From assembly GCF_004354365.1 (NCBI RefSeq), contig NZ_SJCY01000002.1:62001-126000 (forward strand): a stretch of DNA of 64,000 nucleotides, in the 5' to 3' direction. A model generated the notes under the pieces. That model made no database searches and had not been told where the DNA came from. It was given only the letters and a program-made list of their open reading frames with translations. Position numbers and translations under genes: made by a program. Every line of letters starts with the position of its first letter. Position 1 is the first letter of the stretch. Positions 1 through 64,000 of the stretch are shown one piece after another. This DNA comes from Pedobacter changchengzhani. Its GTDB lineage: Bacteria > Bacteroidota > Bacteroidia > Sphingobacteriales > Sphingobacteriaceae.

Positions 1-1
1 A

Positions 2-454
2 ATGGACATTACATTTGGAGATGGTAAAAACTATGGTGGCATTTTGGTACGAGCAATGGCAGAAATTACCAAGGATGCATCAAAAGATGAGTATTTCATA
101 AATACGGAAAATCAATTTCATGGTCCACTAAAAGTAAAGACTGAGATTTTTTCGAAATTAAATGGAGCTTTTGATAGTACACCAAATAATTTTTTTCTTG
201 CGAATATAAGCAGAGATAGGCATGGAGCGCTAATGCCAGAAGCAAATCATGTCATTGAGGCAAATCGAATTCATTTAAATGAAGTTAAGGATACATCCCT
301 TGATTCAAAATTCCACCAGGGTAAATTTAGATTTGTAATTTTTCCTCACTTAAAATTAGCGGAAAAAACTCAAATTGCGGAAGATATGCAAAGGCAATTT
401 CCACATTTGACTACAGCCGATATTAACAAACTTTTCGGTTCAAAATTTTTGTAA
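2..454 (+). CDS. Unrecognised protein, probably truncated at the left window edge
   Basis: The open frame runs to the window edge, so the ATG at base 2 may be internal and the true N-terminus may lie outside. The visible 150 residues hold no motif that I can assign to a family. The region around residues 5-20 (ITFGDGKNYGGILVRAM) and the block DRHGALMPEANHVIE look conserved-like rather than random. It ends 2 nt before the ATG of the deiminase-like gene, so the two are probably co-transcribed and translationally coupled. No function is claimed; a search with the C-terminal 100 residues would decide. Confidence 0.6.
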   Translation: MDITFGDGKNYGGILVRAMAEITKDASKDEYFINTENQFHGPLKVKTEIFSKLNGAFDSTPNNFFLANISRDRHGALMPEANHVIEANRIHLNEVKDTSLDSKFHQGKFRFVIFPHLKLAEKTQIAEDMQRQFPHLTTADINKLFGSKFL

Positions 455-456
455 TT

Positions 457-1329
457 ATGATTACTGATAGCCAAACAAATTTTATTTATTTAGCAGATAC
501 ATTAAAATTAAAGTATCCCAAATTTTCTAATGACTTTCAAAAAATATTGAAACAAGCAGGGGTAGATTTCAGTTTTTTACCTAATACCAAAGATGTGTGG
601 GCTGTTGATTACATGCCTATTCAAATTAACGAAAATGAATTTGTACAATTTCAGTATCATCCAGATTATTTAATAGATACAATTAAATGGAAAAAAACAA
701 TTTCAGATACAGATTTAATTTGTGAAAAAATTGGTTTAAAAACGAAAAAATCAGAGATTATATTGGATGGAGGGAACGTTATTAAAAGCGATAACAAAGT
801 CATCATGTGCGATAAAATTTTCTTAGAAAATTCAGAAATAGAATTCAAAGAATTGGTCAAACAATTAGAAACTCTATTCCAAGTTGACAAAATTACTTTC
901 ATTCCCACTCATCCGTTAGATAAAATTGGTCATGCAGACGGTATTCTTAGATTTTATGATGAACAAACAGTATTACTAAATCAATTTTCTAATGACGATA
1001 AGAAATTTGAAATTGCATGTAAAGCTTCGTTAAAAAACGCTGGGATAGATTTTATTGAAATTCCGTATAATCCATATCAAAATACGAAAAATATTGACGC
1101 AACTGGTATTTACATAAATTATTTGGAGGTTGGGAATACCATAATCCTACCTGTTTTCGGTATATCCGAAGATGATGAAGCGGTAAAGAAATTTGAAGTC
1201 TTATTTCCCAACCACAATATTCTAACATTAAAAAGTTGTGACTTAGCGAAAGATGGAGGTGTTTTAAACTGCATAACCTGGAACGTGTATAATAATCTTG
1301 CTTCGCTAGGAAAACGACACAACACATAA
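457..1329 (+). CDS. Agmatine deiminase / peptidyl-arginine deiminase family protein
   Basis: This looks like a guanidine-group hydrolase of the agmatine deiminase superfamily. Visible family positions are an Asp in WAVDYMP (D51, equivalent to the WxRDxGP site), LDGGN (D104, where AguA has Glu), GHADG (H159 and D161, the catalytic His-x-Asp pair) and Cys272 in NCITW, the nucleophile position. At 290 residues it is shorter than typical AguA (about 340-370). The changed WxRD and EGG motifs mean that agmatine need not be the substrate. The last ten or so residues after the Cys motif are encoded by a spacer-like direct repeat. It starts 2 nt after the upstream gene. Family assignment is fairly safe; substrate is unknown. 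Confidence 0.75.
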   Translation: MITDSQTNFIYLADTLKLKYPKFSNDFQKILKQAGVDFSFLPNTKDVWAVDYMPIQINENEFVQFQYHPDYLIDTIKWKKTISDTDLICEKIGLKTKKSEIILDGGNVIKSDNKVIMCDKIFLENSEIEFKELVKQLETLFQVDKITFIPTHPLDKIGHADGILRFYDEQTVLLNQFSNDDKKFEIACKASLKNAGIDFIEIPYNPYQNTKNIDATGIYINYLEVGNTIILPVFGISEDDEAVKKFEVLFPNHNILTLKSCDLAKDGGVLNCITWNVYNNLASLGKRHNT

Positions 1330-1409
1330 CTAACTGATAATCAACTGGTTTTTGCTTCACTAGAAAAACGACATTTAACATCTCAACACTCATAACTCAA
1401 CACTCATAT
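1297..1409. repeat. Direct repeat overlapping a gene end, plus heptad array
   Basis: Two imperfect copies of about 22 nt (1297-1320 and 1351-1373, both containing GCTTCnCTAG followed by AAAACGACA) lie 54 bp apart. The first forms the 3' end of the deiminase-like gene. It is followed at 1382-1409 by four consecutive 7-nt units (CTCAACA, CTCATAA, CTCAACA, CTCATAT), directly before the nuclease gene. Confidence 0.75.
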
Positions 1410-1418
1410 CTACAAAAA

Positions 1419-4295
1419 ATGAACCCATTTTTAAAAGAAGTTGCCGAAGATTTAGTTGCCAAGTTTGAACAAAACTTACAAGATTGTGCTATTGTTTTTA
1501 ACAATAAACGACCTGCAGCTTATCTACAAAAACATTTGGCAGATATTTATCAGAAACCTTTTTGGAGTCCTGAAATTTTCACCATTCAAGAGTTTTTTGC
1601 CAAAGCAACCCATTTAAAAATTGCCGATCATTACACGCAGTTTTTTACTTTATACGATTGTTATATCGATTTACTAAAAAAAGAAGGCGTAGAAAAATTA
1701 CCCTCAATTGCTAAATTTCATAATATTGCCCGCATTATTTTGGGCGATTTCAGTCAGATAGATAATGATTTGGTTGATGCCGATCAATTATTCACCGAGC
1801 TTGAAGATATTGCCGTAATTAACCAACAATTTGATTTTTTAACACCGGAACAGAAAGAATTCCTATCTCAGTTTTGGCAATCCTATTCAGAAGGGAAATA
1901 CAAAAAGCAACAAGAACTTTTTATTAAAATGTGGAAACGGATGCCGGTTTTGTATCATTCTTTTCACGAGAAATTAAAAAAAGAAGGTTTTACAACACTT
2001 TCCAGGCTATATAAAAACATCGCTGATGGAAAAAACGATGTAGATTTTACTTCAAAATACGGTGGTAATAAGTTGGCTTTTGTAGGTTTTAACGCGTTAA
2101 GCAAAGCAGAAGCTAAAGCTTTTAAACGTTGGCAAGATGAAGGAAAAGCAATTTTCTATTTCGATACCGACAGCTATTACTTGGAGGATGAAATGCAGGA
2201 AGCCGGCTTGTTTCTTCGCAGAAATTTGAAAATGGGCTTAGTAAATCAATCGAAGAATGAACAGAGCAATTTTAAATCGGAAAAACGAGATGTAAATGTG
2301 TACAAAGTACAAGGGCAAACCGCACAAGCAAAAATTGTAAACGAGCTTTTATCCGCAGAAAAAGAACTTATAGAAAATGGAAAAACAGTTGCATCAACAG
2401 CAATTATTTTGGCAGATGAAAGTTTGTTAATTCCTACAATGCAAACCATTCCATCATCTGTTGGCAACAAAAAAATAGATGTAAACATTACTATGGGTTT
2501 TGGCTTAATTAATTCTTCGTTATACGGATTGGCCGATTTATGGTTGACTGTGCAATCTGAAGTTAATGCTAAAAAAACCATTCAATATTCAAAAGCAGAG
2601 GCTTTTCTGTCGCACCCATTAACCGGGATGAGCGACAAGATGCGCCCGAAAATTTTAGATGCATTAATAAAAGAGCAATTAGTCGAAATTCCTTATCAAA
2701 GGCTTTCCCGACAAGGCGGATTATTTACTTCATTTTTTGAACCCATAAATTCATCAGCCGATGCTGTAAAAACATTGATTATAGTTTTAGATTATGTTTT
2801 GCAACGAGAGTTGGCATCAAAAAAATTGAAGAAAATTGATGCTGAATTATTTGGCAGAACACTACAAGAACTTAATCGCCTACAAGATACGCTACAACAC
2901 CACATCGAAAAATACAATGCCGATATCGAACTCAGTTTTGTACTTTCTATAATTCAGAAATCTCTTTCAACAGTCGCTGTGCCGTTAGAAGGCGATCCAT
3001 TAAATGGTATACAAATTATGGGCTTGCTAGAAAGTAGAAATTTAAATTTCGACAGAGTAATTATTTTGGGCTTAAACGAAGGTGTTGTTCCACAGGCATC
3101 TACCGCAACTACTTTTATTCCAGATAGTTTGCGCCGAGCTTACGGAATGCCAGTTTTAGAGAACCAAGATGCAATTTCTGCCTACATGTTTTATAGGCTT
3201 ATCCAAAGGGCAAAAAACGTCGATTTTGTTTATAACAGCTTAACAGATGAAAGCAATAGTGGCGAACCCTCGCGTTTTATTAAGCAGTTGGAGTACGAAA
3301 GTGGGTTTAATTTTCACCATAAAGAATTGCAATTGGCTATTAAAACCGAGCTAAAAAGAGAAGAAGTTGTGGTAAAATCGCCAAAAGTACAAGCGGTATT
3401 AAATAGATACCTTACCGGACAAAAATACCTATCTGCATCTGCTTTAACTACTTATATATCCAACCCGATCGATTTTTTTTACAAATATATTGCTGGTATT
3501 GAAGAGCCAAAAGAGGTTGAGGAAACGGTTGAAGCTTATAAAGTCGGACTAATTTTACATGACGTGATGGAGCAGTTTTATGCGCAGTTAAAAGCCACAA
3601 ACGCTGAGATTACATCAGATCGAATTAAGGAAAAAAGAACCGATATTCCTAAATTAATTATGCAGGGTTTTGCACAGGTGCTTTATGATAATAGAAACGC
3701 TACTGTACATTTAAATGGCATGCAAAAGGTAATTTACGCCATCGTTTTAGAGTATGTAAACATCATTTTAAAGCAAGATATTGATGATGCTCCTTTTACC
3801 CTAATTGGTTTAGAGCAGAAAGGAAGTATTGGCTTTAACTTTGAAGCCAATGGCTCGCCTCAACAAATTAAATTATTCGGCATTATTGATCGGGTTGATT
3901 TAAAAAATGGAATTTACAGGATTGTAGATTATAAATCAGGTGGCGATAAACTCAAATATTCTACAATTGAAGAGTGCTTCGATACCGATTGCAACAATAT
4001 TAACAAAGCCCTTATACAAACTCTTTTTTATACACATGTTTACGAGCAAATATCTAAAAATGAGCAAGTAGAACCCAATCTTTACATTGTTAAAACCATG
4101 AGCAAGGATGGCATAAATTTCAATGGTAAAGGTGGTTTGCTTAAGGGAGATTTCTTGGCAAACGAGAAACAGATTTTCTTAAATGCTTTGCGAAACAAAC
4201 TAAAAGAGCTTTTCGATTATGATATCCCTTTTAGAGCGAGCCAAGTGCCAGGGAATTATGTTTATAGCATTTATACAACATTGTTTGGGCGGTAA
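1419..4295 (+). CDS. PD-(D/E)XK nuclease family protein, AddB/RecB-like
   Basis: This is a 958-residue protein with a helicase-like N-terminal body and a C-terminal RecB-type nuclease domain. The nuclease part begins near residue 670 (LSASALTTYISNPIDFFYKY), has a conserved His near 713 (LHDVMEQFY), and shows the motif II/III pair DRVD...RIVDYKSG near 824-838, the Asp and Asp-x-Lys of the PD-(D/E)XK fold. The layout resembles AddB-type subunits of double-strand-break repair helicase-nucleases. I see no Walker A motif and no four-Cys iron-sulfur set. The AddA-like partner is not in the window. An exonuclease role in recombination repair is inferred from the family. Confidence 0.85.
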   Translation: MNPFLKEVAEDLVAKFEQNLQDCAIVFNNKRPAAYLQKHLADIYQKPFWSPEIFTIQEFFAKATHLKIADHYTQFFTLYDCYIDLLKKEGVEKLPSIAKFHNIARIILGDFSQIDNDLVDADQLFTELEDIAVINQQFDFLTPEQKEFLSQFWQSYSEGKYKKQQELFIKMWKRMPVLYHSFHEKLKKEGFTTLSRLYKNIADGKNDVDFTSKYGGNKLAFVGFNALSKAEAKAFKRWQDEGKAIFYFDTDSYYLEDEMQEAGLFLRRNLKMGLVNQSKNEQSNFKSEKRDVNVYKVQGQTAQAKIVNELLSAEKELIENGKTVASTAIILADESLLIPTMQTIPSSVGNKKIDVNITMGFGLINSSLYGLADLWLTVQSEVNAKKTIQYSKAEAFLSHPLTGMSDKMRPKILDALIKEQLVEIPYQRLSRQGGLFTSFFEPINSSADAVKTLIIVLDYVLQRELASKKLKKIDAELFGRTLQELNRLQDTLQHHIEKYNADIELSFVLSIIQKSLSTVAVPLEGDPLNGIQIMGLLESRNLNFDRVIILGLNEGVVPQASTATTFIPDSLRRAYGMPVLENQDAISAYMFYRLIQRAKNVDFVYNSLTDESNSGEPSRFIKQLEYESGFNFHHKELQLAIKTELKREEVVVKSPKVQAVLNRYLTGQKYLSASALTTYISNPIDFFYKYIAGIEEPKEVEETVEAYKVGLILHDVMEQFYAQLKATNAEITSDRIKEKRTDIPKLIMQGFAQVLYDNRNATVHLNGMQKVIYAIVLEYVNIILKQDIDDAPFTLIGLEQKGSIGFNFEANGSPQQIKLFGIIDRVDLKNGIYRIVDYKSGGDKLKYSTIEECFDTDCNNINKALIQTLFYTHVYEQISKNEQVEPNLYIVKTMSKDGINFNGKGGLLKGDFLANEKQIFLNALRNKLKELFDYDIPFRASQVPGNYVYSIYTTLFGR

Positions 4296-4371
4296 TTAAA
4301 TAGGGGAAATTAAAATTTTAACAAGCTGAACGTTTTTCAACATTAAATTTAGCTTATTAAACTAAATCCAT

Positions 4372-4379
4372 TAAATTTG
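4372..4379 (+). promoter_or_regulatory. -7 element TAAATTTG before the nucleotidyltransferase cassette
   Basis: A match to the Bacteroidota -7 consensus TAnnTTTG ends only 4 nt before the ATG at 4384. A weak -33-like TTTA sits 20 nt upstream. Transcription would begin at or next to the start codon, so the mRNA would be leaderless or nearly so. Confidence 0.4.
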
Positions 4380-4383
4380 AATA

Positions 4384-4584
4384 ATGTATAAATTAGACAG
4401 AACAGCCTTTAAAGCCCAAACTGCTGATCAAGCAAGCAAGGCTGATTCGCTGTACTACAAAAGTTTAACTTGGCAAGAACGCCTAAAAATTGCCAATTAC
4501 TTAAACAGCATTGCGTACAATTACCCTGAGAATACTCCTCCCAAAATGGACAAAACAGTATACTCTGTAAGAAGTAGGAAATAA
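4384..4584 (+). CDS. Small protein of unknown function, first gene of a nucleotidyltransferase cassette
   Basis: A 66-residue, soluble, basic protein with no signal peptide or membrane segment. A helical middle (WQERLKIANYLNSIAYNY) is followed by a conserved-looking tail (MDKTVYSVRSRK). I recognise this as the kind of small hypothetical found beside nucleotidyltransferases in Bacteroidota, but I cannot name a family. Its stop overlaps the start of the next gene by one base (TAATG), which indicates tight coupling. The arrangement fits an antitoxin-like or regulatory partner; that is inference from context alone. Confidence 0.7.
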   Translation: MYKLDRTAFKAQTADQASKADSLYYKSLTWQERLKIANYLNSIAYNYPENTPPKMDKTVYSVRSRK

Positions 4585-5033
4585 TGGGGAATATTTTTAA
4601 TGATGATTTCAGAGAATTTATTCAAGCATTAAACGATAATGATGTTAAATATATTCTAATTGGCGGTTATTCAGTGATCCTACACGGGTATTCTCGTACA
4701 ACAGGCGATATGGATATTTGGGTTGAAAGGTCTGAACAAAACTACAAAAAAATATTTTCCGCCTTTTATCAATTTGGAATGCCTGTATTTGACATGACTA
4801 AAGACAATTTCTTAAATCATCCAGAGTGGGAAGTGTTTAGTTTCGGGCGACCTCCAACATCGATCGACGTTATGATCATCGCTAAGGGGCTAAATTTTGA
4901 AGAGTGTTATTCAAAATCAATCTTTTTCGAAGAAGATGGTTTAAAAATTAGAACAATAAATTATCCAGATTTAATAAAAGCAAAAAAAGCTTCGGCCAGA
5001 GCTAAAGACTTAAACGATTTAGAAAACCTTTAA
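4584..5033 (+). CDS. Nucleotidyltransferase of the MNT/AbiEii-like fold
   Basis: This 149-residue protein has the minimal nucleotidyltransferase signature: GGYSVILHGY (residues 27-36), then the metal-binding pair D42-x-D44 in TGDMDIWV, and a third acidic residue D95 in SIDVMI. The C-terminal KASARAKDLNDL resembles the RxKDxxDL end of AbiEii-type and related nucleotidyltransferases. All catalytic acids are present, so it is probably active in moving nucleotides onto a protein or RNA. It is co-translated with the 66-residue protein upstream (TAATG overlap), which makes the pair a candidate type II or IV-like toxin-antitoxin module. No HEPN partner is present. Confidence 0.82.
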   Translation: MGNIFNDDFREFIQALNDNDVKYILIGGYSVILHGYSRTTGDMDIWVERSEQNYKKIFSAFYQFGMPVFDMTKDNFLNHPEWEVFSFGRPPTSIDVMIIAKGLNFEECYSKSIFFEEDGLKIRTINYPDLIKAKKASARAKDLNDLENL

Positions 5034-5178
5034 ACTGGTGTAAATCCAAACCTAACAAAACACACTCAATAATATTATGGTAACAAAACCTACCGCAAAA
5101 AACTAAAAAACCCACCAAACGGCTCCGAATATTAAAATCATTTAATCCTAATTATTACAAAACACAAGCATTATTGCC

Positions 5179-5210
5179 TTTGGTTTAAAAGCGATTAATA
5201 ATTATATTTG
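5179..5210 (+). promoter_or_regulatory. Bacteroidota-type promoter for pdhB
   Basis: TTTG at 5179-5182 and TATATTTG at 5203-5210 with a 20-nt spacer match the sigma-ABfr consensus. The predicted start of transcription, around 5216, lies downstream of an alternative upstream start at 5208 and so favours the ATG at 5232. Confidence 0.75.
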
Positions 5211-5231
5211 CCACCGTTATTAAAATTTACG

Positions 5232-6218
5232 ATGAGAGAAATCCAATTTAGAGAAGCACTACGCGAAGCAATGCAAGAAGAAATGCGCAAAGATGACCGC
5301 ATTTTTTTATTAGGTGAAGAAGTAGCAGAATATAATGGTGCCTACAAAGTTAGTCAAGGCATGCTTGATGAATTTGGTGCTAAACGTATTATTGATACCC
5401 CAATTGCCGAATTAGGTTTCGCAGGCATTGCAACTGGAGCAGCAACAGCTGGTTTGATTCCAATTGTAGAATTTATGACTTTCAACTTCTCGTTGGTTGC
5501 CATTGATCAAATCATTAACGGCGCTGCAAAAATTTTATCAATGAGCGGTGGCCAGTTTTCTTGCCCAATGGTTTTTCGTGGCCCAACAGGTAACGCAGGC
5601 CAATTAGGCGCACAGCACTCACAAAATTTCGAAAACTGGTTTGCAAATACACCAGGTTTAAAAGTAGTAATTCCATCAACCCCATACGAAGCAAAAGGCT
5701 TATTAAAACAAGCCATTATCGATCCAGATCCAGTTATTTTTATGGAATCGGAAGTAATGTACGGTGATAAAGGTGATGTTCCTGCCGAAGAATATTATAT
5801 CGAATTTGGCAAAGCAAACGTAACCAAACAAGGTACCGATGTAACCATTGTAACTTTCGGTAAAATGTTAACTCGTGTGGTTAATCCAGCAGTAGAAGAA
5901 TTAACTAAAGAAGGAATCAACGTAGAGGTGATCGATTTACGTACCGTTCGCCCTATCGATTACTCAACGATTATCGAATCGGTTAAAAAAACCAATCGCT
6001 TAGTTGTAGTAGAAGAAGCTTGGCCATTGGCGTCAATTTCAGGCGAAATTGCTTACAACGTGCAAAGAAACGCGTTCGATTACTTAGATGCACCAGTGGT
6101 ACGTATTACTTGTGCCGATGTTCCGCTTCCATATTCTCCAACTTTAATTGCTGCAAGCTTACCAAATGCAGAGCGTGTAATTAAAGCCGTTAAAGAAGTA
6201 ATGTACACTAAAAAATAA
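5232..6218 (+). CDS. pdhB: Pyruvate dehydrogenase E1 component, beta subunit
   Basis: This is a 328-residue 2-oxo-acid dehydrogenase E1 beta chain, the half of the thiamine-diphosphate-dependent E1 heterotetramer that completes the active site and binds E2. Family blocks are clear: FLLGEEVAEYNGAYKVSQG, DTPIAELGFAGIATGAA, the FRGPTGNAGQLGAQHSQ cofactor-region loop, and the C-terminal transketolase domain (TIVTFGKML, VIDLRTVRPID, VEEAWP). The ATG at 5232 is preferred because the promoter -7 element overlaps the earlier alternative start. No alpha subunit or E2 gene lies next to it, so this is a single-gene unit, followed by a strong terminator. Confidence 0.93.
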   Translation: MREIQFREALREAMQEEMRKDDRIFLLGEEVAEYNGAYKVSQGMLDEFGAKRIIDTPIAELGFAGIATGAATAGLIPIVEFMTFNFSLVAIDQIINGAAKILSMSGGQFSCPMVFRGPTGNAGQLGAQHSQNFENWFANTPGLKVVIPSTPYEAKGLLKQAIIDPDPVIFMESEVMYGDKGDVPAEEYYIEFGKANVTKQGTDVTIVTFGKMLTRVVNPAVEELTKEGINVEVIDLRTVRPIDYSTIIESVKKTNRLVVVEEAWPLASISGEIAYNVQRNAFDYLDAPVVRITCADVPLPYSPTLIAASLPNAERVIKAVKEVMYTKK

Positions 6219-6226
6219 AATATTCT

Positions 6227-6253
6227 TGTCATCCAAAGCCTAGCGAAGGATCT
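6227..6253 (+). repeat. GTCATnnCGA-type short spacer repeat, copy 1
   Basis: A 27-nt sequence running from TGTCATCC to GAAGGATCT. It resembles copies at 9194-9221 and, inverted, at 10132-10163; the shared pattern is GTCAT...CGA...AG..ATCT. Short repeats of this kind are common in Bacteroidota spacers. Confidence 0.55.
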
Positions 6254-6269
6254 CATTTATAAAAAATCA

Positions 6270-6302
6270 AATCCTCCAAAGCAATTTGGAGGATTTTTTT
6301 TA
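6270..6302 (+). terminator. Intrinsic terminator after pdhB
   Basis: A perfect 11-bp stem (AATCCTCCAAA / TTTGGAGGATT) with a GCAA loop is followed by a run of T. It lies 50 nt past the pdhB stop. Confidence 0.9.
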
Positions 6303-6349
6303 TGCATTACATTTACCACCTTAGGCACCTAAGCTTAGGTGGTAAAATA

Positions 6350-6476
6350 TTTGAAAATCAATACCCGTAGTCCTTCGGTTCCGTCAGTCCCGCCATTCAT
6401 TTCAATCTTTTAACACTAAATCCCCAACGGGGATTTAGCGTTAAAAGTATTTCCATTTCTGTCGGGTTTATTTAAC
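6350..6476 (-). repeat. CCCG/CGGG structured spacer element, copy A1
   Basis: Read on the minus strand it starts with TAAACCCGACAGAAATGGAA, has a 20-bp nearly perfect central hairpin (6407-6447, arms CTTTTAACnCTAAATCCCC), then GGCGGGACTG and a tail resembling GGACTACnGnnTTGATTT. The 5' block matches copy C near 60312 at 20 of 21 positions, while the central hairpin is unrelated. Confidence 0.75.
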
Positions 6477-6620
6477 AAAGGTTGTGCTAAAAATTGCGTG
6501 CAGCTCCTAACCAATAGCCTAAGAACCGAGCGATAAATCTTAACTTGTATCTGCTAGTCTGGCTTTTGTAATACTTCAACATCAATTCCTTAACACCTCG
6601 CAACCTAACATAGCAGCAAA

Positions 6621-6752
6621 AACCTAAGTTATTTAAACGGGATTGAAGCGATATCTTTTTACCCGCCCCTTTCAGGGCATTTAAGGGTAAAAAATTTAGC
6701 GTAAAGCCCGACTAACATTAAAAAGAACTACTGCATTGGCTTTTCCTAAAAA
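6621..6752 (+). repeat. CCCG/CGGG structured spacer element, copy A2
   Basis: The 5' block CTAAGTTATTTAAACGGGAT aligns with copy B (CAAGTTATCTAAACCCGGAT). The centre holds nested hairpins (TTTTTACCC at 6656-6664 with GGGTAAAAA at 6685-6693, and GCCC / GGGC inside). The tail AAAGAACTACTGCATTGGCT aligns with the tails of copies B and C. Confidence 0.75.
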
Positions 6753-6872
6753 TTTATAGGCATAAAAATGCTTTAATCTTTAAACAACGTGTAGCAATTC
6801 GTGGAAAACTTGATTTTAAAAATCCTTAAATCCAGCAAATCCTGATTAGCTTTGCGACAATAATTTTCAACT

Positions 6873-9191
6873 ATGTTAGCACACCATAAAACCATTGCAA
6901 CCGAATTAAATGTTGCCGAAAAACAAGTAACCGCAACCGTAACTTTATTAGATGAAGGGGCAACTGTACCTTTCATATCGCGTTATCGTAAAGAAGTAAC
7001 CGGCAGTTTAGATGAAGTGCAAGTTGCTGCAATACGCGATAGAGTTTTACAATTACGCGATTTAGATAAGCGCCGCGAAGCGATTTTAAAATCGATGACA
7101 GAACTTGGAAAACTAAACCCAGAACTTGAGAAAAAAATTACCGAAGCCGAAACTATATCGCTTTTAGAAGATATTTATTTGCCTTACAAGCCTAAACGCA
7201 AAACACGTGCAAGCATGGCTAAAGAAAAAGGTTTAGAGCCGTTGGCTTTACAAATTTTCGATCAAAATAGTTTCGATTTAGATGCTGAAGCAGACAAATT
7301 TATAGATGCGGAGAAAGGTGTAAATACTTTAGAAGAAGCCTTATCAGGCGCTAGAGATATTATTGCCGAAATGATTTCGGAAAATGCAGAGGCACGCACC
7401 AAAATGCGTACTTTTTTTCAGGAAAAAGCTGTTTTTAAATCGGAAGTAATAAAAGGAAAAGAAGAAGAAGGCATTAAATATAAAGATTATTTCGAGTGGA
7501 ATGAACCTGTAAAAACCGCTGCTTCGCACCGGGTTTTGGCCATGCGCCGAGGCGAAAAAGAATTGATTTTACGTTTAGATGCACTCCCTCCCGCTGAGGA
7601 TGCAATTGTAATTTTGGAGAATCAGTTCATTTTATCCAGTAATTCAGCTTCAAAACAAGTTCAACAAGCTTTAGAAGATGGCTATAAACGTTTGTTAGAA
7701 CCGGCAATGGAAACCGAACTTCGGGTGTTAACCAAGCAAAAAGCAGATGTAGAAGCCATTCGTGTTTTTGCCGAAAATGCTCGCCAATTATTATTATCGG
7801 CACCAATGGGACAAAAAAACGTGTTGGCCATCGATCCCGGTTTCCGTACAGGTTGCAAAGTAGTGTGTTTAGATAAGCAAGGGCAGTTATTAGAAAATAC
7901 GGCAATTTACCCACATACCGGACAAGGAAACGTTAAAAATGCCGGATTTACCATCGAGCAACTTTGCGAAAAACACGAAATTGAAGCCATCGCCATTGGC
8001 AACGGAACGGCAGGTAGAGAAACAGAAACTTTTATTCGTGGTTTAAATTTACCAAATGTTACCATTGTTATGGTAAATGAAAGTGGCGCATCAATTTATT
8101 CTGCTTCTGATGTGGCTCGTGAGGAATTTCCTACACAAGACATTACCGTTCGTGGTGCAGTTTCCATCGGTCGTAGGTTGATGGATCCATTGGCAGAATT
8201 GGTAAAAATCGATCCAAAATCCATCGGTGTTGGACAATACCAACATGATGTAGATCAAAATAAATTACAAACCAGCTTAGATGATACCGTAATGAGTGCG
8301 GTAAATGCGGTTGGTGTAGAATTAAATACAGCATCCAAACAAATTTTGGCTTACGTTTCTGGCTTAGGACCAACTTTGGCGCAAAATATTATAGATTATA
8401 GAAATACTAACGGCGCTTTTAAAAACCGTGAAAGCTTAAAAAAAGTACCGCGTTTGGGCGATAAAGCTTATGAACAAGCAGCAGGTTTTTTGCGCATTCG
8501 CAATGCAGAAAATGTTTTAGATACAAGCGGTGTGCACCCAGAACGCTATGCTGTGGTAAATAAAATGGCGAAAGATTTAGGCACAACAGTTTCTGCGTTG
8601 ATGAAAGATACGCAATTGCAAAAACAGATTAAACCACACCAATACGTTACAGCTGAAATCGGTTTACCAACGCTTAATGACATTTTAAAAGAATTGGCAA
8701 AACCAGGTCGTGACCCGCGTGAGCAATTTGAAAGCTTTAGTTTTACTGATGGCGTAAATGAAATTGCTGATTTAAGAACTGGAATGAAATTGCCAGGAAT
8801 TGTAACCAATATCACCAATTTCGGTGCTTTTGTAGATATAGGCGTTCATCAAGACGGTTTGGTTCATACCAGTCAGTTGGCGAATCGTTTTGTGGCCAAT
8901 CCGAATGATATTGTTAAAGTTCAACAAAGGGTGGAAGTTACGGTGATGGAAATTGATGTGGCTCGTAAAAGGATTTCTTTATCGATGAAAAGTGAAGGGG
9001 GTCCGAAAGACGGAAAGTCAGTAAGTCGGGAAGTTAAAGAGCAGAAGCCAAAACAGAATGTTGTTGGAGCAAAGAACAAAGAGCAAGGAACAAAAGGTTT
9101 TAACGCTCATGCTCAACCTCGTCCTCAGCCTAAAAATGCAGACGGTGATTTGCAGGAGAAATTAGCGAAATTGAAGGGGATATTTAAATAA
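6873..9191 (+). CDS. tex: Tex family RNA-binding transcription accessory protein
   Basis: This 772-residue protein has the full Tex architecture: a helical N-terminal domain, a YqgF/RNase H-like domain (VLAIDPGFRTGCKVV near residue 320), helix-hairpin-helix segments (GLGPTLAQNII, LKKVPRLGDKAYEQAAGF) and an S1 RNA-binding domain near 634-706 (TNFGAFVDIGVHQDGLVHTS). Tex binds nucleic acid and associates with the transcription machinery. After the S1 domain comes a low-complexity basic tail whose DNA contains four 7-nt units (9070-9097), which looks like a spacer repeat read in frame. The ATG at 6873 follows a TAGCTTTG -7-like element by 18 nt. Confidence 0.95.
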   Translation: MLAHHKTIATELNVAEKQVTATVTLLDEGATVPFISRYRKEVTGSLDEVQVAAIRDRVLQLRDLDKRREAILKSMTELGKLNPELEKKITEAETISLLEDIYLPYKPKRKTRASMAKEKGLEPLALQIFDQNSFDLDAEADKFIDAEKGVNTLEEALSGARDIIAEMISENAEARTKMRTFFQEKAVFKSEVIKGKEEEGIKYKDYFEWNEPVKTAASHRVLAMRRGEKELILRLDALPPAEDAIVILENQFILSSNSASKQVQQALEDGYKRLLEPAMETELRVLTKQKADVEAIRVFAENARQLLLSAPMGQKNVLAIDPGFRTGCKVVCLDKQGQLLENTAIYPHTGQGNVKNAGFTIEQLCEKHEIEAIAIGNGTAGRETETFIRGLNLPNVTIVMVNESGASIYSASDVAREEFPTQDITVRGAVSIGRRLMDPLAELVKIDPKSIGVGQYQHDVDQNKLQTSLDDTVMSAVNAVGVELNTASKQILAYVSGLGPTLAQNIIDYRNTNGAFKNRESLKKVPRLGDKAYEQAAGFLRIRNAENVLDTSGVHPERYAVVNKMAKDLGTTVSALMKDTQLQKQIKPHQYVTAEIGLPTLNDILKELAKPGRDPREQFESFSFTDGVNEIADLRTGMKLPGIVTNITNFGAFVDIGVHQDGLVHTSQLANRFVANPNDIVKVQQRVEVTVMEIDVARKRISLSMKSEGGPKDGKSVSREVKEQKPKQNVVGAKNKEQGTKGFNAHAQPRPQPKNADGDLQEKLAKLKGIFK
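9070..9097 (+). repeat. Four heptanucleotide units inside the tex 3' end
   Basis: Consecutive units CAAAGAA, CAAAGAG, CAAGGAA and CAAAAGG are read through in the tex frame. They encode part of the basic tail after the S1 domain. Confidence 0.7.
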
Positions 9192-9193
9192 GT

Positions 9194-9221
9194 CGTCATT
9201 TCGACCGTAGTGGAGAAATCT
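9194..9221 (+). repeat. GTCATTTCGA-type short spacer repeat, copy 2
   Basis: A 28-nt sequence beginning CGTCATTTCGACC and ending GAGAAATCT. It directly precedes and partly overlaps the hairpin at 9215-9249. Confidence 0.6.
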
Positions 9222-9249
9222 TTGAAATAAAATAAGTTTCAAAGATTTC
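9215..9249. terminator. Hairpin after tex
   Basis: A 13-bp perfect inverted repeat (GAAATCTTTGAAA / TTTCAAAGATTTC) with a 9-nt loop lies 24 nt past the tex stop. There is no good T-run, so it may be a Rho-independent terminator of weak type or simply a repeat-derived hairpin. Confidence 0.55.
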
Positions 9250-9326
9250 TTCGTTTTCGCTGTTCTCTGACAAAGGCATCACTTTATAGCCGTCTAAAAG
9301 ACGATTAAACTTTTTAAAAAAACCCG

Positions 9327-9569
9327 CTAAATTTTGCCACTGTGTAAATCCCAAATTGGAAAGCACATTTCGTAATCATTCCAAATAACATCGCCAAACT
9401 CAATGGTGAAATTTTTAAATTCACTTTTATCCAAGTACTTTTTTGTCATTGAATTTTGAGCAGAATTCAAAAAAGGAGCAAAATCTACTGTTTGATTAAC
9501 TCCATCTGAAAATTCGAATGAGATTTTGTAATCGTTAATGTATTTTGCTTTAATAATTTCTATAACCAT
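9327..9569 (-). CDS. DUF2442 domain protein, putative antitoxin partner of DUF4160
   Basis: An 80-residue protein with the DUF2442 pattern: an N-terminal strand set (IIKAKYINDYKISFEFSDG), FAPFLN, then FKNFTIEFGDVIWNDYEMCFPIWDL, close to the usual IxWPNxxDxxPexL end. It starts 2 nt after the DUF4160 stop, so the two form one operon on the minus strand. DUF4160-DUF2442 pairs are widely annotated as putative toxin-antitoxin or mobile accessory modules. The biochemical role is not established by sequence. Confidence 0.8.
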   Translation of the reverse strand: MVIEIIKAKYINDYKISFEFSDGVNQTVDFAPFLNSAQNSMTKKYLDKSEFKNFTIEFGDVIWNDYEMCFPIWDLHSGKI

Positions 9570-9571
9570 AA

Positions 9572-9874
9572 TTATATTTTTTTAGTTATTACTTCAGTTT
9601 GAATAGGTTTATTATAGACAAAAAAATCTATCCATTTAATAACAATTTCATCTCTAAAAGTTTCTACAAAAATCTTGAAGTTTTTTAAATTTTTAGAATC
9701 TAAAGGCTTTTTGCCTTTTACGTCAGTAATCCTAATTTCTTTAAAAACACCATCAATAAAAATTATTTCTGCCTTGCTCTCCATACCTTGGTATTTTCCA
9801 TGCACATGAATTGGTTCATGCTCATTGGAATAGAAAAGTATAATTAAGCCTAAGTATTCGTATAGTTTTGGCAT
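9572..9874 (-). CDS. DUF4160 domain protein
   Basis: This 100-residue protein carries the DUF4160 hallmark near residues 16-28, where FYSNEHEPIHVHGKY follows a short hydrophobic strand (LGLIILF). It is the upstream gene of a two-gene minus-strand operon with the DUF2442 protein. It is followed on the plus-strand side by a repeat-filled spacer, consistent with accessory DNA. A toxin role is often proposed for the pair, but no catalytic residues can be identified here. Confidence 0.82.
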   Translation of the reverse strand: MPKLYEYLGLIILFYSNEHEPIHVHGKYQGMESKAEIIFIDGVFKEIRITDVKGKKPLDSKNLKNFKIFVETFRDEIVIKWIDFFVYNKPIQTEVITKKI

Positions 9875-10362
9875 TAAACAAATATAATTAATAATGTGTA
9901 TAACTACAAAGGATGATTAATTTATACACGCCCTGAATAAACCCTGAGCATCTCATTGTCATCAGTTTATTATTCATTATATTGGAAATTATATTTAATT
10001 TCGCCAATCGTCCTCGTTTTTAACGAGGATGACTGCGAAAGGCGATTTTACAGCCCTCGATATTTGCTCAACCCCAAGTTATCTAAACCCGGATTGAAGT
10101 GGAAATCCTTTTTTGCTACCCTTAACTTAATAGATTGCTTCGTCGTTCCTCCTCGCAATGACGAAAATTTGAGGGTATGACAAAAGTTCAAAAAAGATTG
10201 GAACGAAAAGCGGGACTGAATTATCAAAAGAATTACTGCAATTGATTTACTAAAAAAGGAACTGTACATTTTTTTAGATGCTGAAATAAATTCAGCAAGA
10301 CGACTGTTGCACGGAACTTAAAACCTATAACTTATTACTTTCAACTTTTTTGCAATCAACTA
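9875..10362. other. Gene-free spacer upstream of rplM with nested repeats
   Basis: I see no credible gene. Contents in order: AT-rich sequence; a hairpin (TCCTCGTT at 10011-10018 with AACGAGGA at 10022-10029); the CCCG/CGGG element copy B (10071-10257) with a nested GTCATTGCGAGG-type repeat (10132-10163 on the minus strand); and four 7-nt units (AACCTAT, AACTTAT, TACTTTC, AACTTTT) at 10322-10349. Confidence 0.6.
10071..10257 (+). repeat. CCCG/CGGG structured spacer element, copy B with nested repeat
   Basis: The 5' block is CTAAACCCGGATTGAAGTGG and the 3' block is AAAAGCGGGACTGAATTATC followed by AAAAGAATTACTGCAATTGA. The centre (TACCCTTAA...TTGAGGGTA) is opened by an inverted copy of the common spacer repeat CGTCATTGCGAGGAGG (10132-10163). 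Ends and tail align with copies A2 and C. Confidence 0.78.
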
Positions 10363-10393
10363 TTTGATTACAAAAGTTTTCTACCTATCTTTG
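10363..10393 (+). promoter_or_regulatory. Bacteroidota-type promoter for the rplM ribosomal operon
   Basis: TTTG at 10363-10366, a 19-nt spacer and TATCTTTG at 10386-10393 match the consensus in both elements and spacing. The expected leader to the GTG start is about 50 nt of AT-rich sequence. Confidence 0.85.
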
Positions 10394-10449
10394 CAGTCCC
10401 TAATTTTTTGAGGGAATAAATAATTGTTTAATAAATTAAATACAAGCAA

Positions 10450-10893
10450 GTGAATACGTTAAGTTACAAAACTGTCTCTGCCAATGCTAAAACTGTAAAC
10501 AAACAGTGGATTGTTGTTGATGCACAAGGCGAGATTTTGGGGCGCTTGTCATCGAAGATCGCTATGATCATCCGTGGTAAAAACAAGCCTGAGTACACCC
10601 CACACGTAGATTGCGGAGATAACGTTATCGTTATCAATGCAGAAAAGGTTAAATTGACAGGAAACAAATTCAGCGAAAAGCAGTATGTTTCTTACACTGG
10701 TTATCCAGGTGGTCAACGTTTTATTTCTCCTAAGGAGTTAATGGAAAAACACCCTAAACGTGTAATTGAGAAAGCAGTAAGAGGTATGTTACCTAAAACT
10801 AAATTGGGCAAAAAATTGTACACAAATCTTTTTGTGTATGCAGGTGAAACTCATCCGCACTCGGCTCAATCTCCAAAAACCATTAAACTTTAA
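10450..10893 (+). CDS. rplM: 50S ribosomal protein L13
   Basis: At 147 residues this is a full-length uL13, an early-assembly 23S rRNA-binding protein. Diagnostic blocks are WIVVDAQGEILGRLSSKIA, GKNKPEYTPHVDCGD and GMLPKTKLGKKLYTNLFVYAGE, with the C-terminal HPHSAQSP. The start is GTG (10450): there is no ATG at the family N-terminus and the frame upstream is not conserved. It leads the rplM-rpsI pair, 3 nt from rpsI, with a consensus promoter 57 nt upstream of the start. Confidence 0.96.
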   Translation: MNTLSYKTVSANAKTVNKQWIVVDAQGEILGRLSSKIAMIIRGKNKPEYTPHVDCGDNVIVINAEKVKLTGNKFSEKQYVSYTGYPGGQRFISPKELMEKHPKRVIEKAVRGMLPKTKLGKKLYTNLFVYAGETHPHSAQSPKTIKL

Positions 10894-10896
10894 GAA

Positions 10897-11283
10897 ATGT
10901 CAGTTACTAACACTTCAGGAAGAAGAAAAACAGCTGTAGCACGTATCTACTTAAAAGATGGTGCAGGCGAAATTATCGTAAACGGTAAAGATCACAAAGT
11001 TTATTTCCCTACGTTACCTTTACAATATATTGTAAACCAAAGTTTAGAAGTTTCTGAGCTTACTGGTCGTTATGATATCAAAGTAAATGTGCAAGGTGGT
11101 GGAGTAAAAGGACAAGCAGAAGCTGTTCGTTTAGCTATTGCTAAAGCGATTGTAGAACTAGATGCGGAGAAAAAACCAGCATTGCGTGCTAAAGGTTTAA
11201 TGACGCGTGATAACCGTATGGTTGAGCGTAAGAAACCAGGACGTGCTAAAGCTCGTAAGAAATTCCAATTCAGTAAACGTTAA
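10897..11283 (+). CDS. rpsI: 30S ribosomal protein S9
   Basis: At 128 residues this is a full-length uS9, whose C-terminal tail reaches the P-site tRNA. It opens with NTSGRRKTAVARIYLKDGAG and ends with the typical KKPGRAKARKKFQFSKR, including the terminal Lys-Arg that contacts the tRNA anticodon stem. It follows rplM by 3 nt and precedes rpsB by 18 nt, so rplM-rpsI-rpsB are likely one transcript. Confidence 0.97.
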   Translation: MSVTNTSGRRKTAVARIYLKDGAGEIIVNGKDHKVYFPTLPLQYIVNQSLEVSELTGRYDIKVNVQGGGVKGQAEAVRLAIAKAIVELDAEKKPALRAKGLMTRDNRMVERKKPGRAKARKKFQFSKR

Positions 11284-11287
11284 TCAC

Positions 11288-11293
11288 AGGAGG
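11288..11293 (+). promoter_or_regulatory. Full Shine-Dalgarno sequence AGGAGG before rpsB
   Basis: AGGAGG lies 8 nt before the rpsB ATG, at ideal spacing. Most genes in this window have A-rich leaders and no such motif, as expected for Bacteroidota, in which the anti-Shine-Dalgarno is largely sequestered. Confidence 0.85.
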
Positions 11294-11301
11294 CAAACAC
11301 A

Positions 11302-12210
11302 ATGGCAAGAACAACTTATCAAGACTTATTGGATGCAGGTGTACACTTTGGTCACCTTACCCGTAAATGGAATCCAAAAATGGCTCCTTACATTTTCATG
11401 GAGCGTAATGGAATTCACATTATAGATTTAAATAAAACGTTAACAAAAACTGAAGAAGCTGCGGCAGCGATTAAACAAATCGTAAAATCAGGACGTAAAG
11501 TTTTATTTGTATCAACAAAAAAACAAGCAAAAGGAATCGTAGCTGAACAAGCTAAAAAAGTAAATATGCCTTTCGTAACCGAACGTTGGTTAGGTGGTAT
11601 GTTAACTAACTTCGCTACTGTACGTAAGTCAATCAAAAAGATGGTTACCATCGATAAGATGACTAAAGACGGTACATATTCGATCCTTTCGAAAAAAGAA
11701 CGTTTAATGATTCAACGTGAACGTATTAAATTAGAATCACTTTTGGGTGGTATTTCTGACTTAAATCGTTTACCTGCAGCTTTATTCTTAATTGATGTTA
11801 AGAAAGAGCACATTGCAGTAACTGAAGCGTTAAAATTAAACATTCCAACTTTTGCAATGGTTGATACTAACTCTGATCCTTCTAACATCGATTTCCCAAT
11901 CCCAGCGAATGATGATGCTACTAAATCAATCTCTTTAATTACTGATATTATTATCAAAGCAATTGAAGAAGGTTTAGATGAGCGCAAACGCGAAAAGGAT
12001 GACGAAGCTGAAAAAGAAGCAGTAGCAGCAAAAGTTGCAGCTGACGCTCCTGAGGTTAAAGAACCTAGAGCAGCTGGCGAAAAAAGACCAACTACTAAAA
12101 AGGTAACAGCAGAAGCTCCAGTAGCTGAAGCAAAGGAAGAAGCGAAAGCTGAACCAGTTGTTGCAGAAACAGTAGTTGCTTCATCAGAAGAACCTACAAA
12201 AGAAGATTAA
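11302..12210 (+). CDS. rpsB: 30S ribosomal protein S2
   Basis: A uS2 protein of 302 residues. The core (residues 1-230) has all family blocks: LLDAGVHFGHLTRKWNPKM, IIDLNKT, FVSTKKQA, WLGGMLTNFATV and the PTFAMVDTNSDP segment. The remaining 70 or so residues are an Ala/Glu/Lys/Val-rich extension absent from E. coli S2 (241 residues) but common in Bacteroidota. The gene is preceded by a complete AGGAGG, unusual in this lineage. It sits in the classical rpsB-tsf order. Confidence 0.96.
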   Translation: MARTTYQDLLDAGVHFGHLTRKWNPKMAPYIFMERNGIHIIDLNKTLTKTEEAAAAIKQIVKSGRKVLFVSTKKQAKGIVAEQAKKVNMPFVTERWLGGMLTNFATVRKSIKKMVTIDKMTKDGTYSILSKKERLMIQRERIKLESLLGGISDLNRLPAALFLIDVKKEHIAVTEALKLNIPTFAMVDTNSDPSNIDFPIPANDDATKSISLITDIIIKAIEEGLDERKREKDDEAEKEAVAAKVAADAPEVKEPRAAGEKRPTTKKVTAEAPVAEAKEEAKAEPVVAETVVASSEEPTKED

Positions 12211-12216
12211 ATTTAA

Positions 12217-12282
12217 GTTATGAGTTACGAGTTGTATGTTATGGGTAAAACCCCGTAACCTATAACCCGTAACTTTTAACAT
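12217..12282. repeat. Heptad-unit palindrome between rpsB and tsf
   Basis: The left arm is built of 7-nt units (GTTATGA, GTTACGA, GTTGTAT, GTTATGG) and the right arm of GTAACCT, ATAACCC, GTAACTT, TTAACAT. The arms 12217-12242 and 12255-12280 are reverse-complementary at 20 of 26 positions around a 12-nt loop. It separates rpsB from tsf and could modulate read-through. Confidence 0.7.
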
Positions 12283-12307
12283 TTATAAAACTTATAAAAT
12301 TTTAAAA

Positions 12308-13153
12308 ATGTCAACAGTACAAATTACAGCAGCAGATGTAAATAAACTACGCCAACAAACTGGCGCTGGTATGATGGATTGCAAAAAAGCTTTGGTAGAA
12401 GCTAATGGTGATTTCGAAGCTGCAGTTGATTTATTGCGTAAAAAAGGTCAAAAAGTATCAGCTGCCCGTTCTGGCAACGCTACTTCAGAAGGTATTGTGT
12501 TAATTAGTGTATCAGCAGATGGTACAAATGGTAAATTAGTTGCTTTGGCTTGCGAAACTGAGCCAGTTTCTAAAGTTGAAGATTTCCGCAATTTAGCGCA
12601 GGCTATCTTAACAGCTGCAGTTGACCATAACGCATCTTCTACTGAAGCGTTATCAGCAATTGCTTTAGCAGACGGACGTACCGTTGCTGAGACGATAACT
12701 GAATTAACTGGTAAAATTGGAGAAAAAATGGTTATCCAAAATTACGAAAACGTAACTGGCGAGAAAATCGTTTCTTATGTACACTCTAACGGAAAAATGG
12801 GTGTTTTAGTTGCATTCGAAGGTGCTAACGGTGTAGATATTACTGAAGCTGGTAAAGATGTTGCAATGCAAATTGCTGCAATGAACCCAGTTGCTGTTGA
12901 TAAAGACGGTGTTGACCCTGCAACTATTGAGCGTGAAATCGAAATTGCTAAAGATGTTATCCGTGCTGAAGGTAAACCAGAAGAAATGGTTGAAAAAATC
13001 GCAGCTGGTAAATTGAATAAATTCTACAAAGACAGTACTTTATTAAACCAAGAGTTTGTTAAAGATAGCTCGGTAGATATTCGTAAATTTTTAGATAATA
13101 CAGTTAAAGGTTTAACTGTAACTGCTTTTAAACGCGTACAATTAGGTGCATAA
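12308..13153 (+). CDS. tsf: Elongation factor Ts
   Basis: EF-Ts, the nucleotide exchange factor of EF-Tu, 281 residues. The N-terminal UBA-like region has the signature LRQQTGAGMMDCKKALVEANGD and the following LRKKG. The core has ACETEPVSKVEDF (normally ETDFVARN-like, the EF-Tu-contact segment), VSYVHSNGKMGVLV and the MQIAAMNPVAV block. It lies 97 nt after rpsB, separated by the heptad palindrome, and is closed by a strong bidirectional terminator. Confidence 0.96.
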   Translation: MSTVQITAADVNKLRQQTGAGMMDCKKALVEANGDFEAAVDLLRKKGQKVSAARSGNATSEGIVLISVSADGTNGKLVALACETEPVSKVEDFRNLAQAILTAAVDHNASSTEALSAIALADGRTVAETITELTGKIGEKMVIQNYENVTGEKIVSYVHSNGKMGVLVAFEGANGVDITEAGKDVAMQIAAMNPVAVDKDGVDPATIEREIEIAKDVIRAEGKPEEMVEKIAAGKLNKFYKDSTLLNQEFVKDSSVDIRKFLDNTVKGLTVTAFKRVQLGA

Positions 13154-13170
13154 GCAAATATAATATTATT

Positions 13171-13208
13171 AAAAAAGGCCGATTACTGAAAAGTAATTGG
13201 CCTTTTTT
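13171..13208. terminator. Bidirectional terminator between tsf and the lipocalin gene
   Basis: A 17-nt arm pair (13171-13187 and 13192-13208, core GGCC-ATTACT) with a GAAA loop has an A-run on the left and a T-run on the right, so it can serve both converging genes. Confidence 0.9.
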
Positions 13209-13233
13209 AATTTATAAGTGAATTAAAATTTCT

Positions 13234-13773
13234 TTAATCCTTATCGTGTTTCACCCAAATCAAATCGGTTAAATCATAACCATCTCGTTTTGCTTTCGCT
13301 AAAAACTCTTCTTTAACTTGCTTGGTTATTTCCTTATGCCGAGAAAGAATCCAAATATACTTGGTACTGCCACCGTAAACTAAAGCATTTTGGTAGTCGT
13401 CGTCAACTTTAACTACATTATAGCCCGCGTAAAATGGACCAAAAAAAGAAACTTTTAAATTACCCTCATTTTCCAAACCTACGAACTTTGCTTTACCTTT
13501 AACCGATTTCCACTCATTCTTCTTATAATTATAGCCTTTGTTAATCACCTTAATAGTACCGTCATCATTTAAAGAATATTCGGCAGTCGCATTATCTAAA
13601 TTTCTTTCGAAACGATAATCCAATCGCGCAATTTCATACCATTTACCTAAATATTTGTCTTTTTGGAAATTTTTAACTGCGGTTACATTTTTTGGAATAG
13701 TTGCACAAGATTGTATTAAGCTTAAAGCCACAACTGCAACGCCGACGCTTAAGAGGATATATTTCTTTTTCAT
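13234..13773 (-). CDS. Lipocalin family lipoprotein (Blc-like)
   Basis: A 179-residue lipocalin with a lipoprotein signal: a hydrophobic stretch (ILLSVGVAVVALSLIQS) ends at Cys23. The lipocalin GxW motif is at 43-45 (YLGKWYEIARLDYRFER), followed by AEYSLNDDGTIKVINKGYN and the YNVVKVDDDYQNALVYGG strand set typical of the bacterial Blc/ApoD branch. The start is the ATG complementary to 13771-13773, since an upstream extension would bury the signal peptide. It is probably an envelope carrier of lipids or hydrophobic ligands, acting at the outer membrane. It converges with tsf. Confidence 0.88.
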   Translation of the reverse strand: MKKKYILLSVGVAVVALSLIQSCATIPKNVTAVKNFQKDKYLGKWYEIARLDYRFERNLDNATAEYSLNDDGTIKVINKGYNYKKNEWKSVKGKAKFVGLENEGNLKVSFFGPFYAGYNVVKVDDDYQNALVYGGSTKYIWILSRHKEITKQVKEEFLAKAKRDGYDLTDLIWVKHDKD

Positions 13774-13984
13774 TTTTTCTTTAGTTTGAATAAAAAACAA
13801 AAGAAAACCCTCAATGTTTTTCCAAATCAAGAAATGAGAAAATTGGAAGGTGATATTCACTTCATCTGTGCTTTACAACAGCTATTCGCTCTACTTAATT
13901 TACGTATCATAAATTATTTTCTCAGATACATCAATAATAAAATGAACTACAGCTTAGTTAGGATAATGCAAAACCAAATTCATT

Positions 13985-16012
13985 CTATTGTAATTGACTT
14001 TTGTAACTCAACATAAGTGAGTCTGTAGGAAACTCCTTCAAACCCAAATTAACTACCTTCTTTACTTGATCTCTATCTGCTTTGGAGTAAAACATACTTA
14101 ATGAATAATATGACCATGACTGAAGATCATTTCTATATTTATTGTAATTTTTAAAAAGGTGCCTAATCTCCGGAACATCATCATTCACTCTTGCTAAGTA
14201 GCTAGCCATTCGGTAATAATAGTAATTTCTAGGTGTAGCATGTGCAACTATTTTCGCATATTTAAACGCACTATCAAGCTTCTTCTCCTCTAAGTAAATA
14301 TTACATTTTAAATAATCGCCATACATTACATAAGGACTTTGAGCACGTACGCTATCCAACAATTTAATAGCTTCATCCAACCTTTTTTCTTTGTATAAAT
14401 ATTTTGCTTTTTTATACCCTATCGTTTCAGAGTTTTCGCCAATGTTTGGGATTTTCGGGAACATTAAATTCACCTCATCAAATTTCAATTTTGGTGTAGC
14501 AAAATCTATTGCATCAATTGAAGCCAAGTCGTTGTCGACTATATACTGCGCTTTAGATGACGTAAATACATTGGCACTGACATAAGTTGCACCTATTCCA
14601 AACAACAACATTGTGGCACAAAATATACCAACAAATCTGTTAGCCTTTTCTGTAGATAAAACCGGATTTAGCTTAAGGTAATTAACGGTAATTAGCGCCA
14701 GTGAAATGGCAAAAAGGACTTGAATGTTTGGCCTTTCGGCTGGAAAATTAAAACATGCGTCAACAAAATAACCAGATAAAGCAGAAAAGGCTATAACGGC
14801 AATCATTTTAGTTTCTAAATCACTTTTTGAAAAAACTACTTTGATCATAAAGAAAAATGCCAGCGCAAAAATCGACAGATATATGAACGCATTTATTACC
14901 CCTGTTTCACCGGCAACCTCCAAAAAATCATTATGTGGGTGCTTAGAAAAAATATTTTCGTTAACTAGTGTATTGGTGTAGAGTGGCGTGTATAACTTCC
15001 AATTACCAATACCAACACCTGATAAGGGTCGTTTTTTAATGAGACCGATTGCGCCTTTCCAATAGCCAATCCTACCATTTGATGCACCCTCAACATTATC
15101 TGCAATGCCACCTAACCTAGCCCCTACAGTAAGAGAATTATTATCTCCAGCTTTTGTAGCGCTATTTAAACTATTTTGACTCACAAAAAAGGAGAAAAGC
15201 AAAACCATAATCACAAGGGTGGAAGAAATTAAGTATCCTTTGAAGTTATTTTCTTTAATAAATACATAACAAAACAAGCCAAATAAAATAAAAAGCTCTA
15301 AAATTAAACTTATATATGCAGATCTTGCGCTAATCAATAAGATGCAAAACACACTAAGGCCCAAACTAATTAAAGCCAAAAATTTAACAAAACCTTTTCT
15401 TAAAAAAACAGTGTAAAAAATGAAAGGAATTTTAATCACAAATGAAGCAGCCCATATATTTTTGTTGCCAGATGTTCCTTGCAAATTAGATATGACATCA
15501 TAAACAGAAACTGTCCGCAATTGTTTATAGAACTGCGTAACGGTACCGAAAGCCTGCGCCAAAGTAAGAATTGTTATAATTAAGGCAATATTTTTAAGTA
15601 CGGCCAATCTATTATATAATAAAATACCGATGATTAAAAAAGCGGCTATGGTTGAGAATACTCGCGCATAAACCACTATTCCTTCTGTGGGATTAATCGC
15701 TACAAATAAAGACATCCCTGCTATCATAAAAAAAACACAGTATACCAAAGTCAAACCATTCTTAAAGAAAGAGATTAATTGGCTGTCTTGAATAATTTTA
15801 CGCTTCAAAATAAATAGAAGTGAACATATATTCAAAATTGAAATTAACAACCAATGAAAACCCATTTGATCTAACATGTCGATCGATGGCGAGGCCTCAA
15901 CTAAGAGATACATGGTAATGATTGCCGTAACAATATTATTATTAAAATCGGTTGACTTCTCTTGCACCTTGCTTGAATAATTGAGGGTAGCTATTTTTTT
16001 ATTTTTGAGCAT
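13985..16012 (-). CDS. O-antigen ligase/polymerase-like membrane protein with C-terminal TPR-like region
   Basis: A 675-residue polytopic protein with about a dozen hydrophobic segments. The periplasmic-loop motif of the WaaL/Wzy_C family, SKHPHNDFLEVAGETGVI, is near residue 355, preceded by GRIGYWKGAIGLIKKRPLSGVG. The segment after residue 530 is soluble and helical with repeats of the type YKKAKYLYKEKRLDEAIKLL, consistent with tetratricopeptides. It probably polymerises or ligates surface glycans at the outer face of the inner membrane. It stands alone, 13 kb from the glycosyltransferase block, so a link to it is only inferred. Confidence 0.85.
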   Translation of the reverse strand: MLKNKKIATLNYSSKVQEKSTDFNNNIVTAIITMYLLVEASPSIDMLDQMGFHWLLISILNICSLLFILKRKIIQDSQLISFFKNGLTLVYCVFFMIAGMSLFVAINPTEGIVVYARVFSTIAAFLIIGILLYNRLAVLKNIALIITILTLAQAFGTVTQFYKQLRTVSVYDVISNLQGTSGNKNIWAASFVIKIPFIFYTVFLRKGFVKFLALISLGLSVFCILLISARSAYISLILELFILFGLFCYVFIKENNFKGYLISSTLVIMVLLFSFFVSQNSLNSATKAGDNNSLTVGARLGGIADNVEGASNGRIGYWKGAIGLIKKRPLSGVGIGNWKLYTPLYTNTLVNENIFSKHPHNDFLEVAGETGVINAFIYLSIFALAFFFMIKVVFSKSDLETKMIAVIAFSALSGYFVDACFNFPAERPNIQVLFAISLALITVNYLKLNPVLSTEKANRFVGIFCATMLLFGIGATYVSANVFTSSKAQYIVDNDLASIDAIDFATPKLKFDEVNLMFPKIPNIGENSETIGYKKAKYLYKEKRLDEAIKLLDSVRAQSPYVMYGDYLKCNIYLEEKKLDSAFKYAKIVAHATPRNYYYYRMASYLARVNDDVPEIRHLFKNYNKYRNDLQSWSYYSLSMFYSKADRDQVKKVVNLGLKEFPTDSLMLSYKSQLQ

Positions 16013-16391
16013 ATCTTTTAAATAGTTTAGAAAATTACTACTTTTTTACACTAAAACAAAAGATACTTATTTTTTGGAGATTTGCCGAACCTCTTAAATA
16101 AAGTCCAGTCAATAGTATAAAGAACTGATACCCACAATAAACTTAAATTTTCTCCCATTATAATCATAGTAAATAATGCACTTTATATCCTATTTTTCTT
16201 GTATAAGTCTCAAAGTCTTTCTCTCTTTTGGAAATATAGACCTAGACTAACATACCTATTAGTCTTGTTAGGTATAGATTTACATCCTAGCAACCTATTA
16301 TTTACCGAAAAACTGCCAACAAATTGAATATTTTCATCATTTATCAAAATCAATACCCTTTAAGTAAAAAATTGTTGATATTTTTGAGGAC
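16013..16391. other. Gene-free spacer between divergent ligase-like gene and pyrH
   Basis: I see no gene. It holds a small inverted repeat (ATACCTA 16252-16258 / TAGGTAT 16269-16275). A TATTTTTG -7-like motif at 16379-16386 ends 5 nt before the pyrH ATG, but it has no convincing -33 partner. The rest is featureless AT-rich sequence. Confidence 0.45.
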
Positions 16392-17096
16392 ATGAAATAC
16401 AAACGTATCCTACTAAAACTTAGTGGTGAATCGCTAATGGGCGATAAGCAATATGGTATTGATAATGAACGCGTTAGGCAGTATGCGCAAGAAATTAAAG
16501 CTGTACATGAAAAAGGCATAGAAATAGCCATTGTTATTGGCGGTGGTAACATTTTTAGGGGCTTAAGCGCCGAAAAAAGTGGAATGGATAGAGCGCAAGC
16601 TGATTATATGGGCATGCTGGCAACGGTAATCAACTCTATGGCACTTCAAGATGCGTTAGAAAAAGAAAGTATTAAAACTCGTTTACTTTCGGCGATAAAA
16701 ATGGAGCAAATATGCGAGCCATTCGTTCGCAGAAGAGCAGTTAGGCATTTAGAGAAAGGAAGAGTTGTTATTTTTGGTGCAGGAACGGGAAATCCATACT
16801 TTACTACAGATTCTGCCGCAGCGCTAAGAGCCATTGAAATAAATGCTGATGCTGTATTAAAAGGAACGCGAGTTGATGGAATCTATACAGCAGATCCAGA
16901 AAAAGACGCTACCGCAACTAAATATGATGAAATCTCTTTCAAGGAAGTAATTGCCAAAAACTTAAATGTGATGGATATGACCGCTTTTACTTTGTGCGAA
17001 GAAAACCAAGTGCCGATTATTGTGTTTGATATGAACAAGCCTGGCAACTTAATGAAAATTGCAGATGGGGAGAAATTAGGAACATTAGTTAAATAA
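16392..17096 (+). CDS. pyrH: UMP kinase
   Basis: A 234-residue amino-acid-kinase-fold UMP kinase, which phosphorylates UMP to UDP in pyrimidine synthesis. Motifs: [16 protein letters not shown] at the N-terminus, [50 protein letters not shown] and [12 protein letters not shown]. It is the usual length and is followed 37 nt later by frr, the standard pyrH-frr pair. Confidence 0.97.
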
Positions 17097-17133
17097 AGCT
17101 TAAACATTATTTTTGTCGAAATACATACATATT

Positions 17134-17697
17134 ATGAACGAACTGATAGAATTACAATTAATGGAGGCCCAATCTGCAATGGACAGGGCAATTGAACATT
17201 GTGAGGCAGAATTAACCAAAATTAGAGCCGGTAAGGCATCGGCAGGTATGCTTGATGGAATATTTGTTGATTATTATGGTGCTTCAACTGCGCTATCGCA
17301 AGTATCTAGCATCAATACACCAGATGCAAGAACAATTGTAATTCAACCTTGGGAAAAATCACTTTTAACACCAATAGAAAAAGCAATACAAGTTGCAAAT
17401 ATTGGCATTAACCCGCAAAATGATGGGATTGTAATTCGTTTAGTTGTACCACCACTTACCGAAGAACGTAGAAGAGACCTTGTAAAAAAAGTAAAAGAAG
17501 AGGCAGAACGTGGGCGCATAACTGTACGCAACATCCGCAAGGATGCGAATACTAAAATTCAAAAATTGAAAGAAGAAAGCGTATCTGATGATGAAATAAA
17601 AACCGGCGAAGGCGAAGTTCAAAAACTGACCGACGCTTACATCATTAAAGTAGATAAGCATGCGGAGGCGAAAGAGAAAGATGTAATGACGGTATAA
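17134..17697 (+). CDS. frr: Ribosome recycling factor
   Basis: RRF splits post-termination ribosomes together with EF-G. The 187-residue product matches the family length. It has AELTKIRAGKASAGMLDGI, VDYYGASTALSQVSSI, a conserved IQPWEKSLL block, VRLVVPPLTEERRRDLVKK and VRNIRKDAN. The ATG at 17134 is preferred over an in-frame TTG at 17113, because homologues begin at MNELIEL. A TATTTTTG -7-like element at 17108-17115 might give it its own promoter. Confidence 0.96.
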   Translation: MNELIELQLMEAQSAMDRAIEHCEAELTKIRAGKASAGMLDGIFVDYYGASTALSQVSSINTPDARTIVIQPWEKSLLTPIEKAIQVANIGINPQNDGIVIRLVVPPLTEERRRDLVKKVKEEAERGRITVRNIRKDANTKIQKLKEESVSDDEIKTGEGEVQKLTDAYIIKVDKHAEAKEKDVMTV

Positions 17698-17718
17698 GAT
17701 AGTCTTTTAGTAAAGTCA

Positions 17719-17759
17719 TAAAAAAAGGGAATGGATTTTTATCCGTTCCCTTTTTTTAT
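17719..17759 (+). terminator. Intrinsic terminator after frr
   Basis: AAAAAAAGGGAAnGGA pairs with TCCGTTCCCTTTTTTT, giving a long stem and a T-run, between frr and the ABC exporter gene. Confidence 0.9.
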
Positions 17760-17783
17760 GTTTGTAAAATTCGCACATAAAAA

Positions 17784-19532
17784 ATGAAAATATTAATTAA
17801 CTATCTTAAAAATCATAAGTGGATTGTTGCTTTGGCATTACTCTTAGCAGGAATAAACATCGGTTTCTCTCTTTTAGACCCCTATTTTACCGGGAAGATA
17901 TTAGATCTTTATATCAATAAAAAAAGTCAATTCCCGAATAAAAGTGCCTATATATGGGGTGCAATGGGCTTTATAGGTTTAGCCGTTGGTGCGGCAATGG
18001 TTTCGAGAATTGCTAAGAATTTTCAAGACTACTTTACTAGCGTTATTGTGCAAAAAGTTGGCGCAAAAATGTATGCCGATGGTTTACAGCACTCGTTAAA
18101 ACTGCCTTATCAGGTTTTTGAAGATCAGCGAAGTGGAGAAACTTTAGGCATTTTACAGAAAGTTAGATTAGATAGCGAAAAATTTATAACATCATTTATA
18201 AGTATCCTATTTGTAAGCCTAATAGGAATGGCATTTGTAATTGTATATTCTTTCTCCATCAGCTATAAAGTTACGTTAGTGTATTTTACGGCAATTCCGA
18301 TTATTAGTTTTGTAAGTTGGTTTTTAAGTCGGAAAATTAAAATCATCCAACGTTCTATTGTTGGTGAAACTACTGCGCTAGCAGGCTCCACAACCGAATC
18401 TTTAAGAAATATAGAATTGGTTAAAAGCTTAGGTTTAGCCGATCAAGAGATTGAGAGATTAAACAAAACTACTTACAAAATTTTAGGATTAGAATTAAAA
18501 AAAGTGAAGTATGTGCGAAGCATGAGTTTTATGCAGGGCACTACCGTTAACTTGGTTAGAAGCTCTATGATCGTAATTCTGTTGCTTTTAATTTTTGACA
18601 ATACCATTTCACCAGGACAATACTTCTCCTTTTTGTTTTATTCATTTTTCCTATTCGGACCTTTACAAGAGCTGGGCAATATTATTTTATCGTGGCGTGA
18701 AACTGAAGTATCATTGGCTAATTTTAAAAGAATTTTAAGTATGCCTATTGATAAGAAACCAGAGAATCCGGCTAAAATTGATAAAATTCAGAATTTAGCT
18801 TTTAATCATGTAAGTTTTAAACATCAAACGGCCAACCGTAATGCGCTAGAAAATATTTCTTTTACTGTTAAAAATGGTAAAACAATTGCGTTTGTTGGCC
18901 CATCGGGAGCTGGAAAAAGTACGCTTGTTAAATTGTTGGTGGGATTATACGATGCTAAAGAAGGTGAGATTTTATACAACAACATCCCGAGCAAACAAAT
19001 AGATTTAGATACATTAAGAGAGAAAATAGGATTTGTGACGCAAGACACCCAACTTTTTTCTGGTACAATTAGAGAAAATCTATTATTTGTAAATCCGACA
19101 GCAACTGATGAAGATTGCTTACGTGTTTTAAAACAAGCAGCCTGTGATGGCCTTTTGGCGAGGGCAGATAAAGGTTTAGCCTCAATGATTGGCGAAGGTG
19201 GTGTGAAGGTTTCTGGAGGCGAAAAGCAACGGTTATCGATCGCTAGAGCGCTATTAAGACAACCTGATATTTTAGTTTTTGATGAAGCAACCTCATCTCT
19301 CGATTCTATAACTGAAGAAGAAATTACAAATACCATCCGTAACGTTTCTGAATCGACCGCACACATTACTATACTTATTGCACACCGATTATCGACTATT
19401 AAGCATGCCGACACAATTTATGTGCTAGAACGTGGCCAGATTATTGAAGAAGGAACACATGAAAATCTTATCGCCCAAAATGGTCTATATAAAGCAATGT
19501 GGCGCCAACAAATTGGCGAAAGAATTGTTTAA
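17784..19532 (+). CDS. ABC exporter, fused membrane and ATPase domains
   Basis: A 582-residue half-transporter of the MsbA/MDR type. Six hydrophobic segments occupy residues 1-310. The ATPase domain has Walker A GPSGAGKST near 372, a Q-loop in GFVTQDTQLF, the signature VSGGEKQR near 475, Walker B ILVFDEATSSLD and the switch His in LIAHRLST. It works as a dimer in the inner membrane. The substrate cannot be read from sequence: lipids, peptides or drugs are all possible. A small PLDc_N membrane protein follows after 23 nt. Confidence 0.93.
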   Translation: MKILINYLKNHKWIVALALLLAGINIGFSLLDPYFTGKILDLYINKKSQFPNKSAYIWGAMGFIGLAVGAAMVSRIAKNFQDYFTSVIVQKVGAKMYADGLQHSLKLPYQVFEDQRSGETLGILQKVRLDSEKFITSFISILFVSLIGMAFVIVYSFSISYKVTLVYFTAIPIISFVSWFLSRKIKIIQRSIVGETTALAGSTTESLRNIELVKSLGLADQEIERLNKTTYKILGLELKKVKYVRSMSFMQGTTVNLVRSSMIVILLLLIFDNTISPGQYFSFLFYSFFLFGPLQELGNIILSWRETEVSLANFKRILSMPIDKKPENPAKIDKIQNLAFNHVSFKHQTANRNALENISFTVKNGKTIAFVGPSGAGKSTLVKLLVGLYDAKEGEILYNNIPSKQIDLDTLREKIGFVTQDTQLFSGTIRENLLFVNPTATDEDCLRVLKQAACDGLLARADKGLASMIGEGGVKVSGGEKQRLSIARALLRQPDILVFDEATSSLDSITEEEITNTIRNVSESTAHITILIAHRLSTIKHADTIYVLERGQIIEEGTHENLIAQNGLYKAMWRQQIGERIV

Positions 19533-19555
19533 GCTTAAGAATAAAAATATCAATT

Positions 19556-19771
19556 ATGTCACAATCAGCTTTTGGAAGCAATCAATTGGCTTTATTAATT
19601 ATTGTATTGGGTGTAATTTGGTTAGCCTTGATTTTAGTGGCACTATACCATATTTCGAGAAATAATACAATGGGGTTTATCGTAAAAGTACTGTGGTTTA
19701 TTATTATACTTTTAGCGCCATTTTTAGGCTCAATAATTTACTTAATTTGGGGTAAGAATAAACACTTTTAA
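19556..19771 (+). CDS. Small two-helix membrane protein, PLDc_N-type
   Basis: A 71-residue protein with two hydrophobic helices. The first runs LLIIVLGVIWLALILVAL; the second ends in the PLDc_N signature LLAPFLGSIIYLIWGK. Such stand-alone domains equal the membrane anchor of cardiolipin synthases but have no HKD catalytic motif, so this protein is not itself a phospholipase. The ATG at 19556 is chosen because upstream in-frame codons overlap the 3' end of the ABC gene in another frame and encode nothing conserved. It is probably co-transcribed with the ABC exporter. Confidence 0.82.
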   Translation: MSQSAFGSNQLALLIIVLGVIWLALILVALYHISRNNTMGFIVKVLWFIIILLAPFLGSIIYLIWGKNKHF

Positions 19772-20143
19772 TAGCATTCACGCATGCTGTTTCTCCAAGT
19801 AACTAAAAAGTGATGGCTTTAATTACCCATCGGTTGCCTGTTTACACGAAGGGGTTTGCGTGAAAACAGCTGTAGTTGCTTATAACTTATTAACGGTTTA
19901 TAATAAACGCATAACAGTTTTTAAACGCCCTGATTATGCAGCATGCTAGCGTTAGGCATGGGCGGGGCTTGGTGCCAATTTTTTATTGGCACGGTAGCGA
20001 AGCGAACCCCCAAACAGGCCGGGCCCGATTTTTCATCGGGTAACGCCCAAAAAAATATTTATTTCTTTATTTATTGAACCGTTCGGTAAGCCAAACCTGC
20101 TCGATTATAAATTTAACGAACTAAATATTACAACTTAAGTCGA
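19772..20143. other. Gene-free spacer with a different structured repeat
   Basis: No gene is seen. Between 19921 and 20050 lies a GC-richer structured block. It has a perfect hairpin GTGCCAAT / ATTGGCAC (19972-19992), a second hairpin CCCGAT / ATCGGG (20024-20040), and GCGTTAG...GTAACGCCC flanks. It does not share the CCCG/CGGG element's conserved 5' block and seems to be another family. Confidence 0.55.
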
Positions 20144-21427
20144 TTAATTTTTAATTGTTTGTTCATTAATATCTTCCAAATTTAGCTTCATTAAAGATCG
20201 GGTTTTAAACCAAGTTACGCCAGCAATGGCAATGGTCATACTTCCACCAAACACTACAGCTGGTACAAGTCTCATATATTTTGCTGTTATACCCGATTCA
20301 AATTCTCCAATTTCATTTGAAGAACCAATAAACATACTGCTAACTGCAGAAACCCTTCCCCGCATTTCATCAGGTGTGAGGAGTTGCATTATGGTTTGGC
20401 GGATAACGACGCTAACACTATCAAAAGAGCCTTCTAAAAACAAGAAAAACAGGGTTAAATAAAAGTTTTTTGATAATCCATAACAAATTATACTTAAACC
20501 AAATCCGGTTACAGCAATAAGCAAATTACGCCAAGGTTTGCCCATGGGCGAGAATTTTGTCATAGCCAGCATGGTAATTACAGCGCCTGTAGATGCTGCA
20601 CCCCTCATCATACCCAAGCCAAAAGAGCCGAGATTAAAAACATCTTTTGCGAAAATGGGTAATAATGCTACCGCACCTCCAAAAAACACAGAGAACAAAT
20701 CTAAACTCATTGCCCAAACCATCATCTTTGTTTTAAAAACGAAACGCACGCCCTCCTTTAAACTATTAAAAATATTTTGGGTAGCGATAAAAGTAGCAGG
20801 GTATTTTTTAAAACTGCTGATGCAGAATAGGGAAATAGAGAGAAAGAAAACAATTACCGAATATGCTGCTGTAATACCCCAAAGCCAGTTTACTAAACCC
20901 CCAATTAATGGGCCGATAATGGTGGCCATTTGCCAGCAACTGCTGTTCCATGTACTAGAGTTTGGATATAATTCTTTGGGTACAATTCTCGCCATTAACG
21001 AAAACGTTGCAGGCCCAAAAAAGCCTCTAGCTAAGCCTATGCAAAATACTAATGCATACATAACGAGTACAATTACATCTTCTTTTAAATTGAGGTATTT
21101 ACTCGTTATGATCAACATTAAAACTGATGATAGCCAAACGCCAAAAAATATTTTTAGCAAAAGGCCTCTTTTTTCGCTCTTATCGGCAATATACCCGCCG
21201 TACAGTGCAATACCTATAGCAGGGATGGCCTCACATAAACCAACTAATCCGAGTTTAAGTGCATCATGGGTTAAATCATAAATATGATATCCAATTACAA
21301 CTGCCTGCATTTGATAGGCGAGTGTAAAGAAAAAACGCATACCTAAAAACGCTCGAAATTCTTTGTAGCGTAATGCCGCAAATGGATCGGGTTTAGAGAA
21401 AACGGGTTGGGGTTGTAAATCTGCCAC
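20144..21427 (-). CDS. MFS transporter of the EntS/MFS_3 type
   Basis: A 427-residue major facilitator with about 12 membrane segments. The loop motif between helices 2 and 3 is present as GGYIADKSEKRGLL, and a charged sequence GPATFSLMARIVPKELYPNSSTW follows helix 4, as in the EntS-like exporter branch. It probably exports a small molecule such as a siderophore or drug; the substrate is unknown. A TAGTTTTG -7-like element on the minus strand (21454-21447) lies 20 nt before the start. No regulator is adjacent. Confidence 0.88.
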   Translation of the reverse strand: MADLQPQPVFSKPDPFAALRYKEFRAFLGMRFFFTLAYQMQAVVIGYHIYDLTHDALKLGLVGLCEAIPAIGIALYGGYIADKSEKRGLLLKIFFGVWLSSVLMLIITSKYLNLKEDVIVLVMYALVFCIGLARGFFGPATFSLMARIVPKELYPNSSTWNSSCWQMATIIGPLIGGLVNWLWGITAAYSVIVFFLSISLFCISSFKKYPATFIATQNIFNSLKEGVRFVFKTKMMVWAMSLDLFSVFFGGAVALLPIFAKDVFNLGSFGLGMMRGAASTGAVITMLAMTKFSPMGKPWRNLLIAVTGFGLSIICYGLSKNFYLTLFFLFLEGSFDSVSVVIRQTIMQLLTPDEMRGRVSAVSSMFIGSSNEIGEFESGITAKYMRLVPAVVFGGSMTIAIAGVTWFKTRSLMKLNLEDINEQTIKN

Positions 21428-21517
21428 TGAAATAAATTATCGATTGCAAAACTACGTTTTAAGAAGTAAAAAATAGAATGAGAAATTTTAAAAGAAAAAT
21501 AGCTTTGTTAAGTTAAA

Positions 21518-23623
21518 TTAAGAAATTTTATCAAACGAAATGCCTCGTTCTAATTTTTTTAGATGTGCTTTAAGCAATAAATTTTCTTCTTTTTCCAAGA
21601 TAGGGTCTTCTTGCAGTATTAATATTGCAGAATTTCTTGCTTCTTGTAGTATTGCTTGATCTGTAGTTAAATTGGCAATTTTTAGATCTAATGCGCCGCT
21701 CTGTTGTGTGCCGGTAATATCTCCAGGACCGCGAAGTTGCAAATCAATTTCAGAAATTTCGAAACCGTTATTAGTCCGCACCATAGTTTCTAAACGTACT
21801 TTCCCCTCTTTACTTAATTTATTGCCACTCATTAAAATGCAAAAAGAATGTTCAGCACCACGGCCAACTCGTCCTCGTAATTGGTGCAACTGAGAAAGGC
21901 CAAAGCGTTCTGCATTTTCGATTACCATAACCGAAGCGTTGGGTACATTTACACCTACCTCAATAACTGTAGTAGCAACCATGATGTGGCTTTTACCTTG
22001 TATAAACTGTTGCATTTCGAATTGCTTATCGGTATTATGCATTTGGCCATGCACAATACTAATTTGATAATCTGGACGAGGAAATTGATAACTCAGTTGC
22101 TCAATACCAGCTTCCAAATTCATTAAATCTAATTTTTCACTTTCTTTAATTAATGGGTAAACCACATAAACTTGTCTGCCTTTAGCAATTTCATCTCTCA
22201 TAAAACCAAACATCCTCATCCGTTGGCCTTCAAAAAGGTGTTTTGTGTCAATTGGTTTTCTTCCTGCGGGAAGCTCATCAATAACAGAAACATCTAAATC
22301 TCCGTACAACGTCATTGCTAAAGTGCGTGGAATTGGCGTGGCCGTCATTACTAAAATATGTGGTGGTATTACACTTTTTCGCCAAAGTTTCGATCTTTGT
22401 TCTACACCAAAACGATGCTGCTCATCAATAACAACTAGACCCAAATTTTTAAATTGGACTTTATCTTCAATTAAGGCATGGGTGCCAATAAGAATATCAA
22501 TATCCCCGTTTTCTAAGCGTTCATGAATTTGAACACGTTCTTTCCTTTTAGAACTTCCGGTTAATATGGCAACTTTAACCAAATCATCAGTAATCAACTC
22601 CGTTATCGATGCATAGTGCTGACGAGCCAATATTTCTGTGGGCGCCATCATACAAGCTTGGTAACCATTATCATTGGCTAAAAGCATACTCATTAAAGCA
22701 ACTGCAGTTTTACCACTACCTACATCGCCTTGTATTAACCTATTCATTTGTACACCAAGTTGCGTGTCTATTCTAATTTCTTTAATTACCCTTTTTTGTG
22801 CATTCGTTAATTCGAAAGGCAAAATTTCTTTATAAAATCGATTGATTTTTTCTCCAACGGTATTAAAATTAACACCTTTAAATTTTAGTGCTCTTAAATG
22901 TTTGCTATTTAACAGTTGAAGCTGAATAAAAAATAATTCTTCAAATTTTAATCGTCTTTGCGCATCATTTAAATCTTGCTGATTTTTAGGAAAGTGAATG
23001 TTGAGTAATGAAGTTCTTCTGTTTGGGAGATGATATTTATCTAATAAATGTTGTGGCAATGTTTCTAGTATATTCGGAATAACAAGATCTAATAAACCTG
23101 CAATTAATTTTTGCAAACCTTTAGAATCGAGGTTAAACTTCTTTAGCTTTTCGGTTGAATTATAAACGGGTTGCAGAGTAAGGTTTCCCCTACCAACGGG
23201 ATTACGTTTATAAGGTTCCATCTCAGGATGAGAAATACTGAAAGTGCCATTGAAAAGATTCGGCTTTCCGAAGGCTACATAAACCAAACCTTCAACTATA
23301 TTTTCGTCAATCCATTTCAAACTTTGAAACCACACAAGCTCCATTATTCCAGTTTCATCTTTAAAAACCACAACAATTCTTTTCGTTCGTTTTTCGCCGA
23401 TAACTTTTTTACTAATAACCCTACCAATAATTTGGATGTACGAAGAATCAGGTGTTATCTCATTAATTTTAAAATACTTAGTTCTATCTATATACCTAAA
23501 AGGATAATGGCATAGCATATCTTGATAGGTGAAAATGCCAAGGTCTTTTTTTAAAACATCAGCGCGGTTTGGTCCAATTCCCCTTACATATTCTAACGGC
23601 GTATTTAAAATCGAGTTATCCAA
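21518..23623 (-). CDS. recG: ATP-dependent DNA helicase RecG
   Basis: A 701-residue RecG, which regresses and remodels stalled replication forks and branched DNA. The N-terminal wedge/OB domain (residues about 50-170) includes YIQIIGRVISKKV. Helicase motifs: Walker A GDVGSGKTAVAL near 299, DEQHRFGV near 398, TATPIPRTLAMT, and motif VI QLRGRVGRG. The start overlaps the end of the rarD-like gene by 8 nt, so ridA, rarD and recG are one operon on the minus strand. Confidence 0.97.
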   Translation of the reverse strand: MDNSILNTPLEYVRGIGPNRADVLKKDLGIFTYQDMLCHYPFRYIDRTKYFKINEITPDSSYIQIIGRVISKKVIGEKRTKRIVVVFKDETGIMELVWFQSLKWIDENIVEGLVYVAFGKPNLFNGTFSISHPEMEPYKRNPVGRGNLTLQPVYNSTEKLKKFNLDSKGLQKLIAGLLDLVIPNILETLPQHLLDKYHLPNRRTSLLNIHFPKNQQDLNDAQRRLKFEELFFIQLQLLNSKHLRALKFKGVNFNTVGEKINRFYKEILPFELTNAQKRVIKEIRIDTQLGVQMNRLIQGDVGSGKTAVALMSMLLANDNGYQACMMAPTEILARQHYASITELITDDLVKVAILTGSSKRKERVQIHERLENGDIDILIGTHALIEDKVQFKNLGLVVIDEQHRFGVEQRSKLWRKSVIPPHILVMTATPIPRTLAMTLYGDLDVSVIDELPAGRKPIDTKHLFEGQRMRMFGFMRDEIAKGRQVYVVYPLIKESEKLDLMNLEAGIEQLSYQFPRPDYQISIVHGQMHNTDKQFEMQQFIQGKSHIMVATTVIEVGVNVPNASVMVIENAERFGLSQLHQLRGRVGRGAEHSFCILMSGNKLSKEGKVRLETMVRTNNGFEISEIDLQLRGPGDITGTQQSGALDLKIANLTTDQAILQEARNSAILILQEDPILEKEENLLLKAHLKKLERGISFDKIS

Positions 23624-24530
23624 ATTGAGTATGCTTCTTACTAAAAAAACGATCTAAAAATGAAGTGTTGAAAATTATTATTGACACCAACAATAGACAA
23701 TATGCAAAAACCTGCGCCAAATCTATTTTCTCATCAAAATAGAAAAAAGCCACGGTAAATGCAACAATTGGATTAAGATATATAAGAATACCTAGAGCCG
23801 ATGATGGCATGCCAACTAAAGCATAAGCGTTTAAAAATAATGGGATGATCGTAAATAAAATAGCAATTAAAAAAATATGCCCCCAAAATAAACCCTCGAT
23901 AGGTATTGGTTCTGATTTTAAAAAATGATATGGCAACATCAACAAGCCCGATATAATTAATTGTAAACCTAGCAAAATGAACTTATCAACCTCCTTAATC
24001 AATTTCAAAATTACAATATATAGTGCATAAAAAGATGCAATAATTATCGACCAAACTACTTCATGTACAGAACCTGTAGCTAATAAGACAATGCTTACAA
24101 TCGCAACTGTCATAGCGATTATTTTAGATTTTGTAACCCTCTCTTTTAAAAAAATAAACCCACAAAAAGCAGTTATTAATGGGCAGACTAAATAAGCAAA
24201 CGCGGCTGATTTTAAACTTACAAAATTAACAGCGTACATGTAAGTAAACCAGTTACAACTAATTAAAATTGATGAAATAATGGTTAAAGAAACAAACTTA
24301 AATTTGTTTCTTTTCGTTAATTCCACAAAAAATTTAAAATCGGCATTTAAGTTCTTCCACTTAAATATGAGGATGGTGAGCCAAATAATTATGCAAGAAA
24401 CGAATACTCTATAAAATAAAATTTCCTCAGGCAGAAAGGCCTTAAGATCGCGCAATGGTACAGACATTGTACCCCATATTACATAAGGAACAATGCCTGC
24501 CAATAAATACCCTCGATTAAGCTGCGCCAA
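23616..24530 (-). CDS. rarD: EamA-family permease, RarD-like
   Basis: A 304-residue drug/metabolite-transporter-superfamily permease with ten predicted membrane segments in two EamA halves. The N-terminus GYLLAGIVPYVIWGTMSVPL and the following FRV-type segment (EEILFYRVFVSCIIIW) are those of the RarD subfamily. It ends within the recG start (8-nt overlap) and begins 1 nt after ridA. The transported compound is unknown; the symbol reflects subfamily resemblance only. Confidence 0.85.
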   Translation of the reverse strand: MAQLNRGYLLAGIVPYVIWGTMSVPLRDLKAFLPEEILFYRVFVSCIIIWLTILIFKWKNLNADFKFFVELTKRNKFKFVSLTIISSILISCNWFTYMYAVNFVSLKSAAFAYLVCPLITAFCGFIFLKERVTKSKIIAMTVAIVSIVLLATGSVHEVVWSIIIASFYALYIVILKLIKEVDKFILLGLQLIISGLLMLPYHFLKSEPIPIEGLFWGHIFLIAILFTIIPLFLNAYALVGMPSSALGILIYLNPIVAFTVAFFYFDEKIDLAQVFAYCLLLVSIIIFNTSFLDRFFSKKHTQFG

Positions 24531-24531
24531 A

Positions 24532-24912
24532 TTAATGAGCTATTGCAATTGCCGAAATCTCTACATTAACATTTTTAGGTAATACAGATACTTGAACGGT
24601 TTCTCTAGCGGGAAATTCTGCTGTAAAATATTGCCCATAAACTTCATTCACTTGCGCAAACGTTCCCATATCACTCAAAAAAATTGTTGTTTTAACTATG
24701 TGATCGAAACTTAATTCTGCTTCTAACAGAATAGCTTTTAGGTTACGCATTACTTGATGGGTTTCTTCTTCGATGTTTGTTAAATTCAATTCTCCGCTCT
24801 CTGGGTTAATGGCAATTTGGCCAGATACAAATAAAAAATTACCAGCCTTAACAGCTTGACTATATGGGCCGATTGGCGTAGGAGCACTAGAAGTATTTAC
24901 AATTGTTTTCAT
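24532..24912 (-). CDS. ridA: RidA family reactive-intermediate deaminase
   Basis: A 126-residue RidA, which hydrolyses reactive enamine/imine intermediates from PLP enzymes. Visible family residues: GPYSQAVKAGNFLFVSGQI at the N-terminus, the HQVMRNLKAIL helix, and the substrate-carboxylate-binding Arg in FPARETVQVSVLPKN, followed by VEISAIAI. It is full length. It leads the ridA-rarD-recG operon. A TATCTTTG -7 match on the minus strand (24968-24961) lies 48 nt before the start. Confidence 0.95.
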   Translation of the reverse strand: MKTIVNTSSAPTPIGPYSQAVKAGNFLFVSGQIAINPESGELNLTNIEEETHQVMRNLKAILLEAELSFDHIVKTTIFLSDMGTFAQVNEVYGQYFTAEFPARETVQVSVLPKNVNVEISAIAIAH

Positions 24913-25044
24913 TAAGTAAGGATTAAAGTTTAATATTCAATGATAATGTATTATTATTTTCAAAGATACAACGTATCGTAGATCAGACGAATTTATGTAA
25001 ATCTTTTCTAACATGGTTAATTATGGAAATGCAAAATCCATATA

Positions 25045-25086
25045 AACAAAAAATGGCCTCGATTTACATCGAAGCCATTTTTTGTT
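25045..25086 (-). terminator. Terminator of the ompA-like gene
   Basis: Arms AACAAAAAATGGC-TCGA (25045-25062) and TCGA-GCCATTTTTTGTT (25069-25086) form a stem of about 17 bp. On the minus strand it follows the OmpA stop and has a T-rich 3' arm. Confidence 0.88.
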
Positions 25087-25101
25087 AATTGTATTGAAAG
25101 A

Positions 25102-26475
25102 CTAGTTTCTAGCAGTTTCAACACGACGATTTTGCATACGACCTTCTTCAGTATCGTTTGAAGCAATTGGATTAGCTTCACCAAAACCTTTTGTAGAAAC
25201 TTGGCTAGAATTAACACCAGAGTTTACTAAATAAGTTTTAACAGAATTAGCTCTGTCTTTAGATAACTTCACATTATATGCAGCAGTACCTTCGCTTGAA
25301 GCGTAACCGTTTAAAGTTACTTTACCACCGTTTTCACGTAATACAGAAGATAATTTATCTAAAGTTGGATATGACTCAGTTTTTAAAACTGATGAGTTAA
25401 AATCAAATCTGATTGCTTCCATACCAGTCATAGAAGAAGCTGCAGCGGCAGCTTCAGTCATTTTAGGAAGTGGACAACCTGATCCATCAACAGCAGTACC
25501 TGCAGGAGTTCCTGGGCATTTGTCAAATTGATCAGCAACACCATCACCATCAGTATCTTTTTTCAATCCTTCGATTGCACCTTCAACACTAGTAACGCGT
25601 TTTTTCAATGCTTCTAACTCAGCACGTAATGAAGGATCTTTCAATTCATCATACATAGTAGCTAATGGGTTAGTCCACTCTAAACTTGGTTTAGCTGAAG
25701 AACCTAAAGAGAATTCTAAACCAGCATATCCATAAGAGAAATGATCGTTAGAACTTGTTTTACCATAAACACCATCTAAATTATCATCATCCATGAAGTT
25801 CATCGTGTAACCTAAATTAAAGTTAACTCTTTCAGAAACTTTAAATTTAACACCTGCACCAACTGGGATGTAGAAAGTCTTCAAATAATCACTTCTGTTA
25901 CCAGATTTAACGATTGCACTTCCACCATCAGGATTTCCACCACCAGTTCCTTTAAAGTCTGTTGTAACATTTGCTGCGTTAGTAAGTTTAGGCGCATAAG
26001 CCATATAACCACCACCTACAGTAACGAAAAATCCTACTGAATTCTCACGACGTAAGAAATCAATTGAACCAACATTAACAACTGCACGTAAATCAGCAGC
26101 ATACTGAAGTTGAGTTTCAAAGCTCTTATCAGTTGATGCAGCACCTTGAATGCTCATATCATTTGAACCAGAAACTTTTCCACGTAAACCATTCAACTCT
26201 AACGCGAAAGAATGACCTAATTGCTTACGGATATTTAAACCGTAACCTAAATTAACATCCCATCTGTTAAAATCGTTTGTACCGCCAATAGCAACAATAG
26301 GTGCTAAAACACCTCCGTTAACGCCAATTGACCAAGTTCTGTACTGGGCTCTTCCACCAAACGTTTTGGCAGAAGAAGTCATTGCAGGCATATCTTGAGC
26401 GACAGCAAGAGAAGCTACTCCTGTTAGTGCCACTAAAGAAAGCGCAAGACTTTTCTTTAAAGTAGAATAATTCAT
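25102..26475 (-). CDS. OmpA family outer-membrane porin with TSP3 linker
   Basis: A 457-residue protein with a signal peptide (LALSLVALTGVASLAVAQ), an N-terminal beta-barrel of about 250 residues, and a short coiled region (LRAELEALKKRVTSVEGAI). Next comes a calcium-binding thrombospondin type-3 linker (DTDGDGVADQFDKCPG near 306), then the C-terminal OmpA peptidoglycan-binding domain (FDFNSSVLKTESYPTLDKLS, LNGYASSEGTAAYNVKLSKDRA, RRVETARN). It ties the outer membrane to the cell wall. A consensus promoter lies upstream and a strong terminator downstream, as expected for an abundant protein. Confidence 0.95.
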   Translation of the reverse strand: MNYSTLKKSLALSLVALTGVASLAVAQDMPAMTSSAKTFGGRAQYRTWSIGVNGGVLAPIVAIGGTNDFNRWDVNLGYGLNIRKQLGHSFALELNGLRGKVSGSNDMSIQGAASTDKSFETQLQYAADLRAVVNVGSIDFLRRENSVGFFVTVGGGYMAYAPKLTNAANVTTDFKGTGGGNPDGGSAIVKSGNRSDYLKTFYIPVGAGVKFKVSERVNFNLGYTMNFMDDDNLDGVYGKTSSNDHFSYGYAGLEFSLGSSAKPSLEWTNPLATMYDELKDPSLRAELEALKKRVTSVEGAIEGLKKDTDGDGVADQFDKCPGTPAGTAVDGSGCPLPKMTEAAAAASSMTGMEAIRFDFNSSVLKTESYPTLDKLSSVLRENGGKVTLNGYASSEGTAAYNVKLSKDRANSVKTYLVNSGVNSSQVSTKGFGEANPIASNDTEEGRMQNRRVETARN

Positions 26476-26528
26476 AATCTTTTTTTTTTAAGGGTTAAAC
26501 AACTAAATTGATTAATTTTTTAGCAACG

Positions 26529-26558
26529 CAAAATTAAACAAAAATTTACATTTTCAAA
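26529..26558 (-). promoter_or_regulatory. Promoter of the ompA-like gene
   Basis: On the minus strand, TTTG (26558-26555), an 18-nt spacer and TAATTTTG (26536-26529). The expected mRNA leader is about 48 nt. Confidence 0.75.
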
Positions 26559-26606
26559 CTTTTAAACAAATTCCGTTCCAAAATTCTTATTAATTAATCA
26601 TTTTGA

Positions 26607-26614
26607 TACATTTG
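26607..26614 (+). promoter_or_regulatory. -7 element TACATTTG for the aminopeptidase gene
   Basis: It matches TAnnTTTG and lies 28 nt before the preferred ATG (26643) and only 13 nt before an earlier ATG (26628). No clear -33 element is seen. Confidence 0.5.
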
Positions 26615-26642
26615 AACCGTCGCTAATATGGCGCTAAGCTAC

Positions 26643-27932
26643 ATGAAATATCCGAGTATTAGTAATAAATTACCTATTTTAAATAGACAAAACTATATTA
26701 AACAGCTAAAAAACAATTCTTTAAGTGTTTTTAATGCCAATGATGAGTTCCCGAGAAGTGGTGACCAAACGTTTTCTTTTAAACAAAATGCCGATTTATT
26801 TTATTTATCAGGGATAGATCAAGAGCAGACAATATTGCTGTTATACCCGGATTGTCCTAATCCTTTGTATAGAGAAGTCCTATTTTTAAGACAGACAAAC
26901 GATTTTATAAAAGTGTGGGAGGGTTATAAATATACCAAAGAGCAGGCGCAATTAGCCTCGGGCATAAACAATATATTTTGGTTAGAAGATTTTGAGAACA
27001 TCTTACACAGTATTGTTCACTATGCTGACTATATCTACCTAAACACTAATGAGAACAATAAATACACAGATTCCATACCTTACAGAGATATTCGTTTTAT
27101 AGAACAGATGCGCTCGAAATATCCATTGCATCATTATGAACGTGCTGCACCAATTATGCGCAACTTGAGGGCTATAAAATCTGAAATTGAAATTTCTCTC
27201 ACCCAAAAGGCTTGCTCAATTACTCGCGATGCTTTTTTGAGGGTATTAAAATTTGTTAAACCTAGCGTTAAAGAATATGAAATTGAAGCTGAAATTATTC
27301 ACGAATTCATTCGTCAAGGCGCAACAGGCCATGCATACCCACCAATTATAGCATCAGGTCACAATGCAAATATTCTTCATTATGGCGATAACAATCAGCA
27401 ATGCAAAAAAGGTGATGTAATTTTATTTGATTTCGGTGCAGAATACGCAAATTATAATGCAGATATGAGCAGGGCAATTCCTGTAAATGGAAAGTTTACC
27501 AAAAGGCAAAAAGAAGTATATAATGCAGTTTTACATGTAATGAAAGAGGCAAGCAAATTATTAGTTGATGGAATTACGGGGAAAATTTACCACGAACAGG
27601 TGGGCGAATTAATGACGGAGCAACTTATAAATCTCAAACTACTTACTTTAGATGATGTAAAAAACCAAAAGAGCAGTTATCCAGCGTACAAAAAATATTT
27701 TATGCACGGCACTTCTCATCACTTAGGGTTGGATTTGCACGATTTTGGGGGAAGATATACACCTTTCGCAAATGGGAATATATTAACTGTAGAACCGGGT
27801 ATTTATATCCCCGAGGAAGGCTTAGGTATTCGCCTAGAAAACAATATTTTAATTACTGCAAGCGGAAATATTGATTTAATGGCCGATATACCTATAGAAA
27901 CCGAAGAAATTGAGGAGATAATGAACCAATAA
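26643..27932 (+). CDS. pepP: Xaa-Pro aminopeptidase (aminopeptidase P)
   Basis: A pita-bread metallopeptidase of 429 residues that removes N-terminal residues preceding proline. Two-metal ligands are visible: FDFGAEYANYNADMSR (two Asp), GTSHHLGLDLHD (His), VEPGIYIPEEGLGIRLEN (Glu) and a preceding EGR-type segment. The N-terminal creatinase-like domain is intact (FLSGIDQEQTILLLYPD-like). Two in-frame ATGs are possible, 26628 and 26643. I prefer the second because the promoter -7 element ends at 26614. It converges with meaB. Confidence 0.93.
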   Translation: MKYPSISNKLPILNRQNYIKQLKNNSLSVFNANDEFPRSGDQTFSFKQNADLFYLSGIDQEQTILLLYPDCPNPLYREVLFLRQTNDFIKVWEGYKYTKEQAQLASGINNIFWLEDFENILHSIVHYADYIYLNTNENNKYTDSIPYRDIRFIEQMRSKYPLHHYERAAPIMRNLRAIKSEIEISLTQKACSITRDAFLRVLKFVKPSVKEYEIEAEIIHEFIRQGATGHAYPPIIASGHNANILHYGDNNQQCKKGDVILFDFGAEYANYNADMSRAIPVNGKFTKRQKEVYNAVLHVMKEASKLLVDGITGKIYHEQVGELMTEQLINLKLLTLDDVKNQKSSYPAYKKYFMHGTSHHLGLDLHDFGGRYTPFANGNILTVEPGIYIPEEGLGIRLENNILITASGNIDLMADIPIETEEIEEIMNQ

Positions 27933-27942
27933 ATCGGTTTTT

Positions 27943-27970
27943 AGTTGGCAATTGGAAGTTTTAAGTTTGT
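27943..27970 (+). repeat. Heptad units between pepP and meaB
   Basis: Four degenerate 7-nt units: AGTTGGC, AATTGGA, AGTTTTA and AGTTTGT. They lie in the 80-bp convergent gap and resemble the AGTTGGC units at 46877-46941. Confidence 0.45.
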
Positions 27971-28012
27971 GGCGCTTATTTAATCAATCTAACATGACAA
28001 CGATCAATTGGC

Positions 28013-28912
28013 TCAATCTTCCCTTCCAAACTCATCCGCAAAACGATAAATATTAAAATCATTTGTTTTTAAAGCTTCGCTAATTTTGTTGCGGAGCTTT
28101 TTTTTATCTACGTTTTTCATTTTTCCCTGCTGAATAATTCGCCATGCTTTCTCTGCATACAAAAACTCCTTTCGGGTTTGATCGAGCTCAACTGGCGTAA
28201 TAATCCATTTGCAGAGATCTTCGATACCAATATTTTTAGCAGCAACTGTTTTTATAATTGGAATTGGTTTGACGCTTTGGTGTATTATTTTCTTTAATGT
28301 ATTTGCGAAACCATCCGCTCCTTCCCGATCTGCTTTATTAACTACGAAACAATCGGCTATTTCCATTAGGCCTGATTTTATGTTTTGTATCTCATCTCCC
28401 GATTCGGGCACTAAAACAACAATAGTCCGATCGGCCAAACCCGCAATTTCTACTTCCGATTGGCCTACACCCACCGTTTCGACTAGGATTAAATCAAAAT
28501 TAGAAGCCCTTAAAACATCAACCATTTCTATTGTCTTCGTCGAAATTCCACCTAAAGCACCGCGGGTAGCCAAAGAACGTATAAACACATTTGGATTATT
28601 AAACTGTGCCGACATCCGAATTCGATCGCCAAGTAAAGAACCAAAATTAAAAGGCGAGGTTGGATCAATCGCTAAAATTGCAATTCGTTTATTCGATGCT
28701 ACAAAATAGTTTGTAATGGCATTTACTAAAGTGCTCTTACCTGCACCAGGTGGACCAGTGATTCCAATTACCGGCACATTTGCACCACTATCCAAATGCC
28801 TCAAAATAGCGCACGACGGCGAAATATCGTTTTCAACAAGGGTTAATGTCCTCGCCAAAGATTTAAAATTGCCACTTTTAATTTCGGCTATAATGGATAG
28901 ATGCGTATTCAT
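28013..28912 (-). CDS. meaB: Methylmalonyl-CoA mutase-associated GTPase MeaB
   Basis: A 299-residue G3E-type P-loop GTPase (MeaB/ArgK), the chaperone that guards adenosylcobalamin loading of methylmalonyl-CoA mutase. Walker A is GPPGAGKS (53-60). The Mg-binding ILAIDPTSPFNFGSLLGDR block, ETVGVGQSEVEIAGLAD (switch II) and NKAD base-recognition motif follow. The ATG complementary to 28910-28912 is chosen over a start 20 codons upstream, because the predicted promoter lies between them. No mutase gene is adjacent; meaB is alone here. Confidence 0.93.
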   Translation of the reverse strand: MNTHLSIIAEIKSGNFKSLARTLTLVENDISPSCAILRHLDSGANVPVIGITGPPGAGKSTLVNAITNYFVASNKRIAILAIDPTSPFNFGSLLGDRIRMSAQFNNPNVFIRSLATRGALGGISTKTIEMVDVLRASNFDLILVETVGVGQSEVEIAGLADRTIVVLVPESGDEIQNIKSGLMEIADCFVVNKADREGADGFANTLKKIIHQSVKPIPIIKTVAAKNIGIEDLCKWIITPVELDQTRKEFLYAEKAWRIIQQGKMKNVDKKKLRNKISEALKTNDFNIYRFADEFGRED

Positions 28913-28939
28913 CAATAAAACTATCTTTGTACAAATAAA

Positions 28940-28973
28940 CAAAAATATACAGCATAAGTAGCTATAAAGCAAA
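28940..28973 (-). promoter_or_regulatory. Promoter of meaB
   Basis: On the minus strand, TTTG (28973-28970), a 22-nt spacer and TATTTTTG (28947-28940). It would start transcription about 20 nt before the chosen meaB ATG. On the other strand, TATCTTTG at 28922-28929 may serve the divergent glycosyltransferase gene. Confidence 0.55.
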
Positions 28974-28977
28974 CTAA

Positions 28978-29856
28978 ATGAAAGTTACCGGATTTACCTT
29001 TATAAGAAATGCAATCGCTAACGATTATCCAGTTAAAGAAGCCATACTTTCTGTATTGCCATTATGCGATGATTTTATTGTGGCACTAGGAAATTCTACC
29101 GATGAGACTGAAGCACTTATAAAAAGCATAGATCCTGAAAAAATTAAAACGGTATCCACTGTGTGGGATGAAAGCTTAAAAGAAGGAGGACAAGTTTTCG
29201 CAACTGAAACCGATAAAGCACTTGCCAATATCCCTATTGATACCGATTGGATGATTTACATTCAAGGCGATGAAGCGATACACGAAGATTATCTTCAAAT
29301 TATTAAAAAAGAAATGCAAGCTGAGCTTAACAATAAAAATGTTGAGGCACTTCTTTTAAAATACAAACATTTTTATGCTTCTTACGATTATTTAGCGGAA
29401 TCTCGCAGGTGGTATAGAAGAGAAGTTAGGATAATAAAAAACTTAAAGGGTGTTCATTCTTATCGCGATGCGCAAGGATTTAGGATTAACGACCGAAAAT
29501 TAAAAGTTAAACTCATCGATGCATATATTTATCATTATGGCTGGGTAAAACCACCAAAGGGTTTGCAAGGAAAAGTGCGAAACTTCAATCAATTTTATCA
29601 ATCTGAAGACTGGATTGAGCAAAATTTCCCCGTGCAAGATACTTATGATATGCACAATGCAGACCGGCTGATTCATTTTGAAGGCTCACACCCAAAAGTA
29701 ATGAGAGACAGAATTGCATCTGCAAATTGGAAATTCGATAAGGATTTAACCAAAGAAACGCCTAAAATGAACTTGAGAAGAAAAATACTCCAAAAAATTG
29801 AAGATTTAACTGGTATTCGCATGTTCGAATACCGTAATTATAAAATTGTAAAATAA
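28978..29856 (+). CDS. Glycosyltransferase family 2-like protein
   Basis: A 292-residue GT-A-fold protein. The N-terminus MKVTGFTFIRNAI and the following DDFIVALGNSTDETEALI are those of GT2 relatives. A metal-site-like QGDEAIHED sits near residue 96-104 in place of the classical DxD. The C-terminal half (RRWYRREVRIIKN...HYGWVKPP) resembles LPS-modifying GT2 proteins. It opens the glycan locus and abuts the next gene with no gap (stop to ATG). Acceptor and donor are unknown. Confidence 0.82.
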   Translation: MKVTGFTFIRNAIANDYPVKEAILSVLPLCDDFIVALGNSTDETEALIKSIDPEKIKTVSTVWDESLKEGGQVFATETDKALANIPIDTDWMIYIQGDEAIHEDYLQIIKKEMQAELNNKNVEALLLKYKHFYASYDYLAESRRWYRREVRIIKNLKGVHSYRDAQGFRINDRKLKVKLIDAYIYHYGWVKPPKGLQGKVRNFNQFYQSEDWIEQNFPVQDTYDMHNADRLIHFEGSHPKVMRDRIASANWKFDKDLTKETPKMNLRRKILQKIEDLTGIRMFEYRNYKIVK

Positions 29857-30843
29857 ATGCAAAAAAGCGTTTCAATTGTAATTCCAAATTATAACGGCAA
29901 GCTTTTATTAGAAAAATACTTGCCTTCAGTATTTATTGCTGCAAAAAATGCCAAAACCGTTTTCGAAGTAATTGTAATTGATGACGGATCAAAAGATGAT
30001 AGCATTTCATTTATTCAGCTCAACTACCCTAATGTTAATTTATTAGTAAACGATAAAAATAGAGGTTTTTCGTACACCTGTAACCATGGTATCCGCGAAG
30101 CCAAATATGAACTTATTCTACTTTTAAATTCTGATGTTAAACTAACACCTGATTATTTTGAACATCAATGGAAATACTTTGAGAAAGTAGACACATTTGG
30201 CGTAATGGGTCGAATTATGAGTTTTGATGAGACCAGAATTGAAGATGCAGCTCGACTGCTCTATTATAGTGGCTGTAGAATAAAGGCAAACAAATTTTAT
30301 TATAGCGAAGTTATAGGCGACGAAAATGTTTACACCGCCTACCTTTCGGGGGCTAATGCTTTGGTTGATGCAAAAAAGCTAAAAGAACTAGGTGGTTTTG
30401 ATGAAATTTATTCACCTTTCTCATCAGAAGATTTTGATTTAAGTTTGCGCGCTTGGCAATTGGGCTGGAAATGCTATTACGAACACCGTTCATTTTGCTT
30501 TCATCATGTTAGCGGCAGTACAAAAACGCAAATTAAATCAAGCTTTATTAAAAAAATTTACTACCGCAACCGCTACATCTTACAGGGCATCCATCTTCAA
30601 GGCTTAAGAAAACTTCTATATCCATTACAGCAAATCTTTACTGAGCTTTTACCAAAATTACTAACTGGTAAACTATGGGTTTTAGAAAGCTATAAAGATT
30701 ATCTCGCACACAAAGAATTGATAAAACGCAGCGAACAACGTTTAAATAATTTAAAGAAGAAGCATAAATCCGATTTGAACATTTCAAATATTATGCAAAT
30801 AATAAATACCGCGCTATCAAGCAAAAAAATTAAGCGCTTATAA
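29857..30843 (+). CDS. Glycosyltransferase family 2
   Basis: A 328-residue GT2 enzyme with the complete signature: SIVIPNYNG at the N-terminus, VIVIDDGSKDDS, the DxD equivalent LLLNSDVKLTPD, and a late acceptor-site block LGGFDEIYSPFSSEDFDLSLRAW with the general-base-like ED pair. The C-terminal 80 residues are basic and helical, suggesting membrane association. It starts directly after the previous stop, so the two glycosyltransferases are translated in tandem. Confidence 0.9.
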   Translation: MQKSVSIVIPNYNGKLLLEKYLPSVFIAAKNAKTVFEVIVIDDGSKDDSISFIQLNYPNVNLLVNDKNRGFSYTCNHGIREAKYELILLLNSDVKLTPDYFEHQWKYFEKVDTFGVMGRIMSFDETRIEDAARLLYYSGCRIKANKFYYSEVIGDENVYTAYLSGANALVDAKKLKELGGFDEIYSPFSSEDFDLSLRAWQLGWKCYYEHRSFCFHHVSGSTKTQIKSSFIKKIYYRNRYILQGIHLQGLRKLLYPLQQIFTELLPKLLTGKLWVLESYKDYLAHKELIKRSEQRLNNLKKKHKSDLNISNIMQIINTALSSKKIKRL

Positions 30844-30892
30844 TTTTAAAACTCTTCGACATTGAAAACCTATGAGGTTTATTTGAAAACCG

Positions 30893-30900
30893 TACATTTG
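30893..30900 (+). promoter_or_regulatory. -7 element TACATTTG before the MsbA-like gene
   Basis: It matches TAnnTTTG, 68 nt before the preferred ATG at 30969. A -33 element at standard spacing is not evident. Confidence 0.45.
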
Positions 30901-30968
30901 CCAAGTTTTAATTAAATTTTTTGTGGAGATGTTTTGTGCATACTCCGTTTACATATTCCATACATAAA

Positions 30969-32786
30969 ATGAAAACCTATTTTCGTTTATTATCATTTGC
31001 CAAACCGATTGAAAAATTTGCTATTCCGTATGTAATTGCAACACTTTTTGCGATTATTTTTAATACCTTTTTATTTACTTTATTAGGCCCGCTGTTAGAA
31101 ACTTTATTTATTAACGATGCGCCAACAACTTTAAGCAAAGCAAGTTCATCGTTAGATTTTATGGCAAAATTTAGCGAGCAAATAAACATTTGGATCGACC
31201 ACTATGGAAAAATCGAGACCTTAAAATACGTTTGCGTTGTAATTGTAGTTACTGTAGTATTCTCAAATTTATTCCGCTATTTATCGCAACGTTATATGGA
31301 AGATTTACGCGTACATACCCTTTTAAATTTGCGCAGAACCGTTTTTAATAATGTAATGAATTTGCATATTGGTTATTTTAATAATGAGCGCAAGGGCGAT
31401 ATTATTTCTAAAGTTGCATCTGATGTGCAAGTTGTTCAATTTACAGTAACCAATACTTTGCAAGTAGTTTTTAAAGAACCTGTTCAATTAATCTTTTACG
31501 TCATCGTTTTAATTTCCATTTCATTAAAACTTACGTTATTCTCCCTACTTGTTATTCCAGTCTCGGGTTTTATTATAAGTAAAATTGTAAAACGTTTAAG
31601 GCAACAAGCAAAAGAATCTCATGAATCATTTGCGAAAATGATTGGCTTTTTAGATGAATCGTTAAGCGGCATAAAAATTATAAAAGCATTTAATTCTACC
31701 CAACGCGTTAAAGATAAGTTTGATGATGAAAACAAATTCTATTCTTTTTTAAATCGGAAAATGGTTCGTCGCCAGCAACTTGCCTCTCCAGTTTCCCAAA
31801 CTTTAGGTGTTTTAGTAGTTGTTTTTATCGTTTTGTATGGTGGTACAATGATATTAACCGGCCAAGGCGACCTTACACCTTCAAAATTCTTAGTTTACAT
31901 CGCTACATTCTCGCAAGTGATGCAACCTGTAAAAGCTTTAACTGATTCTTTTAGTGGCATTCACTCTGGCATTGCAGCCGGAGACCGTGTATTGGAGTTA
32001 ATTGATACCAAGCCAGAATTGCAAAACAAGCCAAATGCCCAAACGGTAAATGGATTTGAAAAAGCTTTAACATTAGAAAATGTTTCTTTTAATTACGGCG
32101 ATAAACAAATATTAAAAAACATCAACATCGATATAGAAAAAGGAAAAACAATTGCTTTAGTTGGTCCATCTGGGGGCGGAAAAAGTACGCTAATGGATTT
32201 AATTCCCCGTTTCCACGATCCAAAGTCAGGATCAATAAAAATTGATGGATTAGATTTTAGAGATGCAAAGATTGAAGATGTTCGCGCTCAAATGGGCACC
32301 GTTAATCAAGAATCTTTTTTATTTAACGATACCATATTTAATAACATCGCATTTGCAAAACCTGATGCTACCGAGGCAGAAGTAATCGCGGCTGCGAAAA
32401 TTGCAAATGCACACGAGTTTATTTTAAATACCGAAGATGGCTACCAATCATTTGTGGGCGATCGAGGAAATAAATTATCTGGCGGACAAAGACAACGTGT
32501 TTGTATTGCTAGAGCAGTGTTGGCGAATCCGCCGATTATGTTGCTAGATGAGGCAACTTCTGCTTTGGATACAGAATCAGAAAAATTGGTACAAGAAGCG
32601 TTAAATAATTTAATGAAAAACCGAACCTCGATTGTAATCGCACACCGTTTAAGTACAATTCAACATGCCGATAAAATTGTGGTGATTGATAAAGGCGAGG
32701 TTGTTGAAACCGGAAATCATACTGAACTGATGGCGAAAAATGGGCTTTACAGAAGGCTAATTGATATGCAGACTTTTAATGACTAA
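30969..32786 (+). CDS. MsbA-like ABC exporter, fused membrane and ATPase domains
   Basis: A 605-residue half-transporter. Six hydrophobic segments (roughly residues 1-320) include an N-terminal LLSFAKPIEKFAIPYVIATL. The ATPase domain has GPSGGGKST, the Q-loop MGTVNQESFLF, the signature LSGGQRQRVCIARAVL, Walker B IMLLDEATSALD and IAHRLST. Its place between glycosyltransferase genes suggests that it flips lipid A-type or lipid-linked glycans, as MsbA or Wzm/Wzt-like systems do; that is inference. The ATG at 30969 is preferred over one 16 codons upstream. The gene's 3' end overlaps the convergent GT4 gene by 4 nt. Confidence 0.92.
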   Translation: MKTYFRLLSFAKPIEKFAIPYVIATLFAIIFNTFLFTLLGPLLETLFINDAPTTLSKASSSLDFMAKFSEQINIWIDHYGKIETLKYVCVVIVVTVVFSNLFRYLSQRYMEDLRVHTLLNLRRTVFNNVMNLHIGYFNNERKGDIISKVASDVQVVQFTVTNTLQVVFKEPVQLIFYVIVLISISLKLTLFSLLVIPVSGFIISKIVKRLRQQAKESHESFAKMIGFLDESLSGIKIIKAFNSTQRVKDKFDDENKFYSFLNRKMVRRQQLASPVSQTLGVLVVVFIVLYGGTMILTGQGDLTPSKFLVYIATFSQVMQPVKALTDSFSGIHSGIAAGDRVLELIDTKPELQNKPNAQTVNGFEKALTLENVSFNYGDKQILKNINIDIEKGKTIALVGPSGGGKSTLMDLIPRFHDPKSGSIKIDGLDFRDAKIEDVRAQMGTVNQESFLFNDTIFNNIAFAKPDATEAEVIAAAKIANAHEFILNTEDGYQSFVGDRGNKLSGGQRQRVCIARAVLANPPIMLLDEATSALDTESEKLVQEALNNLMKNRTSIVIAHRLSTIQHADKIVVIDKGEVVETGNHTELMAKNGLYRRLIDMQTFND

Positions 32787-33928
32787 ACGTAACGCTCTAG
32801 TATTTCTGTCAATTTTTGAGTTTGCACTTTAACGTTAAATGTTTGGGCGTAACTTTTTATTTTATCCTGATCATAGATTGCATAATTAGCTTCTATTTGC
32901 TCCATAGCCGTAGCCAGTGTTTTAAAATTAAGCTGATCTACAACAATGCCAATATTTTGTTTTACAAATTCTTTTATTCCGCCCGAATTAAATCCGGCAA
33001 TAGGTTTACCTAAATGGGCCGCTTCAATCATTACCAAGGGAAAAGAATCTTCTCTTGATAGCGAAAGATATGCATGGCCAATATTAAAATAATCGTAATA
33101 ATCTGTTGTTTTTTTACCGGTAAAAAATACGCGATCAGCAAAATTTGCTTTGACAGATTCTTCTGCATAACACATCGTTCCGTTATTTTCTACCTCACCT
33201 ATCCAAATAATTTTATGGTTATGCTTTAACTCTTTAATCAGTGGAATAAGAAAGTCGATACCCTTTATTGTAGAAGTATTCCCTGAAATTACCCAAACAA
33301 AATCATCAGCTTTAATAGCAAATTGTAGTTTAATAATATCACTATTTTCAATCAGATTAATTTTTTTATCATCAACAAAGCCATAAAGTAAATGAACATT
33401 TTTATGCCCCATGTCTTCCAATTTTTCGCAGACAATTTCAGAACAACCAATGCACATGCCTGAGTTAAGCATATTTTTTATCGTTCTTGATTTAACCAAA
33501 CTGTAGGACAAGGGTAATTCGTGAACATGTGAAATTACATTTATGCCAAGCTTTTTCGCAACACTAAAAGCATCCCTATTGGCTATCGTATTAATATACC
33601 AGCAATCGGCCTTTAATTTTTTTTGCAATAAACGTAATTGAAATTCAACTGGATTTATATTTACCGCATACAGCATCAGCCTAAAAATTTTATATAAGAA
33701 ATTAGGATGCTGCTTATACCCTACAAATGATGAAATACCCCCTGAAAGCTCTTTAATAAGTGCGCCATTATTTCTCGAAAACAAATATGGCTTTATCCTT
33801 TGCCGATCAAGATTTTGCAGAATATAGAATAATTGCATCTCAGAGCCTGTGCGGCCAAAAAATGGAGTGATAAATAAAATTTTTTTAGGAGCAAACCCAC
33901 TTTTACTTTCTTTTGAATTTGTTTCCAT
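32783..33928 (-). CDS. Glycosyltransferase family 4 (GT-B fold)
   Basis: A 381-residue retaining glycosyltransferase. The N-terminal Rossmann domain starts KILFITPFFGRTGSEMQLF. The C-terminal nucleotide-sugar-binding domain has WVISGNTSTIKGIDFLIPL, VFFTGKKTTDYYDYFNIGHA and the EX7E-like block SREDSFPLVMIEAAHLGKPI. It is the only minus-strand gene inside the glycan block. The start at 33928 is supported by a TATATTTG -7 element on the minus strand (33954-33947), which would be upstream of it. It overlaps the convergent ABC gene by 4 nt. Confidence 0.87.
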   Translation of the reverse strand: METNSKESKSGFAPKKILFITPFFGRTGSEMQLFYILQNLDRQRIKPYLFSRNNGALIKELSGGISSFVGYKQHPNFLYKIFRLMLYAVNINPVEFQLRLLQKKLKADCWYINTIANRDAFSVAKKLGINVISHVHELPLSYSLVKSRTIKNMLNSGMCIGCSEIVCEKLEDMGHKNVHLLYGFVDDKKINLIENSDIIKLQFAIKADDFVWVISGNTSTIKGIDFLIPLIKELKHNHKIIWIGEVENNGTMCYAEESVKANFADRVFFTGKKTTDYYDYFNIGHAYLSLSREDSFPLVMIEAAHLGKPIAGFNSGGIKEFVKQNIGIVVDQLNFKTLATAMEQIEANYAIYDQDKIKSYAQTFNVKVQTQKLTEILERYV

Positions 33929-34117
33929 TGCAAGTCTATATAGAATCAAATATAACAAATAAATCAAAATACCTTTATTATAGCTTTTATCATACCATTA
34001 CGAAACATAGCGTTTAATGCCATAATTTAGTTTTAAAAGCATAAACTGTAACAAGCTAATTTGGCTCTAAGTTATTTATGTTATTTTTACGCTTTATTTC
34101 AAATTTTGGCTCGCCAC

Positions 34118-35110
34118 ATGATTAAAAATTTTTCTGTTGAGGTTACTGTTTTAATGCCTGTTTTTAACAGTGGATTGTATGTAAAAGAAGCAATAGCCAG
34201 CATCTTAAATCAATCTTTTACAAATTTTGAATTTCTAATTATTAACGACGGCAGTACAGATGCCAGTGACGAAATTATCCGTTCTTTTACCGACATACGA
34301 ATAAATTACATAGATCGTAAAACAAATAGCGGAATTGTTACTGTTTTAAATGAAGGACTTCGGCTAAGTAAAGGCAAATACATAGCAAGAATGGATGCAG
34401 ATGATATTGCGCACCCAAATAGATTAAAAAAACAGTTTCATTTTTTACAGTCAAACCCAACCTATAAGCTTTGCGGATCTAATGCAATTTATATGGATTA
34501 TACCGGAAAAAGAAGCTGTAAATTAAGGCGACCAAAATATAACGATGAGATTAAAGTGTTTCAATTATTTCGTAATGCTTTTGTACATCCTGCCATCATG
34601 GCCGATACAGCAATTATCAAATCTTTTGCCTATCAAGAAGAATACAAATACGCTGAAGATTATTTTCTCTTTTCGCAAATTGTAATGCAACATAAATCTT
34701 TCAATTTAAACTCGGCAGAACTAAGCTATCGCATTCACGAAGAAAGTATATCATCAAAAAAAATAAAAGAAATGATGCAAAGCGAAATTAAAACTATGGC
34801 TTTCTTATTATCATTTCTATTTAAGGAGATTTCGGAAGAAACATTAGAAATTCACCATTCATTTTTACGACCGCAAAACCCAACCCACAACATTAAAGCG
34901 ATAGAAAACCACCTAATTGCCATAAAAATTGCCAATCGTAAAAAACACATTTACAATCCTCATATTTTAGAGAAGCAACTACAAAAAGAATGGTACTTAA
35001 GTCTCTTAAAAAGTTCAGAAAAGCAAAGGATTCTTACGTTTATTTCTTCTAAGTTATTCTCAATCAAAAATCTTAATATTAAACAGTTAATAAAACTATC
35101 ATTTGGTTAA
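34118..35110 (+). CDS. Glycosyltransferase family 2
   Basis: A 330-residue GT2 enzyme. It has VTVLMPVFNSGLYVKEAIASIL, FLIINDGSTDAS and the metal site ARMDADDIAHPNRL, followed by a conserved FVHPAIM and YAEDYFLF block. The preferred ATG is 34118, 19 codons into the open frame, where GT2 homology begins; the upstream extension (rich in Tyr/Phe/Leu) looks non-coding. Its stop is 1 nt before the ATG of the following GT2 gene. Confidence 0.88.
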   Translation: MIKNFSVEVTVLMPVFNSGLYVKEAIASILNQSFTNFEFLIINDGSTDASDEIIRSFTDIRINYIDRKTNSGIVTVLNEGLRLSKGKYIARMDADDIAHPNRLKKQFHFLQSNPTYKLCGSNAIYMDYTGKRSCKLRRPKYNDEIKVFQLFRNAFVHPAIMADTAIIKSFAYQEEYKYAEDYFLFSQIVMQHKSFNLNSAELSYRIHEESISSKKIKEMMQSEIKTMAFLLSFLFKEISEETLEIHHSFLRPQNPTHNIKAIENHLIAIKIANRKKHIYNPHILEKQLQKEWYLSLLKSSEKQRILTFISSKLFSIKNLNIKQLIKLSFG

Positions 35111-35111
35111 T

Positions 35112-35996
35112 ATGGAAAAAACCGCTTTAATTTCTATAGCACTTTGTACTTATAATGGTGCTTCGTTTCTAGAAGAACAAATTATGAGCATTTTAAACCA
35201 AACTCACAAAAATATTGAACTGGTTATTGTAGATGACTGCTCCACTGATAATACATTTCAAATCAGTGAAAATCTTGCGTTCCTATACCCACAAATAAAA
35301 TCTTTTAGAAATACACACAATCTCGGTTTTAATAAAAATTTTGAAAAAGCGATTGAGCTTACAACTGGCGAATACGTTGCAATTAGCGATCAGGACGACA
35401 TTTGGTTACCTAGTAAGCTTGAAGTTTTACTGGATAATATTAAAGATAAGTGGCTGGTTTTTTCAAATTCAAAATTAATTGACGAAGAAGATAAAGAATT
35501 AGGGAAACAAATCTTAAAGCCTGACTTCACGCTAGAAGGAAAATCATACAAAAGTTTTCTGTTCTACAATTCGGTGACTGGACATACATCTATGTTCAAC
35601 AAATCATTTGTTACCTATTTTACCCCCATACCACCTGAAGGTTATTACGATTGGTGGATGGGATTTATAGCTATGTATCATAATCAGGCCATATGCGTTA
35701 ACCAATGCCTTACTTTACATCGCATACACCAAAAATCAGTTACTTTTAACGCCTATAAACAGCAAACAAAAAAAGTGTTAAATGATGAAATCAACACCAA
35801 CTTGCGACTTGTACAAACATACAAAGGCCTTACTACCGATGATAAAATTTTGATAAATAAAATTGCCAAAGCTTATCAAAAAAAAATCAGTCTTTTTTTA
35901 ATTAACCTTATTATTAAGCATTATAACGAGTATTTTCCCGACAGAAAACCACGAAAATGGTTTAGTAAACTTAATTTTGCGATTAAACTGAAATAA
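35112..35996 (+). CDS. Glycosyltransferase family 2, rhamnosyltransferase-like
   Basis: A 294-residue GT2 enzyme with SIALCTYNGASFLEEQIMSIL, LVIVDDCSTDNT and the metal site SDQDDIWLPSKLEVL. The DQDDIW form is typical of the WfgS/rhamnosyltransferase-like branch. The later WWMGFIAMYHNQ and HRIHQKSVT segments fit that branch too. The ATG at 35112 follows the previous stop by one base, so the two GT2 genes are coupled. Confidence 0.88.
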   Translation: MEKTALISIALCTYNGASFLEEQIMSILNQTHKNIELVIVDDCSTDNTFQISENLAFLYPQIKSFRNTHNLGFNKNFEKAIELTTGEYVAISDQDDIWLPSKLEVLLDNIKDKWLVFSNSKLIDEEDKELGKQILKPDFTLEGKSYKSFLFYNSVTGHTSMFNKSFVTYFTPIPPEGYYDWWMGFIAMYHNQAICVNQCLTLHRIHQKSVTFNAYKQQTKKVLNDEINTNLRLVQTYKGLTTDDKILINKIAKAYQKKISLFLINLIIKHYNEYFPDRKPRKWFSKLNFAIKLK

Positions 35997-36039
35997 GCTT
36001 TTGCCTAACGTAACCAATAGTATTGTATTAAATCTTTCG

Positions 36040-36047
36040 TAACTTTG
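36040..36047 (+). promoter_or_regulatory. -7 element TAACTTTG before glf
   Basis: It matches TAnnTTTG, 93 nt before the glf ATG. The nearest TTG is 14 nt upstream, which is short for a -33 element, so only the -7 part is supported. Confidence 0.4.
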
Positions 36048-36140
36048 TAGTATTAAGGGCTTGTTATTTTAATCTATAAATCATCACTATAAGCGCTAAT
36101 TTTAAATTTCTTTCGGCAAAGCTTAGTTACCAATAAAAAA

Positions 36141-37241
36141 ATGAAAAAATACCTAATTATAGGAAGTGGATTTGCTGGAAGCGTCATTGCGGAGCAACTT
36201 AGCAAAGATAGTTTAATTGAAATGTGGGAAGAAAGAAACCACATAGGTGGCAATTGTTATACCGAAAGAGATGAAGATACTGGGATAAACATTCATAAAT
36301 ACGGGCCACATATTTTTAATACAGATAACGTTAACGTTTGGAATTATATCCAGCAATTTTGCCAAATGATGTCCTATGTTAATAGAGTAAAATCTATTTA
36401 CAGAGGTCAGGTTTACTCTTTACCAATAAACTTACATACGATAAACCAATTCTTTAATAAAACCTTTTCGCCTACACAGGCAAAAGAATTTATACAGTCT
36501 TTAAGCGATGCCACTATTGACTCTCCTAAAAATTTTGAAGAACAAGCCTTAAAATTTATCGGTAAAGATTTATATCAGGCTTTTTTTTATGGCTATACTA
36601 AAAAACAATGGGGTTGCGAACCAACCGAACTACCTGCTAGCATTTTAAAACGACTGCCTGTTAGGTTTAATTATAACGATAATTATTATACCATGCCTTT
36701 GCAGGGCATCCCAAAAAATGGCTATACCGAAATCTTCGAAAAAATGCTTAGTCATCCAAACATCACTATTCATTTAAACAAACGGTTTACAACCAATGAT
36801 GCTGATTTCTCTACTTATGATCAGGTCTTTTACACCGGTCCTGTTGATGCGTTTTTTGAATACAAATTTGGAAGATTAGGCTACAGAACTGTTTTTTTTG
36901 AAAAACACACTTCTGAAGGAGATTTTCAAGGAAATGCAGTAATTAATTATGCAGATGAGGAAACTCCATTTACCCGAATACACGAGCATAAGCACTTTAC
37001 TCCTTGGGAAGAACACGAAAAAACAGTATATTTTAAAGAGTTTAGCAAAGAAACAGAAGTAGAAGACATTCCTTACTACCCTAAACGCTTAACCAATGAT
37101 ATTGAAATTCTTGAAAAATATCAAGAAGAAATTAACAAGCTACCAAAAATTACTTTTTTAGGCCGATTAGCAACCTACCGCTATATGGATATGCACCATG
37201 TAATTGCCAATGCGTTGGAAATTGCACAAAAATTCAAATAA
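36141..37241 (+). CDS. glf: UDP-galactopyranose mutase
   Basis: A 366-residue flavoenzyme that converts UDP-galactopyranose to UDP-galactofuranose. The FAD-binding start is LIIGSGFAGSVIAEQLS. Further family blocks are NHIGGNCYTERDEDTGINIH, YGPHIFNTDNVNVWNYI, the active-site GYTKKQWG, and the C-terminal GRLATYRYMDMHHVIANAL. All regions are intact and the length is standard. It starts a run of four closely spaced genes (glf, GT90, GlfT-like GT2, GT2), which implies a galactofuranose-containing glycan. Confidence 0.97.
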   Translation: MKKYLIIGSGFAGSVIAEQLSKDSLIEMWEERNHIGGNCYTERDEDTGINIHKYGPHIFNTDNVNVWNYIQQFCQMMSYVNRVKSIYRGQVYSLPINLHTINQFFNKTFSPTQAKEFIQSLSDATIDSPKNFEEQALKFIGKDLYQAFFYGYTKKQWGCEPTELPASILKRLPVRFNYNDNYYTMPLQGIPKNGYTEIFEKMLSHPNITIHLNKRFTTNDADFSTYDQVFYTGPVDAFFEYKFGRLGYRTVFFEKHTSEGDFQGNAVINYADEETPFTRIHEHKHFTPWEEHEKTVYFKEFSKETEVEDIPYYPKRLTNDIEILEKYQEEINKLPKITFLGRLATYRYMDMHHVIANALEIAQKFK

Positions 37242-37243
37242 CA

Positions 37244-38098
37244 ATGTGGTTTAACAAGAAAAAAGACCAGGAAGAACCTCTAGAGCTTTTAATTGTATCA
37301 ATTAAAAATGCTCAAATATCATCAATATCTAACTTTAACTCTTTTCAATCACGGGCAGAATCTTCTTTAAAAATGACGATCGATGCAATCAAGCTCGGCA
37401 TTATTAATAAAGACATATCTTTTAGCCTAAACACAGGTGATTTCCCTGTTGGAAATATCCAGCCAAACAATTTTTATTATTGCTGTGATTGTAAAGAAAA
37501 TTTAAGTACAGTTTTTCCAGACTTCATTTTTGATCACTGGCAACAAGCTGGAATTGAAGATTATAACTTAACCGTTCAAAAAATAATTGATGCCAGTAGC
37601 CGACCTTTTATTCACAACAAAATGCTTTGGATTGGAAATGTAAAAACCAATGCTACACGCAAAAAAATAACCGAATACACCAAACAATTTCCAGATCTGA
37701 TTGAGGCTTATGACACTTGCGTTGATCAACACGTTAGTGGAAGCAAGAAAGTTCCTTACATCTCCTTATCAGACCATACTAAATATAAATACTTAATAGA
37801 TATTGAAGGCCGGGGCTACAGTGGAAGAATAAAGCTGTTACTTCACACTAAGCGCTTATTATTTATTCAAGAAAGGCGATGGAAATCTTATTATCATTTC
37901 GAACTTGAGCCTTACAGGCATTTTATCCCAGTAAAAAATGACATGTCTGATCTGATTTCTCAAATAGAATTTGTAGAACAACAGGGGTTGACATATTATG
38001 AAACTATAGTTAACAATGCTTTTGATTTTGCAATTGAGAATCTCAAATATGATGTTGCCATTAAGAGAATCCAAAATCTTATTAATAACAAGTTATGA
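37244..38098 (+). CDS. Glycosyltransferase family 90 (CAP10-like)
   Basis: A 284-residue protein resembling the CAP10/GT90 family, known from fungal capsule enzymes, eukaryotic protein O-glucosyl/xylosyltransferases and bacterial LPS-modifying proteins. The best evidence is the C-terminal block YKYLIDIEGRGYSGRIKLLL, then TKRLLFIQERRWKSYYHFEL and RHFIPVKNDMSDL. It begins 2 nt after glf and overlaps the next gene by 4 nt (ATGA). It is probably a xylosyl-, glucosyl- or galactofuranosyl-type transferase; the sugar is not readable from sequence. Confidence 0.85.
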   Translation: MWFNKKKDQEEPLELLIVSIKNAQISSISNFNSFQSRAESSLKMTIDAIKLGIINKDISFSLNTGDFPVGNIQPNNFYYCCDCKENLSTVFPDFIFDHWQQAGIEDYNLTVQKIIDASSRPFIHNKMLWIGNVKTNATRKKITEYTKQFPDLIEAYDTCVDQHVSGSKKVPYISLSDHTKYKYLIDIEGRGYSGRIKLLLHTKRLLFIQERRWKSYYHFELEPYRHFIPVKNDMSDLISQIEFVEQQGLTYYETIVNNAFDFAIENLKYDVAIKRIQNLINNKL

Positions 38099-38997
38099 TT
38101 AACCAAACCTTTGTTTGCGCCATTATTGTAACATACAATCGTTTAGAGTTTTTAAAGGAATGTATAGACTCTGTATTAAACCAAACTTTCCCTCCCGACA
38201 AAATAATAATCATAAATAATGGATCTACAGATGGAACAGGTGAGTATCTCAACAATCTTAAAAATGATAAAATAGATGTAATTTTTCAAGAGAATATTGG
38301 TGGAGCCGGCGGATTTAATACTGGCATTGGGAAAGCCTATGAACAAGGCTATGAATGGATTTGGGTAATGGACGATGATGTAGAGCCTTTTACGGACTGT
38401 TTGGGGCAACTGCTTAAGTATTCTGAAAAATCAAAATGTATACATCCCTTAAGAACGTTTAAAGACAATAATGAAATTTTTAAATGGGAGCATTATTTCG
38501 ATTATAGAACCTGCATGCCTATTTTACATGATAATGCTTCTTTAAGACATAAAGATTACTGTTTTGTTAACACAGCTTGTTTTGAAGGTATGTTAATACA
38601 CCGTAGTATAGTTAAAGAAATAGGATTACCTAAAAAAGAATATTTTATTGCTGGTGATGACACTGAATATGGTGTTATGGCAAATTTTTACACCAACATC
38701 ATCTATACCAAAACAGCACAAATGTATCGTAAAAGAAAAGAAATTTCTTCCAAAATACGCCCATTACAAGCCTACTATGAATACCGAAATTTATTTCTTT
38801 TAAGAAAAAATTTAAAGCCATATTTTCCGGGGGGCTTTAGCTCTTTGTTTTATAAAGGTTTATATAAAGACTTTTTAAAAAGAACCAAAACCATCATAAA
38901 AGGCAAAGAATACTCCTTTAACGAAAAAATAACACTTATTTTAAGAATGTCTAAAGGTATTAAAGATGGTTTTAAAATTTATAAAAATAAGGCTTAA
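38095..38997 (+). CDS. Glycosyltransferase family 2, GlfT-like (candidate galactofuranosyltransferase)
   Basis: A 300-residue GT2 enzyme. It has CAIIVTYNRLEFLKECIDSV, IIINNGSTDGTGEYL, the glycine-rich NIGGAGGFNTGI and the acidic metal site WVMDDDVEP. The NxGGAGGFxxG and DDD combination is characteristic of GlfT-type galactofuranosyltransferases and relatives, and the gene sits two genes after glf. A galactofuranosyl donor is therefore likely but inferred. It overlaps the GT90 gene (ATGA) and the next GT2 gene (TAATG). Confidence 0.88.
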   Translation: MINQTFVCAIIVTYNRLEFLKECIDSVLNQTFPPDKIIIINNGSTDGTGEYLNNLKNDKIDVIFQENIGGAGGFNTGIGKAYEQGYEWIWVMDDDVEPFTDCLGQLLKYSEKSKCIHPLRTFKDNNEIFKWEHYFDYRTCMPILHDNASLRHKDYCFVNTACFEGMLIHRSIVKEIGLPKKEYFIAGDDTEYGVMANFYTNIIYTKTAQMYRKRKEISSKIRPLQAYYEYRNLFLLRKNLKPYFPGGFSSLFYKGLYKDFLKRTKTIIKGKEYSFNEKITLILRMSKGIKDGFKIYKNKA

Positions 38998-39863
38998 TGA
39001 TTAGCAATTTAAAAATATCGGTAATTGTACCCTGCTTTAATCAGGCTCGTTTTTTAAACGAATGCATCACCTCATTAATTAAACAAAATTATACCAACTG
39101 GGAATGTCTAATTGTTAATGATGGCAGTACAGATAATACAGAAGAAAAATCTATTGAATGGCAAAAAAAGGATAATAGAATATTATATGTAAAAAAAGAA
39201 AATGGCGGTTTAAGTTCAGCTAGAAACGTTGGTTTGCAGCACGCCACAGGAGATTATATCCAATTTTTAGATTCTGATGATTTTTTAGACCCTAATAAAT
39301 TTTTGAAATCAATTAACAAAATTTCGAATAATAAAAACACAGTTGTTATTACCAATTTTGCACTTTTTGAAGATAAAAACCAGGAAATATTAGCGCCATA
39401 TTGTAAACTAGAAGAGGCTCATTTCAATCAATTGACTTTATTAAAAGATTGGGATAAAAGTTTCACCATCCCCATTCATTGTGCAATTTTCCCTCAAAAC
39501 CTAATTAAAAATTTTTCATTTTTTGAAGATTTAAAGGCAAAGGAAGATTGGTTATTCTGGGTTCAGATTTATAAAAATAATCCGCCAACGGCTTTTATTG
39601 ATGAACCTTTAGCTTATTATCGTATAAGTGCGGTTAACATGACAAAGAATGACGATTTAATGCTGGAAAACCAATTAGCTGCTTTTGAAAAATTGGAAGA
39701 TATTATCAATAACGAAGTTCAATACAATTCACTACTCAGGTACAATAATACTTATTTTCTAAATGAAAATTTTAAACTTAAAAAGGAAGTAAAACGACTT
39801 AAAGAAAAAAGAAAGCTGATGTACAAACTTAATAAAGTTTTATACTTTTTGAAATTAAAGTAA
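38997..39863 (+). CDS. Glycosyltransferase family 2
   Basis: A 288-residue GT2 enzyme with ISVIVPCFNQARFLNECITSL, CLIVNDGSTDNTEEKS, NGGLSSARNVGLQHATGDY and the metal site FLDSDDFLDPNKF. A later KAKEDWLFWVQIYK corresponds to the acceptor-side ED motif. The C-terminal 40 residues are a basic helix (KKEVKRLKEKRKL). It is the last plus-strand gene of the glf run, with a one-base overlap with the gene before it. Confidence 0.9.
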   Translation: MISNLKISVIVPCFNQARFLNECITSLIKQNYTNWECLIVNDGSTDNTEEKSIEWQKKDNRILYVKKENGGLSSARNVGLQHATGDYIQFLDSDDFLDPNKFLKSINKISNNKNTVVITNFALFEDKNQEILAPYCKLEEAHFNQLTLLKDWDKSFTIPIHCAIFPQNLIKNFSFFEDLKAKEDWLFWVQIYKNNPPTAFIDEPLAYYRISAVNMTKNDDLMLENQLAAFEKLEDIINNEVQYNSLLRYNNTYFLNENFKLKKEVKRLKEKRKLMYKLNKVLYFLKLK

Positions 39864-39868
39864 ACAGA

Positions 39869-40960
39869 TTATTGCCCTACAATCCATTTCATTTTAGTTT
39901 TACTTATAAGCATTGTTAAAACCAATGACATAATGTAGGCAAAAAGAAACCGCCCTAACGTAATCCCTGTATTAACCCAAATACTAAATTGACTGAAATC
40001 TAATTTAAGGGGTTGAAATATTAAAGCCAATACACGTTCTAAAATAATAAAATGTATTAGATAAATACCGTATGTGGTTTGTCTAGGTTTAAGTTTCTTC
40101 AAAAAACTTAGAGATCCCATTTTAAATAATGCAAAAAAAGCGACCAAAGAGTAAATAATATTTGTAAATCTTAAAGTATTATAAGCATCCTTTATTCCTA
40201 GATTAACTAAGTAAAATGATTCTAATAGCGCCATTGATAGACTAATTAGCAACAGAGTATAGATTACGAACCAGGGTGTTTTATTTATTAAATGTCTGAA
40301 TTGATCAAAATACTTATTTAAATAAACACCAAGCCATAAATAAAATACAAAACCAAACAAAGCCGCAGAATGAGAAGTTTCAAACCAACCGTAATGTAAA
40401 TTTACGCTGTAAACTATCGATACCATACCTAATATTACACCTAACCAAATTTTGTAAAGAAAACGCTTAAACAATAATAATATTGAAATACAGATTAAAA
40501 AATTTAAAATAAACCAATAAGGACTAAAAAATAATATCATTTTGGTTAGGTTATAAAAATATAACGGAAAATCGCTCACCAATAAACCTCCATCACTACC
40601 TTTAGCGTAAGCAACCAGTCGATCTAGAATGGTTATAGACATAAAAACAACTACCCAAAATAACCAAGGTTTTACTGTATTTTTAAATCGGTTTTTTAGA
40701 TATTGTCTGGCGGGATACTCCTGAAATTTATGGTTAATCAAAAATCCCGCAATAAGAAAAAAAGCGATAGATGCGAATTTAAATATTTGCAGGGTAATAG
40801 ACTGAACCAAAAGCGAACTTTTATCTGTGTATAACTCGATACTAATGGCCGAACTATGCTCCCACACGATACCCATCATGGAGATACATCTTATTGTATC
40901 TACAAAATCGAAGTTTTTTTTAAAACCAGGTTCAATTAGGTTATGTTCTTCAATCTTCAT
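39869..40960 (-). CDS. Acyltransferase 3 family membrane protein
   Basis: A 363-residue polytopic protein with about ten membrane segments. The N-terminal FDFVDTIRCISMMGIVWEHS carries the family His (WEHS). A later LKPRQTTYGIYLIHFIILE is the conserved GxYLxH segment. Members O-acetylate or otherwise acylate surface polysaccharides, which fits the neighbouring glycosyltransferases. It converges with the last GT2 gene, 5 nt apart, and lies downstream of the infB terminator. Confidence 0.88.
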   Translation of the reverse strand: MKIEEHNLIEPGFKKNFDFVDTIRCISMMGIVWEHSSAISIELYTDKSSLLVQSITLQIFKFASIAFFLIAGFLINHKFQEYPARQYLKNRFKNTVKPWLFWVVVFMSITILDRLVAYAKGSDGGLLVSDFPLYFYNLTKMILFFSPYWFILNFLICISILLLFKRFLYKIWLGVILGMVSIVYSVNLHYGWFETSHSAALFGFVFYLWLGVYLNKYFDQFRHLINKTPWFVIYTLLLISLSMALLESFYLVNLGIKDAYNTLRFTNIIYSLVAFFALFKMGSLSFLKKLKPRQTTYGIYLIHFIILERVLALIFQPLKLDFSQFSIWVNTGITLGRFLFAYIMSLVLTMLISKTKMKWIVGQ

Positions 40961-40972
40961 AAATGTAAATAT

Positions 40973-41009
40973 TTTAAAAAAAAAGCCTCAATAGATTATT
41001 GAGGCTTTT
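40973..41009 (-). terminator. Terminator of the rimP-nusA-infB operon
   Basis: A perfect 13-bp stem (40981-40993 / 40997-41009, AAAAGCCTCAATA arm) with a 3-nt loop is followed on the minus strand by a T-run (the A-run at 40973-40984). It lies 19 nt past the infB stop. Confidence 0.92.
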
Positions 41010-41027
41010 AATACATTAATATTAATA

Positions 41028-44000
41028 TTATAACTTTCTAACAATTTCTACTTGTTCGTAAGCTTCTACAATATCACCAACTTCAATATTATTAAAGTTT
41101 TGGATGTTTAAACCACACTCGTAACCTTTAAGCACTTCTTTAACGTCATCTTTAAAACGTTTTAATGATGCAAGTTCACCTGTGTAAATTACAACACCAT
41201 CTCTAACGATACGGATTTTGCTATTACGGGTAATCTTACCATCTAATACCATACAACCTGCAATGGTACCCACTTTCGTAATTTTAAAGGTTTCGCGAAT
41301 TTCAACGTTAGCCACAATTTTCTCTTCAAATTCTGGATCCAACATACCTTCCATTGCCGATTTAATCTCGTTTATTGCATCGTAAATGATAGAATATAAA
41401 CGGATATCAATTTGCTCTTGCTCTGCCAATTTACGTGCACCCGTTGATGGACGAACTTGGAAACCAATAATAATCGCATCAGAAGCCGAAGCTAATAATA
41501 CATCAGATTCTGAAATTTGACCAACACCTTTACTAATGATATTGATTTGAATTTGCTCCGTAGAAAGTTTTAATAATGAATCGGCTAATGCTTCGATAGA
41601 TCCATCCACATCACCTTTAACAATGATGTTAAGTTCTTTAAAGTTGCCAATTGCTAAACGACGACCAATTTCATCCAAAGTGATGTGTTTCTGCGTACGC
41701 AAACCTTGCTCACGCTGTAACTGCATACGTTTGTTTGCAATATCACGCGCTTCTGTTTCACTTTCTAATGCATTGAAACGATCACCCGCTGTTGGTGCAC
41801 CTTGCATACCTAAAACTTGTACCGGTTGCGATGGACCAGCAGACTCAACCTTTTGTCCGCGTTCGTTAGTTAACGCTTTTACACGTCCACTAAAGCTACC
41901 TGCTAAAATTGGATCACCAACTCTTAACGTACCAGCTTGAACCAATACGGTGGTAACAATACCACGGCCCTTATCTAAAGCTGATTCTATTACCGAACCT
42001 GTTGCTCTCTTATTAGGGTTTGCCTTAAGTTCTAATAATTCGGCTTCTAATAATACTTTATCTAAAAGCAAATCTACATTTAAGCCTGTTTTACTCGATA
42101 TTTCTTGAGATTGGAATTTACCACCCCAATCTTCAACTAAAATGTTCATTACCGATAACTGTTCGCGCACTTTATCAGAATTTGCACCTGGTTTATCCAC
42201 TTTTGTAAAAGCAAATACCAATGGTACGCCTGCTGCCTGTGCGTGGTTTATTGCTTCTTTTGTTTGAGGCATTACCGCATCATCCGCAGCAATAACAATA
42301 ATTGCAATATCTGCAACCTTAGCACCACGTGCACGCATCGCTGTAAAGGCTTCGTGACCTGGTGTATCTAAGAAAGTTACTTTTTTACCTGTTGGTGTTG
42401 TTACCATATAAGCACCAATGTGCTGTGTAATTCCACCTGCTTCACCTGCAACAACATTTGCTTTACGGATATAATCCAGCAATGAAGTTTTACCGTGATC
42501 CACGTGACCCATAATCGTAACAACTGGTGCTCTTTCGATTAAGTCTTCTACTGCATCCTCTTCCTCAATTACATTCTCCTCATCTTCATCAGGCTTAACG
42601 AATTGAATTTCGTAGCCAAACTCATCAGCAACAATGGTTAAAGTTTCAGCATCTAAACGTTGGTTAATTGAAACAAACATACCAAGACTCATACATGTAC
42701 CAATAATTTTGGTTACCTGTACATCCATCATGCTTGCCAACTCATTTGCAGTAACAAATTCTGTTACTTTTAATATTTTCGATTGAGATTCTAGCTCATT
42801 TGCCGCTTCTTCAGCATTATATGCAACATCATCACGTTTCTGACGACGTAATTTAGCACGCTGCGCAAATTTACCCGATTTACCTGCTCCACTTAAACGA
42901 GCAAGTGTTGCTTTAATCTGATCTTGAATTTCTTTCTCTGTAGGTTCTCCTTTAGGTACGCCTGGTGTGGCATTTCTATTTTGGAAACCCGGTCTTGCAT
43001 TATTTCTATTTCCCTGATAAGGTGTTCCACTCGCTGGTCTGTTGCCTTGATAAGGCGTACCGCTAGCTGGCCTGTTTCCTTGATAAGGTGTACGAGGTTG
43101 CCCTGGTGTACCGCCTGGCGCTTGCCCTGCTGTATTGCCACCTGGCTGACCATGACCGCCGTGTTGACCAGGCGCTCCCGGTGCTTTTTTACGCTTACGT
43201 TTACGTTTAGCTGCTTCACTATCGCTAGATGATGCAACCGGACCGTTTCTACGATCTGGTGTAGTTGGCAAAACAATTTTACCTATAATATTTGGTCCAG
43301 AAAGTTTTACCGAACGCGCCTTCATCACTTCTGGCTCCGCAGGTTTTACATCTTTCTTTACCTCAATCGGTTTTTCTTCTATTTTAGGCTGCTCCACAAC
43401 TGGCTTTTCGGCAATTGGCTTTTTAACTTCAGGAGATTTTTCAGCAGGCTTTTCTACTTTTTTAACCTCAATAGGCTTCTCTTCAACTTTTGCTTGTTCA
43501 ACAACTGTTGGCTTTACCTCTGTTACAGGTTTAATAACCGGTGCATCTTCTTTTTTAGAAGGACGAGTTTTAGCATTTAGATCATTCAAATTGATCTTAC
43601 CTACAACTTTAACACCAGGCAAATTACCTTCTTCAGCTGCAACTTCCGTTTTAGTTTCTTTAGCTGTTTCTACAACAGCCGGAACTTCCACCTTTGGAAC
43701 TTCTACTTTCGGAACTTCAACGATAGGAACTTCTACTTTAGGAAGCGCTGCTTTAGGCACATCTACTTTTGGTAATTCTACTTTCGGTTTCTCCGGAGGA
43801 CTGAATGATTGTGCGTTCTTAATCAGAATCTCTTCTTTTTCAAAATCTACTTTTCGCGCAGGTGCTTCTACAGGTTTTTCAACTTCAGATTCATCACGAC
43901 GAATTTTGCCAATCACGATCTGCTTAGCTTCTTCTCTAACGATTTTATCTCCTTGATACTCTTTTAATAAGGCAGCATACATTTCGCCAGAAAGTTTAAA

Positions 44001-44117
44001 CATAGGGCTCTTCTCGGCAGAGAATCCCTTTTTGCTTAGAAATTCTACGGCCGTACCCATGCCTATATTAAGTTCCTTAATAGCTTTAATTAAAATTATT
44101 GGTTTGTCGTCTGACAT
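41028..44117 (-). CDS. infB: Translation initiation factor IF-2
   Basis: A 1029-residue IF-2, the GTPase that brings initiator tRNA to the 30S subunit. The C-terminal core has G1 GHVDHGKTS near 535, DTPGHEAF (G3), and TKVDKP (G4, more often NKID/NKMD), then the C1/C2 domains. The first 400 residues are a low-complexity extension: repeated PKVEVP units near 115-150, Lys/Pro/Glu repeats, a basic KRKRKRKK cluster, and three tandem TPYQGNR units. A long N-terminus is usual in Bacteroidota. AGGAG lies 4 nt before the ATG. It is the last gene of rimP-nusA-infB. Confidence 0.96.
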
Positions 44118-44148
44118 TTATCTCCTGTTATTTTTTTCTTATTATTTA

Positions 44149-44156
44149 CAAAAGTA
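44149..44156 (-). promoter_or_regulatory. -7-like element between nusA and infB
   Basis: On the minus strand TACTTTTG lies 31 nt before the infB ATG. No clear -33 partner is seen, so an internal infB promoter is only possible. The infB start is preceded by AGGAG (complement of 44122-44126), a rare Shine-Dalgarno in this lineage. Confidence 0.35.
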
Positions 44157-44179
44157 GTGTTTATTTGCCAATTACACCA

Positions 44180-45424
44180 CTATTCAAATTCTGACTGCAA
44201 AATCTGAACCACTTCTTTAATGGTTTCTTCTTCTAAGTCAGTACGTTTTACTAAATCTTCTATCGTAAGCGCTAAAACACTTTTCGCAGTATCGCAACCA
44301 ATAGCTTTCAATTCATCAATAATCCAGCTATCAATTTCATCTGAGAATTCTTCTAAATCAACATCTTCATCTGTTTCTTCTCCAGCTTCGCGATAAACAT
44401 CAATTTCATATCCGGTTAATTTACCAGCCAATTTGATATTGTGTCCACCACGTCCAATTGCTAACGAAACTTGATCAGGTTTTAAATAAACCGATGCATG
44501 TTTAGTTTCATCGTCTAATTTAATAGACGTAATTTTTGCTGGGCTTAGCGCACGTGTAATATATAATGACAAATTATTAGTGAAATTGATCACATCAATA
44601 TTTTCATTTTTCAACTCGCGAACAATACCATGGATACGAGAACCTTTCATACCTACACAAGCACCAACTGGATCAATACGATCATCGTAAGATTCAACAG
44701 CTACTTTAGCACGCTCACCTGGTTCGCGAACGATTTTTTTAATGGTAATTAATCCATCAAAAATTTCTGGCACTTCTTGCTCAAATAAGCGCTGTAAAAA
44801 CTCAGGTGCTGTTCTAGAAATAATAATTTTTGGATTTGCATTAATCATTTCCACTTTAGAGATTACCGCTCTCACAGAATCGCCTTTTTTGAAATAATCT
44901 GCAGGAATTTGTTCGGTTTTCGGCATTAAAAGCTCATTGCCTTCATCATCCAAAACCAAAGTTTCCTTTTTCCATACCTGATATACTTCGCCAGTTATAA
45001 TTTCGCCAACGCGATCTTTATATTTTTTGAAAATTTCGTCTTTCTCTAATTCTAAAACCTTAGAAACTAAAGTTTGGCGGGCAGCTAAGATTGCTCTACG
45101 GCCAAAACTCTCAAGCGTAACCTGTTCAATATAATCATCGCCAACCTCTAAAGTACTGTCTAATTTAGAAACTTCAGCAAGTTCAATTTCCAAATCATCA
45201 TCTTCAGAGAAACCATCTTCCATTACTTTTCGTGTTCTCCAGATTTCCAAATCCCCATTATCAGGATTCACAATCACGTCACAATTTTCATCGTTTCCGT
45301 ATTTTTTACGCAACATACTGCGAAAAACCTCTTCCAAAACACTAATAACCGTAGGACGATCTATATTTTTAAAATCTTTAAACTCTTGGAAAGAGTCAAT
45401 CAAATTAATTGTTGTAGTACTCAT
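44180..45424 (-). CDS. nusA: Transcription termination/antitermination factor NusA
   Basis: A 414-residue NusA that binds RNA polymerase and RNA and tunes pausing, termination and antitermination. It has the N-terminal domain (SFQEFKDFKNIDRPTVISVL), an S1 domain (GEIITGEVYQVWKKETLVLD), the conserved SRTAPEFLQRLFEQEVPEI, and two KH domains (VGACVGMKGSRIHGIVREL, LAIGRGGHNIKLAGKLTGYEI). A short acidic/helical C-terminal part follows. The E. coli AR repeats are not evident, as expected outside proteobacteria. Confidence 0.96.
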   Translation of the reverse strand: MSTTTINLIDSFQEFKDFKNIDRPTVISVLEEVFRSMLRKKYGNDENCDVIVNPDNGDLEIWRTRKVMEDGFSEDDDLEIELAEVSKLDSTLEVGDDYIEQVTLESFGRRAILAARQTLVSKVLELEKDEIFKKYKDRVGEIITGEVYQVWKKETLVLDDEGNELLMPKTEQIPADYFKKGDSVRAVISKVEMINANPKIIISRTAPEFLQRLFEQEVPEIFDGLITIKKIVREPGERAKVAVESYDDRIDPVGACVGMKGSRIHGIVRELKNENIDVINFTNNLSLYITRALSPAKITSIKLDDETKHASVYLKPDQVSLAIGRGGHNIKLAGKLTGYEIDVYREAGEETDEDVDLEEFSDEIDSWIIDELKAIGCDTAKSVLALTIEDLVKRTDLEEETIKEVVQILQSEFE

Positions 45425-45497
45425 TTTTTTAATTATGATTAAAGTGATTATTAAGCCTACAAAGATTATCCGTGCAACTTACTAACCCTACTATTTG

Positions 45498-45962
45498 CTA
45501 TTTAAAACTCACTAAAACACTAGTCTCTACTATATCATTAAAGGATACGCTTGCTTGCGCAGTTGTAGCCTTTTTTCCTTTTTCTTTCACTGCTTCTTCG
45601 ATAAGCACATTACTTTCTGAAACCTCTAAAAGCTTCCCTTCTTTCTTTTGTCCGCCAACAAGCTTAACACTTACATTGCGGCCAATATTTTTATTATACT
45701 GGCGGATCAATTTTAAAGGTTCACCAACACCAGGCGAAGAAACTTCTAGATTGTAGGCCTGTTCAATTGTATTTTCTTCTTCTAAATGAAAACCAACATG
45801 CCTGCTAATAGCCACACAGTCCTGTATGCTTATGCCTTCATCGCCATCAACATGAATAATTAACTTATTGTTGGGCAACATTTTCACTTCCACCAAAAAA
45901 AGCTCCGGCCGATCTACAATTTTCTCTTCAACTAATGCCTTTACTCTACTTTCTACCTGCAT
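45498..45962 (-). CDS. rimP: Ribosome maturation factor RimP
   Basis: A 154-residue RimP, needed for 30S subunit assembly. Family blocks are VDGDEGISIQDCVAISRHV, NLEVSSPGVGEPLKLIRQYN and KNIGRNVSVKL. It is the first gene of rimP-nusA-infB; nusA follows after 73 nt. A consensus promoter lies 63-94 nt upstream, and a terminator-like hairpin lies between promoter and start. Confidence 0.95.
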   Translation of the reverse strand: MQVESRVKALVEEKIVDRPELFLVEVKMLPNNKLIIHVDGDEGISIQDCVAISRHVGFHLEEENTIEQAYNLEVSSPGVGEPLKLIRQYNKNIGRNVSVKLVGGQKKEGKLLEVSESNVLIEEAVKEKGKKATTAQASVSFNDIVETSVLVSFK

Positions 45963-45983
45963 AATTTAACCTAATTTCACAGA

Positions 45984-46004
45984 AAAAGGGGACAATGTCC
46001 CCTT
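45984..46004 (-). terminator. Terminator-like hairpin in the rimP leader (candidate attenuator)
   Basis: On the minus strand AAGGGGAC-ATT-GTCCCCTT forms an 8-bp GC-rich stem with a 3-nt loop, followed at once by T residues. It lies downstream of the rimP promoter and 22 nt before the rimP start. It could also end transcription from the upstream lipoprotein gene. Confidence 0.65.
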
Positions 46005-46025
46005 CCCTTTCTTCGATTACGAATG

Positions 46026-46056
46026 CAAATGTACTACTTTTTTACAAATAATCAAA
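46026..46056 (-). promoter_or_regulatory. Bacteroidota-type promoter for rimP-nusA-infB
   Basis: On the minus strand, TTTG (46056-46053), a 19-nt spacer and TACATTTG (46033-46026), a full consensus match. The predicted leader is about 57 nt and includes the hairpin at 45984-46004. Confidence 0.85.
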
Positions 46057-46083
46057 GTCTTAATGCCAATTTTTATGTTAAAA

Positions 46084-46512
46084 TTAACGTGTAAGTATTT
46101 GTTGTTGTGGCGTTAAGTTGCTTTTTACTCCACCGTTAATCATTTTTTTTACCGTTATAAACTCAGCATTAATATAGTTTTCAACTAAGTAAGAATTACC
46201 TTTTACAAAAGGTATTGTTGGCATAAAAATAATTTCGTTTTTATTCAATTTAATTGTTCCTTTAACCCTTTCTTCTAACTGTAAACTATCATTTAGGCTG
46301 GGAATAATTAAGACAGAAACAAAATTAACTGTATCAGGATTAGCATCATATATCTTTTTTGCCTGCAAAAAACTTGCGGCATCAATATTATTAATTATAA
46401 TTGATGCGCTATCGCTCGAAAAATTAATTTTTGCGTCACTTTTACCACCTTTACATGAGGTTATTGACAGCACAGCACAGAAAAAAAATAAATATTGTAA
46501 TACTTTAAACAT
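46084..46512 (-). CDS. Hypothetical lipoprotein
   Basis: A 142-residue protein with a lipoprotein signal (YLFFFCAVLSITSC, Cys20). The mature part has no motif that I recognise; it contains beta-prone stretches such as VSVLIIPSLNDSLQLEERVKGTIKLNKNEIIFMP in a folded-looking order. It is probably anchored in the outer membrane or inner membrane on the periplasmic side. Its start codon lies only 17 bp from the divergent start of the holin-like gene. It lies upstream of rimP on the same strand, 71 nt before the rimP promoter's downstream end. Confidence 0.72.
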   Translation of the reverse strand: MFKVLQYLFFFCAVLSITSCKGGKSDAKINFSSDSASIIINNIDAASFLQAKKIYDANPDTVNFVSVLIIPSLNDSLQLEERVKGTIKLNKNEIIFMPTIPFVKGNSYLVENYINAEFITVKKMINGGVKSNLTPQQQILTR

Positions 46513-46529
46513 CTAATTAAACAATTATT

Positions 46530-46874
46530 ATGAAGTTGATTATAGAAATCCTTTTAATGGGACTTGCCGTTTTTATTGGAGCAAAAATTGTTCCCGGAGT
46601 AACTATAGACGGTTACGGAAGTGCAATTATAGCAGCAGTGCTAATTGCACTGGCAAATGCAACTATTGGCTTTATTTTAAGAATACTAACCTTCCCGGTT
46701 AATTTTTTAACATTAGGCTTAATGTCTTTCGTTATCAGCGTATTGATGATTTTATTGGTGGATAACATGATGGCCTCCTTTAATACATCTGGCTTTCTTT
46801 CTGCTGCATTTTTAGCAATAATTGTAGCATTGGTAAAAGCTATTTTTGGCGTAATTGCTGGAGATAAAGAATAA
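46530..46874 (+). CDS. Phage holin family 4-like membrane protein (Phage_holin_4_2 type)
   Basis: A 114-residue protein made almost entirely of four hydrophobic helices. The first segment is IIEILLMGLAVFIGAKIVPGV and the centre has the typical FPVNFLTLGLMSFVISVLMILLVDNM. This family is widespread in bacterial chromosomes and is not evidence for a prophage; no other phage gene is nearby. The function is unknown. Its start is 17 bp from the divergent lipoprotein start. Confidence 0.82.
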   Translation: MKLIIEILLMGLAVFIGAKIVPGVTIDGYGSAIIAAVLIALANATIGFILRILTFPVNFLTLGLMSFVISVLMILLVDNMMASFNTSGFLSAAFLAIIVALVKAIFGVIAGDKE

Positions 46875-46876
46875 TT

Positions 46877-46941
46877 CAGTTGGCAGTTGGCGGTTTTCAG
46901 TTAATAAACCGAGAAGTGCAAGCTGCCAACCGCCAACTACC
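46877..46941. repeat. Heptad-unit palindrome between convergent genes
   Basis: Left units are CAGTTGG, CAGTTGG, CGGTTTT, CAGTTAA; right units are AGCTGCC, AACCGCC, AACTACC. Arms 46878-46894 and 46922-46938 pair at 14 of 17 positions. The right arm overlaps the end of the acyl-CoA dehydrogenase gene, and the whole could act as a shared terminator. Confidence 0.65.
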
Positions 46942-48076
46942 TTATCACTTCTCTCGAAATAACCATCTTCTGTATCTCTGATGTGCCTTCGTAAATCTGC
47001 GTTATTTTTGCATCGCGCATTAATCGCTCCACATGATATTCTTTTACAAAACCATATCCACCATGTACCTGCACGGCCTCAATGGTAACATCCATTGCAA
47101 CTTTCGAAGCAAACAATTTCGCCATCGAACCTGCTTGCGTGTAAGGTAAACCTTGGTCTTTTAACCAAGCCGCTTTGTAAACCAACAACCGTGCAGCTTC
47201 GATTTGTGTAGCCATATCGGCCAATTTAAAAGCAATAGCTTGGTGCTCGGCAATTGGCTTACCAAACGATTTTCGTTGTTTAGCATATTGTGTAGCCAGT
47301 TCGAAAGCGCCTTGCGCAATACCCAATGCCTGTGCTGCAATTCCAATTCTGCCACCTTCTAAAGTTTTCATCGCAAATTTAAAACCAAATCCATCTTCGC
47401 CAATTCTATTCTTTTTAGGTACTTTAACATCATTAAACATCAACGAGTGGGTATCAGAACCCCTAATGCCCATTTTATTTTCCTTTGGTCCGATGGTAAA
47501 CCCTTCTAACCCTTTTTCTACTATAAACGCATTAATACCTTTGTGCCTTAATTCGGGGTGGGTTTGTGCGATAACCAAATAGGTGGAAGCAGAATTTCCG
47601 TTGGTGATCCAATTTTTGGTGCCGTTCAGCAAATAATAATCGCCTTTATCTTCGGCAATAGTATGCTGAGAAGTGGCATCAGAACCTGCTTCGGGCTCGG
47701 ATAAACAAAATGCGCCAATTTTTTCTCCAGAAGCCAATGGTTTTAAATATTTTTCTTTTTGAAATTCATTGCCGTACTGCTCCAAGCCATAGCAAACCAG
47801 CGAATTATTTACCGATACCACTACAGATGCTGATGCATCAATTTTGGATAGCTCTTCCATTACCAATACATAAGAAATTGCATCTAAGCCACTTCCGTTG
47901 TATTTTGGATCAACCATCATCCCTAAAAAACCCAGTTCCCCTAATTTTTTAACCTGCTCTGCTGGAAATTTTTGGTGTTCATCTCGATCTATTACGCCCG
48001 GCTTTAATTCTTGCTGTGCAAAATCGCGTGCCGCGTGCTGTATCATGATCTGTTCTTCACTTAATTCAAAATGCAT
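46937..48076 (-). CDS. Acyl-CoA dehydrogenase
   Basis: A 379-residue FAD-dependent acyl-CoA dehydrogenase that introduces the alpha-beta double bond in beta-oxidation or amino-acid degradation. It has IGAFCLSEPEAGSDA, the YLLNGTKNWITNG strand, GGYGFVKEYHVERLMRDAKI and the catalytic Glu in IYEGTSEIQ near the C-terminus. It most resembles short-chain/butyryl-type enzymes; chain length is not certain. A perfect 11-bp palindrome lies 54-79 nt upstream of the start and may be its operator. No electron-transfer flavoprotein gene is adjacent. Confidence 0.93.
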   Translation of the reverse strand: MHFELSEEQIMIQHAARDFAQQELKPGVIDRDEHQKFPAEQVKKLGELGFLGMMVDPKYNGSGLDAISYVLVMEELSKIDASASVVVSVNNSLVCYGLEQYGNEFQKEKYLKPLASGEKIGAFCLSEPEAGSDATSQHTIAEDKGDYYLLNGTKNWITNGNSASTYLVIAQTHPELRHKGINAFIVEKGLEGFTIGPKENKMGIRGSDTHSLMFNDVKVPKKNRIGEDGFGFKFAMKTLEGGRIGIAAQALGIAQGAFELATQYAKQRKSFGKPIAEHQAIAFKLADMATQIEAARLLVYKAAWLKDQGLPYTQAGSMAKLFASKVAMDVTIEAVQVHGGYGFVKEYHVERLMRDAKITQIYEGTSEIQKMVISREVIR

Positions 48077-48129
48077 AACGATATAAATATATAAAAGGTT
48101 AGTCTATCAAAAGTAACATTTACAAATGA

Positions 48130-48155
48130 AAATTACTATGGTTGCATAGTAATTT
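48130..48155. promoter_or_regulatory. Perfect palindrome upstream of the acyl-CoA dehydrogenase gene
   Basis: Arms AAATTACTATG and CATAGTAATTT (11 bp, no mismatch) flank GTTG. The size and symmetry fit a dimeric repressor site. It could alternatively be a hairpin downstream of the flippase-like gene on the same strand. Confidence 0.5.
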
Positions 48156-48289
48156 ATTTTTAATGTGCTTAATATTTTGTGGAGAATTTTGAAGGTAAAC
48201 GCTTTCCTATCGACTTGAAAAATGGTATATACAACGTTTTGAGTAAGTGTAGCACAAAATTGTTGGTACAGTTTTAATTACGGCCAGTG

Positions 48290-49273
48290 CTAATTGCTAC
48301 TTCTCCTTTTAGTTAACACAACAAACAAACTTGCACTGCCCAAAAATAATACAAGCAAAAGTTGCGAAGAATGGATAATTGTTGCGTAGGCTAAACCATC
48401 CTTAAATGGTACAAAGTGTAATAATAACGCTTGAGCAACCATCCAATGAAAAACACCAATACCGCCCTGAACGGGTGCAACCATTGCGAAGCTAGAAAAA
48501 ACCAACGCCGTATAAGCTACATTTAAGCCTAAAGATGCTGTTGCAGCTAGGGAGAAAAATGCGAAATACATGGATAAAAAGTACAATACCCAAATACCAA
48601 AAGTATATACCAAAAACAGCGGTTTATTTTTTAATTTATGATAGGAATTGAAGCCTTGTTTTAAGCTAACTAAAATTCTTAAAAACTTATTGTTAAATTT
48701 TTTACGCAATAAGTAAAAGATGAGCAAAACAAATACAAGCAAAAGAATTAACAAACCCAGTACCCACAAATAGTTTATGCCGGCAAGTTGCTTTGAAATA
48801 TTAGCGTAAATTGTATCGTTTAAAAAATCAAATACTAAATTGAATTGAAAAAATACCAGTGCCAAACCTGTTAATAACAGCACAAAAATATCGAAAAGTC
48901 TTTCGGTAATTACCGTACCTATAGATGCAAAAAGTGGCACATTCGCTGTTTTATGCACTACAGAACATTTGGCAATTTCACCAAACCTTGGCAATGCCAA
49001 ATTTGCTAGGTAACCGATAAAAACAGCATGGTAAGTGTTCCAAAAAGAAACTTTATATGAAATTGAATTGTATAACATTTGCCAGCGCATCGCCCTCAAC
49101 ACGTGCGCAAACCAAACCGTTACCACAGAAAGTAATATCCAAAAATAATTGGCAGATTTAATTTCGAGCCAAATTTTACATAAATCCTGATTTTTAAAAG
49201 CAAAGTATAAAACCGCTATTCCTATTAAAAACAGGAAGATATATTTAATAGCCGTTTTAAGATGAACTACCAA
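48290..49273 (-). CDS. Lysylphosphatidylglycerol synthase TM-region / flippase-like membrane protein
   Basis: A 327-residue polytopic protein with seven or eight membrane segments, of the LPG_synthase_TM/UPF0104 family. Family blocks are FWNTYHAVFIGYLANLALP followed by RFGEIAKCSVV, the ITERLFDIFVLLLTGL helix, and the C-terminal PVQGGIGVFHWMVAQAL. No soluble aminoacyltransferase domain is present, so it is the stand-alone membrane type, probably involved in lipid or polyprenyl-linked substrate movement. It starts 4 nt after panD on the same strand. Confidence 0.85.
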   Translation of the reverse strand: MVVHLKTAIKYIFLFLIGIAVLYFAFKNQDLCKIWLEIKSANYFWILLSVVTVWFAHVLRAMRWQMLYNSISYKVSFWNTYHAVFIGYLANLALPRFGEIAKCSVVHKTANVPLFASIGTVITERLFDIFVLLLTGLALVFFQFNLVFDFLNDTIYANISKQLAGINYLWVLGLLILLLVFVLLIFYLLRKKFNNKFLRILVSLKQGFNSYHKLKNKPLFLVYTFGIWVLYFLSMYFAFFSLAATASLGLNVAYTALVFSSFAMVAPVQGGIGVFHWMVAQALLLHFVPFKDGLAYATIIHSSQLLLVLFLGSASLFVVLTKRRSSN

Positions 49274-49277
49274 TACA

Positions 49278-49628
49278 CTATTTTAACAAGTGGTTGTTAT
49301 CATCAGGAAAAACAAGAACAGGCTGATATTTTTTTGCTTCTTCTATTGGTAATGAGCAATAGGTTACAATAATTACGATGTCGCCAATTTGCGCTAAACG
49401 CGCGCAAGAGCCATTTAAGCAAATTGTACCCGAGCCACGTTCGCCTGTAATTACGTAAGTTTCGAATCGTGCACCATTATTATTATTCACCACCTGCACT
49501 TTTTCATTAGCGATGATGTGAGCGGCATCCATTAAATCTTCATCTATAGTTATACTACCAACATAGTTTAATTCGGCCTGTGTTACTTTAACACGATGAA
49601 GCTTCGATTTTAAGATCTCAATAATCAT
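49278..49628 (-). CDS. panD: Aspartate 1-decarboxylase
   Basis: A 116-residue pyruvoyl enzyme that makes beta-alanine for pantothenate. The self-cleavage site is Gly24-Ser25 in NYVGSITID; Ser25 becomes the pyruvoyl group. The catalytic Tyr in [15 protein letters not shown] and the conserved [21 protein letters not shown] block are present. It is downstream of panC on the same strand, with 165 bp between them that contain heptad repeats. Confidence 0.96.
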
Positions 49629-49756
49629 TTGGCAAAGTTAGTAATAAAGGTTGAGGGAATAAAAGGTTTTAGGCGTAAGGCAAAAGTAAAAAGCTTAGTA
49701 ACCAAAATTAAAAGATTAAGCACAAACAAAGAATTTAATATGATCGCAACGCTAGA

Positions 49757-49784
49757 ATCTCAATACTCAAATCTCAAATCTCAA
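49757..49784 (+). repeat. Four heptad units between panD and panC
   Basis: Consecutive units ATCTCAA, TACTCAA, ATCTCAA, ATCTCAA, immediately before the end of panC. They are close in sequence to the CTCAnnn units at 1382-1409. Confidence 0.7.
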
Positions 49785-49793
49785 ACCTTAATG

Positions 49794-50633
49794 CTATTTT
49801 ATTATCATGTTATCAATTAGTCGTGTTTTGCCAACTTTTGCGGCTACTAAAGCAACTAAGTGATGTTCGTTTTTAGATTGGGCTGGCTGAAGATTATCTC
49901 CATTGGCAATCGTAAAATAATCTAATTCTACCCCGTCAATAAGCTCAAATAACGCTTTTGCGCTTTCTTCAAGTTTCCGAAGCGAATTATCGTTAAAATG
50001 CGCTACTACAAACTTTAATGCTTTGCTCAATACTAAACTGTTTTCTCTATCTAAACTCAATAAATGAATATTTCTGCTGCTCATTGCCAAGCCATCGCTT
50101 TCTCGTATTATGGGGCATGTTACAATTTGTATAGGCAAATGAAAATGGGCCACCATATTTTTAATCATCAGCACTTGCTGAAAATCCTTCTGACCAAACA
50201 TTGCAATATCGGGTTTTACCGCATCGAACAATTTTTTAACAATTTGGGTTACTCCTTGATAGTGTCCCTTTCTAAATTCGCCCTCTAACAGAAATTCTGC
50301 GGGGCCCAAATCGATGTGCCAATGCTCCTCTTTAGGGTACATTTCATCAACCGACGGCATAAATACCGCATCACATCCTGCGTTCTTTAGCATTTCAAGA
50401 TCGTGCTCAATCGGTCTTGGGTATTTTTCTAAATCTTTTAAATCGGTAAACTGTGTTGGGTTTACAAATATGCTGCATATAATTATATCGGCGCTTTGCT
50501 TTGCCAAATCAATTAATGAGATATGCCCATTATGTAGCGCGCCCATTGTTGGCACCAATGCTACCTTTTTACCTATTGCTTTAAGAGGGCTAACAAAGGT
50601 TTCTAGTGCTATTTTAGTCTTTAATATTTCCAA
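49794..50633 (-). CDS. panC: Pantothenate synthetase
   Basis: A 279-residue ligase that joins pantoate and beta-alanine through a pantoyl-adenylate. The ATP-binding PTMGALHNGHISLI (with the HxGH motif) is near residue 30. SIFVNPTQF, the YPR block, FGQKDFQQVLMIKNMV and MSSRNIHL are all present. It is divergent from the GT5-like gene and upstream of panD. The panB gene is not in the window. Confidence 0.97.
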   Translation of the reverse strand: MEILKTKIALETFVSPLKAIGKKVALVPTMGALHNGHISLIDLAKQSADIIICSIFVNPTQFTDLKDLEKYPRPIEHDLEMLKNAGCDAVFMPSVDEMYPKEEHWHIDLGPAEFLLEGEFRKGHYQGVTQIVKKLFDAVKPDIAMFGQKDFQQVLMIKNMVAHFHLPIQIVTCPIIRESDGLAMSSRNIHLLSLDRENSLVLSKALKFVVAHFNDNSLRKLEESAKALFELIDGVELDYFTIANGDNLQPAQSKNEHHLVALVAAKVGKTRLIDNMIIK

Positions 50634-50704
50634 TGGATTTGCTATAAATCAAAACTGTAAAGGTGTAAATTAATCTATACCAAAACAAACAATTGGGTAT
50701 CTTA

Positions 50705-50735
50705 TTGATAAATGTTATTATTTTCCGTACATTTG
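50705..50735 (+). promoter_or_regulatory. Promoter of the GT5-like gene
   Basis: TTG at 50705-50707, a 20-nt spacer and TACATTTG at 50728-50735. The start codon follows 41 nt downstream. Confidence 0.65.
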
Positions 50736-50776
50736 CACCTCATTATCTTTTCTTTAACTAATATTTTATATAAAAT

Positions 50777-51607
50777 ATGGAGATGGCAAAAACGAAGCTG
50801 CTGATTGTTACCCACGAGATGTCGCCTTTCCTCGAGCTTACTAAAATTTCTGAAATTACAAGACAATTGCCACAGGCAATGCAAGAAAAAGGATTCGAAA
50901 TCCGTATCTTGATGCCAAAGTTCGGCAACATTAACGAAAGAAGAAATCGCTTACATGAAGTTATCCGCCTCTCGGGCATGAACATCATTATCAATGATAA
51001 TGATAACCCATTAATTATCAAAGTTGCCTCTATTCCTGCAGCGCGTATGCAAGTTTATTTCTTAGATAATGAAGAGTATTTTCAACGCAAACAAGTTTTT
51101 AATGATGCGAGTGGAAAATTCTTTGAAGACAATGACGAGCGGACTATCTTTTTCTGTAAAGGCGCATTAGAAACCGTTAAAAAATTAGGCTGGGCTCCCG
51201 ATATTGTTCACTGCCACGGCTGGATGAGCGCTTTAGTTCCTGCGTATATTAAAACAACTTACAAAAACGATCCTACTTTTAAAAATTCTAAAGTAGTGTA
51301 TTCTGTTTACGAAGACTCTTTTACCGAGAAATTAAATGCCGATTTCGCTAAGAAAGCTATTATGGCAAATATGACTGCAGAAGACACAAAACCTTTTGCA
51401 GATGCTGATAACAATAGCTTACATATTGGTGCCATAACGCATGCTGATGCAGTAGTTTTAGCAGATGAAAACTTAAGCGACGCTATGTTAAAATTTGTTA
51501 AAGATTCCAATAAGCCAACTTTAGCCTTTAACTTAACCGAAAATTTTGAAAACTTCTACGCTTTTTATGAAGAAATTTCAAGTGATGAATTGGTTTCAGT
51601 TGCTTAA
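50777..51607 (+). CDS. Glycogen/starch synthase-like protein, GT5 N-terminal domain only
   Basis: A 276-residue protein aligning with the N-terminal half of ADP-glucose-dependent glycogen synthase: LLIVTHEMSPFLELTKISEI, IRILMPKFGNINERRN, and DIVHCHGWMSALVPAYIKT. Full-length GlgA is about 470 residues, and the C-terminal nucleotide-sugar-binding domain is absent here. The KTGGL substrate motif is replaced by TKISE and the Asp of the HxHDW site by Gly, so classical activity is doubtful. It may be a regulatory or binding protein. ATGs at 50777 and 50783 are both possible. DUF4270 and glmS follow on the same strand. Confidence 0.8.
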   Translation: MEMAKTKLLIVTHEMSPFLELTKISEITRQLPQAMQEKGFEIRILMPKFGNINERRNRLHEVIRLSGMNIIINDNDNPLIIKVASIPAARMQVYFLDNEEYFQRKQVFNDASGKFFEDNDERTIFFCKGALETVKKLGWAPDIVHCHGWMSALVPAYIKTTYKNDPTFKNSKVVYSVYEDSFTEKLNADFAKKAIMANMTAEDTKPFADADNNSLHIGAITHADAVVLADENLSDAMLKFVKDSNKPTLAFNLTENFENFYAFYEEISSDELVSVA

Positions 51608-51628
51608 TTAGGTATTATTATTTTAAAT

Positions 51629-53044
51629 ATGAAATTTACAAAACTAGACTTATTAACCATGTTGATAGGTCTTTTTCTTTTTGCTTCTTGTAAAAACCAA
51701 GAAACTATTGGTTTGGACATAGATCTAAACTCACAAATACAGGGTACATTGGTTAATACAGAAGCCGTTGTATCACAAACCGTAAAGGAAGCTGATATTT
51801 TTACCACTGGTTTAACAGGCCATCCTTTGGGCTATATGGTTGATCCAATTTTTGGTAAAACTGAATCTAGTGTAGCAATGACCGTAGCACCTAATAGTTT
51901 AGGGTACGATTTCGGAACTTCTCCGGTTTTAGACTCTGCAGTTTTAGTACTTAATTTAGCGCCTCAGTTTTATGGAGACACCGTAAATTCTACTTATAGT
52001 ATTGATGTTTATCAATTAACAAATCAAATTACTCAATTTAAAAGCAATAGCATACAGCCACACAATAACACGGTATTAGGAAGTTTTACAAAGAAAATTT
52101 TTCCCAATACCCCTACTCAAGTTTTTGATATAATTGCTGGCAAACCAGATACACTTAAAAAAGTTCCGGCTCAGATTAGGATTAGTTTAGATAAAACGTT
52201 TATACAGAATACAATTTTAAGTAGATCTACTACAGATTTTTCATCAAATGCTAAATTTGCCGAATACTTTAAAGGTCTTTATGCTGAAATAAACAAAACT
52301 AATTCTACCATTTCAACTACTAACGGCGGAGGTATTGCATTTGTAAACTTTGCTGGTACGAGTTCATATTTGCAATTGGTTTATAAAAAAACAAATACTA
52401 CATCTGGTAAAGATACGGTTTCGGTTAATTTTCCAATTAATATTAACACTGGCCCGGTTGCGGCAAATATTAAGCACGATTATTCTGGCACTGATATAGA
52501 AACTCAGTTAAATAACCCAACACCTGCTACACCGTATAATGTAACGTATGTACAATCGTTAGTTGGTGTAAAAACAAAACTTACTTTCCCGAATTTAGCA
52601 AATTTTACTACAGATTACGGTAAGGCAGTTATAAATAAAGCAGAGCTTGTTGTTGATTTAAGCGCAGGTACTTATGGCGCTCCGTTTTTCGCGCCAGATC
52701 GTTTGTCTTTATACCGTTTTGATATTGCTGAACAACCACAAAATGTTCCCGATCACAATCAACCTACTCAAACCAATAGAGGTGATTTTAGAGCATTAGC
52801 CGATCCAATATTTGGAGGTTATTACGACTCACTAAACAATAGATACATTTTTGTAATTACAAGTTATGTGCAAGATTTGATTGATAAAAAACTTATTGAC
52901 TATGGTACTTTTATCGCACCAACGCCTCTTTCACAGTTTCAAATTACGCCTACTGCATCAGTTGCATCTAGGGCTGTAATTGGCACTTTTCTAAATTCGA
53001 ATAACCGTGTAAAACTAAATATATACTATACTAAAATAAAGTAA
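51629..53044 (+). CDS. DUF4270 family lipoprotein
   Basis: A 471-residue protein with a lipoprotein signal (LLTMLIGLFLFASC, Cys21) and a long beta-rich mature part. The early GLDIDLNSQIQGTLVNTEAV is the DUF4270 start, and the late segment with FGGYYDSLNNRYIFVITSYVQDLID is also typical. It is likely surface-exposed or in the outer membrane. It starts 21 nt after the GT5-like gene, and a terminator separates it from glmS. Its function is unknown; context hints at cell-surface carbohydrate handling. Confidence 0.85.
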   Translation: MKFTKLDLLTMLIGLFLFASCKNQETIGLDIDLNSQIQGTLVNTEAVVSQTVKEADIFTTGLTGHPLGYMVDPIFGKTESSVAMTVAPNSLGYDFGTSPVLDSAVLVLNLAPQFYGDTVNSTYSIDVYQLTNQITQFKSNSIQPHNNTVLGSFTKKIFPNTPTQVFDIIAGKPDTLKKVPAQIRISLDKTFIQNTILSRSTTDFSSNAKFAEYFKGLYAEINKTNSTISTTNGGGIAFVNFAGTSSYLQLVYKKTNTTSGKDTVSVNFPININTGPVAANIKHDYSGTDIETQLNNPTPATPYNVTYVQSLVGVKTKLTFPNLANFTTDYGKAVINKAELVVDLSAGTYGAPFFAPDRLSLYRFDIAEQPQNVPDHNQPTQTNRGDFRALADPIFGGYYDSLNNRYIFVITSYVQDLIDKKLIDYGTFIAPTPLSQFQITPTASVASRAVIGTFLNSNNRVKLNIYYTKIK

Positions 53045-53074
53045 AGTAACTATTGTATATAAAAAATTCATTAC

Positions 53075-53115
53075 AAATTCATCTATTGTTAATACATTAG
53101 ATGAATTTTTATTTT
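53075..53115 (+). terminator. Terminator after the DUF4270 gene
   Basis: An 11-bp perfect stem (AAATTCATCTA 53075-53085 / TAGATGAATTT 53098-53108) with a 12-nt loop and T-rich tail. Confidence 0.8.
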
Positions 53116-53125
53116 AAATCAAATT

Positions 53126-54964
53126 ATGTGTGGAATTGTAGGCTATATAGGCTATAGAGAGGCTTGGCCAATTGTTATTAAGGGCCTTAAAAGGTTAGAG
53201 TACAGAGGTTATGATAGTGCTGGAATTGCAATTATTGGCGATTCTGGAGAGAAAATATATAAAAAGGCAGGTAAAGTATCCGTTTTAGAGGAGTTTGCAG
53301 AAAACCAAGACAAATCTGGCCACATTGCAATGGGCCACACACGTTGGGCTACCCATGGTGTACCTTCTGATCGTAATTCCCATCCCCATACATCCAACAA
53401 TGGTAAACTTTCTATTATACACAACGGGATTATAGAAAACTATGCAACCCTAAAAGAAGAACTTATTGGTCGCGGGCACGAATTTAAAAGTGATACAGAT
53501 ACCGAAGTTTTAATTCATTTAATTGAAGAGATTCAGAAAATTGAAAAAATAGATTTGTTAGAAGCTGTTCGCTTAGCTTTAAACGAGGTAAGTGGCGCTT
53601 ATGCAATTGTGATCATGGATAAAGACAATCCAGATCGATTAATTGTGGCTAGAAAAGGCAGTCCGATGGTGATTGGTGTGGGTAAAGGCGAATATTTTAT
53701 CGCTTCAGATGCAACCCCGATTATTGAATATACTAAAAACGTAATTTATTTGAATGATAACGAAATTGCATTAATTACTAAAGATGATCTTTTGGTTAAG
53801 CAATTGGATAACGTGATTCAAACCCCTTTAGTACAAGAGTTAGAACTGAAGTTGGAGATGCTTGAAAAAGGCGGTTATGAGCATTTTATGCTGAAGGAAA
53901 TTTATGAGCAACCACGATCTATAAAAGATTGTATGAGAGGCCGTATTTATCCTCAAGAAGGTAAAGTGCAGCTAGGTGGCATTAAAGAATTTGCAGATAA
54001 GCTCAAAAATATAGATCGAATTATAATTGTAGCTTGCGGTACATCTTGGCATGCTGGCTTAGTTGGAGAATATTTAATTGAAGAATATGCGCGGATCCCT
54101 GTTGAAGTAGAGTATGCATCAGAATTTAGATACCGAAACCCAATTATAACAGAAAAAGATGTGGTGATTGCCATCTCCCAATCTGGAGAAACTGCCGATA
54201 CCATGGCCGCCATTGAAATGGCGAAAGAAAAAGGAGCTACCATTTTCGGTATCTGTAATGTTGCCGGTGCATCTATTCCACGTTTAACGCACGCAGGCGT
54301 TTATACCCATGCCGGACCAGAAATTGGTGTTGCATCAACAAAAGCATTTACGGCTCAGGTTACGGTTTTAACTTTAATGGCGTTTTATATGGCGCAGCAA
54401 AGAGGAACCCTTACCACTTCAAAATTAATCGAACTTTTAACAGAGCTGGATCATATTCCTGAAAAAATTCAAATTGCATTAGAATCAGACGATATCATAA
54501 AAAAAGTTGCTGAAAAAATTAAAGATTCTAAAAACTGTTTATTCTTAGGTAGAGGCAGTGGTTTTCCTGTTGCTTTAGAAGGCGCTTTAAAGCTTAAGGA
54601 GATCTCATATATTCACGCAGAAGGTTATCCGGCTGCGGAAATGAAACACGGCCCAATCGCACTAATTGATGAAGAGATGCCAGTTGTTTTTATTGCAACT
54701 CAAAACTCTTCGTATGAAAAAGTGATTAGCAATATTCAAGAAGTAAAAGCTAGAAAAGGAATAGTAATTGCCATTGTTACCCAAGGCGATATCGAAGTTA
54801 AGAAAATGGCAGATTATTGCATCGAAATTCCAGATGCAGATGAAGCATTTTTACCGCTTTTAGCCACTATACCTTTGCAATTATTATCTTATCATATTGC
54901 TGTTATGCGTGGTTGTAATGTAGATCAACCAAGAAATTTAGCTAAATCTGTCACGGTAGAATAA
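53126..54964 (+). CDS. glmS: Glutamine-fructose-6-phosphate aminotransferase (isomerizing)
   Basis: A 612-residue GlmS that makes glucosamine-6-phosphate for peptidoglycan and LPS. It opens with MCGIVGYIGYREA, so Cys2 becomes the N-terminal nucleophile of the glutaminase domain (also RLEYRGYDSAG, GHTRWATHG, HNGIIENY). Two SIS domains follow (VACGTSWHAG, SQSGETADT, GRGSGFPVALEGALKLKEIS) and the C-terminal QPRNLAKSVTVE end is intact. I see no glmS ribozyme-like leader, only the terminator of the preceding gene. Confidence 0.98.
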   Translation: MCGIVGYIGYREAWPIVIKGLKRLEYRGYDSAGIAIIGDSGEKIYKKAGKVSVLEEFAENQDKSGHIAMGHTRWATHGVPSDRNSHPHTSNNGKLSIIHNGIIENYATLKEELIGRGHEFKSDTDTEVLIHLIEEIQKIEKIDLLEAVRLALNEVSGAYAIVIMDKDNPDRLIVARKGSPMVIGVGKGEYFIASDATPIIEYTKNVIYLNDNEIALITKDDLLVKQLDNVIQTPLVQELELKLEMLEKGGYEHFMLKEIYEQPRSIKDCMRGRIYPQEGKVQLGGIKEFADKLKNIDRIIIVACGTSWHAGLVGEYLIEEYARIPVEVEYASEFRYRNPIITEKDVVIAISQSGETADTMAAIEMAKEKGATIFGICNVAGASIPRLTHAGVYTHAGPEIGVASTKAFTAQVTVLTLMAFYMAQQRGTLTTSKLIELLTELDHIPEKIQIALESDDIIKKVAEKIKDSKNCLFLGRGSGFPVALEGALKLKEISYIHAEGYPAAEMKHGPIALIDEEMPVVFIATQNSSYEKVISNIQEVKARKGIVIAIVTQGDIEVKKMADYCIEIPDADEAFLPLLATIPLQLLSYHIAVMRGCNVDQPRNLAKSVTVE

Positions 54965-54974
54965 AATTAAATTT

Positions 54975-55008
54975 AATAGGTATATCCAACATTTCGGATA
55001 TACCTATT
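54975..55008 (+). terminator. Hairpin after glmS
   Basis: A perfect 13-bp stem (AATAGGTATATCC 54975-54987 / GGATATACCTATT 54996-55008) with an 8-nt loop. The following T-run is weak. Confidence 0.75.
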
Positions 55009-55153
55009 TATACAATTGCGTATAGCTTACTGCCTTTTTACAATCTCATTTCATCAAACGTACACCATTTTTAAGTTTTATAATTCTACCTTTTCTATTT
55101 CCTTCGTCGCCTAAAACGGTGAGTGTAATTGGCTTCGTAGTTCAAGAAATAGC

Positions 55154-55591
55154 CTAAAATGGCAAATCACCTCTTTCATCTTTGGCGCCTATGCTAAAAT
55201 CATCGTCTATTTTAGTTTCAGTATTTTGAGCGATAATTACTGGCTGAGTAGGTTCAAAATCCGTTTTCCGACCGAGCAATGTGAAATTTTCGGCAACTAT
55301 TTCGGTTACATATTTTTTTACTTTCTCTTTATCTTCGAACGAGCGGGTTCTGAGTTTTCCTTCAATATAAACAAGTTTGCCCTTTTGTAAGTATTTAGAA
55401 GCAATTTCTGCCAAACCTCTCCACATTACAATGTTATGCCATTCGGTTTGCTCAACTCGTTTCCCATCTTTACTATAGGTTTCTGACGTTGCCAGCGGAA
55501 AACTAGCAACAGTTACACCACCGTCTAAATGTCTAACTTCTGGATCTTTACCCAAATGACCTACTAAAATAACTTTGTTAACTCCAGACAT
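55154..55591 (-). CDS. ssb: Single-stranded DNA-binding protein
   Basis: A 145-residue SSB with the OB-fold start NKVILVGHLGKDPEVRHL, the WHNIVMWRGLAEIASKYL block, GKLVYIEGKLRTRSF, and an acidic C-terminal tip ending in DLPF that recruits partner repair proteins. It lies downstream of mutY on the same strand, 67 nt away. Confidence 0.96.
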   Translation of the reverse strand: MSGVNKVILVGHLGKDPEVRHLDGGVTVASFPLATSETYSKDGKRVEQTEWHNIVMWRGLAEIASKYLQKGKLVYIEGKLRTRSFEDKEKVKKYVTEIVAENFTLLGRKTDFEPTQPVIIAQNTETKIDDDFSIGAKDERGDLPF

Positions 55592-55658
55592 AGCGTACTT
55601 TATTAATTCGTATATATTCTTTCGATTTACCTGATCAACTATTCATTTTAATGCAATG

Positions 55659-56702
55659 CTAAAAGTACTCACTTACAAAATCATGAATAACTTTAGGCTG
55701 TGGCCTTTCATTTAAACCTGCTAAAGAAACCCAATATAGTTCCTTTTGTTTACTAAAGTTAAATATATAGTTTTTTAATTCAAAAAATTGGATGTGTAAT
55801 ATTTGGTGCGTCAAAACATGTCTTTTATGGGTGATGAACTGCGCATCAACGTCATTACCGAAAGTACTTTTTATTTGCAACATAAAATCGTTATCATCAA
55901 GCGAGGTGGCATCGCTAGTCTCTATACTTGGAAAATCGAATAAATGTTGCCAAATATCGCCAACTTGCCTTTCCCTAATTAACACATTATTGTTGTGTAT
56001 TAGAATGAAGTAATTTAAGAATCTATGTTTCTGAGGTGCCTTTTTCAATTTAATTGGTAAAACCTGTACAAGGTTATTTTTGAGCGCATAACAACCCAAA
56101 TTTAATGGACAAATTCCGCAATTGGGCGATTTTGGCTTGCATTGAAGGGCGCCAAACTCCATTATTGCCTGATTATAAGTACTCGGATCATTGGTATAGA
56201 GCATTTCATTTGCCAAGTTGTAAAACGCCTTTTTTCCTTGCGGAGAATTTATCGGCGTACTTATCCCAAAAAATCTCGACAATACCCTAAACACATTTCC
56301 ATCAACAACGGCTCGCGCTTCTCCGGATGAAAATGATGAAATTGCAGCAGCCGTATATTCGCCAATACCTTTCAATGTAATCAGTTCATCATGTAGTACA
56401 GGAAACTTACCGTCGTATTTTTCCATTACGACTTGTGCGGTTGCATGCATATTCCTCCCTCTGGAATAATAGCCTAATCCTTGCCAAAGCTTTAAAACCT
56501 TCGCTTCATTGGCTTCTGCAAATGCTTTAACCGTAGGAAAGTTTTCCAAAAATTTATTGAAATACGGCAACCCCTGCTCTACCCTAGTTTGTTGTAGAAT
56601 AATTTCGGAAAGCCAGATTACGTAAGGGTCTTTAGTGTGTCGCCAAGGTAAATCTCTCTTATTAAATAAATACCATTTTATCAGTTCTTCGGGGAATGTC
56701 AT
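55659..56702 (-). CDS. mutY: A/G-specific adenine glycosylase MutY
   Basis: A 347-residue MutY, which excises adenine opposite 8-oxoguanine. The catalytic Glu is in SEIILQQTRVEQG, the helix-hairpin-helix is LKGIGEYTAAAISSF, and the catalytic Asp is in AVVDGNVFRVLSR. The iron-sulfur cluster cysteines are present as C-x6-C-x2-C-x5-C in CKPKSPNCGICPLNLGC. The C-terminal NUDIX-like lesion-recognition domain follows. It is divergent from the HU gene. Confidence 0.96.
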   Translation of the reverse strand: MTFPEELIKWYLFNKRDLPWRHTKDPYVIWLSEIILQQTRVEQGLPYFNKFLENFPTVKAFAEANEAKVLKLWQGLGYYSRGRNMHATAQVVMEKYDGKFPVLHDELITLKGIGEYTAAAISSFSSGEARAVVDGNVFRVLSRFFGISTPINSPQGKKAFYNLANEMLYTNDPSTYNQAIMEFGALQCKPKSPNCGICPLNLGCYALKNNLVQVLPIKLKKAPQKHRFLNYFILIHNNNVLIRERQVGDIWQHLFDFPSIETSDATSLDDNDFMLQIKSTFGNDVDAQFITHKRHVLTHQILHIQFFELKNYIFNFSKQKELYWVSLAGLNERPQPKVIHDFVSEYF

Positions 56703-56810
56703 TGATACAAATAACGGTGTATTTTTTTGCTTTTAAAAAACCTTGCAATCGGCTGATAGAAATAGAAATAAAAAAATCATCTTTTATTTCCCTATCTCAT
56801 TAAAAAGCAA

Positions 56811-56818
56811 TACTTTTG
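56811..56818 (+). promoter_or_regulatory. -7 element TACTTTTG before the HU gene
   Basis: It matches TAnnTTTG, 52 nt before the HU ATG. A canonical -33 element at 19 nt is not evident. Confidence 0.5.
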
Positions 56819-56870
56819 CAACCCCAAAACAGCAGTAATAGTAAAACATAAAATATATAAATAATAAAAT

Positions 56871-57173
56871 ATGACTAAGGCAGATATTATTTCAGAAATA
56901 TCAACAAAAACCGGAATTGAGAAGGTGGACGTACAGGAAACGGTTGAGGCATTTTTCAAAGTTATCAAAACAAGCATGATTGGTGGCGAAAATGTTTACG
57001 TTAGAGGATTCGGGAGCTTTGTTGTAAAAAAGAGAGCTCAAAAAACAGCTAGAAATATCTCTAAAAATACTGCAATAATTATCCCAGAACATTTTGTACC
57101 GAGCTTTAAGCCTGCGAAAGTTTTTGTAGATAAAGTAAAAAGCAATACAAAAAAATTAAGTGTAGAGGCCTAA
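56871..57173 (+). CDS. HU/IHF family DNA-binding protein
   Basis: A 100-residue nucleoid protein. It begins MTKADIISEISTKTGIEKV, has VYVRGFGSFVVKKRAQKTAR (the beta arm start) and ends with IIPEHFVPSFKPAKVFVDKV. The NP-type tip of the arm reads ISKNTAIIIPEH. It bends DNA as a dimer. It is followed 11 nt later by the TPR gene, so the HU, TPR, COX24 and rng genes are probably one cluster. Confidence 0.94.
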   Translation: MTKADIISEISTKTGIEKVDVQETVEAFFKVIKTSMIGGENVYVRGFGSFVVKKRAQKTARNISKNTAIIIPEHFVPSFKPAKVFVDKVKSNTKKLSVEA

Positions 57174-57184
57174 TATCAAATATA

Positions 57185-58063
57185 ATGAGCAACAACATAA
57201 AATTAAAGCAAATCCTAATTATTGGAGCGATTCTATTGCTTGTTGTTTTTTTATTTACTAGAAATATTAAGGGCTTAGTAAAACCTACAGAAGAAAACGG
57301 TAAAATGCCTGCAAGTGGAAAAATGGTTAGCGGTGCACCAACCAGTCCAACTGCAACGATAAGTATAGATAATGCGTCTGAAGCTTCAAAAAGTCTCATC
57401 AGTAAAGATTTAAGTATCGAGATTGTAGCTTTAGAAAACAAATATAAAACCGCAAAAGGTGAAGACAAAGTTTCCATAGCAAAGCAACTTGCAGAGAAAT
57501 GGAATGATGTTGAACAAATTACACCTTCGGCGCTTTATTTAGAGGTTATTGCCACTGCAAAACCAAGTTTGCAAAATTGGTTGACTACCGGAAACCGTTT
57601 TATGAAGGCTTTTGATGGCACTCAAGATAGTTTAGCGCAACCTATACTTTTGCAAAAAGCAAATACGGCATACACCAATGCCTTAGCCATTGATACCAGT
57701 AATGTTGAAGCAAAAACAGGCTTAGGTGTTACGATTGTAAATGGTTTGGGCGCACCAATGCAAGGAATTGCAATGTTGCTGGGTGTAGTTGCTAAAGATC
57801 CAAAAAATGTAAAAGCGAATATGAGCTTAGGTTTATTTTCGATAAAATCGGGTCAGTTTGCAAAGGCGATACCACGCTTCAATACCGTAATTGAAAATGC
57901 ACCAACACCCGAAGCTTACTTTTATTTAGGTACGGCTTTAGAGAATTTGGGCAGAAATAAAGAAGCAGTTGAAGTTTATTTAAAAAGCAAAAAATTAGCC
58001 GCTAATCCTACCTTATCAGCTTTTATTGATAAGAGAATAGCAGAACTAAAGAATAAAAATTAA
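57185..58063 (+). CDS. Membrane-anchored TPR protein
   Basis: A 292-residue protein with one N-terminal membrane segment (ILIIGAILLLVVFLFT, residues about 10-25), a low-complexity Ser/Pro/Ala linker, and a periplasmic domain with tetratricopeptide-like helices. The repeats include KANTAYTNALAIDTSNVEAK, VKANMSLGLFSIKSGQFAKA and PEAYFYLGTALENLGRNKEA. It is probably a scaffold. The position between HU and the COX24 protein suggests co-transcription; a direct role in nucleic-acid biology is not shown. Confidence 0.85.
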   Translation: MSNNIKLKQILIIGAILLLVVFLFTRNIKGLVKPTEENGKMPASGKMVSGAPTSPTATISIDNASEASKSLISKDLSIEIVALENKYKTAKGEDKVSIAKQLAEKWNDVEQITPSALYLEVIATAKPSLQNWLTTGNRFMKAFDGTQDSLAQPILLQKANTAYTNALAIDTSNVEAKTGLGVTIVNGLGAPMQGIAMLLGVVAKDPKNVKANMSLGLFSIKSGQFAKAIPRFNTVIENAPTPEAYFYLGTALENLGRNKEAVEVYLKSKKLAANPTLSAFIDKRIAELKNKN

Positions 58064-58096
58064 TTAACATTAATAAAAACATTAAACCTAAAAATT

Positions 58097-58186
58097 ATGC
58101 CAAGCGGTAAGAAAAGAAAGAGACATAAAATGGCTACTCACAAACGTAAAAAGCGTTTAAGAAAAAACAGACATAAGAAAAAATAG
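58097..58186 (+). CDS. AURKAIP1/COX24 (mS38-like) domain mini-protein
   Basis: A 29-residue, extremely basic protein, with 19 of 29 residues Lys, Arg or His. It begins MPSGKKRKRHKMATHKRKK and ends RLRKNRHKKK, the pattern of the COX24 C-terminal domain shared with mitochondrial ribosomal protein mS38. In Bacteroidota such mini-proteins are annotated as AURKAIP1/COX24-domain proteins; a ribosome-bound role is inferred from the mitochondrial relative. It lies 33 nt after the TPR gene. It has its own ATG and a TAG stop. Confidence 0.85.
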   Translation: MPSGKKRKRHKMATHKRKKRLRKNRHKKK

Positions 58187-58208
58187 ATTCTTATTGATAT
58201 AGCTTATT

Positions 58209-58343
58209 TAAACCTCGTAACAAAACGTTATGAGGTTTAAACCCTTTTAGAAGATTTTTTCAAAAATCTGTAGTTTGTGCTATATCAATTTTTCTATATA
58301 CTATCCATTTGTTAATGGGCGTAAGCCCTTAAATCTGTAGCTG
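58209..58343 (+). promoter_or_regulatory. Structured leader of rng
   Basis: Two hairpins lie before the TTG start. AAACCTCGTAAC / GTTATGAGGTTT (about 58211-58239) is a 12-bp arm pair with one G-U. GGGC-GTAA-GCCC (about 58318-58329) has a GNRA-type loop and ends 14 nt before the start codon. RNase E is known to regulate its own mRNA through the leader; a similar role here is inference. Confidence 0.5.
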
Positions 58344-59894
58344 TTGGTAAAAGAATTAATTATAAATTCGACTCCTGCCGGAGTTACCATAGCGTTGATT
58401 GAAGACAAACAACTTGTTGAGCTTCATAAAGAACAAATAAACAATAACTACGCTGTAGGCGATATTTATTTAGGCCGCATAAAAAAAATTATGCCCGGCT
58501 TAAATGCTGCGTTTGTGGATGTTGGTTATGAGAAAGATGCTTTTTTGCATTATTTTGATCTTGGCCCTCAGGTACAATCTTTAATTAAGCTAACTAAAAT
58601 CAAGCGTAATGGCTCGGTTACAGGCACACTATTAGATAATTTAAAACTCGAAACCGATATAAATAAGGCCGGGAAAATATCTGATGTGCTTAGCAAAAAC
58701 ATGCTCCTACCTGTACAAATTGCTAAAGAACCAATTTCTACTAAAGGGCCACGTTTAAGTTCCGACCTATCTATTGCCGGCAGGTATGTAGTATTGGTAC
58801 CATTTTCCAATACTATATCCGTATCAAAAAAGATAAAAAGTAATACTGAGCGTAATCGCTTAAAAAAGATTATTGAGAGTATTAAACCAAATAACTTTGG
58901 TGTAATTATCAGAACGGTTTCTGAAGGAAGAGGTGTAGCCGAAATGCAAAAAGATTTATTAGATCTTATTGCTAAGTGGGAAAACTTCATCAAAAAATTG
59001 CCCGATACTGAGCCCTCTAAAAGGGTTTGGGGAGAGATGGATAGATCATCTACTCTTATTCGTGATATTTTGAATCCTGATTTTACAAACGTTTTTGTAA
59101 GTCCGCCAGAATTGTTTGATGATATTCGTTCGTATGTGCACGATATTTCGCCAGAAATGGAGAAAATTGTTAAGCTGTACAAACAAAAAGAACCGATTTT
59201 TGAACACTTTGGTGTAGAGAAGCAAATTAAAAATGCTTTCGGCAAAACGGTAAACTTGCCTGGTGGTGCTTACTTGGTAGTAGAACATACTGAAGCGCTC
59301 CATGTTATTGATGTAAATAGCGGTAACCGTACGGCTAGCAAAGAAAACCAGGAAGAAAACGCTTTACAGGTAAATAAAGAAGCGGCCAAAGAAATTGCTC
59401 GACAGTTGCGTTTGCGCGATATGGGTGGCATTGTTGTAATCGATTTTATTGATATGCACAAGGCAACCAACCGCAAAATGCTTTTCGATTATTTACGGGA
59501 GCTGATGCTTCTAGATCGTGCAAAGCATACCATTTTGCCCCCAAGTAAATTTGGTTTAGTGCAAATTACTAGGCAACGTGTTCGCCCAGAGATGAACATT
59601 GTTACTGTAGAAAAATGCCCTGCATGTGATGGTACCGGCACAATTAAAGCAAGTATTGTTTTAATGGACGATATTGAAAACAACTTGAATTATATTTTGC
59701 GCGAGCAGAATGAAAAAGGTGTAACGCTACGTGTGCACCCCTATATTGAAGCTTATATTACGAAAGGTATTTTGAATTTACAACGCCGTTGGTTTTTTAA
59801 ATATGGCCAATGGATCAAAGTAAAATCTGAACCATCGTATTATTTAAATGAATTTCATTTTATATCGTCGAAAGACGAGGAGATAAAACTTTAA
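58344..59894 (+). CDS. rng: Ribonuclease E/G family protein (RNase G)
   Basis: A 516-residue endoribonuclease for rRNA maturation and mRNA decay. It starts with VKELIINSTPAGVTIALIED and has the S1 domain (GDIYLGRIKKIMPGLNAAFVDVGYEKDAFLH), an RNase H-like/5'-sensor region, the catalytic DVNSGN...IDFIDM acids, and the Zn-link CPACDGTG, with the small domain after it. The start is TTG: no ATG occurs before residue 49, and homology begins exactly here. The length matches RNase G rather than RNase E. It follows the COX24 gene by 157 nt, which hold the structured leader. Confidence 0.95.
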   Translation: MVKELIINSTPAGVTIALIEDKQLVELHKEQINNNYAVGDIYLGRIKKIMPGLNAAFVDVGYEKDAFLHYFDLGPQVQSLIKLTKIKRNGSVTGTLLDNLKLETDINKAGKISDVLSKNMLLPVQIAKEPISTKGPRLSSDLSIAGRYVVLVPFSNTISVSKKIKSNTERNRLKKIIESIKPNNFGVIIRTVSEGRGVAEMQKDLLDLIAKWENFIKKLPDTEPSKRVWGEMDRSSTLIRDILNPDFTNVFVSPPELFDDIRSYVHDISPEMEKIVKLYKQKEPIFEHFGVEKQIKNAFGKTVNLPGGAYLVVEHTEALHVIDVNSGNRTASKENQEENALQVNKEAAKEIARQLRLRDMGGIVVIDFIDMHKATNRKMLFDYLRELMLLDRAKHTILPPSKFGLVQITRQRVRPEMNIVTVEKCPACDGTGTIKASIVLMDDIENNLNYILREQNEKGVTLRVHPYIEAYITKGILNLQRRWFFKYGQWIKVKSEPSYYLNEFHFISSKDEEIKL

Positions 59895-59914
59895 TATAAA
59901 TACTTATTACTAAG

Positions 59915-59946
59915 CGCTTGATTTCTTTACGAAATCAAGCGTTTTT
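59915..59946 (+). terminator. Intrinsic terminator after rng
   Basis: An 11-bp perfect stem (CGCTTGATTTC 59915-59925 / GAAATCAAGCG 59931-59941) with a 5-nt loop and a following T-run. Confidence 0.92.
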
Positions 59947-60302
59947 AGTTTTGAGGGGATTGATTTTGAATTTAATTAGACTAATTGACCTAAGTTTGAT
60001 AATTATTTCGTTAAAAATCATGCTTCATTAGCGCTATAATTGGGCTTAATGTCTTGCTGTTCCGAATTCTCGGGATAAGCATCTTTCCTGCTACAAAGAC
60101 CCTGAACTAAATTGAGGGTAATGGCCGCTCTAACCCAAAACCGATTTAGACTCTCGAAAGTAATATATGATTATAAACTTCAGCTTAATACGCTGTGACG
60201 CCAAATTATATTTTGCACATCATTTTGGGTTACTTACACAACCATATTTGGCTATACGAATATCTTCAGCTCAGGATCGGTTCTGTTTGTTATTGACCAC
60301 AA

Positions 60303-60414
60303 TTTTAACTACCTAAACCCGATAGAAATGGAAAGCCCCAGATTTTTCATCTGGGCTTGTAATGGAAAGCGGGAGGGTACGCTAATAGTAGCAGTGCAAT
60401 TGCTTTTCTAAAAA
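60303..60414 (+). repeat. CCCG/CGGG structured spacer element, copy C
   Basis: The most compact copy. The 5' block is CTAAACCCGATAGAAATGGA, the central hairpin is AGCC-CCAGAT / ATCTG-GGCT, then AATGGAAAGCGGGAGGGTAC, and the tail AGTGCAATTGCTTTTCTAAA aligns with copies A2 and B. Confidence 0.8.
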
Positions 60415-60511
60415 CTTAAAACCATTGACAAAAAAATCACACTTTAATTTATTTATGCACCATTTAGAAATAATGTTTAGAAAAACAGGGTTAGTTCTAC
60501 GGTTGAAACCT

Positions 60512-60519
60512 TAAATTTG
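60512..60519 (+). promoter_or_regulatory. -7 element TAAATTTG before radA
   Basis: It matches TAnnTTTG. Transcription would begin near 60526, about 16 nt before the TTG start, which supports that start. Confidence 0.55.
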
Positions 60520-60541
60520 TTTTATAAAATCTAAAATCAAA

Positions 60542-61918
60542 TTGGCAAAAACTAAAACGGCATTTTTCTGTCAGAGTTGTGGTTACGAATCGGCAAAATG
60601 GCTGGGCAAATGTCCGTCATGTAGTAATTGGAACACGTTTGTAGAAGAAATAGTAGAAAAAGGTGCGACATCTGTGCCGACTTGGAAAACAGAAACCACA
60701 TCGCGCAAATTAAGTAAACCAAGCAAAGTAGATGAAATCAAATCGTCATCGGAGCGGAGAATTTTAACTGGCGACAAGGAACTTGACAGAGTTTTGGGCG
60801 GTGGATTAGTTGAAGGATCTTTAGTTTTAATTGGTGGCGAACCTGGCATAGGGAAATCTACCTTAATGCTACAACTTGCTCTAAATTTGAAAGGGAAAAA
60901 GCTCCTTTACATTTCTGGCGAAGAAAGCGAACAGCAAATTAAAATGCGTGCAGAGCGGATTACAGAAAGTCCATCGGCAGAATGCTACATTTTAACAGAA
61001 ACATCAACACAGAATATTTTTAAGCAGATTGAGGTTTTACAGCCCGAGATATTGGTGGTAGATTCCATCCAAACCTTGCATTCATCTCACATAGATTCTA
61101 CGCCAGGAAGTGTTTCGCAAGTGCGCGAATGTACTGCAGAATTGCTTCGCTTTGCTAAAGAAACAGGCGTACCGGTATTTTTAATTGGTCATATAACTAA
61201 AGATGGCGCTATTGCAGGCCCGAAAATTTTAGAACACATGGTAGATACGGTTTTACAATTTGAGGGCGATAGGCACCATGTTTACCGTATTTTACGTTCG
61301 ATAAAAAACAGGTTTGGTGCTGCTGCAGAGTTAGGGATTTATGAAATGCAGGGCACGGGCCTAAGAGAGGTTTCCAATCCATCAGAAATTTTATTATCGC
61401 AAAGGGATGAAGAGTTAAGCGGAATTGCAATTGCCGCTATGCTTGAAGGCGCTCGCCCAATGTTGATAGAAACGCAGGCTTTGGTGAGTACAGCCGCTTA
61501 TGGCACACCGCAACGTTCGGCAACCGGTTTTGATACCAAAAGAATGAATATGCTTTTAGCCGTGCTTGAAAAACGCTGTGGGTTTAGGTTGAGTACACAA
61601 GATGTTTTTTTAAATATTGCAGGTGGCATAAGAGTTGAAGACCCGGCGATTGATTTGGCTGTGCTCATCGCAATTATTTCTTCTCATCAGGATATTGCTG
61701 TTTCATCTAAAAATTGTTTTGCTTCGGAAGTGGGCCTCTCGGGAGAGATTAGAGCAGTAAATAGAATTGAGCAGCGGATTGCGGAGGCAGATAAGCTAGG
61801 TTTTGAGCGGATTTATATTTCGAAATACAACTTAAAAGGGATAGATATTTCAAAATATCAGATTGAGATTAAAGCCGTGAGTAAAATTGAGGAAGTTTTT
61901 GGTTTAGTGTTTGGATAA
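60542..61918 (+). CDS. radA: DNA repair protein RadA
   Basis: A 458-residue RadA (Sms), a RecA-like ATPase that promotes branch migration. It has the N-terminal zinc finger (FCQSCGYESAKWLGKCPSC), Walker A GGEPGIGKST, the RadA-specific KNRFG motif (SIKNRFGAAAELG) and a C-terminal Lon-protease-like domain (VFLNIAGGIRVEDPAIDLAV). The start is TTG at 60542: homologues begin with M-A-K just before the zinc finger and no ATG is available there. A -7 element 22 nt upstream agrees. Confidence 0.96.
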   Translation: MAKTKTAFFCQSCGYESAKWLGKCPSCSNWNTFVEEIVEKGATSVPTWKTETTSRKLSKPSKVDEIKSSSERRILTGDKELDRVLGGGLVEGSLVLIGGEPGIGKSTLMLQLALNLKGKKLLYISGEESEQQIKMRAERITESPSAECYILTETSTQNIFKQIEVLQPEILVVDSIQTLHSSHIDSTPGSVSQVRECTAELLRFAKETGVPVFLIGHITKDGAIAGPKILEHMVDTVLQFEGDRHHVYRILRSIKNRFGAAAELGIYEMQGTGLREVSNPSEILLSQRDEELSGIAIAAMLEGARPMLIETQALVSTAAYGTPQRSATGFDTKRMNMLLAVLEKRCGFRLSTQDVFLNIAGGIRVEDPAIDLAVLIAIISSHQDIAVSSKNCFASEVGLSGEIRAVNRIEQRIAEADKLGFERIYISKYNLKGIDISKYQIEIKAVSKIEEVFGLVFG

Positions 61919-62245
61919 CAGATTATTGCGGGTATAAATTTCCACATAAAATAATAAATACGGGGAATTTTATGCACAAAGTCATTTTTTTAAGTAGTTA
62001 AATTCACTTTATTTTTACGCCACAATTAACTCATATACAGTTATATAAGTATATTTTACATCATTTATATATTTTGGTTCGAGCTTTGCATAACGTATTA
62101 TGTTGTACATCATGGGATGTGATCTATAACAATAGGGATGATTTTCCTCGTTAGTGTAAACTAACGAGGATTTTTTTTGCCCATTCTCTTGAAAAAATTT
62201 CAATATCTTTGAATTAGAAATTCAACCCGATAAACCCTTAACATA
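61919..62245. other. Spacer between radA and the DUF4920 gene
   Basis: No gene is supported. It contains the terminator at 62145-62178 and a -7 element TATCTTTG at 62204-62211. The first 220 bp are AT-rich without clear structure. Confidence 0.55.
62145..62178 (+). terminator. Intrinsic terminator
   Basis: A perfect 10-bp stem (TCCTCGTTAG 62145-62154 / CTAACGAGGA 62161-62170) with a 6-nt loop and eight T. The TCCTCGTT/AACGAGGA arms also occur in the spacer hairpin at 10011-10029. It sits over 220 nt past radA and right before the DUF4920 promoter. Confidence 0.88.
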
Positions 62246-62707
62246 ATGAGAAAATTGATTTTTAGTTTAGGCTTTTGCCTTTTAACAATTGCAGCATTTT
62301 CGCAAACCGATTATAAAGGCCAACAGTTTGGCGAAGGTGTAAAGACTGGAAATGTTAATGCTGTAGCAAACATTGAAAGCAAAATGGGCGACAACAAAAC
62401 TGCCGAAATGAAAGTTGAAGGTAAGGTTGTTGAAGTTTGTAAGAAAAAAGGTTGTTTTATGGTTTTGGAAACCGCCAATGGACAAGGTATGCGCGTTACT
62501 TTTAAAGATTATGCTTTCTTTATGCCGAAAGATATTGTGGGTAAAACTGTTGTTTTAGACGGTATTGCGAAAAAACAAACCATTTCGGTAGAAAAGCTGA
62601 AGCACTATGCTGAAGACGCGCACAAATCAAAAGAAGAAATTGCTAAAATTACGAAGTCTAAAAATGAATTGGCTTTTGAAGCAAAGGGTGTTGTAATTTT
62701 GGATTAG
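62246..62707 (+). CDS. DUF4920 domain protein, secreted
   Basis: A 153-residue protein with a cleavable signal peptide (LIFSLGFCLLTIAAFSQ). The mature part matches the DUF4920 pattern: KVEGKVVEVCKKKGCFMVLE, then MRVTFKDYAFFMPKDIVGK and an ISVEKLKHYAEDA segment. The Cys-x4-Cys pair near residues 70-75 could bind metal or form a disulfide. Its role is unknown; the fold is probably a small OB-like barrel in the periplasm. A TATCTTTG -7 element lies 34 nt upstream. Confidence 0.85.
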   Translation: MRKLIFSLGFCLLTIAAFSQTDYKGQQFGEGVKTGNVNAVANIESKMGDNKTAEMKVEGKVVEVCKKKGCFMVLETANGQGMRVTFKDYAFFMPKDIVGKTVVLDGIAKKQTISVEKLKHYAEDAHKSKEEIAKITKSKNELAFEAKGVVILD

Positions 62708-62804
62708 TAGATTTAGGAACGAAGAGTAAGGATATTGAATATTTTATTAAGCGTATCAAAAATCCAATTTACAGCAAAGCCTTGGTTACAAGTTAAACAA
62801 TTAA

Positions 62805-62963
62805 ATGATGATTAAAAGTTTCATAGAAAACAAGTGGGTTAAAGCAGTGGCATTTTTAATCTTTTTCTCTACATTAATGATTGCTTACCAAATCGGAAGA
62901 AAAGATGGGGCTTCAAAAGCTCGAAAATCACCTGCGCAACAAACTGTAGTTAACAAAGACTAA
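62805..62963 (+). CDS. 52-residue single-pass membrane protein
   Basis: A short open frame with ATG at 62805 (a second ATG at 62808) and TAA at 62961-62963. It encodes one hydrophobic helix (AVAFLIFFSTLMIAY, about residues 14-28) followed by a basic tail (GRKDGASKARK). The positive-inside rule puts the tail in the cytoplasm. It is 97 nt after the DUF4920 gene and may share its transcript. No family is recognised; good hydropathy and charge order argue for a real gene. Confidence 0.6.
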   Translation: MMIKSFIENKWVKAVAFLIFFSTLMIAYQIGRKDGASKARKSPAQQTVVNKD

Positions 62964-63157
62964 TATGAAATTAAATCAAGTTCGTACATTTTATCCATAA
63001 TTTTTATCGTTTTTGTGCTGGGGGAAATCGTTGAATCTTATGGCAGAAGCGTTGCGAAAAACCCCCGACTAATGAGTTGATAAGAGGCTAGCTGACATGG
63101 TTGGAAATCATTACCACCTTTTAGTGTATTTCGATACTTAATTTTAAAACAAGTAAA

Positions 63158-63943
63158 TTGATAAGTAGATTTCCTAAAAACATCGTTCAAACACTCGGTC
63201 TTATTGCCTTTGGTTTTATACCAAGCGTTTTTTTAGTTGCGATTCAAGCAATGGATCTAGTTCATATCCCCGAGCAAATATTTAATAGTACATTATTTGT
63301 AGCACTTTCCCTATCCATAATATTCTTTTACGTTTGGAAAAATAAAAGAATATTCACCTTCAAAGATTTATTTGCTTACAATAATCCCAAAAGAATAAAA
63401 TTGCTTTTTTTCTTTCTCTTAATTATGATTATTTTTCAGTTAGGAGTTGAAACACCCATTTCAAGATTTATAAGTTTTCATGTAAAAAAATCCAGTAATA
63501 TTTCAAACCCATTTAATAATTTACCAGCAATGATTGGGGCAGTAACTTTAGCACCCTTTTTTGAAGAAATAATTTTTAGAGGGATAATTCTCCGTGGCTT
63601 TTTAAGTAACTATAAACCTGCAGTGGCAATTATTATCTCAACAACAATTTTTGCATTGGCACACGGTGCACCAAATTTAATTTTTGGGACTTTTTTTCTG
63701 GGGTTGTTATTTAGTTATTTATTTTATCTAACTAAAAGTATAATACCTACTATGTTTTTTCATAGTATTTCGAATGTCATCGGTTTGTCTATAGGTTTTC
63801 TACTATTCAAAAATTATAACCAATGTAGAGTAGAAAAAACATATGGAGATTATACAATTGCCATTTTATGCATCAGCTTGATAACTGTTGTATTTTTTGG
63901 TTGGTTACTTTTAAAGAAAAACAGAGCAACAGGTATAAAGTGA
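63158..63943 (+). CDS. CPBP family intramembrane glutamic endopeptidase
   Basis: A 261-residue polytopic protein of the CPBP/Abi (CAAX-protease-like) family. The catalytic motif EEIIFRG (Glu-Glu-x3-Arg) lies in the middle, followed by FALAHGAPN with the second-motif His and by a third conserved His in MFFHSISNV. These residues form the membrane-embedded active site. Substrates range from prenylated proteins to signalling or bacteriocin-immunity targets; none can be assigned. The start is TTG at 63158, since the first ATG would delete the first membrane segment. Confidence 0.87.
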   Translation: MISRFPKNIVQTLGLIAFGFIPSVFLVAIQAMDLVHIPEQIFNSTLFVALSLSIIFFYVWKNKRIFTFKDLFAYNNPKRIKLLFFFLLIMIIFQLGVETPISRFISFHVKKSSNISNPFNNLPAMIGAVTLAPFFEEIIFRGIILRGFLSNYKPAVAIIISTTIFALAHGAPNLIFGTFFLGLLFSYLFYLTKSIIPTMFFHSISNVIGLSIGFLLFKNYNQCRVEKTYGDYTIAILCISLITVVFFGWLLLKKNRATGIK

Positions 63944-64000
63944 TATTAGCAGATAATTAGAATACTATTGTGCCTAAACATAAAGCCGGTAATCAGAGAT

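Follow-up and report, generated by a model that had tools for sequence, protein, structure and literature searches.

Degenerate arrays of 7-nt units (heptads) recur in the spacers of Pedobacter. They are polarised relative to the adjoining genes, they differ between species, and their local copies differ by whole units. In the spacer between rpsB and tsf, two facing arrays form a hairpin which, across much of the genus, shows covariation, a bias of G-U over A-C and conserved anchors. The earlier note on this DNA, which had described the arrays and the hairpin, was incomplete: it missed both the polarity relative to stops and starts and the RNA covariation at rpsB-tsf in Pedobacter. We give about even chances to a reading in two layers, in which the heptads were born of slippage and the rpsB-tsf hairpin was recruited as an mRNA element in Pedobacter.

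The window is the whole 64,000-nt stretch of DNA analysed. Its genus was confirmed through two congeners, G034 and G059, which have 99% and 96% of their sampled 60-mers in common with named Pedobacter contigs. At seven sites, proposed earlier to be spacer arrays of 7-nt units, the best lag-7 run was compared with those in 1000 first-order Markov shuffles of the local stretch. A lag-7 excess local to the site was obtained at all seven (p ≤ 0.011): 1382 (score 11, p 0.005), 9070 (score 12, p 0.004), 10322 (score 13, p 0.004), 12217 (score 11, p 0.011), 27943 (score 9, p 0.011), 46877 (score 11, p 0.003) and 49757 (score 18, p < 0.001). The weakest is 27943, where lag 14 gave p 0.405. For lags 5, 6, 8–11 and 13, the maxima were 9 at lag 6 (site 9070) and, at 12217, 13 at lag 9 and 8 at lag 8; a period-9 repeat occupies 12271–12307, directly 3′ of the rpsB-tsf hairpin. 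One of the seven is not a spacer array, since the period-7 stretch 9070–9097 (+ strand) is coding, within ORF 6873–9191 (772 aa); its counterpart DNA in a relative is likewise repetitive.

Among the others, a solitary, C-rich and G-free array at 1371–1411 (+) has its last base 7 nt upstream of ORF 1419–4295, and a C-rich array at 10315–10348 (+) lies in a 575-nt divergent gap, 101 nt upstream of ORF 10450–10893. The array at 49759–49791 (− strand), G-rich in transcript sense, begins 2 nt past the stop of ORF 49794–50633 (−). The weak array at 27943–27970 (+) is found 3′ of the stop of ORF 26628–27932, in a gap called convergent, and scores below the threshold of our array list. At 46877–46941 (no strand assigned), inverted heptad arrays with a CAGTTGG phrase run across a 62-nt gap between ORFs called convergent and fold as a hairpin (z −5.8). 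The period of the arrays is strict; their wording is variable and different between the listed arrays. The window also holds four matches to Flavo-1 RNA above the Rfam gathering score, at 6382–6473 (−), 6631–6717 (+), 10082–10221 (+) and 60311–60380 (+), and a large ORF (41028–44117) with tandem repeats of 33-nt and 15-nt units at 43015–43093 and 43681–43784.

Over the noncoding DNA of the whole window, 5 arrays were counted at lag 7 against 0.9 in shuffles and 4 against 0.8 at lag 14; no excess was found at any other lag with the same cut. The genome of the window was then represented by 644 kb not chosen for arrays, with a score cut of 11 and ten shuffles. Its noncoding DNA gave 38 arrays at lag 7 against 5.6 (largest shuffle 9), 31 against 3.1 at lag 14 and 18 against 4.3 at lag 21, which bears out the claim that 7-nt periodicity in spacers exceeds that of shuffled controls. 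No other noncoding excess comes near that of lag 7 and its multiples; lags 16 (10 against 3.8), 18 (9 against 4.7) and 22 (6 against 3.8) stand slightly over the largest shuffle. Coding DNA (567 kb) contained 18 lag-7 arrays, and there multiples of three dominate. A lag-7 excess was absent from a small sample (16 kb) of E. coli noncoding DNA (2 against 1.0 and 0 against 0.0).

The recurrence in related genomes that the earlier note had expected was also found: a five-unit, ACT-anchored array is present with period 7 in 94 of 148 Bacteroidota genomes, compared with 42 for period 8 and 7 for period 6. The controls for this pattern search were the period 6 and period 8 patterns rather than the reversed pattern, which is unclean at period 7 because ACT-anchored arrays often hold TCA at the same period. 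Within a single genus (g43), matches per genome range from 0 to 504, overlapping ones counted. Using a tsf query of 281 aa, relatives were collected as 80 named Bacteroidota loci around tsf. These gave 52 lag-7 arrays against 13.5 in shuffles with a loose cut, and 23 against 2.0 with a strict one (17 of 21 matches), lag 8 being also raised (6 against 0.5). In some families, octads seem to stand in for heptads or to occur beside them: degenerate arrays of 8-nt period, many of them ACT-anchored, were seen at locus L029 (6543–6630), where they form a facing pair, and in genomes G141, G106, G094, G078 and others. An enrichment of heptads in the gap upstream of tsf in the 80 loci (8 of 43, against 23 of 339 other tandem gaps, p 0.014) was set aside, the question having been posed post hoc and two of the eight (L028 and L061) being A/T-rich.

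The arrays change between species. Those of 1382 and 49757 are missing from the counterpart gaps in the relative G006, where the counterpart of 46877 carries different inverted repeats with different words. The 10322 array is reworded in G006 and missing in G024; for 27943, no counterpart was found among the relatives compared. Similar local copies differ by whole units, with 2, 4 and 6 units at locus L193 and 67 against 81 nt at L213. Given this variation between species and the whole-unit steps between local copies, the arrays probably originate by slippage. Indels between related Pedobacter showed no peak at 7 nt (2 of 169 noncoding indels) in pairs at most 92% identical. We also observed nested direct duplications of about 65–200 bp containing heptad arrays (L206 9840–10270, L213 6480–6705, L193 12256–12860), as if the arrays were seeding larger tandem duplications.

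REP elements combine a conserved head tetranucleotide with a palindrome. Could the heptad hairpins be mobile elements of this sort, spread by Y1 (RAYT-type) transposases? The copy number of Y1_Tnp genes does correlate with the number of array matches (Spearman 0.48, 148 genomes), and the rpsB-tsf hairpin has stretches of 75–79% similarity at three other places in the genome. The distribution of arrays around 20 Y1 genes argues the other way: 3 were found in 13.8 kb of flanking gaps against 32 in 36.8 kb further off, a lower density beside the Y1 genes, and a flanking gap with an array was seen at 3 of the 20 loci. Moreover, of the 42 genomes in which Y1 is absent, 8 reach 10 or more array matches. 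Mobilisation by RAYT/Y1 was rejected on these two grounds; the idea is largely refuted and we consider it hardly credible.

The arrays carry an orientation relative to genes. Over all Pedobacter stretches, 20 array ends lie no more than 15 nt from a start, 18 of them C-rich and 2 G-rich; the same distance from stops takes in 28 G-rich ends and 5 C-rich ones. Stretches L110–L124 had been selected for holding AGTT arrays, and the stretches not chosen for arrays were counted apart: starts gave 9 C-rich to 0 G-rich, stops 9 G-rich to 2 C-rich. In the 80 Bacteroidota loci, all 12 array ends within 15 nt past stops are G-rich; before starts the count is 8 C-rich to 3 G-rich (binomial p 0.23), which is weak alone. 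Many solitary arrays finish 0–12 nt upstream of start codons, distances which may lean toward the array given that ORF bounds follow the longest-ORF rule and that many heptads contain stop codons. Every array was scored against both flanking genes, arrays in convergent gaps may enter the stop list twice, and a run covering the two arms was rated by its net excess of G over C. Array ends more than 40 nt away have the G-rich:C-rich ratio reversed (11:5 and 26:10 to starts, 1:7 and 10:29 from stops), which is what a far arm pairing with the near one would give.

The same order is seen in hairpins. Heptad hairpins are G-first by 13:1 in the genome of the window, against 40:46 for other hairpins, and by 13:4 in the 80 loci, against 74:63; the heptad hairpins of two Flavobacteriaceae (L068 and L085) are C-first exceptions. 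The rule is not proven to be heptad-specific, because non-heptad hairpins in other Pedobacter stretches, outside rpsB-tsf, are also G-first (28:10, with G-U to A-C at 39:14).

Base composition was rejected as the cause of polarity, being too slight in array-free gaps: C 0.144 and G 0.152 after stops, which is near balance, and C 0.135 and G 0.101 before starts. For paired arrays the polarity is strand-symmetric because a palindrome is the same on either strand; for solitary arrays a cause tied to the gene is required. Avoidance of AUG and of structure near starts would be a candidate, both being avoided there in Bacteroidetes according to PMC6847099. G-rich words such as ATGAGTT would be unfavourable near starts because they would place AUGs there.

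At rpsB-tsf, the rpsB ORF (ribosomal protein S2) spans 11302–12210 (+, 302 aa), an rpsB motif being found upstream of tsf in relatives, and tsf (elongation factor Ts, PF00889 match) spans 12308–13153 (+), its ATG lying 27 nt downstream of the hairpin. The 5′ arm, 12217–12245 (+), consists of G-rich heptads with GTT every 7 nt; it is defined by the RNA fold and by covariation in 17 Pedobacter spacers. A loop follows at 12246–12251 (+, from the RNA fold), then the 3′ arm at 12252–12280 (+), made of C-rich, G-poor heptads with AAC every 7 nt (fold, and lag-7 array 12256–12285). The stretch 12217–12280 folds at −32.2 kcal/mol (z −7.5), a value equalled by 0 of 200 shuffles; the opposite strand folds worse (−27.5, z −5.3). 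The proposal that both arms of 12217–12282 are heptad arrays forming a hairpin in a ribosomal-protein operon is thus confirmed. No U-tract or intrinsic terminator site was found on the + strand at 12217–12307, promoter-like sites near rpsB-tsf were not above the count in shuffles, and no Rfam match above the gathering score was obtained at the hairpin. The earlier statement that terminators do not explain the arrays holds only in part: the window's own hairpin has no U-tract, but Dyadobacter and E. coli have a terminator-like hairpin in the same spacer, and a run of at least five T lies downstream in 25 of 56 Pedobacter spacers.

These 56 rpsB-tsf spacers came from 60 genomes, G020, G055, G059 and G035 (without an rpsB match) being left out. 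The hairpin is present across most of them, while other arrays vary between species. In 43 of the 56, three or more 7-nt slots are filled by GTT or AAC, as against 0.5% of shuffles. Among the 13 without the exact anchor rule, 6 keep a shifted hairpin and 7 (G003, G007, G021, G029, G032, G040 and G047) are without a heptad hairpin, having other hairpins or none, one spacer being 26 nt long. In Mucilaginibacter, Hymenobacter and Fibrella, too, this spacer contains heptad arrays or hairpins, differently worded.

For covariation, 17 of the 56 spacers were picked by eye for hairpin and diversity (alignment A1), which omits a 17-member clade of the G009 type, the 7 spacers that lack a heptad hairpin and a further 15, most of which are near-duplicates; the fold scored was derived from this same alignment. 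In these 17 spacers, 14 of the 21 pairs have changes on both sides, two-sided cells number 47 against 17.5 when shuffled, and 93.5% of cells are paired against 36–44% on sliding. A weaker covariation measure, the number of further pair types, gave 31 against 27.2, a level reached by 15 of 500 shuffles. Of 353 cells, 45 are G-U and 8 A-C, the sign expected of selection on the RNA of this strand. Heptad hairpins in tandem gaps outside rpsB-tsf have G-U:A-C ratios of 12:12 in the genome of the window and 25:30 in the 80 loci, and ordinary hairpins a modest bias (48:30 and 75:51, respectively). Among the rpsB-tsf cores by which gaps were labelled for this comparison, one (G021) measures 11 nt, so one of the gaps of the 80 loci is probably mislabelled. 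Because heptad hairpins elsewhere show no G-U bias, the support for RNA-level selection is confined to rpsB-tsf.

These ratios bear on a purely neutral account, in which slippage makes arrays that have no function anywhere and template-switch correction of DNA has preserved the palindrome of an old array at rpsB-tsf. The lack of G-U over A-C asymmetry in the other heptad hairpins is what such an account would have, as are arrays that vary by species and local copies that differ in whole units. The G-U excess at rpsB-tsf would not be expected from correction at the DNA level, and neutrality sits badly with a hairpin kept in most of 56 spacers while other arrays vary by species, or with arrays polarised relative to genes. 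We consider this account somewhat unlikely.

Conservation along the stem suggests another possibility. Mean entropy is 0.18 bit in the GTT slots and 1.13 in the intervening columns, so that slots at 7-nt spacing are far less variable than equally paired neighbours. The arrays might then be protein binding sites in a 7-nt register, recognised by a cold-shock or S1-like RNA binder and kept by selection for binding. The position of many solitary arrays just ahead of start codons would suit such sites, and so would the TAACTGA arrays that MacGregor 2015 (PMC4679880) describes just upstream of starts and in ribosomal-protein operons. Yet the same spacer has different words in different genera, the anchors lie inside a paired stem where a single-strand binder would not reach them, and the 17 aligned sequences behind the entropy values were chosen by eye. 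Binding as the general cause is, in our judgement, distinctly unlikely.

The two-layer reading would run as follows. Duplication or slippage, stepping by 7 nt (by 8 in some lineages), would create degenerate heptad arrays in spacers; their wording would drift, and gains and losses would be quick. Arrays would persist mainly where tolerated: G-rich in the sense strand shortly past stops, and C-rich and G-poor shortly ahead of starts. In a facing pair, the order from the stop to the next start would thus be G arm, loop and C arm. In Pedobacter, one heptad hairpin may have been taken over as the mRNA hairpin between the two cistrons of the rpsB-tsf operon, where Dyadobacter and E. coli have a terminator-like hairpin; selection on the RNA fold would have maintained it since, keeping GUU/AAC anchors every 7 nt. 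Its probable job would be to set the tsf:rpsB ratio, through partial attenuation or through protection of the upstream mRNA end. Attenuation is weakened in the window, the hairpin having no U-tract, and end protection or another role is as likely.

A bolder proposal joins two ideas. A single process working in 7-nt (sometimes 8-nt) steps would give gene-oriented polarity in unrelated phyla whatever the words, and the GUU/AAC register at rpsB-tsf would be a site for a putative RNA-binding factor that sets EF-Ts against S2 in Pedobacter. If true, polarity would belong to the process (for example one linked to transcription or RNA) rather than to quadruplexes. Taken jointly, we hold these two ideas to be very doubtful.

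Repeats of 7-nt units have been described for many years in cyanobacteria and other bacteria, with no established function. A search of the literature by title and abstract opening found no heptad arrays of Pedobacter. In the survey of Mrazek 2007, as cited in PMC4692102 and PMC4679880, long simple sequence repeats have an optimum at 7 nt, heptamers are over-represented, and the contact length of DNA polymerase is proposed as the cause; that survey concerns runs longer than expected, whereas the Pedobacter arrays are short and made of degenerate units. At the position of the window's hairpin, the E. coli rpsB-tsf spacer has a GC hairpin followed by five T, and Dyadobacter is similar; the window's version has heptad arms and no U-tract, and so differs from an intrinsic terminator, with its GC-rich stem and direct U-tract.

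Closer in kind are the TAACTGA direct repeats of Beggiatoaceae, Cyanobacteria and five Bacteroidetes (PMC4679880), for which a cold-shock or S1-like RNA binder was proposed. Both systems have 7-nt units, a forward AACT-type word just ahead of starts and a presence in ribosomal-protein operons. The published repeats use one fixed word and, according to that report, include one inverted repeat among 170 sets, whereas Pedobacter words are degenerate and facing pairs frequent. The direct-repeat pattern TAACTGATAACTGA had 0 matches in 1.0 Mb of the window's genome examined.

The earlier note had likened the arrays to the heptanucleotide repeats of cyanobacteria, and they are indeed of the kind published there. 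The GGGAATC and GGGGA(C/T)T repeats of Xanthomonas and Nostoc, the nearest case in print, are described in PMC4692102 as heterogeneous 7-nt units, mostly four per array and mostly intergenic, often in facing pairs, varying in length and wording between close species, and for the most part transcribed. Their G-rich strand is sense near stops and antisense near starts, and the one G-tract per unit forms quadruplexes in vitro. Shared with Pedobacter are degenerate intergenic 7-nt units, variation between species, facing pairs capable of stem-loops and the same G-rich polarity, L068 and L085 excepted. Most Pedobacter arrays are without a G-tract per unit (a four-unit GGG pattern has 12 matches, overlapping ones counted, in 1.0 Mb of the window's genome) and are for that reason not classed with the Xanthomonas/Nostoc type. 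RNA covariation, assessed here, is not reported in the available text of PMC4692102. A published polarity rule thus recurs in another phylum, where most units have no quadruplex-forming G-tract; this argues against quadruplexes as the cause of polarity. In addition, rpsB-tsf in Pedobacter offers a specific heptad hairpin, seemingly held by RNA selection, on which the old question of function becomes testable in a culturable genus.
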